A stretch of DNA of 22,400 nt from a virus: the IMG/VR virus record IMGVR_UViG_3300030333_002936, positions 1 to 22,400 of that record; one strand, 5' to 3'. This document shows positions 1 through 22,400 of the stretch, piece by piece. The stretch's first letter is position 1; each line of letters begins with the position of its first letter. The notes beneath the pieces were generated by a model. It worked only from the letters and a program-made list of their open reading frames with translations. It ran no database searches and was not told where the DNA came from. The translations under genes and the position numbers were made by a program.

Positions 1-457
1 TGAAATAATCGCGCAATTCGTCGTCTGTCTGATCGACGTAAACAACGATCATTTCGTTGCCATAACGCTGGGCTAACCGGTCTGCCGCGACTTTTGGCGA
101 CACGGTAATCCAGTCAAATCTAACCTCCCAATTATGGACGCCACTGGTCTGTAGATGACATTTCATCCCCGCGCGTTGTGCGACTTTAATTAACTCACCG
201 ACTTCGTCGGATTGGTCAGCGGGTTCACCGCCTGTAATATGTAGCCAGCCGCTACGCCCGACCGCCGCGATTGCGCGATCTACAATTTCATCGACGGCAC
301 AATCGATGCCATTATGCTTTGACAACGCCTCGCGCTCATCACATTCAGCGCGGATTGGACATGCAACGCTGCACCCCGCAGTGCGGACAAAATATTGCGG
401 CGTACCCAGCAAATGCCCCGTACCCTGAATGCTCGAAAACTCATCATTAACCAGCAT
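1..457 (-). CDS. queE: QueE-like radical SAM enzyme (7-carboxy-7-deazaguanine synthase), 3' end cut by window
   Basis: The visible 152 residues match the N-terminal two thirds of QueE, which converts 6-carboxytetrahydropterin to 7-carboxy-7-deazaguanine in queuosine and 7-deazaguanine DNA pathways. Seen: an opening FSSIQGTG motif (7-14), FVRTAGC (23-29), and a SAM-binding TGGEP (75-79). The cysteines are C29, C33 and C39, giving CX3CX5C where most QueE proteins have CX3CX2C. The residues after the third cysteine (CDE) resemble the CD[ST] of QueE. The ATG at 457 lies inside the end of dpdA (11-bp overlap), so the two are probably translationally coupled. The reading frame is open at base 1, so the C-terminus is missing. 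The family call is strong; activity with the altered cysteine spacing is unproven. Confidence 0.85.
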   Translation of the reverse strand, partial: MLVNDEFSSIQGTGHLLGTPQYFVRTAGCSVACPIRAECDEREALSKHNGIDCAVDEIVDRAIAAVGRSGWLHITGGEPADQSDEVGELIKVAQRAGMKCHLQTSGVHNWEVRFDWITVSPKVAADRLAQRYGNEMIVVYVDQTDDELRDYF

Positions 458-1136
458 TGAGCAACTCCATTTGCGTCGGGCGTGAACTCCAAACAATTGG
501 ATTTTGAATGGCATCGATGCGCCGCGCCATGCGCTCTGGACACACCTTGTCGCGGGCGTGAGATTGCGCGACATTGGTGCTGTCCGCAGACGCAAACGGC
601 CAACGGTCGCCGCACAGCGCGAGGCCGCGTAGCATATGAACCCACGGCAATGCGCCTCGCTTGCTTAAAAAGTTAAACGCTTCGTCGGTTCGACGCTCCC
701 AAGGTTCAGAGCCGACTTGCCAATACGCGCCGCTTGAACCAAAGCAAAGGCGACCAAAGCCAAGATCAAGCAACCGCCCAAGTTGTTCGAGGCTTTCCCC
801 CAAATGCCAAACAACGGCAGCACAATCTCTGCGATGCGGCCATTCTCGCGCTAACGTGAGATTGTCTACCTCTGTGCCGTCAATTTTATCGGGCACAATT
901 GCCCAGTGGGGATGCCCAAGGTAAGGCTCAACAAATTTGTAAAATTTATCCCAATTAGGCACATGCGCTTTCAACGTAAAAAATGTGAAAGCGCCATTGT
1001 CGATGAGAACAGATTGACCGTGCGCGATGCTCCAGTCTAAATCGCGCGGCTCTGCGTAGCTGACGCAAAAATGTTTGCCTGCCATTTTTACCAATTCGCT
1101 GCGCGGCGTTATCGGTGTCCCGTGATAATGGATCAT
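447..1136 (-). CDS. dpdA: DpdA-like DNA 7-deazaguanine transglycosylase (TGT superfamily)
   Basis: A 229-aa protein resembling the phage-type DpdA family, relatives of tRNA-guanine transglycosylase that exchange guanine in DNA for a 7-deazaguanine base. Seen: LIDNGAFTFF (about 44-53), whose Asp46 aligns in style with the first active-site Asp of TGT; HWAIVPDKIDGTEVDN (77-92); AVVWHLGES (107-115); FGSSGAYWQVGS (132-143); and SADSTNVAQSH (183-193) near the end. It is much shorter than bacterial TGT (about 370 aa), as phage DpdA proteins can be, and the usual Zn cysteine cluster is not seen. I chose the ATG at 1136, one base after the upstream stop at 1138; a longer frame to 1292 would overlap a real gene. 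The queE overlap supports a shared pathway. Confidence 0.82.
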   Translation of the reverse strand: MIHYHGTPITPRSELVKMAGKHFCVSYAEPRDLDWSIAHGQSVLIDNGAFTFFTLKAHVPNWDKFYKFVEPYLGHPHWAIVPDKIDGTEVDNLTLAREWPHRRDCAAVVWHLGESLEQLGRLLDLGFGRLCFGSSGAYWQVGSEPWERRTDEAFNFLSKRGALPWVHMLRGLALCGDRWPFASADSTNVAQSHARDKVCPERMARRIDAIQNPIVWSSRPTQMELLNAG

Positions 1137-1137
1137 T

Positions 1138-1923
1138 TTAATAACCGAACACCTCGCGCGCTTTTTCGCGCGTCGATGCCGAAGACCAGTAAAAGGTGTC
1201 GAAGTTGGGGATGACGACCGACGCGACTTCTTCGCGCGTCTCGAACTTGTCCAAGAACCGCAGCAGCCGGTGCGCCGTTTCGCACACCTCAAGCCAGTCT
1301 TGGTCGCTGTTTTCTAGCTGGTAACGCGCGGCCTTCCGAGGCGTTAAGTAGATGAAATCGACGCCACGGTTTCCGCTCGCGCGACTGTAGATCGCGCCTT
1401 GTCTGCGATGGGCTGCGCTTATCGCCGAAGGCAGTCGCGTCGTTGTTTTAAGGTCAACAATGACATCCTCGAAATCAAAGTCCGTATAGCCGATGACTGG
1501 AACAGGGCAGCCTGGAATCTCGACTTCGATGCGCCGTTGAAAGCCTTCCAGCGTTGGGAGGTTGCCGTCAAACAGATCGATATACTGCTGCACCATGAGC
1601 GGAATATTCTCGCGCTCTCGGTCCCGCGCTTCGCCAGCGACCCCGAGCGCGGTTGCCTTGTTGAACTCGCGCACCGCTTCCTCTATCGGGTCATCAAATT
1701 CACTGCCGACATGCGCGACATAACAGCCATGCTCGACCGCCTTTCCGCGTTCCATCGCGGCGTTGCCTGGGTCGTAAACCTTGAACAAATACCGCAGCGC
1801 CCATAGCCCAAGGTCGTTGCGAGCAAGGTCTAGGTTTGAGTGGCTGAAGTGCCGCAGCCCGAAGCGCTTGGCGATATCTTCGATGACGCTGACAGGCAGC
1901 GGCTCGTTTACTTTAGCTGCCAT
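1138..1923 (-). CDS. RecB/Cas4-like PD-(D/E)XK exonuclease
   Basis: A 261-aa protein with the motif order of the PDDEXK_1 (RecB C-terminal/Cas4-like) nuclease family. Seen: GKAVEHG with G60 and H65; GYTDFD with acidic D148; VDLKTTT with D157 and K159; and a QxxxY motif, QGAIY (175-179). Together these form the metal-binding and catalytic set of this fold. Four closely spaced cysteines of a Cas4 Fe-S cluster are not present, so it is a plain RecB-like domain. In phages such proteins act in recombination, replication or host DNA breakdown; which one applies here cannot be read from sequence. Its start overlaps the upstream small gene by 11 bp, and dpdA begins one base after its stop. Confidence 0.85.
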   Translation of the reverse strand: MAAKVNEPLPVSVIEDIAKRFGLRHFSHSNLDLARNDLGLWALRYLFKVYDPGNAAMERGKAVEHGCYVAHVGSEFDDPIEEAVREFNKATALGVAGEARDRERENIPLMVQQYIDLFDGNLPTLEGFQRRIEVEIPGCPVPVIGYTDFDFEDVIVDLKTTTRLPSAISAAHRRQGAIYSRASGNRGVDFIYLTPRKAARYQLENSDQDWLEVCETAHRLLRFLDKFETREEVASVVIPNFDTFYWSSASTREKAREVFGY

Positions 1924-2098
1924 CTAATTCACCTTTTGCTATCGATTGCTCTATCGCCCGTTTCGGGTGTGCTTCGTCGTACCTTTGTTCGTACTCGCGG
2001 TATGCGGTCAGCCTTCGACCAGTGTCTTTGTACCAATGCGGCAGACGGTCGTAGCGAAGTTCAATTTCATTGCACCATTCAAAAAACGACTGCTTCAT
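1913..2098 (-). CDS. Small hypothetical protein, 61 aa
   Basis: I do not recognise a family. The product is short and charged, rich in aromatic residues at the start (SFFEW) and in Glu/Arg/Tyr in the middle (TAYREYEQRYDEAH), and is likely a soluble helical protein. Support for it being a real gene is the packing: its ATG shares an ATGA with the stop of the upstream Hjc-like gene (2095-2098), and its stop lies 11 bp inside the nuclease gene that follows. A longer frame to 2356 exists but runs through the upstream gene and is not needed. Confidence 0.7.
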   Translation of the reverse strand: MKQSFFEWCNEIELRYDRLPHWYKDTGRRLTAYREYEQRYDEAHPKRAIEQSIAKGELDGS

Positions 2099-2433
2099 TT
2101 GATTAGACCAAGCTGCCGGAAGATTACTTCGACGGTCTTTTCGGGCATGACGTAGAGGCGCTCGACTTTTTCGCCGGGCTGCGCGTCCTCGCGAATGACC
2201 AACATATCGCAGTCGTCTTGGGCGAGTGATTTCCGCAGAAATTTGAAGCCGCTCTTTTTTCTTTTTGCCTCTACGGAAAAACCGGCGAGCATCAAATCGC
2301 CCGCATACTGCTTGCCGTACCTTTTGAATTTTCCGCTGCCGACGACGCGGCTGCACTCAAGCCCAAGCGCTTCCCAATGCTTTACCGTTTCGGCTTCGAG
2401 TTGATAACCGCGCACATAATTTTTATTCGCCAT
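2095..2433 (-). CDS. Hjc-like PD-(D/E)XK protein, possible resolvase or nuclease
   Basis: A 112-aa basic protein with the compact layout of small PD-(D/E)XK enzymes such as archaeal Holliday junction resolvases. Seen: a glycine/glutamate start (RGYQLEAE, E13), a GSGKFKRYG loop, AGDLML with D46, and SVEAKRKKSG with E55 and K57, giving the E...D...ExK pattern. The size (about 110 aa) suits a single nuclease core. Phage relatives are usually annotated only as hypothetical or resolvase-like. It sits directly after the Cro-like gene (11-bp overlap at its start) and before the 61-aa gene (ATGA overlap), in the same early operon as the modification genes. The fold is well supported; the resolvase role is inference. 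Confidence 0.72.
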   Translation of the reverse strand: MANKNYVRGYQLEAETVKHWEALGLECSRVVGSGKFKRYGKQYAGDLMLAGFSVEAKRKKSGFKFLRKSLAQDDCDMLVIREDAQPGEKVERLYVMPEKTVEVIFRQLGLIK

Positions 2434-2614
2434 CGAACCAATCCGTCGCGGTGACTGCGCCGTTCGTTGCTTTAAAGACGGCGCGAATATTATGGGGGCG
2501 CGGGGAGCGGCCTTCGTTGATCCAGTAATAGACAGCCTTTTGCGTCACGCCGATTTCTCTAGCGAGTTCTCCGCTGGTCATGCCGGTATCTTCAAGAAAC
2601 TTTTGGAGCTTCAC
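2423..2614 (-). CDS. Cro-like helix-turn-helix repressor
   Basis: A 63-aa single-domain DNA-binding protein. Residues about 12-35 form the helix-turn-helix: SGELAREIGVTQKAVYYWI, then a short tail. Cro/YdaS-type proteins of lambdoid and related phages have this size and position: first gene of the leftward operon, divergent from the CI-like repressor. The start is a GTG at 2614 with an AAGG Shine-Dalgarno at 2622-2625, seven bases upstream. That ribosome site begins directly after the T-tract of a strong terminator in the leader, so expression probably depends on readthrough. Likely role: repress the CI-like promoter and favour lytic growth. Confidence 0.85.
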   Translation of the reverse strand: MKLQKFLEDTGMTSGELAREIGVTQKAVYYWINEGRSPRPHNIRAVFKATNGAVTATDWFDGE

Positions 2615-2625
2615 GCGCGCGCCTT

Positions 2626-2669
2626 AAAAAAAGGGCGGGAGCCAAAAAGGGGACTAAAAGGCTCCCGCC
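2626..2669 (-). terminator. Intrinsic terminator in the leader of the leftward early operon
   Basis: A perfect 10-bp inverted repeat (2634-2643 with 2660-2669, GGCGGGAGCC/GGCTCCCGCC) encloses a 16-base loop and, on the minus strand, is followed by C and seven T residues (2632-2626). This is a textbook intrinsic terminator pointing into the Cro-like gene, placed between the control region and that gene. On the plus strand no T-tract follows. It probably attenuates early transcription unless antitermination occurs. Confidence 0.8.
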
Positions 2670-2686
2670 AGTGGTAACAGGGAGGA

Positions 2687-2700
2687 TCGGCAGTTGCCGA
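2687..2700. promoter_or_regulatory. Short inverted repeat in the cro/cI control region
   Basis: TCGGCA-GT-TGCCGA, two perfect 6-bp arms with a 2-base centre. It lies between the main operator-like repeat and the leader terminator, where a repressor site would be expected. No protein can be assigned to it from sequence. Confidence 0.35.
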
Positions 2701-2703
2701 TGT

Positions 2704-2743
2704 TTAACCGTAACAAAATGTTCCGAATATTGTTACTGGTTAA
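2704..2743. promoter_or_regulatory. Operator-like long inverted repeat between the divergent repressors
   Basis: The arms are TTAACC-GTAACAA (2704-2716) and TTGTTAC-T-GGTTAA (2730-2743), complementary over 13 bp with a single bulged T at 2737 and a 13-base spacer. The position in the divergent CI/Cro intergenic region is where phage operators lie. A TATGAT hexamer at 2750-2755 could be the -10 of the repressor promoter, but no well-spaced -35 is evident. Which of the two regulators binds is inference. Confidence 0.6.
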
Positions 2744-2791
2744 TGCCGGTATGATGTGGGAATATACAGGACAAAATAAGAAAAGGTCGGT

Positions 2792-3400
2792 ATGTCTTCA
2801 AAAAATAATATTAGATCACTGCGTAAAGAACGCGGGATATCAGGGAGTGAACTGGCGCGCCGCATCGGCGTCGAAGCCCATACGTTGCGGCGTTGGGAAA
2901 GGGGCGAGGTGCAGCCGCCGCATGAAACGGCGGGGGCAATCGCTTCATTCTTCAACGTGACGCTCGAAGCTGTGTTAGGCATGGAAGAGCGCACTGAAGG
3001 CATGGGCATCGGTCGAACGACGATACCCGTGTTTGGCCGCGCTGAAGGCGGCAGCGGCATCGTCAACTTCGACCAGCCGCCAATCGATCACATTGAAAAG
3101 CCTGGATATCTTGACGCTGTCGATGACTGTTACGCGCTAATGGTCGTCGGCGATTCTATGGAACCGCGCTTTTTTGCTGGCGAAATTTTAATTGTTAATC
3201 CGTTTCGCGCGCCAAGAGCGGGCGACTTCGTCGTCGTACAGTACCGCCGCAACGGCGATATTATGGCGATTGCAAAGCGCTTTGTGCGGCACACCTCGAA
3301 CGCGCTAACCGTCCATGAACTTAATCCAGACCAAGATATCGAAATCGCCGCAACCGACGTTGTCGCCGTTCATTATGTAGCGAGCGTTCGCGCCGTCTGA
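2792..3400 (+). CDS. CI-like repressor: HTH plus S24 (LexA-type) self-cleaving domain
   Basis: A 202-aa two-domain lysogeny repressor. Residues about 5-60 are an XRE helix-turn-helix (SGSELARRIGVEAHTLRRWE). Residues about 78-200 are an S24 serine/lysine autoprotease: the nucleophile Ser122 sits in VVGDSMEPRF and the general base Lys162 in MAIAKRF. A likely self-cleavage region is the VFGRAEGGSG linker (80-89), though the exact bond is not canonical Ala-Gly. Such repressors are inactivated when host RecA senses DNA damage. The ATG at 2792 has AAAAGG about five bases upstream. It diverges from the Cro-like gene across an operator-like region and ends before a strong terminator. Confidence 0.93.
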   Translation: MSSKNNIRSLRKERGISGSELARRIGVEAHTLRRWERGEVQPPHETAGAIASFFNVTLEAVLGMEERTEGMGIGRTTIPVFGRAEGGSGIVNFDQPPIDHIEKPGYLDAVDDCYALMVVGDSMEPRFFAGEILIVNPFRAPRAGDFVVVQYRRNGDIMAIAKRFVRHTSNALTVHELNPDQDIEIAATDVVAVHYVASVRAV

Positions 3401-3429
3401 CAGAAGCCCATATATATATAAAGTAACAA

Positions 3430-3454
3430 CCCCGCACGTTGCGGGGCTTTTTTT
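3430..3454 (+). terminator. Intrinsic terminator after the CI-like repressor
   Basis: CCCCGCA (3430-3436), loop CGT, TGCGGGG (3440-3446), then C and seven T residues (3448-3454). The 7-bp GC-rich stem with a T-tract sits 30 bases past the repressor stop and separates the repressor from the next small genes. Confidence 0.88.
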
Positions 3455-3455
3455 G

Positions 3456-3484
3456 TTGACAAACGTAACCGGGATAAAATAAGA
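3456..3484 (+). promoter_or_regulatory. Candidate promoter for the small-gene operon, with a GTAAC element in its spacer
   Basis: A perfect -35 hexamer TTGACA (3456-3461) starts just after the terminator T-tract. The -10 is unclear: TAAAAT (3475-3480) is the best match but is only 13 bases away; ATAAGA (3479-3484) has the right 17-base spacing but is poor. GTAAC at 3465-3469 matches the half-site of the control region. The operon downstream needs its own promoter because the terminator precedes it. Confidence 0.4.
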
Positions 3485-3525
3485 CAGAAACGGAACAGAA
3501 CTGGACGAAAAAGGAAATTAAGAGG

Positions 3526-3738
3526 ATGAGTGACCAAATATTTTTTACGCCACCAGAGGCAGCTAAAGAAATCTGGGGCAAATATGGTCACAGGGAGAGA
3601 CACACAATTTATCGCTATCTTCAACATGAGGTGTTTAAACCAATCGAAGAAAAATCAGGGTATAAGATTTTAAAAGACGGCAATCGCTGGTTGATACCCG
3701 GCGGCTTGGTCAAAGCTATTAAGGAGCAAGCCGGATGA
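3526..3738 (+). CDS. Small HTH/excisionase-like DNA-binding protein
   Basis: A 70-aa basic protein. FTPPEAAKEIWG (7-18) with HTIYRYLQ (26-33) resembles a helix-turn-helix of the AlpA/Xis (MerR-like) kind, and GNRWLIPGG (52-60) looks like the wing that follows it in excisionases. Phage excisionases are this small and often lie close to att and int, as this does. It could equally be a transcription regulator. AAGGA at 3511-3515 is a suitable ribosome site. The stop overlaps the next start (ATGA, 3735-3738). The family call is by motif feel and not a strong signature. Confidence 0.72.
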   Translation: MSDQIFFTPPEAAKEIWGKYGHRERHTIYRYLQHEVFKPIEEKSGYKILKDGNRWLIPGGLVKAIKEQAG

Positions 3739-4103
3739 ATGTTTGCCCGACTTGCCATGGTAATGGCTTTCTCAACTCAGACGATGGGCAAGTTGACTGC
3801 CCTACATGCGGCGGCAGCGGAGAAATCCAAGCCCGCCATTCAATCGCGCTGGAAGCAGCGAGCTTGATCTGCGGCGACCGTAGCGAGACGCATGGTCCTG
3901 TCGATCAAAACTTTCAAAACATCGGAGCGCTTTGGGGTTCGTATCTAGGAAAAGAAATTTCCCTTCTCGATGTCGGCAACATGCTGACGCTTCTCAAAAT
4001 TGCGAGGACTAAAACGAACCCAACGCACCGCGACAACTATGTCGACGGTGCGGGTTATCTGGCGCTGACTGGAGAAGTGAACTTAGTCGGAGAGGAGCAA
4101 TGA
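3735..4103 (+). CDS. DnaJ-type zinc finger fused to a DUF6378 domain
   Basis: A 122-aa protein in two parts. Residues 4-30 carry two CxxCxGxG motifs (C4/C7 and C22/C25), the zinc-binding repeat of DnaJ central domains. Residues about 34-115 match DUF6378, a phage domain of unknown function: R49...HG (53-54), LLKIARTK (86-93) and HRDNYVDGAGYLAL (98-111). The pattern of an HG motif, LKIAR and a DN-D-GY helix resembles MazG-like and nucleotide-modification-associated domains, so a nucleotide-related role is possible but inferred. No catalytic activity can be assigned. The start overlaps the previous stop, so translation is probably coupled. Confidence 0.85.
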   Translation: MNVCPTCHGNGFLNSDDGQVDCPTCGGSGEIQARHSIALEAASLICGDRSETHGPVDQNFQNIGALWGSYLGKEISLLDVGNMLTLLKIARTKTNPTHRDNYVDGAGYLALTGEVNLVGEEQ

Positions 4104-4104
4104 C

Positions 4105-4356
4105 ATGCAGATTGTCACGACGACAACCGACGAACATCGTCAACATAAAGTACGGGTGGACGACTTCCGCGTCATCGCTTACCAGCGGCGACCGGGTTGT
4201 TGGCAGACGACGGACGACTGTCCCTTCGCCGACGCCGACGATCCTCTCGCGATGGTTCGCAAAGCTGTCGAAGCTGGTCATATGATAATGGCACAGCGCC
4301 GCGTCGGTGCCGGTCAGTATGATCTTCTTCTGAAACCAGCGAGGCACCGCCGATGA
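4105..4356 (+). CDS. Hypothetical protein, 83 aa
   Basis: I do not recognise a family. The product is mixed alpha/beta in character and basic at the end (KPARHRR), with two internal Cys/Trp stretches (PGCWQTTDDCPF, 30-41). The ATG at 4105 has GAGGAG (4091-4096) eight bases upstream. A competing frame that starts at 4100 in the previous gene's stop gives only 61 residues of low-complexity sequence, so I prefer 4105. The stop overlaps the start of the zinc-ribbon gene (ATGA, 4353-4356), which supports this frame. Confidence 0.65.
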   Translation: MQIVTTTTDEHRQHKVRVDDFRVIAYQRRPGCWQTTDDCPFADADDPLAMVRKAVEAGHMIMAQRRVGAGQYDLLLKPARHRR

Positions 4357-4529
4357 TTGATTGTGACTTTTGCGGTTCAGCCACCCGCCTGATTGACCAT
4401 TGCTGTACTCAATGCGGAAGGCCACTGTTTGCCGATTGGTACACTGACGAGCAGGGCAATGTGCGCCAAATGTGCGTTACTAGGCGGGATAAGGCTGGAC
4501 AAGACAGGAGACATTCGGTTAATAAGTAA
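4353..4529 (+). CDS. Small zinc-ribbon protein, 58 aa
   Basis: A 58-aa protein with two knuckles: C4-D-F-C7 at the start and C18-T-Q-C21 ten residues later, the CxxC-x10-CxxC spacing of a compact zinc ribbon, followed by a basic tail (TRRDKAGQDRRH). It may bind nucleic acid or a protein partner; its function is unknown. Its ATG overlaps the stop of the upstream gene (4353-4356), so it is the last gene of the small plus-strand operon. It ends 51 bases before the tRNA-derived att core. Confidence 0.6.
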   Translation: MIDCDFCGSATRLIDHCCTQCGRPLFADWYTDEQGNVRQMCVTRRDKAGQDRRHSVNK

Positions 4530-4546
4530 CTGACGGACTTACAAGT

Positions 4547-4652
4547 TATTGATTTCGTTTGATTAAAAAATTTGGCGCAATCAGGCTCATAACCTGAAGG
4601 TCAGAGGTTCAAATCCTCTCCCCGCAACCAAATTCCTCAAATGAAATCAATA
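4547..4652. repeat. 16-bp inverted arms flanking the att core
   Basis: TATTGATTTCGTTTGA (4547-4562) and TCAAATGAAATCAATA (4637-4652) are reverse complements at 15 of 16 positions. They flank the tRNA-derived segment with 74 bases between them. Their placement on both sides of the core suggests integrase arm-type binding sites or boundaries of the attP region. The match is seen directly; the function is inferred. Confidence 0.65.
4581..4630 (+). other. attP core: 3' half of an initiator tRNA-Met gene
   Basis: The segment reads as the anticodon arm (TCAGG-CTCATAA-CCTGA, anticodon CAT, 4581-4597), variable loop, T arm (AGAGG-TTCAAAT-CCTCT, 4603-4619), the 3' acceptor strand CCCCGCA (4620-4626) and ACCA. 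An acceptor 3' strand ending in A opposite the expected C1 is the mark of bacterial initiator tRNA. The 5' half (acceptor 5' strand and D arm) is absent: the bases before 4581 do not fit it. Phages that integrate in tRNA genes carry just such a 3' copy to restore the gene on insertion. The integrase lies 170 bases downstream on the same strand. Confidence 0.88.
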
Positions 4653-4656
4653 TGAT

Positions 4657-4688
4657 AAGGGGGAAGCCGTCAAGGGCTTCCCTTTTTT
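4657..4688 (+). terminator. Intrinsic terminator behind the tRNA-derived att core
   Basis: GGGAAGCC (4661-4668), loop GTCAAG, GGCTTCCC (4675-4682), then six T residues (4683-4688); G-U and A-T pairs extend the stem outward to 4657. It sits 27 bases after the CCA end. It could end the small-gene operon in the free phage and, after integration, the host tRNA-fMet transcript. Confidence 0.85.
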
Positions 4689-4747
4689 CATGTGCGGAAA
4701 TGTGCGTTTTATTTTTCGCGCATCTTGTAATTCCTCGTCAGGTCACT

Positions 4748-4782
4748 GGACAACCATGTCCGGAAGAGTAACATTAAGTTAC
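4748..4782 (+). promoter_or_regulatory. Inverted repeats upstream of the integrase
   Basis: Two short palindromes precede int: GGACA-ACCA-TGTCC (4748-4761) and GTAAC-ATTAA-GTTAC (4768-4782). The second uses the same GTAAC half-site as the operator-like repeat in the repressor control region, so the repressor, Cro-like or Xis-like protein may act here. No convincing -35/-10 pair was found. The integrase ribosome site GAGGA (4790-4794) follows. Confidence 0.35.
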
Positions 4783-4799
4783 GATGAAAGAGGAATGAC

Positions 4800-5918
4800 A
4801 TGCGGAAAAAATCAATCGAAAAGATCAGCGACCAGCGCTACCGGGTGTTTGCGCAAGTCAATGGCAGGCGAAAGTCGCGCATTGTCGAGGGCAGCGAACG
4901 CGCTGCTAGGAAAGAATTAGAACGAATGAGGGTATTGATGAGCGGTGCCGAATATGTTGATCCGGCGACTGCGCCGACTGTGAGAGAGGCGTTCGATGAA
5001 TTTTTGCGAACGCAAGACGAGCGCGTGCAGACTGGCGAAATTGGTCAAGCCGAGTGTGCGAATAAAGAGAGGCACGCGCGGCAGTTCTGCGGCGTGAAGA
5101 TCAACGGCGTCGAAGTTGGGAAAATGAAGACGACTGCAATAAGTTCCGACCTCGTCATTGATGAGATCGTCCCGAAGCTGAAGGCGGGCCGCACAAATCG
5201 CACGGTGCGGAAGCTGGTCGTCAATGTTCAACAGGCGTTTGATTATTTTGCCCGTAAGAAATGGTGCGTCGGCAACGCGGCGTCAGGCGTAAAGATTTCG
5301 ACGGCGGAAGAAGGCAAGCGGCTGCGCCGGATCGCGCCAGCGGAGATGCAGTTCGTTATCAGCCACGCGCCAGATAAATATCGTCTGGCGATTGAGTTTG
5401 CAGCTTACACCGGATTGCGACAGGGGGAGCAGCGCGCCTTGACATGGGACGACATTGATTTTGACGACGGCGTTGTTCATGTGCGCCGCGCTATCAAATC
5501 ACACGCGGGCGTCGGAAAGACAAAAACAGAAGCCGGTGAGCGCTCCATACCTCTAATGGATTTCTTGTTGCAGTCGCTTCGGAAGTGGAAAGTGTCGCAG
5601 CCGCTTGAGCAACGCGCCAACAATCTCGTCTTTCCGAATGAAGTAGGCGAACCAGCAGCCGGTTGGGGCTGGCGCGTGAACGGCATTGGTGCGGCTTGCA
5701 AAGCGGCAGAGGTCGAGCGCATTACTTGGCAAGACCTTCGACATTTCTATGCGTCAGTTCTAATTTTTAATTCAGAGTTTAACGACGCGACAATCACTGA
5801 GTTTCTTGGGCATAGCAGCATCTCATTCAGCAAAAAAGAGTATGCGCGTTGGTTCAAAGATCGGAAGCGTGATGAAAAAATTGCGGCAAAACTTGGCGCT
5901 GCGTTTGGGAGGGGATGA
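4800..5918 (+). CDS. int: Tyrosine recombinase (phage integrase)
   Basis: A 372-aa integrase that should recombine attP with a tRNA-fMet attB. Residues about 1-50 resemble an arm-binding AP2-like N-terminus (DQRYRVFAQVNGRRKS), about 60-160 the SAM-like core-binding domain, and about 178-365 the catalytic domain. Catalytic residues seen: Arg207 (YTGLRQGEQRAL), a probable Lys240 or Lys242 in GKTKTEAGERSIPL, Arg314 in WQDLRHFYAS, His338 in FLGHSS and the nucleophile Tyr348 (KKEYARW). In the HxxR box the usual first His is Gln311 (CAA at 5730-5732). The ATG at 4800 has GAGGA five bases upstream. The last base triplet overlaps the next gene. The family is certain; the effect of Gln311 is unknown. 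Confidence 0.95.
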   Translation: MRKKSIEKISDQRYRVFAQVNGRRKSRIVEGSERAARKELERMRVLMSGAEYVDPATAPTVREAFDEFLRTQDERVQTGEIGQAECANKERHARQFCGVKINGVEVGKMKTTAISSDLVIDEIVPKLKAGRTNRTVRKLVVNVQQAFDYFARKKWCVGNAASGVKISTAEEGKRLRRIAPAEMQFVISHAPDKYRLAIEFAAYTGLRQGEQRALTWDDIDFDDGVVHVRRAIKSHAGVGKTKTEAGERSIPLMDFLLQSLRKWKVSQPLEQRANNLVFPNEVGEPAAGWGWRVNGIGAACKAAEVERITWQDLRHFYASVLIFNSEFNDATITEFLGHSSISFSKKEYARWFKDRKRDEKIAAKLGAAFGRG

Positions 5919-6613
5919 TGAATAAACTGCAAGAAAAAGTTTCGCTCATGCAGAAAAAATTGCACCGAGCGAAAGATATCTATGACTTTATGAATAAGCG
6001 CTTTTCGGTAAATCAGCAGATCGTACTATGGCGATTCCGCTATCGCGCCATCTACCTGTTCTCCGCGATGGGTCTTTGGATTACGCAGCACCCCGACGAA
6101 ATAGTGAAAGGTGCAAGTTACGGTCAGACAATTAAACAATGGCGGAATTCGAGTAAGGTAGGAATATCGCTCACTCGTATTATTCTCATGACGCTATCAA
6201 CTCAACCGCGCGCGACGCTCGCTGAATTAGAGGTGCTTTGCGCGCCATATGGAAAGAGGACAGCGCTGAAAAAACTCCTTAAAGAAGGCGTTGCGCTTAG
6301 ATTGCTTCGCAGTACTTGCGAAGGCTACGAGCCGACAGAACTCTTGATTGACGAAGGGTTTGATAGGGTGATTTTTAAAATTCTCAACGATGATGTGATT
6401 GAGTTTTGCGAGTTCGTGGTTATGTTCAAAAACATGCGCGAAAACGCGCACGGTGTAGCTGATCTTGAGAAACAAAACCGTCTATACGCGGGGCGCAAAA
6501 ATCTGTCAGAAGTTGTCTTCGACGGTGAGTTAGACGACATAATTTTTGGAGGGTCGTCTGACGACCCGGACGAGGTCGCGGCGCGACCCGCAATGGGTCG
6601 CGTAAAGTCCTAG
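5918..6613 (+). CDS. Hypothetical winged-helix-like protein, 231 aa
   Basis: The middle of the protein (about residues 85-145) has the pattern of a MarR-like winged helix: TRIILMTLSTQPRATLAELE, then GKRTALKKLLKEGVALRLL and a following YEPTELLIDEGFD, as in regulators where a recognition helix precedes a wing. The N-terminus is basic and helical, and the C-terminus is an acidic, low-complexity tail rich in Asp/Glu. It is cotranscribed with int, so a role in control of integration or lysogeny is plausible but inferred. Two starts are possible, ATG at 5915 (in the ATGA of the int stop) or 5918; GGAGG at 5909-5913 fits 5918 better. The last 60 bases hold unusual inverted repeats. Confidence 0.72.
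   Translation: MNKLQEKVSLMQKKLHRAKDIYDFMNKRFSVNQQIVLWRFRYRAIYLFSAMGLWITQHPDEIVKGASYGQTIKQWRNSSKVGISLTRIILMTLSTQPRATLAELEVLCAPYGKRTALKKLLKEGVALRLLRSTCEGYEPTELLIDEGFDRVIFKILNDDVIEFCEFVVMFKNMRENAHGVADLEKQNRLYAGRKNLSEVVFDGELDDIIFGGSSDDPDEVAARPAMGRVKS
6551..6602. repeat. Cluster of GGGTCG/CGACCC inverted repeats
   Basis: Three hairpins in 52 bases: GGGTCGT-CTG-ACGACCC (6551-6567), GGTCGCG-G-CGCGACC (6574-6588) and CGCGACCC-GCAAT-GGGTCGCG (6582-6602). The last two share an arm and so are mutually exclusive. They lie in the final codons of the winged-helix-like gene. The last one is followed, after some bases, by T-rich sequence, so it could act in termination or RNA stability. Confidence 0.6.
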
Positions 6614-6645
6614 AACTTTTTAACGGTTTTTTTCAACATGACCGC

Positions 6646-6801
6646 ATGGAAATTGCGACAGAAAAAACCGACGAATATAGCGACGTTTTGATTGAGAACG
6701 AGGCAGGGGGTAAATTTTCCTTTTGCTTTGACGACGCAGAAGCCGCCAAAAAATTCAGCGCTGAACTGCGTCAACTGATTGACCGCTTCGATCCTCGATA
6801 G
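6646..6801 (+). CDS. Possible small acidic protein, 51 aa
   Basis: An open frame from ATG 6646 to TAG 6799-6801 encodes an acidic product (MEIATEKTDEYSD..., ending in DRFDPR) with a plausible helical segment (DDAEAAKKFSAEL). No family is recognised and no clear Shine-Dalgarno precedes the ATG. In its favour: it lies directly after the integrase operon, and a hairpin with a T-rich tail begins at its end. Against it: its last 47 bases overlap the opposing lipoprotein gene. The composition looks protein-like. Confidence 0.4.
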   Translation: MEIATEKTDEYSDVLIENEAGGKFSFCFDDAEAAKKFSAELRQLIDRFDPR

Positions 6802-6982
6802 CGGTCATTCTTTTCTCTAACTTTCCAATCTGATGCGCCTGCGACACGTTTGTCATCATGCCCAGCATGGCAACGTGGACGCAGCCGCTCGTCGTAAGCA
6901 CTAGCAACAGCAGCATTCCGACAAAGATCACAGCGCCCAAAGGTGAAGACGGGGAGCCGCGCCAGCGTTGCGGCTGGTTCAC
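6755..6982 (-). CDS. Small lipoprotein, last gene of the late operon (possible outer spanin)
   Basis: A 75-aa protein. Residues about 15-33 are hydrophobic (AVIFVGMLLLLVLTTSG) and end in a lipobox with Cys34 (TSGC), followed by a polar, helical segment (HQIGKLEKRMTAIEDR) that may form a coiled coil. A secreted lipoprotein of this size next to holin and lysozyme fits an outer-membrane spanin subunit (Rz1-like), though Rz1 proteins are usually proline-rich and this one is not. It overlaps the holin stop (ATGA, 6979-6982). The spanin role is inference. Confidence 0.65.
   Translation of the reverse strand: MNQPQRWRGSPSSPLGAVIFVGMLLLLVLTTSGCVHVAMLGMMTNVSQAHQIGKLEKRMTAIEDRSGQSVDAVQR
6780..6815 (+). 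terminator. Putative terminator ending the integrase operon
   Basis: TGACCGC (6780-6786) pairs with GCGGTCA (6801-6807), and inside the loop TCGA-TCC-TCGA (6788-6798) adds a second stem. A pyrimidine-rich TTCTTTTCTC tail follows. The T-tract is interrupted, so it may be weak. It lies at the end of the 51-aa frame, where the two operons converge. Confidence 0.5.
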
Positions 6983-7383
6983 TTGGTCAAGCCCTTTTGC
7001 TTCTCGTAGGTGCGTAATCCGCCGATGCCGAGTAACCCCAGCAATACGGTCATCAGTTGATCCATCTCAAAGTCGACTGGCGGCGGGAAATGATGACCGA
7101 AGATTTGCCCAACCCAGGCGACCAAGGGGAAGACGACAAAATGAAATGCGAACGCTAGGCTACAGCACCATCCGACGCCCGGTCGCCATCCGCTCACCCA
7201 GATCGATCTGTGCGCCGCTTCAACCTTGTTGATCTCAAGATTTCCAAGCTGCCCCGCCATCGCGGCATCGATGAGTTTGCCCTCCAACTCTTGCTTGGCC
7301 TTTGCGGCACCCGCTTTATCAGGCACCAGTCGATCAACAACTTCTCCGACCATCGGCATGATTGCGCTAATCAGGGGAATCAT
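6979..7383 (-). CDS. GTA-type 3-TM holin
   Basis: A 134-aa membrane protein matching the 'holin of 3 TMs, for gene-transfer release' family. Seen: a short hydrophobic N-terminus (MIPLISAIMPMVGEVV), the family motif SIWVSGWRPGVGW (60-72), a hydrophobic pair of segments (about 70-92), and the closing LLGLLGIGGLRTYEK (114-128). Such holins open the inner membrane at the end of infection so that the lysozyme can reach the cell wall. It lies in the lysis cassette: the upstream PD-(D/E)XK gene overlaps its start by 17 bp, and the downstream lipoprotein overlaps its stop. Confidence 0.85.
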   Translation of the reverse strand: MIPLISAIMPMVGEVVDRLVPDKAGAAKAKQELEGKLIDAAMAGQLGNLEINKVEAAHRSIWVSGWRPGVGWCCSLAFAFHFVVFPLVAWVGQIFGHHFPPPVDFEMDQLMTVLLGLLGIGGLRTYEKQKGLTK

Positions 7384-7768
7384 TCAGTTTCTCCATTACG
7401 TCCAGCCAGCTTTGCGTCTCGTTTTCGGGCGTAAACTCTTCAGCGCGGATGCGCGTGTTGCTTCCGGTGATGTCGCCGATTAGCCGGAACAAAGCGCACC
7501 GTTCCGGCAAAGCAACGAGGCAACAGATGTCTGCCGTCTCGTTTGTAAGTCGAATTTTCTTACTTGCGCCGCGCGAGGTCATGAAGGCGAAAAGGTTATT
7601 ATTTTCGCTGCTGCGCTTGCTTGCCGTTTTGACTTCAACGCGTATTGGTTCCGGGATGAACGCGACGAGATCAAAGCCCGTCTGTTGACTGATGACGTTT
7701 TGCACGCCCATTCGGGAAAGCGCCGCAGCGGCAATAAAATCGCCCGCGCGACCAACGTCAATGTTCAC
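7367..7768 (-). CDS. PD-(D/E)XK nuclease-like protein inside the lysis cassette
   Basis: A 133-aa protein with an endonuclease fold signature: GRAGDFIAAAALSRMG (6-21), QQTGFDLVAF with an acidic residue in FDL (about 28-37), and RVEVKTASKR carrying the ExK pair (about 43-52). This resembles the group-I-intron-associated PD-(D/E)XK family, except that its first acidic residue is Asp and not the usual Glu. It shares ATGA with the end of the lysozyme gene (7765-7768) and overlaps the holin. The activity is plausible but no substrate can be given. It is odd to find a nuclease between lysozyme and holin. Confidence 0.72.
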   Translation of the reverse strand: MNIDVGRAGDFIAAAALSRMGVQNVISQQTGFDLVAFIPEPIRVEVKTASKRSSENNNLFAFMTSRGASKKIRLTNETADICCLVALPERCALFRLIGDITGSNTRIRAEEFTPENETQSWLDVMEKLNDSPD

Positions 7769-8205
7769 GCGATAGCCCGCATTCTGGTTATTAACCGACC
7801 GGCGCGTTGTGGCACCTGACGACGCCAGCGGCTGTCATGCATCTCGTCTGCCGCCGCCTCAAAATCTTCGCGGTGGATCGCGTCAATCATTTTGGCAAAC
7901 TTGCGAAGACGCGGCCCGCCAAGATTAAACGCCATGTTTGCCAAGATGCATTTGGCTTCGTCGGGCAACTCTTCCCAATTCATGAAAATGTTCGCGCAGT
8001 CTTCCAAGCAGTTTTTGATATCGACCGCAAACCATTCATCGACGCGCTCTTTACTAACGGGGGTGCCCACATCAAGTCCGTATTCGGGATCGCCTTCAAC
8101 AAGAAGATGCCCGATGCCAGCGGTCGGCAGCCCGAGATGGTCAAGGTAAATCTCGTGCCGCACGCCCTCGTCATGCTCTAAATCTTTTCGCAATCGTTCA
8201 AGCAT
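7765..8205 (-). CDS. T4-type lysozyme (GH24 endolysin)
   Basis: A 146-aa muramidase that should cleave the MurNAc-GlcNAc bond of peptidoglycan. The active-site block matches T4 lysozyme in order and spacing: Glu13 in HDEGVRHEIYLD, Asp22, and Thr28 in LGLPTAGIGHLL, as Glu11, Asp20 and Thr26 of T4. The end (WRRQVPQRAGRLITRM) is the usual closing motif with the NxxxP-RA-R pattern. No signal peptide is visible, so it needs a holin. I chose the ATG at 8205 (overlap of 8 bp with the gene before it), since MLERL places Glu at position 13; ATG 8220 and 8229 are alternatives. Confidence 0.92.
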   Translation of the reverse strand: MLERLRKDLEHDEGVRHEIYLDHLGLPTAGIGHLLVEGDPEYGLDVGTPVSKERVDEWFAVDIKNCLEDCANIFMNWEELPDEAKCILANMAFNLGGPRLRKFAKMIDAIHREDFEAAADEMHDSRWRRQVPQRAGRLITRMRAIA

Positions 8206-8542
8206 CTGGCACCGGCCCATGTTTTCCATTATGCATGTGTTCAAGTCGATCAATGCGCTTGTCCAACGCACTCATTTGAATTTCACCTCTCTCCAGCGCC
8301 CGGCTCAATTTGTCGCGTTCGCTTGGCGAGTTCATGTCGGCAATTACTTTTAGCTTTTGGGCGACTAAATCGGTCTGGGTATCGTTTCGGTCGAGGCGGC
8401 TGTCGAGTTTTGACAGCTTTGCCAGCGTCTCTTTGACATCGGCTTCCAATTCAGCAACCTTTTGCCGAACGACGATGAACGAGGTAATGATGCTCGCCGC
8501 CATTCCGCCGATAGTGATAATCATGCGGGCATCAAGTTCCAT
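8198..8542 (-). CDS. Membrane-anchored coiled-coil protein (possible inner spanin)
   Basis: A 114-aa protein: one N-terminal TM segment (IITIGGMAASIITSFIVV, about 8-25) followed by a long charged heptad-like coiled coil (VAELEADVKETLAKLSKLDSR and on to LDKRIDRLEHM). This topology matches inner-membrane spanins (Rz-like) and XhlA-type lysis helpers. The start at 8542 has GGAG nine bases upstream and overlaps the preceding gene by 11 bp; starts at 8551 and 8557 are possible. It stands directly before the lysozyme. The lysis role is inferred from topology and neighbours. Confidence 0.7.
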   Translation of the reverse strand: MELDARMIITIGGMAASIITSFIVVRQKVAELEADVKETLAKLSKLDSRLDRNDTQTDLVAQKLKVIADMNSPSERDKLSRALERGEIQMSALDKRIDRLEHMHNGKHGPVPDA

Positions 8543-8885
8543 CCAGCGCATCTCCAACCAAAACAGCGCACACTAATTTGCGACGAGGATAGACCGCGAT
8601 AATTGCGAATTTCTGGTCATTCTCCCAGAACTCGATAAGCGGTGTATTTGGATCAATGCGGTGCAACAGAACGCCCCGCGCTGACGGCTCCATTTCGTCT
8701 TCCAGGAGAGCGTCGATCAGGTGAACACCGCGCCAGCATGGATATTTCATCGTCCGAATTATCTGCGGAGGAGGAAATGAGACCGCGACCTTATCCTGGA
8801 GATCACGGCTTTCGGTTATCGTTTGGCACGCCGCAGACAAAAAAAGAGCCGCGAATGCGGCTATTGTTTTTTGAATTTGTCCCAT
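8532..8885 (-). CDS. Putative lipoprotein, 117 aa
   Basis: A 117-aa protein with a classical lipoprotein signal: a short basic start, hydrophobic IAAFAALFLSAAC with Cys20 as the lipidation site, then a mostly beta-type soluble part (about 21-117). No family is recognised. It follows the small membrane protein and overlaps it by 25 bp, and precedes the TM/coiled-coil gene. If the latter is an inner spanin, this lipoprotein is one of two candidates for the outer partner (the other is the 75-aa lipoprotein at the operon end). A terminator-like hairpin lies inside its signal-peptide codons. The start at 8885 was chosen over 8951 because it gives the clean signal peptide. Confidence 0.68.
   Translation of the reverse strand: MGQIQKTIAAFAALFLSAACQTITESRDLQDKVAVSFPPPQIIRTMKYPCWRGVHLIDALLEDEMEPSARGVLLHRIDPNTPLIEFWENDQKFAIIAVYPRRKLVCAVLVGDALDGT
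8847..8862 (-). terminator. Terminator-like hairpin at the stop of the small membrane gene
   Basis: On the minus strand AGCCGC-ATTC-GCGGCT is followed by C and seven T residues (8845-8839). It includes two bases of the TAG at 8861-8863. On the plus strand the same stem is followed after four bases by six T, so it could also act that way. It lies inside the coding region of the lipoprotein, so it may only reflect codon choice. Confidence 0.5.
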
Positions 8886-9016
8886 ATCCACTCGCCCATT
8901 CGAGCCGTATACCAAAGCACCGTCATCGCCGCCGCTATAGTCGGCAACCACTCAAAAAAAGCGGCGAGCCCTGTCAGACCCGCCGCTGCGTCACCGATAT
9001 TTTTTAAATCGTTCAT
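8861..9016 (-). CDS. Small single-TM protein, holin-like, 51 aa
   Basis: A 51-aa protein: a polar/Gly-Ala-rich start (MNDLKNIGDAAAGLTGLAAF), a hydrophobic segment (LPTIAAAMTVLWYTAR, about 24-39) and an amphipathic, Trp-rich basic tail (GEWIWDKFKKQ). This resembles T7-type small holins in size and shape. With the 3-TM holin further down it would be a second membrane-lesion protein. The ATG overlaps the stop of the fibre-like gene (ATGA, 9013-9016). Confidence 0.65.
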   Translation of the reverse strand: MNDLKNIGDAAAGLTGLAAFFEWLPTIAAAMTVLWYTARMGEWIWDKFKKQ

Positions 9017-9684
9017 TCGCCAGGATCATTAGGCGGCACGCTGGGCCAGCCCGCCGTTAGGTCAATCGCTCGCAGTGCTACCACACTGTCGGCAGCGTTA
9101 ATCGCTGTCATCAACTCTGCCTCGCGAGCGTATGCCGCTGCAACGTGCGCTGCGACGGCGGTGCCCACGGCATCCATGTCGCTATCGGCAAACTGCGGCG
9201 TCGAAACGCAAACCGTCGCAACGGTCGATCCGTCATCTTGCTCGATATCGCGCGTCACTGTGCCGTTGCATTTCCAATTTACGGTGCCGCTCGCTCGCGC
9301 TATCGCCGCCTGACTATCGCGATCAGTCGAGTAGAATTTACCGCCGACAATGACGCCACCGGTCTCGATTGCATGGCGGCGGTTGGCAATTTCGTTAAGA
9401 GCTTCAGATTGCGCCCGCTCCAAACTAACGTCGGCAGAGGTGTATGAAATACGATATACCGCGCCATCAAGCTCGCGAGCCGACTCGACTTCGCGCTGGT
9501 ACTTACCAAGCGTTGCGTGAACCGTTTCAACTTTGACGATGCCGTAATTGTTTTTGAGCGCGTCAGCATCAAGCGACTGAACGCCACCGGCGCTGATCTG
9601 TCCGCTTGCCATGCGAGCCGCGTTGCCCGTTTTAACAACCGGCAGATCGTAACCGCTTTCGGATTTTGTAAGTTGTGCAAACAT
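9013..9684 (-). CDS. DUF4376-containing tail-fibre-associated protein
   Basis: A 223-aa protein. The C-terminal half (about 95-215) matches DUF4376: EIANRRHAIETGGVIVGG (97-114), FYSTDRDSQAAIARASG (116-132), a central Trp-containing sheet (NWKCNGT) and ELMTAINAADSVVALRAID ending in GWP. In phages this domain occurs in tail-fibre or fibre-assembly proteins next to spike genes, as here. The N-terminal 90 residues (NNYGIVKVETVHATLGKYQR) are not recognised. The ATG at 9684 has a GAGG about 10 bases upstream. It follows the large spike and precedes the lysis cluster. Confidence 0.78.
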   Translation of the reverse strand: MFAQLTKSESGYDLPVVKTGNAARMASGQISAGGVQSLDADALKNNYGIVKVETVHATLGKYQREVESARELDGAVYRISYTSADVSLERAQSEALNEIANRRHAIETGGVIVGGKFYSTDRDSQAAIARASGTVNWKCNGTVTRDIEQDDGSTVATVCVSTPQFADSDMDAVGTAVAAHVAAAYAREAELMTAINAADSVVALRAIDLTAGWPSVPPNDPGE

Positions 9685-9689
9685 TGTTT

Positions 9690-12197
9690 TTACCTCGCAT
9701 TCGGATAGGGGATACCGCCGCCAATGGCCGCCTCGGCAAATGCGACGTACAAGTACGTTGCGGATGCGTTGAAACCGGCGTTGCTATCTCTAGCTTTCAC
9801 TCCATTGGCTAAAAAATCGAAGCCGCTCGAACTTATTTGCGCTGCGTTGGTGTTCGCTTTAAAAAATTCAATGTTGGGATTCGTAGCATCGAGAATCGAG
9901 TCGTAAATTCGCCAGTCTTGTCCAGCGGTGTCCACGTTTTTCACCATGAACCAACGAGGTTGAAACCCAAGATTGATGTAAACTCCGTCGCTCGAATTGT
10001 TTCCTTCGTATACACCGACCTTGCAAACTCCGCTGACTGACCTCATGGCGTAACAGATCATCGCGCCTCCTGATCGATTGGTGCCGTTCCCATTGCCGAG
10101 CGTAATGATGCTACTGCTTGGCGCTGTGTCATTCCACGCGGCACTGTCCGACGTTGCAGCATCAGTGGTGTCGAGACGCAGCATTTTTGTGTATCCAACG
10201 TCGGTTGCGCCTACAAGCCAGCCGTTGGCGTTGTCGCGCTCTTTGTGAATTACAAGCTCCGGCGCTGCGGAAAGGCCGTGTTTAATCGATGCGCCGCTGG
10301 TCCCGTTGCCCGTATAGCTTATTATTGACAGCGAATCGCTGGCGTTGACTCGGCCAGATGAATCAAGCGTTCCGATGCTGGTCGCGCTCGCGTCGTTTGT
10401 GAACGTCGTGTCGGCTTTCCAATTCCAACTCACATAATTGGTTGAAGAACCGTTGACAGAGCTATCGCTTCCGACCGTGAAGCCATCGCTGTCGAAAGAC
10501 AGATGTTCTTCTGTGGTGCTGCTTTCAGCATCGGTGCGATCAGAGAACAGTCGCTTTCCATTGCCTCTCACCGCGTCGAAAAGCCGGTGGCTGTTTGTGT
10601 TGTCGCGGTCTTTAATCCATGTCCAGCTTGGCTGGAACCCAACGCCCGTGATGCCTTTACCGCCCGACGCAGCCGCTACACCGTCGCCGGTGTAGGTCGT
10701 TGTTTTAAAGAAATCCCCCGGCTTTTCAATTCCGCCAATATCGGAAAGCACCTCCCAATCGGATTGTCCGTAGCCTGTATATCCTGTTGGCAGCACCGTG
10801 TTGCCAAAACCAAACTGTCCGAAATCAAGGTCAACCGTCCAAGATGTTCCAGCAGCTTTGCCAGCAAGAACATGACCAACTAGCGGCGTGTTTGCAGTGA
10901 AGGTGAAAACCGGGTTGGCACCAGAGGCCGGGTTGCCGGACGATCCGTTGGAATTATCGTACCAAGTGATACTGCCGTCGCTGGTGTCGATTAACCCAAA
11001 CCAGCATTTGCCCGCATCGAAGTCGACTGCCATACAATAACGACCAGTCGCATTTGGATTACCCGCATTTTCTGTCGAATAAGAGCCATCGTATTTTTGC
11101 CAAGTGTCATTTCGATGGTCGGCTTCAAGCACTAAATGATCGCTGCTACTGTAATTGAACGTGTGTCCGTCAAAGTTTTCAAGATTACTCATGCCAACAC
11201 GCATGTTTCCGCTGCTTGCGTTGTTGGTGAAATCCCACTGGAAAAAATGTTTACCTGAACTAATCGCTGGCGCTGTCCAAATCACATCACTGTCTTCGGA
11301 TGTGCTGACAATCTTCATATTTGCTTTGGACCATGTGCCACCGTCTGAAAAATCCGGACAAAGCCCCGACATAATTGGGTAGTTGTTTGTCGGTGTGTCG
11401 CCGACCTGATCCGATGCAACGAGATTGCTGTCCGTAAAGTGACGCCCATTACCACTGGCATCAGTGCCCGCGCCGTTCCCGGTTCCCGGCGCAACTGCAA
11501 AATCAAGCCGGAACCCATTTGTGCCGTATGAGCCGCTGTAATTTACCGGCACCCAAACACTGCTATGCGATTCGCTGAACCGCCCGAAATTTGTCGCGTC
11601 CGTGACAGCAATACCATCGAGCATGATGAAATCGGCGAGATATCCATCAAAGTTATAGCCACCACCGTCGTCTTCGCCAATTACCAGTTTGGTTCCATCC
11701 GCCAGCACATTGACCAAATCATTTTGTGCGGGATATTGAGGTGAGCCACTAGAACTGGTTAAGCTGGTCTCCTCGATTCCATTTATCCACATTCGCATTC
11801 TGGCTGACGCGGGGCTGCTGATTGTCGTGTCAATAGACAAAACGAAATTTGTCCATCCAGTATGATCTCGGAACTCTCGATTTGTGCGAACAATTCCATC
11901 GATTGTACCGCTGTTAAGGAAATACCATTCGGCGTATCCGGCGTTAAAATAAAAATCCATAGCCGAGTTGCCAACCGATTTGCTGGCAGAAAAACATACA
12001 TATAAACCGGAGTCGGCGTTTCCTTCAGCAGTAAATTTTTGCCACCACGATATCGTAACTTTTTTGTCGCTGTCCGCTGTCGTGCTATGCGTTCGAGTTA
12101 TGCCCGGATCATCGGCGCGGTCAAAGAGAATGCTGTTCGCAATTGCGTCACCAACATCTGCCGCCGCGCCCGGCGGGTTAATTTTTGAGCCGAACAT
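9690..12197 (-). CDS. Large tail fibre/spike with lectin-like, SPRY-like and DUF7483-type repeats
   Basis: An 835-aa receptor-binding-type protein, Gly/Ser/Asn/Thr rich. Region 1 (about 30-220) resembles a concanavalin-A/LamG-like sheet with ISWWQKFTAEGNADSGLYV and a closing ADFIMLDGIAVTD. Region 2 (about 290-480) resembles a SPRY/lectin sheet (GKHFFQWDFTNNASSGNMRV). Region 3 (about 485-835) carries repeats of the phage DUF7483 kind: YTGDG...GVGFQPSWTWIKDRD and again YTGNG... and NLGFQPRWFMVKNVD, which spread through the end. It most likely binds host surface sugars. The start at 12197 shares TAATG with the upstream stop; a longer frame to 12227 overlaps that gene. No catalytic residues are claimed. 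Confidence 0.85.
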   Translation of the reverse strand: MFGSKINPPGAAADVGDAIANSILFDRADDPGITRTHSTTADSDKKVTISWWQKFTAEGNADSGLYVCFSASKSVGNSAMDFYFNAGYAEWYFLNSGTIDGIVRTNREFRDHTGWTNFVLSIDTTISSPASARMRMWINGIEETSLTSSSGSPQYPAQNDLVNVLADGTKLVIGEDDGGGYNFDGYLADFIMLDGIAVTDATNFGRFSESHSSVWVPVNYSGSYGTNGFRLDFAVAPGTGNGAGTDASGNGRHFTDSNLVASDQVGDTPTNNYPIMSGLCPDFSDGGTWSKANMKIVSTSEDSDVIWTAPAISSGKHFFQWDFTNNASSGNMRVGMSNLENFDGHTFNYSSSDHLVLEADHRNDTWQKYDGSYSTENAGNPNATGRYCMAVDFDAGKCWFGLIDTSDGSITWYDNSNGSSGNPASGANPVFTFTANTPLVGHVLAGKAAGTSWTVDLDFGQFGFGNTVLPTGYTGYGQSDWEVLSDIGGIEKPGDFFKTTTYTGDGVAAASGGKGITGVGFQPSWTWIKDRDNTNSHRLFDAVRGNGKRLFSDRTDAESSTTEEHLSFDSDGFTVGSDSSVNGSSTNYVSWNWKADTTFTNDASATSIGTLDSSGRVNASDSLSIISYTGNGTSGASIKHGLSAAPELVIHKERDNANGWLVGATDVGYTKMLRLDTTDAATSDSAAWNDTAPSSSIITLGNGNGTNRSGGAMICYAMRSVSGVCKVGVYEGNNSSDGVYINLGFQPRWFMVKNVDTAGQDWRIYDSILDATNPNIEFFKANTNAAQISSSGFDFLANGVKARDSNAGFNASATYLYVAFAEAAIGGGIPYPNAR

Positions 12198-12865
12198 TAT
12201 TGATGATCCTGCGTAACAGACGCCCAATAGTTTGTGCCGTCGTACAAAATCGACACGATGTCGACCGCGCCGCTGGTCGTACTAATTGTCGGCGCCGTGC
12301 CGCCGCCCGCCCACTTCACTGCCGCAGGCCAACCCGAAATTGTGCGCGCGCTGCTGTCTTGCGTGATTTGGATGTGAAGGATATCGCCAGCCGTGGCACC
12401 CGATAACGTTACGCTGGTGATGTTCTCCGACAACGTAATCTTGCTGATGTTGCCGGTCGAAAAATCAAAAGTGACGCTGTTGCTGCTGCTACTATCAGTT
12501 ACCGGCGTAAAACCCATGTTTGCCGTGATGCGTTTTGTCGTGTCGCTTTTCATGATATCGGCATCGAATGCCTGCACGTCGGTTCCGATGACCAGCCCGA
12601 GGTTCGTCCTGGCACCCGACGCGGTGCTGCTGCCCGTGCCGCCGTCTGCGACGGCGAGGTCGGTGATGCCGGTAATGCTGCCGCCGTCGATGTTGATTGT
12701 CGACAATGCGACTGTGCCAGCGACAACGTCAGCCGTGTGCGCCATCAACTCGCGGATCGCGTTGTTGACGTTGGACGGTGCCATGCCTTCATCGATGTTG
12801 ATGCTGTCGATGTCGGTGTTCGACGCTGCCGTCGCCGAATATTGATTCCAATTAGCTTTCGCCAT
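12197..12865 (-). CDS. Tail fibre protein (short, GGTG-type)
   Basis: A 222-aa fibre subunit. The N-terminus (NWNQYSATAASNTDIDSINI, then APSNVNNAIRELMAH) is the usual head of phage fibres that attach to the tail, and ADGGTGSSTASGARTNLGL (72-90) is the familiar GGTG collar found near trimeric fibre tips. The C-terminal 90 residues form a beta-rich Ser/Thr/Gly region (KITLSENITSVTLSGATAGD). It probably adapts or complements the big fibre, whose ATG overlaps this stop by one base. A terminator lies just upstream of its start. Confidence 0.85.
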   Translation of the reverse strand: MAKANWNQYSATAASNTDIDSINIDEGMAPSNVNNAIRELMAHTADVVAGTVALSTINIDGGSITGITDLAVADGGTGSSTASGARTNLGLVIGTDVQAFDADIMKSDTTKRITANMGFTPVTDSSSSNSVTFDFSTGNISKITLSENITSVTLSGATAGDILHIQITQDSSARTISGWPAAVKWAGGGTAPTISTTSGAVDIVSILYDGTNYWASVTQDHQ

Positions 12866-12882
12866 CTTCTCGTCTCTCCATT

Positions 12883-12908
12883 AAAAAACCCGCCTCGGCG
12901 GGCGGGTT
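12883..12908 (-). terminator. Intrinsic terminator after the largest internal virion protein
   Basis: On the minus strand AACCCGCC (12908-12901) pairs with GGCGGGTT (12894-12887), an 8-bp stem with a 6-base loop, running into a T-tract (12888-12883). A shorter alternative stem with a two-base loop also exists. The stem overlaps the TAA stop at 12907-12909. It may lower expression of the fibre genes below those upstream. Confidence 0.78.
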
Positions 12909-14736
12909 ATGGCTGGTTCGTCAATAGACCGGAAACGGTCCCGGCGGTTGCGGCCATTCCAGTATTTCGCAGTCTAGCTCTTATTGCGGCGTTAATACGC
13001 GCCAAGTTGGTGTCACTGGCTTTTTGCATAAAGGTCGACGCCAATTTTGGGTCTAGCATTGCATCGACTAACGCCTCGCGGACAGAAGTTTCCGGAAACT
13101 TATATAGCCAACTTACCTTGTCACCAACTGCCTGCGTAAAGCTATTGGGGTTGCGAGATATCTGTCCAATGAGATTGGCCACCGTCAAATTTTTAGCCGT
13201 TTCGCTACCGGGTATTTTCACTCCTGGAGCAGCAGGGGCAACGCTTCTATTAAGATCGCTCAAAATATTATTTACTTGCCTTGTTTGTTGAGCCGACAGG
13301 TTTTCGCTACCCTGCTTCAACAGTTCACGTTTGAACTTTGCTTGACTTAATACTTCCTGCCCCGTGCGAACGTCAGGAGCCGCTAAAGCGCTCTTTGTTC
13401 GTAAATTTTGCAGAAACTCCATTTGATCTACGGGGCGGCTCATTGTTTTAAATCGGTTTATATATGCCTTGTAACCCGGTGCAGCGCTTTCTATCACCGT
13501 ATCTATTTCTTCGATAATCTGACCGATCTCTCCCCTAGCAAATCTCAAGTCAGCCCTTGGCCCGCTTAATTTACCCAACTGAGCTAATCGCAAATCTTTT
13601 CTTATTTCATAAAGATCGCGAATATTGTCCGCTTGTTTAATTTGATTAGCGGCGCTGTTGAGCGCTTTGCGTACCGTTGCCCTTTTGCCGGAAGGTGATG
13701 CCAGCATATCCTCTATCCGTTTTGTCACGGTCAACGTATACGCGGAAGGAATAATATCATCGCTAACCATGGAACCGGCAAAAGCGCCCTCACGCATTGG
13801 GTCGGTTACCGCTTTTCTTTTGCGTTCCGCATACGCAATAGTTTCGGGGCTTTCTCCAGATATGCGGCCAAGCACTCGCTGACGAGCTTCATTCTGTTCA
13901 GAAAGTTGCTGCGCTATTCTATTGCTGTCGTCGACCGTGCTTCGCACGGGTGTCTGCAAAGCAGCCAAACCGGGATCGCGCGCCGCTTGTGCCGTTGTCG
14001 GGAAAGACCCAGGCACAAATACACGCGCTTCGCGCAGTGCAGCTTGCGCTGCCGCCGGGTTAGTCGCGGCTTGGTTTAAAATATCACCGACGACATTTTC
14101 ACGCGCGGTTCTTGAAACAAATGGCCGCGCCGCTCTATATGCGGCTTTTGTGGCTTCGATTCCGAGAGGTGCTAATGGTGCAGTGGCACCGCCAAAAGCT
14201 GCCCCTATTCCCGATGATTTTAGCTGTTCCGATGGCGTTCCTTCTGCGGCACCGAAACCGGCTAGGGCGCCAGTAGCTGCGCCGGTCCCTACGATGCGCG
14301 CCGCTGTACTTCCTATATTCGCACTTGCCGCCGCTGCTGTGGTTCCACCTGTGAACGGAGCGGCGAGCAACGCGGCGGCAGTCGGTGCAACTGCGCCAAG
14401 TAATTCAGCGGTTATAGCTGTTCCCGGGTTCTCTTCACGATACTCATCAGTGTAGAAGCGAATTGAGTCTCGAACCGCTTCATAGTCTTCCCCGCCAAGA
14501 CTGCGGGCAAACGCTTCAATTTCATCCGCGAAACCGAGAGTTAATCCTTGTGCGAAAAGTCGCCCGAAACCGACATCCGTTTTGATGCCCTTTGTTTTGT
14601 CGTATTTAAGCGACTTTTCGAGAAATTTGTCATAGGTCAAACCTTCATCGGCGAGGATAATATCAATTTCTTTTGAGGTCGCGCCTTTATCAATCATCGT
14701 GCCAATGTTAGCGCGGATTGTCGGAATATCGCTCAT
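12907..14736 (-). CDS. Large internal virion / DNA ejection-type protein
   Basis: A 609-aa protein typical of the large third virion protein in podovirus-like phages. It has a soluble start, a repeated phage motif GLTLGFADEIEAFARSLGG (64-82), a long Gly/Ala-rich hydrophobic section (about 108-200, rich in GxxxG and AAxAA) that could enter or span membranes, and a helical charged C-terminal half. By analogy with T7 gp15/gp16 or P22 ejection proteins it may be ejected ahead of the DNA. This is inferred from position and composition. It shares ATGA with the previous gene. A terminator follows its stop. Confidence 0.75.
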   Translation of the reverse strand: MSDIPTIRANIGTMIDKGATSKEIDIILADEGLTYDKFLEKSLKYDKTKGIKTDVGFGRLFAQGLTLGFADEIEAFARSLGGEDYEAVRDSIRFYTDEYREENPGTAITAELLGAVAPTAAALLAAPFTGGTTAAAASANIGSTAARIVGTGAATGALAGFGAAEGTPSEQLKSSGIGAAFGGATAPLAPLGIEATKAAYRAARPFVSRTARENVVGDILNQAATNPAAAQAALREARVFVPGSFPTTAQAARDPGLAALQTPVRSTVDDSNRIAQQLSEQNEARQRVLGRISGESPETIAYAERKRKAVTDPMREGAFAGSMVSDDIIPSAYTLTVTKRIEDMLASPSGKRATVRKALNSAANQIKQADNIRDLYEIRKDLRLAQLGKLSGPRADLRFARGEIGQIIEEIDTVIESAAPGYKAYINRFKTMSRPVDQMEFLQNLRTKSALAAPDVRTGQEVLSQAKFKRELLKQGSENLSAQQTRQVNNILSDLNRSVAPAAPGVKIPGSETAKNLTVANLIGQISRNPNSFTQAVGDKVSWLYKFPETSVREALVDAMLDPKLASTFMQKASDTNLARINAAIRARLRNTGMAATAGTVSGLLTNQP

Positions 14737-16082
14737 TGCTTTAATCCAAATTTTTTGCGGAGTTCATCCGCAGTCGGAATATCTTTGCTGGTGGGCGGTG
14801 GCTGAGATGCTTGGGGATTACGTGTTGTCACTGCCTTTCTGTACAAATCAGACCCTGCCGCTGCGGCACGCATTTCTATAGTGTTTTGCTTTCGGAGATT
14901 ACGTTTCAATTCGATTGTTTGCGGGGTATCTCCGGGCATCGGAAAATATGTCTCGTATTCTTCTTGCATTTCTTCCGCAGGAATTGCCGCGCCACTTTCT
15001 TTTCTAAGTTTCGCCCTGATCCATTCCCGTGCCGCCGTCGCATATTGCTGTTGCTCCGGTGTCATTGATTTACGTTGCAAAAATTTCCCTTGCGGCAATT
15101 CCCCTATTAAAAATTGCGATTGGCTTATAAAAGGCTTGGCTGCACCAGCCTCAAGATCATCCAACAACGAACCGACAGTTTCCATGCGAGCCGCAAAACC
15201 CGACGCTTTTATTTCTTCGCCTGTTGGTTTTGTAGGTAACCCTTGGCTTACTACTTTTTCGCCACTGGGTTGCGCGTTGGAGGAAGGCGCCGCAGCCCCA
15301 AAAGGTTTTGGGAAATTTGACAGGTCCGCGCCCGGAACTCTAACTATAATTTTGCTTCCATCGGAACCAATTCGAGTTTCTGTTTTTTCCTTACCTAAGT
15401 AATTGTGCGCTATACTATAAAGTTGCTGTTCTCTTAACGAAGCTGATCCATCTGCAACTTTAGGGCCTAAATTCAATAACGCGTTGGTAAACTGTTGCGT
15501 CGCTCCAGTTCCAGAAAGTTGAACATCTGTAGACCCTGCTAGTGGAGTAATTTTGCCCGTATTCTTATCAAAGCGTGCAAAATTGTTGGGACCAATTTTT
15601 TTAATGTCGAACGCTTGCGGCTTAACCGCAGCCGCCAGAATAGCGCTAATCGCAGCCGGTCCCTGTCCAGCTTTTGCGAGAGCCGCAACGCTTGGCCGCA
15701 GCGCTGCCGGTAAAGTCTGCATGAGAGCGGACGGCTGCGTCTGCATGACTGTCGTTGTCTCTCCGGTGACTGGCTCCCCAACCGTCACCGGAACCTGTAC
15801 ATCTGCCAGCATGTTGGAAATGGCGTCTTGCTGTTGTTGCTTCCGCGCATACTCCTCTTCCGACCGCTCAAATTGCCGAAGCGCCAAGCCGCGTTGCAGG
15901 TCGTTTTGAATGCTCTGGTCATATGCCTGCATGACGCGGCCAAGATTCATCGGCGGCGGTGTCGGCGTTGTACGCGGCGCTCCGCGCGCAACGAGTTGCG
16001 ATGATAATTCGGCGAGAGCGCGAAGCCCTGCGTCAAATCGAGATGACGGTGAAAGCAAGCCTGCAAGTCGCGGGTCAACCAT
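14733..16082 (-). CDS. Internal virion / ejection-associated protein
   Basis: A 449-aa helical protein: a Pro-rich start (TTPTPPPMNLGRVMQAYDQ), a charged Gln/Arg helix (EEEYARKQQQQ), an Ala-rich central part, and near residues 350-400 the motif REWIRAKLRKESGAAIPAEE followed by YFPMPGDTPQTIELKR. That motif is seen in many phage virion proteins near the ejection cluster, with function not established. It begins two bases after the upstream stop and its TGA overlaps the next start. I infer a role inside the head; no enzyme signature is visible. Confidence 0.72.
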   Translation of the reverse strand: MVDPRLAGLLSPSSRFDAGLRALAELSSQLVARGAPRTTPTPPPMNLGRVMQAYDQSIQNDLQRGLALRQFERSEEEYARKQQQQDAISNMLADVQVPVTVGEPVTGETTTVMQTQPSALMQTLPAALRPSVAALAKAGQGPAAISAILAAAVKPQAFDIKKIGPNNFARFDKNTGKITPLAGSTDVQLSGTGATQQFTNALLNLGPKVADGSASLREQQLYSIAHNYLGKEKTETRIGSDGSKIIVRVPGADLSNFPKPFGAAAPSSNAQPSGEKVVSQGLPTKPTGEEIKASGFAARMETVGSLLDDLEAGAAKPFISQSQFLIGELPQGKFLQRKSMTPEQQQYATAAREWIRAKLRKESGAAIPAEEMQEEYETYFPMPGDTPQTIELKRNLRKQNTIEMRAAAAGSDLYRKAVTTRNPQASQPPPTSKDIPTADELRKKFGLKQ

Positions 16083-16084
16083 TA

Positions 16085-16966
16085 TTATACTCCCAGACCG
16101 AACATTTTACCGACCGTGCCTGCTGCCGTCGCCAACGTGCCAAGGTTACCAATGCCAGCAGATGTCGGATTTGCATATATCGGCTGCGTCGAAGAACTTT
16201 CGCCGCCCATCGTGCCGCCGCGTACCAGACTGGCGAACCTCTGTAGCCGCTGCGCTGGCTCATTCTGTAAGAAGTCAAAGCGCGCCATTTCGTCGGCAAG
16301 CTGTTCAGCCGCCTTGAGTTCGCGCGCCTGACCAAACTGTGCAAGGCGTCCGATGTCGTCGTAGTCGAAGGCCGCCGCTGTCGGGGCAAGCGCTGCCGCC
16401 CGCTGCTGAAGTTGAACGTCGCCTTGTGCAAGACCGCCGAGTGCCGTTTGCGCTTGCTGCTGCAACGCGCGTTCTCGGGCGTAGTCTTGCGCGTAGACCG
16501 GAGCCAAGGCGCTCGTCATAGCGGCGACATTTGCGCCGCTGCCTAATCTGCCCGCCCGACTGAACTGTCCCTGAATGCGGTCGATAGCCGGTTGAAGCGC
16601 GGCGTCCAGATATGGATTGCCCTGATTGACGAAATCTCCGCGCGCCGTCTGCATCAGCATGTCAGTCGCCGGGTTGCTGAAGTCCAAGCCCCGCAGAACC
16701 GATGCCGTCGTTGCCGGTGTGAGCGGAGTCCCAGCCATCGCGCGGGCTTCGCCTGCATCAAGCGCGGCAAGCGTTGGCGCACTGAAATCAATGTACGTCT
16801 GACCAGGGAAAAAAGTCGAAGGCGTTTCAAAAAGTGTTTCCGACTCACGCAATACGCGCTCCAGAAACGGCTTTGCATATGCAGGCGGCTCGCTGGACTG
16901 ACTGGTCTGCGCGATGCTGACCTGTTCCGTATCGTCGCCGCCAAATAAATCGCCAATGAAACTCAT
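16085..16966 (-). CDS. Internal virion / ejection-type protein, first of three
   Basis: A 293-aa protein: a disordered start, then EPPAYAKPFLERVLRESETL (26-45), and a later helix-rich part with GRLGSGANVAAMTSALAPVY (139-158) and ARERALQQQAQTALGGLAQ, patterns common in phage virion proteins next to ejection genes. The end is Gly/Ala-rich (GIGNLGTLATAAGTVGKMFG), possibly membrane-active. It overlaps the preceding gene (ATGA, 16963-16966). Role inferred from order: capsid, adaptor, tail, three internal proteins. Confidence 0.7.
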   Translation of the reverse strand: MSFIGDLFGGDDTEQVSIAQTSQSSEPPAYAKPFLERVLRESETLFETPSTFFPGQTYIDFSAPTLAALDAGEARAMAGTPLTPATTASVLRGLDFSNPATDMLMQTARGDFVNQGNPYLDAALQPAIDRIQGQFSRAGRLGSGANVAAMTSALAPVYAQDYARERALQQQAQTALGGLAQGDVQLQQRAAALAPTAAAFDYDDIGRLAQFGQARELKAAEQLADEMARFDFLQNEPAQRLQRFASLVRGGTMGGESSSTQPIYANPTSAGIGNLGTLATAAGTVGKMFGLGV

Positions 16967-17319
16967 AGCGTTTTCACCATTATCGTTGCCGCCTCTTCAT
17001 AATTTTCTAGCGAGCGTAGCCATCCTCGCCGACCGGCGATTGTGACCTTCTCAAACCCGCGTGCCTTCGCGACTGCTGTAACGTCGCGTTCAATAGTTTT
17101 TAGTTCGTCCAGATGCCCGCCTGCCAACCAGAAATGCAGATGCTTCCCATTGGACAGGCTTTGCGTAACCACTGCGCTGCGGTTGCCGACGTGCAACTCG
17201 GCGCGGCCTTCTTCGATCCGCTGATAGACATCAGCGGGCGTATGCATGTCACCGCTGTGCGCCAACGCATCTCGAATGTGCGGCAGCGCCAGCGGCCAGT
17301 CGCTATCCAATGACGACAT
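16963..17319 (-). CDS. Hypothetical small virion-region protein, 118 aa
   Basis: The product has a compact alpha/beta look: DWPLALPHIRDALAHSG, then ADVYQRIEEGRAELHVG, then HFWLAGGHLDELKTIERD and AGRRGWLRSLENYEEA. Proteins of this shape in podovirus-like phages sit next to the ejection proteins and are sometimes linked to GNAT folds, but I cannot show that here. The start is uncertain: ATG 17319 (17-bp overlap with the gene upstream) avoids the long overlap of a start at 17391, although no strong ribosome site is seen. Confidence 0.65.
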   Translation of the reverse strand: MSSLDSDWPLALPHIRDALAHSGDMHTPADVYQRIEEGRAELHVGNRSAVVTQSLSNGKHLHFWLAGGHLDELKTIERDVTAVAKARGFEKVTIAGRRGWLRSLENYEEAATIMVKTL

Positions 17320-17620
17320 AATCAAAGCTGCGTGTCGTTGATGCGCTTGCGTGCGTAATTGTAAACGTGTTCTTTGCGCGAGCGCTGACATACATCCCGC
17401 CCGCTGCTAACTCACTTGCCGCCGCGCTTGTCGTCGGCATGAACAAGATGACGCTTTCGGCACCGACGCGGTAATCAGTCACCGCCGTTGACGTTGCGCT
17501 GTTTGTCAAAGTCACCGACGCGGTCGCGTTCAACTTGCCTTGTAAAATATTATTGACGATCTCGGCATTCTCGCGCTGGTCGCTCATTGCCGTGATGCCG
17601 CGAAAGCTGGTCGTCGGCAT
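17303..17620 (-). CDS. Hypothetical tail/virion protein, 105 aa
   Basis: A 105-aa beta-rich protein with the conserved look of a common marine-phage protein: SDQRENAEIVNNILQGKLN (13-31), VTLTNSATSTAVTDYRVGAES (36-56) and TFTITHASASTTRSFDYV (85-102). No function is known to me. It has few charged residues in the sheet part. It lies between the nozzle-like protein (TAATG overlap at its start) and the small 118-aa gene, which suggests a structural part or assembly factor of the tail. Confidence 0.72.
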   Translation of the reverse strand: MPTTSFRGITAMSDQRENAEIVNNILQGKLNATASVTLTNSATSTAVTDYRVGAESVILFMPTTSAAASELAAGGMYVSARAKNTFTITHASASTTRSFDYVVIG

Positions 17621-19089
17621 TAGCGAAGACCTGTCGCTTGTGCGTCAACATCGATGCCCTGCGCTTGCGTCCAGTCGTTTACGATATTAACGCGCACGCG
17701 ATGAAAACGACCCTCTGCGCGGACAGGGCAAAAGCCTTCGCTGTTCACGGTCGACGCCGACCCGAAAGTTACATCCTCATGCTGCAACGCCCGGCTGCCG
17801 ATGCTGGCGCTGATGGTTGGCGCTACGCTGCCGCCCGTGACGTAAGGGATGACGGTATTGACCAAAGAGCGACGACCCGCCGTCACCTGAAACTCGCCGG
17901 TATCTATCGTTGCTGACAGGCAAGTGCCGGTGAAGCTCTGCACCTTTTTGTCCTTCGCCGCAGCGAAGAAAAAAGTGCCGCCCATGAACACGTTGTCATC
18001 GAGCGATGCGGGCAGCGCATCAATGCTGCTGCTTATGTTATCAAGTTGCTCCAGGGTGTAGCCCGCTGTGAATAGCGGGGCGAGCGCATCGCAGCCAACA
18101 ACCGCACGACTCCAGCGATTGAGGAAATAGTTGTAGATGATTAACTCGTCGTTGCTTCCATCGGCACTATCAACTGATGGAAACGCCCAAATCACAATCT
18201 GCTGAAGCGGATCGACCGCCGCGCGCATGTTCTCGCGGTTGGCAGTCTTCAGGCGCTTAAAGAAATAATTGTTTACCTTCTCAGCACCAATCGGAACGAG
18301 TTCCGCGCCGCGCAACATATAAAAGCCGTCGTCGCTCAAGAAAAATACTTGCTGCGCGCCGATACTGGCGACCGACCCAGCGACGGCGCAACCGCGCGAC
18401 GTGTGGATTTTATCGAACTGATATATCAGCGGCGCTCCGACGAACTGACCGCGGACGATGCCGCGCTCAAACAGCGCAATCGCGTATTCTCCTCCTACCA
18501 ATCCGGTGCAGTCGCCAAGATCGGCGATGTCCTGGTAGTCGGACAGGTTGGTCCCGCTCGTCCAGCTTGTCGCGTTGTTGATTCCGCTCCACCAGAGCCG
18601 ATAGGGCTTGGTGCCGTCGCTGCCGTCGTTGGTAAATCCGGTCATCACCTGATCGCGGACGACGGCAATAAATTTAGCTTTTGGCGGCGTGCCGCTTAAA
18701 TCGGCGAATGCGCTTCCCGACCCGACTGTTGCTGTCTGAATATTGTCGTCAAAGTTCGTTGCCAGCAGCGTCTCACCAAATTGAACGAAGCGCCAAACGT
18801 CGTCGCCTGCGGTGCTGTAGCCGCCGCCTTTTGACTTATCGGTTAAACTGCTGTCTGCGGCATTGAATTTATACAGCTTGCCGCTGTCGCCGACATAAAG
18901 AGCGGCGTTGCCGTCATCGTCCTTTCCGGCAAACATTCCCAAAATATCATTCGTCGCGGCACCGCTGACCGGCGAGATGTCTTTCAGACAGCGATAACCC
19001 TTGACCGCCGGAATGACGTTTTTCGCTTCCGTCGCGCCCGCGCTTTCAAAGGCGGGTTGGTCCGGCGTCCATTCGGCAAAATTTATCAC
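17620..19089 (-). CDS. Tail nozzle-like protein (P22 gp10 / T7 gp12 style)
   Basis: A 489-aa protein opening with FAEWTPDQPAFESAGATEAK and NVIPAVKGYRC, the N-terminal mark of tail-hub/nozzle proteins of podovirus-like phages, followed by repeated propeller-like beta segments (ALYVGDSGKLYKFNA; VRDQVMTGFTNDGSDG; VFFLSDDGFYMLRGA; NYFLNRWSRA). It probably forms the tube or nozzle below the adaptor. Residues 346-365 carry a LEQLD...SIDALPASLDD stretch also found in the upstream repeat protein. The start is GTG at 19089 in a GTGA overlap with the stop before it. Confidence 0.78.
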   Translation of the reverse strand: MINFAEWTPDQPAFESAGATEAKNVIPAVKGYRCLKDISPVSGAATNDILGMFAGKDDDGNAALYVGDSGKLYKFNAADSSLTDKSKGGGYSTAGDDVWRFVQFGETLLATNFDDNIQTATVGSGSAFADLSGTPPKAKFIAVVRDQVMTGFTNDGSDGTKPYRLWWSGINNATSWTSGTNLSDYQDIADLGDCTGLVGGEYAIALFERGIVRGQFVGAPLIYQFDKIHTSRGCAVAGSVASIGAQQVFFLSDDGFYMLRGAELVPIGAEKVNNYFFKRLKTANRENMRAAVDPLQQIVIWAFPSVDSADGSNDELIIYNYFLNRWSRAVVGCDALAPLFTAGYTLEQLDNISSSIDALPASLDDNVFMGGTFFFAAAKDKKVQSFTGTCLSATIDTGEFQVTAGRRSLVNTVIPYVTGGSVAPTISASIGSRALQHEDVTFGSASTVNSEGFCPVRAEGRFHRVRVNIVNDWTQAQGIDVDAQATGLR

Positions 19090-19766
19090 GCTGCCAATCT
19101 CCAGGTCTCACCATCTGCCGCAACTGGCGTCCACGTTTCTGAACCAACAGAAACCTCCGACCAAGTCTCGCCGCCAGCAGCTACTTCGCTCCAACTTTCG
19201 CCAAGTTTCTCATTCGTCGCGCTGGTCGTAATCGCTACCGCCGCCGTGCCGCTGACCTCGCGCGTCATCACGGCGCTTGCGGTGCCGGTTATCGCTATCG
19301 ACGCCGAAGCTGCGCCGTCATAGACCATCACCATGCCCGGCGTATTTACCGTGATAGCAATCGATGCCGATGCTGTCGCCGCTTGAACGCGCGTGCCGGT
19401 TGCGCTTGCAGTCAGTGCAATCGCGGCTGTGCCGCTGACGGCCTGCACCCGCTGCGCGCTGCCCGTTGCGGTGATCGCAATGGCCGCGCTTCCAGATACG
19501 CCGAATATGGCGTTTGCCGTACCCGTCGAAGTTACGACGATCTGCGCGGGACTGCCAAAGCTCGTCAAACTGTCGAGCGACGTTGTGATTGCGTCGAGCG
19601 ACGATGAAAAAGCGTCTAACTGTTCAAGCGTCGGCGCGTTGCGATAATTTGCAACCTCGCGGATCGCGCGCGTGTTCCAGTCCGAACTATCGAGCGAGAT
19701 GTCGAGGGTGTCGATTGTCCCCCAACTATCTAACTGCTCAAGATTTGGACCGATAACTTCAGCCAT
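19086..19766 (-). CDS. Tail-associated repeat protein, 226 aa
   Basis: Three parts are visible. Residues 9-29 and 47-66 hold LEQLD followed by SLD motifs. Residues 74-180 are six copies of a 20-21-residue unit centred on AAIAIT (positions 76, 96, 116, 136, 157, 177 for the first Ile/Val), likely a beta-solenoid or stacked sheet. The last 37 residues are four 10-residue ETW repeats (starting 190, 200, 210, 220). No family is recognised. It lies directly before the nozzle-like gene, with which it shares the LEQLD stretch. It is probably a tail decoration or fibre-attachment part. Confidence 0.72.
   Translation of the reverse strand: MAEVIGPNLEQLDSWGTIDTLDISLDSSDWNTRAIREVANYRNAPTLEQLDAFSSSLDAITTSLDSLTSFGSPAQIVVTSTGTANAIFGVSGSAAIAITATGSAQRVQAVSGTAAIALTASATGTRVQAATASASIAITVNTPGMVMVYDGAASASIAITGTASAVMTREVSGTAAVAITTSATNEKLGESWSEVAAGGETWSEVSVGSETWTPVAADGETWRLAA
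19227..19547 (-). repeat. Six 20-21-codon tandem repeats in the tail repeat protein
   Basis: Units read AQIVVT, AAIAIT, AAIALT, ASIAIT, ASIAIT and AAVAIT at spacings of 20, 20, 20, 21 and 20 residues, with variable linkers such as GSAQRVQAVSG. They are degenerate at the protein level, so the array looks old or selected, not a recent duplication. Confidence 0.75.
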
Positions 19767-19767
19767 A

Positions 19768-20154
19768 TTACGCTGCCGTCACCGTCAGGTCGCCGCTGTT
19801 AATGCGGAGAACGTCGCCGCTGGTGATTGTTTTCGGCGTTGCGAAAGCGCCGTGAATTAAAAGATTGCCACTCGATGCCGCGTCGAAGATTCCCCAGTGA
19901 CTCACGGCCCCCCAGGAACCCGTCGCGGTCGGAAATGTCACCGTTGCATTAGTTGCAGCGCTTCCGCTCGACGCAGCGGCGAATGTGATCGCCTGACGGG
20001 CGTACCCGCTGCCGCTCAATTCTGTGCCGCTGTTATCATCACCGAAGCTGCCGGTCGACAAACCAATGCGAACGGTCGTCGGCATGGTGTAGCTGCCGGT
20101 TCCTAAAACATGGTCCAACACTTCTAATTCTAAAAAGTCGCTCATCGCGCTCAT
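19768..20154 (-). CDS. Gp80-like tail fibre protein
   Basis: A 128-aa protein matching the pattern of small phage fibre proteins: a first helix (SDFLELEVLDHVLG), then MPTTVRIGLSTGSFGDD, ELSGSGYARQAITF (44-57), WGAVSHWGIFDAASSGNLL and GDVLRINSGDLTV (113-125), where tail/decoration proteins close a beta sandwich. The ATG at 20154 has GGAG seven bases upstream and overlaps the adaptor stop by 4 bp. ATG 20145 is a second option. It probably decorates or connects tail parts. Confidence 0.78.
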   Translation of the reverse strand: MSAMSDFLELEVLDHVLGTGSYTMPTTVRIGLSTGSFGDDNSGTELSGSGYARQAITFAAASSGSAATNATVTFPTATGSWGAVSHWGIFDAASSGNLLIHGAFATPKTITSGDVLRINSGDLTVTAA

Positions 20155-20780
20155 GTAAGTTCTCCGTAGTCAGTGGTCATTGACAACGCGCCACCAGCAA
20201 ACCGAGCGCGGTCTTCATCGTCTTGAATGTCCTTTAACCCTTGCAAGAAAAGCGCGTCATGCTGTGCGCGGCGGGGGGCATCCATTAGGAAGCCGAAGGC
20301 TTCGGCCAACGCGCCATGCAAATAAATGTCGGGGTGGCGCGTCAGTATGTTGTTCGTTGCAACGCTGTCGGACAGCGCGTCGATGCTTGCCACATACGCA
20401 ATCTCTGCGGTGTAAGCGTCATCAGGAATAGGCCGAAAATAAATCTCGGTGCCGATGACGCTGTAGTTCTGCGGTTTCGCTTGACCTGTTGCAGAGTGCG
20501 CCCGATCGATCGCGAGTGGCGTCATGAATGACAGGTTTGTGATTGGCGAAGTGTTCAGTCGAACGTGACGAATGCGGCGCACGTCATTGGGCAGCGAAAC
20601 ATATTCGTCGCCAGCGACCAGCGATGCCGTGATGCGCTTTTCCTGGCTGCGCGTCTCGACTTCGCGGTTCATCCGCGCTTCGGCAAGAGCGATAAATTCT
20701 GGCGCGCGGTTTTGTAAATCGGTCCGCGCTAAAAAATTATCGACCGCCGTTTTCAACTCTGTGTAGGTCGTAATCGCCAT
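20151..20780 (-). CDS. SU10-type adaptor protein (portal-tail connector)
   Basis: A 209-aa protein with the adaptor signature: YTELKTAVDNFLARTDLQNR (6-25) and APEFIALAEARMNREVETRS (26-45), then LPNDVRRIRHVRLN (63-76), a beta region (NYSVIGTEIYFRPIP) and a helical end. Such adaptors sit below the portal and join the tail. Its presence next to an SU10-type capsid supports one structural module. It shares one base with the upstream stop (TGATG at 20782-20778). Confidence 0.8.
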   Translation of the reverse strand: MAITTYTELKTAVDNFLARTDLQNRAPEFIALAEARMNREVETRSQEKRITASLVAGDEYVSLPNDVRRIRHVRLNTSPITNLSFMTPLAIDRAHSATGQAKPQNYSVIGTEIYFRPIPDDAYTAEIAYVASIDALSDSVATNNILTRHPDIYLHGALAEAFGFLMDAPRRAQHDALFLQGLKDIQDDEDRARFAGGALSMTTDYGELT

Positions 20781-21091
20781 CAGAGTTTTCCGCCCGTAGT
20801 CCTAAAATATTTATTCTCGGGATCATTCAACCAGCGCTTCCAGCCCAACGGATTTTTCTGCGGCTCGCCGAGTTTCTTAACGAGGTCGTAGTACAAGACT
20901 GCCGGGAACTCCGCGACCTTATGGGTATGCTTCGACCCGGTCATGTAGTCGCCAGGCTTCCACTCGTTCGCAAACTTCTTGTTTTGCTCAAGGATCGGCG
21001 TGACGTTTTGTTCAGTGACGACACTCATGTCGTCGCCTTCCCATTGCGCGTAAGTCTGCTTGCCGGGTGACTGGCTTAGTAATTTCTTCAT
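20780..21091 (-). CDS. Hypothetical head/neck-region protein, 103 aa
   Basis: I do not recognise a characterised family. The product is basic and contains QNKKFANEWKPGDYMTGSKH (36-55), HKVAEFPAVLYYDLVKKLGE (57-76) and WKRWLNDPENKYFRTTGGKL (84-103), the last looking like a conserved C-terminal hook. Small proteins of this kind occur between capsid and adaptor in related marine phages. It starts five bases after the T-tract of the terminator behind the capsid gene, so its expression is probably lower than that of capsid. Confidence 0.72.
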   Translation of the reverse strand: MKKLLSQSPGKQTYAQWEGDDMSVVTEQNVTPILEQNKKFANEWKPGDYMTGSKHTHKVAEFPAVLYYDLVKKLGEPQKNPLGWKRWLNDPENKYFRTTGGKL

Positions 21092-21096
21092 GCATG

Positions 21097-21121
21097 AAAA
21101 AGGGGAGGCCGAAGCCTCCCC
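21097..21121 (-). terminator. Intrinsic terminator after the major capsid gene (UUCG loop)
   Basis: On the minus strand GGGGAGGC (21121-21114), loop TTCG (21113-21110), GCCTCCCC (21109-21102), then five T (21101-21097). An 8-bp GC-rich stem closed by a UUCG-type tetraloop is very stable. It lies 25 bases past the capsid stop and just before the next start. Confidence 0.87.
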
Positions 21122-21146
21122 TCTCCCCTAGTTATGGTTGCCCTAC

Positions 21147-22097
21147 TTACGTGGTCGAAAGATCGACTACGGCTGCGTGGGCTTTCGGTGCCTTCATAAT
21201 GAGGCAATACTCGGTGACAATGCTGAACTTCGTTGCATCGCCAGTCGGTGCCACATCGCTGACCGAGAACAAGCGGCCCGGAAGATGTCCGATTGAGTAG
21301 TAATCGGAATCCATCAACAGGACTTCGGTGTTCGTCGCGTTCCGGTCGATGACGACGTTCAGAGTGCCGAAGTCGGTCAAATACATAGATACGGAACCTA
21401 TGATTATCGCGTCTTGCGGCGCGTTAGCCGTCATATGCAATTGGTTGGTCACTGCACTGCCCGAAGACAAGTCAGAGAACGCAACCTTGTTGGCGGGCGA
21501 GACAACCAGCATATCGGGCTGGCCGCCATCGTCATATGCGAGTTTCATCGCATTGTCGATTTTCGCCAAAGTCAACGCGGCGTTAGTGCCTGCCATGTCG
21601 GAGACATCGGCTCCGGTTCCGGCTGGGATTGTGGTCGCGCCGATTTTGTCGAAGTTCGTAATGTAACTCAAAACCTTGCCGGTCTTGCGCGGGTCAGAAG
21701 CCGATTTGGCTTCGTTCGCGAACAGCGACTTGTCGATGTCGCGGCGCTGTTCGATGCCCTTCAGAACCTTGACGTATGCGGTCTCTTTCGCCCTTCCGGC
21801 AGTGTCGACGGCGTCGAGAGTGCCAGAGACAGACGCGGCTTGCGCGGCAATCTGGTGGACGTTTGACAACCGGGTCGTCGCAGTCGGGTTGACATAACTG
21901 AAGTCAGCGCCTTCGTTGACGTGGTTGTTTGCAGCAGCCGCTGTAAGCTCCTGCACTTGCCAATCGTGCGTTACCGCGCTGGTTTGTTCCTTTGCGGCGT
22001 TGCTGAAAAGAGGCGTTTCTGAGGGATCGATACGCTGGATAACATCAGAGAGGTCTTCGCGCTCTCCGACCGCATCACTGGTTTTATATGTGGCCAT
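21147..22097 (-). CDS. Major capsid protein, SU10 family
   Basis: A 316-aa capsid protein of the SU10/DUF5309 family. Seen: LSDVIQRIDPSETPLFSNAA (16-35) with the family's DPSETP, THDWQVQEL (43-51), the beta-rich core (ALTLAKIDNAMKLAYDDGGQ), and SMYLTDFGTLNVVIDRNA then YYSIGHLPGR near the end. This is the shell subunit; many copies build the head. The ATG at 22097 has a strong GGAGGG (22107-22102) that overlaps the upstream stop. A terminator directly follows, consistent with high capsid output. SU10-type capsids are common in marine podovirus-like phages. Confidence 0.9.
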   Translation of the reverse strand: MATYKTSDAVGEREDLSDVIQRIDPSETPLFSNAAKEQTSAVTHDWQVQELTAAAANNHVNEGADFSYVNPTATTRLSNVHQIAAQAASVSGTLDAVDTAGRAKETAYVKVLKGIEQRRDIDKSLFANEAKSASDPRKTGKVLSYITNFDKIGATTIPAGTGADVSDMAGTNAALTLAKIDNAMKLAYDDGGQPDMLVVSPANKVAFSDLSSGSAVTNQLHMTANAPQDAIIIGSVSMYLTDFGTLNVVIDRNATNTEVLLMDSDYYSIGHLPGRLFSVSDVAPTGDATKFSIVTEYCLIMKAPKAHAAVVDLSTT

Positions 22098-22106
22098 CTG
22101 GCCCTC

Positions 22107-22400
22107 CTATTTTTCGAGTAAATACTGAACGGCTGCATCCATACTTTTGCGGCCCTTCGTATTGCTGATTTTTGAAAGCTGTTGACGCTTCCGTTTTGCT
22201 GAGATTTCCCGCTTACTCGTTGGCTGACCGGCTGGTGCCATTTTCGGAGCCGCTTTTGTCTTCTTGGTCGCCGCTGGTTTTTGCTTCATCAGTTCGTCGT
22301 ACAAGTACGCCTTCCGCAAAGCATTGACCGCGCGGTGATCGCCAATCTGACTTAACTCCTGCTCGCTATATCCGAGATGCCGCTGGGCGTATGTGTAGAC
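22107..22400 (-). CDS. C-terminus of a protein upstream of capsid, perhaps scaffold-like (5' end outside window)
   Basis: The frame is open to the right edge, so only about 97 C-terminal residues are seen. They include RHLGYSEQELSQIGDHRAVN (7-26), LRKAYLYDELMKQK (28-41), then a Lys/Ala/Pro-rich linker and a basic tail (KREISAKRKRQQL...) closing with DAAVQYLLEK. A charged, helical protein encoded right before capsid is often a scaffold or capsid assembly protein, and that is my inference; no diagnostic motif is present. The start is not in the window (the apparent TTG start at 22319 is only an internal codon). Confidence 0.7.
   Translation of the reverse strand, partial: VYTYAQRHLGYSEQELSQIGDHRAVNALRKAYLYDELMKQKPAATKKTKAAPKMAPAGQPTSKREISAKRKRQQLSKISNTKGRKSMDAAVQYLLEK

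Follow-up and report, generated by a model that had tools for sequence, protein, structure and literature searches.

How does a phage obtain a modified base for its DNA when it encodes a DNA guanine transglycosylase of the DpdA type and, from the 7-deazaguanine pathway, QueE only? The question is raised by the left end of a 23,269-bp viral contig, of which we analyzed bases 1–22,400 (hereafter, the window), with base 1 being the physical end of the contig. The two genes belong to a leftward operon on the minus strand. The operon opens with a Cro/YdaS-like regulator (2423–2614, −), divergent from a CI/LexA-like repressor with an HTH and a peptidase S24 domain (2792–3400, +), and continues through two upstream neighbors of the pair, a small putative PDDEXK nuclease of 112 aa (2095–2433, −; weak PDDEXK_15 match) and a RecB-like PD-(D/E)XK nuclease of 261 aa (1138–1923, −; PHROG 10230, weak PDDEXK_1 match). 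This layout fits the early operon in which an initial annotation had placed the pair. An integrase gene at 4800–5918 indicates that the phage is probably temperate. Its capsid protein is of the SU10 type and resembles the capsid proteins of Bradyrhizobium and Rhizobium phages, and relatives of its DpdA are present in Agrobacterium, Devosia, and Microvirga genomes; together, these likenesses suggest an alphaproteobacterial host.

The first gene of the pair, dpdA (447–1136, −), starts with ATG and encodes 229 aa. Its product matched PHROG 887, ‘queuine tRNA-ribosyltransferase’ (E = 3.2e-41), and had no match in Pfam or NCBIfam. PHROG 887 also takes the DpdA of a Nipunavirus, which is encoded close to folE, queD, queC, and queE. 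Over 176 residues, the window protein is 35% identical to DpdA of Salmonella phage 7-11 (E = 3e-27), in whose DNA traces of dADG were reported (PMC6884629). A profile of 48 short DpdAs aligned collinearly with the profile of phage 9g DpdA (hhalign 95%, E = 3e-8, 148 columns), bringing the D-(N/S)-GAF, histidine, and SxDS motifs into register. Residues D46 (IDNGAF), H111 (VWH), H167 and R170 (HMLRG), and D185 (SADST) are invariant in 38 relatives, and we take D46 and D185 to be the equivalents of the TGT catalytic residues. The AlphaFold model is barrel-like (mean pLDDT 82). A single very close match heads the BFVD list, followed mostly by proteins annotated as phage queuine transglycosylases (TM about 0.6); in the PDB the model retrieved weak, generic TIM barrels alone (TM about 0.42), with no TGT among them. 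Profile comparison gave no link between the short DpdAs and the TGT family, a result that is uninformative because 9g DpdA has no such link either. A different fold for the 229-aa protein, a possibility the initial annotation had allowed for, was considered and rejected: the PDB barrels match weakly, and the BFVD matches are phage transglycosylases. From its homology and motifs, this open reading frame is a short DpdA, with a putative TGT fold.

The second gene, queE (2–457, −), starts at base 457, overlaps dpdA by 11 nt, and is open to base 2. Its 152-aa product, resembling the radical-SAM 7-carboxy-7-deazaguanine synthase, lacks its C-terminus because the contig ends at base 1. The truncated protein matched PHROG 2076, ‘QueE-like’ (E = 2e-19), the PDB sequences of QueE in a sequence search, and three NCBIfam QueE equivalogs (E about 1e-14), for which the best score of 53.8 bits comes from only 152 residues and lies far below full-length cut-offs of at least 200. 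A complete orthologue of 211 aa is encoded on a second contig, L004 (8279–8914), and its predicted structure (pLDDT 89) found only QueEs as best PDB matches (4njg with a TM of 0.76, 5th5, and 6nhl); by species, the TM was 0.76 for Burkholderia multivorans, 0.75 for B. subtilis, and 0.61 for E. coli. Thus, profile searches with both proteins and the recurrence in L004 bear out the overlapping DpdA-like and QueE-like pair described from the sequence at the outset.

L004, from a sister phage, is an independent contig in which dpdA and queE (76% and 82% identical to those of the window, respectively) have the same order and overlap, so the pair is neither a chance arrangement nor a sequencing artefact. 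As the DNA left of base 1 is absent from the window record, L004 was used as a stand-in. Its contiguous genes encode a repressor, a regulator, a nuclease, an AAA ATPase, a further replication-type protein, a RecB-like nuclease, a primase/helicase, DpdA, QueE, a DUF6362 protein, a helix-turn-helix protein, and a putative terminase small subunit, all names other than DUF6362 having been read from the translations. Searches found QueD, QueC, and FolE nowhere in the L004 record. Similarly, a full preQ0 cluster elsewhere in the window record was rejected, since a search of that whole record found no QueC, QueD, FolE, or transporter. Among the window record, L004, and 46 other short-DpdA records, QueE occurs in three, QueC and QueD in L078 only, and FolE in none. 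Hence, of the full phage preQ0 pathway (FolE, QueD, QueE, and QueC; group 2 of Hutinet 2019, PMC6884629), the window record and L004, both of them fragments, contain QueE only. The initial annotation had placed the missing precursor genes either beyond the left edge or in the host. The gene content of L004 makes further pathway genes just left of base 1 unlikely, which leaves the host: on this reading it must supply 6-carboxytetrahydropterin, and also QueC if preQ0 is the substrate.

What usually stands beside a short dpdA was determined from 180 related loci collected by DpdA alone, two of the three DpdA queries having been chosen from loci found through QueE. A gene for a membrane protein of PF02592, to which the queuosine-precursor transporter YhhQ/QPTR belongs and whose E. 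coli member moves preQ0 and preQ1 (PMC11130926), was found in 131 of the 180 loci; it never lies on the opposite strand from dpdA or more than 600 bases away, and in 107 loci it is adjacent to dpdA or overlaps it. A further 16 loci carry QueE, QueD, or QueC within 3 kb of dpdA in place of the transporter, and no locus carries both. Under independence, the hypergeometric probability of no overlap is 1e-10, and about 2e-5 after dereplication at 70% identity (46 sequences). The choice of queries may enrich synthesis genes; it does not explain the mutual exclusion itself. The exclusion extends to whole records, in that QueE, QueD, QueC, and FolE were not found in transporter-bearing records, nor PF02592 in synthesis-bearing ones. 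A fixed partner rule for dpdA was rejected, as 20 loci with both flanks visible carry no known supply gene of either kind.

The window pair falls within this pattern. In a tree of 75 short DpdAs, the window and L004 group together (support 98) with locus L005 as their sister (94), inside a transporter-bearing clade, and L005 carries the transporter downstream of dpdA. The queE gene starts at the same position within the dpdA 3′ end as the L005 transporter, and a GGAG of the ribosome-binding type lies inside that 3′ end in all three: the bases in front of the ATG are ATGGAGTTGCTCA for window queE (458–470, −), ATGGAGTTGCTTG for L004 queE, and ATGGAGTTATTTGC for the L005 transporter. Judged by tree and start site, queE is in the precursor-supply slot usually held by a YhhQ-type transporter, a point that the initial annotation missed, and we read the slot in the window lineage as having switched from import to synthesis.

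Short DpdAs are linked to the pathway in other arrangements as well, for instance, queD-queE-queC-dpdA in L078, queE-dpdA-queD in L116, and queD-dpdA in Caulobacter phage DMCA. In the latter (L091, 5705–6726), the gene for a miniature QueD of 98 aa, a PTPS match with a borderline Pfam score, overlaps that for a short DpdA whose only annotation is ‘hypothetical protein’. A family of about 80 aa without significant Pfam match, with the pattern CP....Y.VTI.T...VEDI...H.GV, is encoded, for instance, at L224:2453–2692, L249:6675–6914, L076:4814–5062, and L270:2710–2952. It sits directly beside dpdA in 16 loci without a known supply gene, occurs also in 27 transporter loci, and is possibly a further DpdA partner.

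Cultured phages show the same association. All four that carry an L005-type transporter have it in one cluster with DpdA: it directly adjoins dpdA in RHph_N3_2 and phiLM21, and is separated from it by one small gene in Pam5 and by two in RHph_X2_30. The DpdA of Sinorhizobium phage phiLM21, whose gene overlaps that of the YhhQ-type transporter (L286, 2123–3474), belongs to PHROG 1279; dpdA and the transporter are thus paired outside PHROG 887 as well. A fifth entry, labelled a fecal bacteriophage (L287, MT837598), has a transporter, no DpdA, and bacterial-looking neighboring frames, because of which it was excluded from the isolate count; its DNA is probably not from a phage. Among prophages, three genome matches were found, along with one among 397 genomes from the order to which Agrobacterium pusense belongs; all have the transporter and none has queE. 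In the A. pusense with a dpdA-transporter prophage, the chromosome gave a QueE-like match, and a TGT is present as well. Even an importer thus need not make up for a pathway that the host lacks, and the idea that the transporter serves a pathway-less host is weakened. Hutinet 2019 described YhhQ as without correlation to any phage group (PMC6884629); within the short-DpdA clade, by contrast, the correlation is strong.

The reading that we favor, at a probability of about 70%, is that a temperate phage whose host is probably an alphaproteobacterium has a minimal 7-deazaguanine DNA-modification module fed by its own QueE together with host QueD and QueC, in a slot that switched from import to synthesis. 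DpdA would replace guanine in the phage genome with a 7-deazaguanine base, and the modified DNA would be protected from host restriction. QueE, translationally coupled to dpdA, would raise precursor supply by converting host-made 6-carboxytetrahydropterin (CPH4, the QueD product) into 7-carboxy-7-deazaguanine (CDG), which host QueC would turn into preQ0 for DpdA; in related phages, the YhhQ-type transporter in the same slot would import a ready-made precursor. The scheme would rely on host QueD, and probably on QueC, both of which we assume to be present in the host. The family assignments support the modification module proposed in the initial annotation, and modification itself is what we infer from them. 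Three observations speak against this explanation: the departures of QueE at E15, T40, and in its cysteine spacing; the weak PDB matches; and the partner-less loci, which indicate that a partner is not obligatory.

The main rival is direct insertion of CDG. The module would then be self-sufficient from CDG onward, QueE making it and DpdA inserting it, and the DNA would carry dCDG (2′-deoxy-7-carboxy-7-deazaguanosine) instead of preQ0. Some phage DNAs reportedly contain dCDG, according to a 2023 paper. QueC is missing from the window record and L004, as this scheme would have it, and dpdA is accompanied by queE and queD, with no queC detected, in L131, L149, L107, and L116. Along the same lines, Hutinet 2019 raised CDG insertion for Mycobacterium phage Bipper, in which queC is missing and the pathway stops at CDG in the phage genome, as in the window, although Bipper also has FolE and QueD (PMC6884629), which the window and L004 do not. 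However, the sister clade has YhhQ-type transporters, and the E. coli member of that family moves preQ0 and preQ1 (PMC11130926), which makes CDG improbable as the ancestral substrate. Moreover, relatives with QueD alone make nothing that can be inserted and must use host QueE and QueC; single enzymes would thus boost the flux towards preQ0 and not themselves make the final base. On balance, we consider CDG insertion unlikely.

The active site of QueE bears on a second alternative. In an alignment with 22 other QueEs, a subgroup formed by the window, L004, and L100 has QGTG for QGEG, CX3-4CX5C-DE in place of CX3CX2C-DT, and LQTSG in place of ETNG. The three cysteines of window QueE are present, spaced CX3CX5C. 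L100 is a contig in which queC and queE overlap at the contig end (7453–8594; motif CX4CX5C-DE), with no DpdA within the visible stretch. In E. coli numbering, all three proteins have E15 changed to T and T40 changed to E, a reciprocal exchange; in the E. coli enzyme, E15 contacts the substrate and T40 binds Mg (PMC11142719). Of the substrate and Mg residues of E. coli QueE, Q and R are kept while E15 and T40 are changed, and the subgroup retains the Q13, R27, GGEP, SPK, and C-terminal QxHK positions. Loss of R27 abolishes queuosine formation by E. coli QueE (PMC11142719). Because the E15 and T40 positions are changed, we file the window protein as QueE-like rather than as a confirmed QueE.

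One might therefore suppose a changed enzyme, in which the E/T swap and the new cysteine spacing, common to the three proteins and missing in the 22 others, go with another substrate or product, perhaps a novel 7-deazaguanine that DpdA would use. We regard this as improbable. In L100, an intact queC lies directly in front of queE, a coupling that ties the altered-motif subgroup to the preQ0 pathway and fits ordinary preQ0 synthesis, and the retained positions listed above point the same way. The distance between the second and third cysteines varies widely among phage QueEs, with CX3CX6C and CX3CX7C also found, which weakens CX3CX5C as the mark of a new enzyme. Finally, T40A in E. coli QueE has little effect on the end product and still supports Q formation (PMC11142719), so inactivity of the altered QueE cannot be deduced from this position.

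A bolder statement is that the slot is swappable, with a YhhQ importer, QueE, QueD, or QueD-QueE-QueC as alternative occupants that replace one another on the spot and never occur together, and that the window lineage has installed a remodelled QueE with swapped substrate/Mg residues, its DNA bearing CDG or some other base so far unseen in temperate alphaproteobacterial phages. As a whole, we offer it tentatively and think it rather unlikely.

A tRNA role is slightly less probable even than a changed enzyme. QueE would be an auxiliary metabolic gene boosting host tRNA queuosine, with DpdA acting on tRNA or being unrelated. DpdA is a paralogue of TGT, and other phages carry preQ0 genes without DpdA (PMC6884629). 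Yet two contigs show a tight overlap of queE with dpdA, the 180 loci show a slot specific to dpdA, and the dpdA of 9g does not replace tgt (Hutinet 2019). That the pair is a decaying remnant without function, as the missing pathway genes, the truncation at the contig end, and the unusual QueE motif might hint, is barely credible given intact overlapping frames conserved in two independent contigs, invariant catalytic-type DpdA residues, and a QueE motif change common to three contigs.

DpdA and QueE were already known, alone or in full clusters. Phages of the 9g, CAjan, and Nipunavirus type (Queuovirinae) have a DpdA with homologous core motifs linked to queE, but carry folE, queD, queE, and queC (or gat-queC), whereas the window has queE only and a DpdA about 90 residues shorter. 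The ‘DpdA only’ phages (group 3 of Hutinet 2019, e.g., Salmonella 7-11; also the lambdoid SfI and BTP1) share the short PHROG 887 DpdA and the reliance on host precursors that we propose, but have no annotated supply gene next to dpdA. The dpdA-YhhQ phages (Rhizobium phage RHph_N3_2, Pseudanabaena phage Pam5, Sinorhizobium phage phiLM21, and the 131 viral loci) have the operon position and translational coupling of the window pair; their partner is the PF02592 transporter, that of the window a synthase, with L005 as the closest transporter-bearing DpdA relative. Three features are new here: dpdA and queE as a two-gene unit in the short-DpdA clade, a single slot in which transporter and synthase replace each other, and a QueE with an altered active-site pattern. 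The literature searched contained no description of such an exchange, several key papers and reviews of the field lying outside that search.

Phages with DpdA fall most often into the class that lacks a precursor pathway of its own. Within one large DpdA clade, dpdA is almost always partnered by a transporter, which can give way to one biosynthetic enzyme but never accompanies it; this points to precursor supply as the limiting step and predicts that the transporter or synthase would set the modification level.

Beside the lysogeny region, the window also encodes a protein whose N-terminal part has CxxC and resembles a zinc ribbon and whose C-terminal domain is DUF6378 (3735–4103, +).

Follow-up and report, generated by a model that had tools for sequence, protein, structure and literature searches.

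We identified the region 4459-4706 of the window (the whole 22,400-nt stretch analysed, i.e. bases 1-22400 of a 23,269-bp record from a viral metagenome) as, with high confidence, the attachment site attP of a temperate tailed phage whose integrase (4800-5918) would target the initiator tRNA-Met gene of the host. It combines what is expected of an attP: a core that is the 3' part of a tRNA gene, an adjacent tyrosine integrase with its catalytic residues, and phage genes on both sides. The type of site is ordinary (a tRNA-fMet attP in the uninserted form), but its control elements are unusually legible. The anatomy was derived from the comparison of 12 related viral contigs (Table 1); the alignment of the attP region covered relatives with 47-97% integrase identity, and a further family at 36% (L015, L017) was compared. 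Core identity, arm repeats, the IHF-like consensus, the terminator, the integrase and conserved synteny are features readable, by our analysis, in the nucleotide sequence itself; protein binding, the crossover in the anticodon arm and the function are what we infer from them. A first-pass annotation of the same DNA, made from the letters and their reading frames, had proposed an attP here and predicted an attB in a host tRNA-fMet gene, and this proposal is well supported by the common core, the conserved arm-type and IHF-like sites, the neighbouring integrase and the same layout in 12 contigs. Searches of annotated phage records gave no nucleotide match, and the integrase and capsid matches were all below 60% identity.

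Table 1. Features of the attP region and neighbouring genes (window coordinates unless a contig is named)
Feature	Position	Strand	Remarks
Cro-like HTH protein	2423..2614	-	divergent from CI
CI-type repressor	2792..3400	+	HTH_3 + Peptidase_S24; syntenic in relatives
Genes G, H (DUF6378), I, J	3526..4529	+	ORFs running up to attP
Putative left (P) arm-type pair	4459..4476	+	ATGTGCG-N4-ATGTGCG, inside the end of gene J
IHF-like site, H-type, left arm	4542..4554	-	AATCAATAACTTG, 9/9 of WATCAANNNNTTR
Inverted-repeat arms around the core, long hairpin	4547..4652		arms 4547-4562 / 4637-4652
attP core	4581..4630	+	initiator tRNA-Met(CAT) from the anticodon arm through the 3' CCA
IHF-like site, H'-type, right arm	4645..4657	+	AATCAATATGATA, 8/9 of WATCAANNNNTTR
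Intrinsic terminator in the core-int gap	4656..4688	+	GGGAAGCC-GTCAAG-GGCTTCCCTTTTTT
Putative right (P') arm-type pair	4690..4706	+	ATGTGCG-N3-ATGTGCG; single-base variants in L003, L013, L016
Probable int promoter	4747..4781	+	TGGACA-16-TAACAT; two palindromes overlap
Tyrosine integrase, 372 aa	4800..5918	+	PF00589 E=5.7e-20, phrog_1 E=8e-51
attP region with a different core	L005:1650-2014, L006:28-392, L007:4458-4822		D-armless tRNA-like fold

The core and the initiator tRNA gene

The core 50-mer (TCAGGCTCATAACC...CCCCGCAACCA) lies exactly where the first-pass annotation had placed the 3' half of tRNA-fMet. It matches complete tRNA-Met(CAT) genes over their 3' part at 50 of 50 bp, which is far outside chance, and the identity begins at the first bases of the anticodon arm. 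ARAGORN detected no complete tRNA gene in the window, and the Rfam search over the core reported only a sub-threshold match to the D-armless tRNA (26 bits versus the gathering threshold of 29). The 50-mer is present in 11 viral loci, three of which (L009-L011) contain a complete tRNA-Met(CAT) gene, and was found as the 3' part of a tRNA gene in at least 119 sequenced bacterial contigs. In 116 of the at least 119 bacterial contigs listed the tRNA 5' half is directly beside it, while the other three start at a contig edge inside the tRNA sequence. In the viral relatives L002-L004 and L013-L017, as in the window, the core is letter-perfect.

Arm-type repeats and IHF-like sites

Tandem ATGTGCG pairs occur twice in the window, both times at attP, and none of 100 shuffled sequences contained any. 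The pairs are conserved in nine contigs (with the left outer copy reading GTGTGCG in L005-L007), and in the L015 family other repeats, rich in CCCCGCA, seem to take their place. The left IHF-like site is the sole 9/9 match to the consensus in the window (0.77 expected); its offset from the core start is -39 (-37 in L005-L007), and that of the right site is +64 (+65 in L005-L007 and +54, nearer by one helical turn, in L014/L015/L017). The inverted pair scores 8-9 of 9 in all 12 contigs. Taken singly the IHF-like sites are statistically modest (p from 0.001 to 0.13, and about 0.06 for the right site of the window), and their recurrence at fixed places is a stronger argument than the statistics of any single site.

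Terminator, int promoter and integrase

Every related attP has a hairpin followed by a T-run at this position; the stem sequence differs in L013 and in L014/L015/L017. The palindromes that overlap the probable int promoter, GGACA-N4-TGTCC and TAAC-N5-GTTA, are each unique in the window and largely kept in the relatives, and are likely to be operators. The catalytic residues R207, R314, H338 and Y348 of the integrase are invariant among the nine aligned sequences. The position of the box II His is occupied by Q in the window and by L, R or K in near relatives. The integrase of L016 (1584-2702) is only 63% identical to that of the window, versus 91-94% for the neighbouring G, H and I; this pattern suggests a mosaic exchange of int with retention of the same attP core. 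Among the proteins scanned none was named as an excisionase.

On the basis of these elements the following reaction can be proposed. The N-terminal domain of the integrase would bind the paired ATGTGCG arm sites, and at the two inverted IHF-like sites the DNA would be bent by IHF. The two-handed integrase would bridge arm and core sites and recombine the anticodon-arm part of the core with its identical counterpart in the host initiator tRNA-Met gene. The crossover is probably located in the anticodon arm, since it is exactly there that the identity with the tRNA starts. The 3' part of the tRNA would be exchanged for the phage copy upon integration; as the copy is identical, the tRNA would be rebuilt, with the phage terminator behind it. 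Judging from order and orientation, the terminator may shield int from transcription of the tRNA gene, and int would keep its own regulated promoter.

Genes on both sides of attP

To the left of attP the window encodes a QueE-like radical SAM protein (phrog_2076), a DpdA/TGT-like protein (phrog_887), a nuclease-like protein, the Cro-like protein, the CI/S24 repressor and the products of genes G-J; to the right, the integrase is followed by minus-strand genes for a holin, an endolysin, a tail fibre, internal virion proteins and head proteins as far as the major head protein. The order CI-G-H-I-J-attP-int is kept in L002-L005, L007 and L013, and partly in L016, and therefore the genes left of attP are neither host DNA nor another prophage. 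The first-pass annotation had named host or other-prophage genes left of position 4530 as an observation that would speak against its reading; the conserved order assigns these genes to the same phage. Its statement that phage genes, with the repressor on the left and int and late genes on the right, flank the site on both sides is borne out by annotation and synteny. The QueE-like and DpdA/TGT-like genes are adjacent (window 2-1292, minus strand), which suggests a 7-deazaguanine modification of the phage DNA. The last 869 bases of the record open with a scaffolding gap of 10 N just beyond the end of the window (record position 22401-22410, L008); inspection of the remainder suggests the start of a head-scaffold gene, adjoining the major head protein gene.

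State of the sequenced molecule

The sequence had also been regarded as a free phage genome, and of this claim one part stands: the junction is unintegrated, and with P-O-P' intact the record cannot stem from a single ordinary prophage at the site. The other part is less certain, as a tandem lysogen or an excised circle looks identical. The suggested check of circularity was carried out, and neither direct nor inverted terminal repeats were detected in the 23,269-bp record, which is thus a linear fragment from which a circular form is not demonstrable. The sequenced molecule therefore had its attP unintegrated, as a free genome or as a replicating or excised circle and, less likely, within a tandem lysogen; a replication concatemer would give the same P-O-P' sequence. 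A pattern scan with the left half of attP and another with the right half yielded an identical set of four viral contigs; each contig with one half thus has both, and neither attL nor attR was seen among them.

Two other explanations deserve consideration. The sequenced junction could lie between two tandem prophages (a double lysogen), or in a circle excised inside a lysogen, rather than come from free virions: the middle junction of such an array is exactly P-O-P', tRNA genes are known to hold tandem arrays (Islander lists 125 tandems, PMC4383910), and the record is linear and lacks end repeats. We consider this improbable, since several independent contigs of the family all have P-O-P' and none has attL or attR, a pattern that is possibly biased by the trimming of host flanks in IMG/VR. 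In T7-like cyanophages the unintegrated form can dominate metagenomes despite real integration (PMC8776855). The 50 bp could also be an inert relic of a tRNA acquired by the phage, with no role in integration, as might be thought from the lack of a complete tRNA in the window and of any integrated relative among the genomes searched. It is, however, very hard to reconcile a relic with a core that is unchanged across relatives whose integrases are 36-97% identical (i.e. differ by up to 64%), while its flanks diverge, and that keeps a fixed place between the arm-type and IHF-like sites, beside int. An attP in its unintegrated form is our preferred reading.

Relatives with another core, and the hairpin around the core

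In gene order, arm repeats, IHF-like sites and terminator the contigs L005-L007 agree with the window, and their integrases are 79-81% identical to its own, yet their core differs (e.g. CAGGCTCCCAGCCCGAGACCGGATAATTAAAATCCGGAATCGCAACT). This core matched no Rfam family; searches of viral contigs returned only the same three, and no match was found in 289 alphaproteobacterial genomes. A different core despite 79-81% integrase identity indicates that core specificity is not tightly tied to the integrase clade. Of the core positions, the first 17 show a higher conservation (65%) than those that follow (48%), which is consistent with contact of the integrase with the anticodon-arm part of the core.

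The flanks of the core form inverted repeats that close a long hairpin around it. The predicted RNA fold of the attP region has an energy of -58.9 kcal/mol (z = -7.1), and none of 200 shuffled sequences folded as well. Among nine related sequences, one of which supplied the structure, 88% of the cells are paired and eight pairs are changed on both sides; the covariation score is 0.220, versus 0.135 for shuffled alignments (above 500 of 500 shuffles) and at most 0.076 for slid ones. A hairpin around the core is also present in L014/L015/L017. The conserved hairpin exists only in the unintegrated form of attP. It may be asked whether, besides serving as attP, the region acts as a folded nucleic acid: in transcripts that read from genes G-J through attP as far as the terminator, the inverted flanks would enclose the tRNA half in a long hairpin resembling a D-armless tRNA, a structure that would be lost on integration. 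The stability of the fold, the covariation above its controls and the recurrence of the hairpin in L014/L015/L017 point in this direction; on the other hand, two inverted sites for one protein would evolve as an inverted repeat without any role of RNA or hairpin, the tRNA stems come with the core, and the covariation was measured in only nine related sequences with the structure taken from one. We therefore regard such a role as unlikely. The inverted repeats were also considered as a purely RNA structure, and this candidate was given less weight, because the part that varies least is accounted for by the IHF-like sites. These cover the constant part of the outer stem but not the compensatory changes located outside them, which could reflect either additional symmetric sites for proteins or a role in folding. 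That the flanks are selected for a hairpin found only in the unintegrated form, giving a readout of the integration state at the level of RNA or single-stranded DNA, seems to us rather improbable. Were it true, the free phage, and not the prophage, would make G-J transcripts that finish with a tRNA-like fold and the terminator.

Integrated elements and the host

The first-pass annotation had recommended searching bacterial genomes for prophages in tRNA-fMet genes with the 50-mer. The search brought up two elements with unrelated integrases, but no prophage of this integrase clade among the genomes sampled. The first element is in L077, an alphaproteobacterial MAG: its complete tRNA-fMet gene contains the 50-mer, and an IHF-like site and a tyrosine integrase frame come within ~40 bases after it. 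The second, of 2.3 kb, is in a Rhodospirillales MAG (L098:270-2670), where the integrase element is bordered on one side by a complete tRNA-fMet gene and on the other by a direct repeat of ~30 bp, consisting of the tRNA-fMet 3' end plus flank. L094 is possibly a third element in a tRNA-fMet gene. L011, whose tRNA has an IHF-like site and a terminator behind it, was considered as an integrated copy of the family and rejected, as its late genes are unrelated and no integrase was recognised in 5.3 kb. No close relatives of the integrase were found in the genome collection, and no integrated copies of the clade were detected in 397 genomes of the Rhodopseudomonas order or, by profile, in 385 alphaproteobacterial genomes (782 sampled Rhizobiales and Alphaproteobacteria genomes in total), samples that had no positive control and thus do not establish the absence of integrated relatives. 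That attL and attR of this family did not turn up in them speaks against the attP reading, as do the modest statistics of single IHF-like sites and the different core of L005-L007.

The exact 50-mer matches listed are mostly from Alphaproteobacteria, and also from Verrucomicrobia and Omnitrophota; since among the matches listed the 50-mer spans phyla, the core names neither the host nor even its phylum. The nearest annotated relatives of the capsid include phages of Bradyrhizobium, Rhizobium and Pelagibacter, whose hosts favour Alphaproteobacteria, and the host of the phage is thus probably a member of this group.

Comparison with known systems

As in the lambda attP with Int and IHF (PMC4880445), a tyrosine integrase is associated with putative repeated arm-type sites in both arms and, in 12 contigs, with putative IHF sites between core and arms. 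Unlike in lambda, the core is the 3' part of a tRNA and a terminator lies between core and int; one arm pair and one IHF-like site were recognised per side, and no Xis or Fis sites are among the elements recognised. A-type (anticodon-centred) islands and prophages of Islander (PMC4383910) likewise carry 3' tDNA from the anticodon arm and rebuild the tRNA; in comparison, our phage was seen unintegrated only, and its target is the initiator tRNA-Met. The marine phage contigs of Mizuno et al. 2013 (PMC3861242) are also metagenomic phages with an integrase and an exact fragment of a host tRNA, from which the host was inferred; the tRNA-fMet core is too conserved to name one. The cyanophages P-SSP7 and S-TIP37 (PMC8776855) similarly have an integrase beside an attP that matches a host tRNA, and their unintegrated form dominates metagenomes, but the target is tRNA-Leu and they have no known repressor, whereas the phage in the window encodes one of the CI type. 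Mycobacteriophages with tRNA-dependent lysogeny (PMC10865867) share the tyrosine integrase and an attB in a tRNA gene, but combine a common core of ~10 bp with a phage tRNA that is needed, whereas here 50 bp would rebuild the tRNA; with a 50-bp core and no phage tRNA in the window (part of the genome), our phage does not have the hallmarks of this mode of lysogeny.

Implications

The tRNA-fMet core carries a warning, as it cannot name the host; Mizuno et al. give the same caution on host links based on tRNA (PMC3861242). The swapped core of L005-L007 offers a natural comparison of a change of target among closely related integrases. For a largely uncultured family of temperate phages the attP can now be read with comparative support, from the core through the arm-type and IHF-like sites to the terminator, and the predicted integration reaction, with its attL, attR and attB junctions, thereby becomes directly testable.
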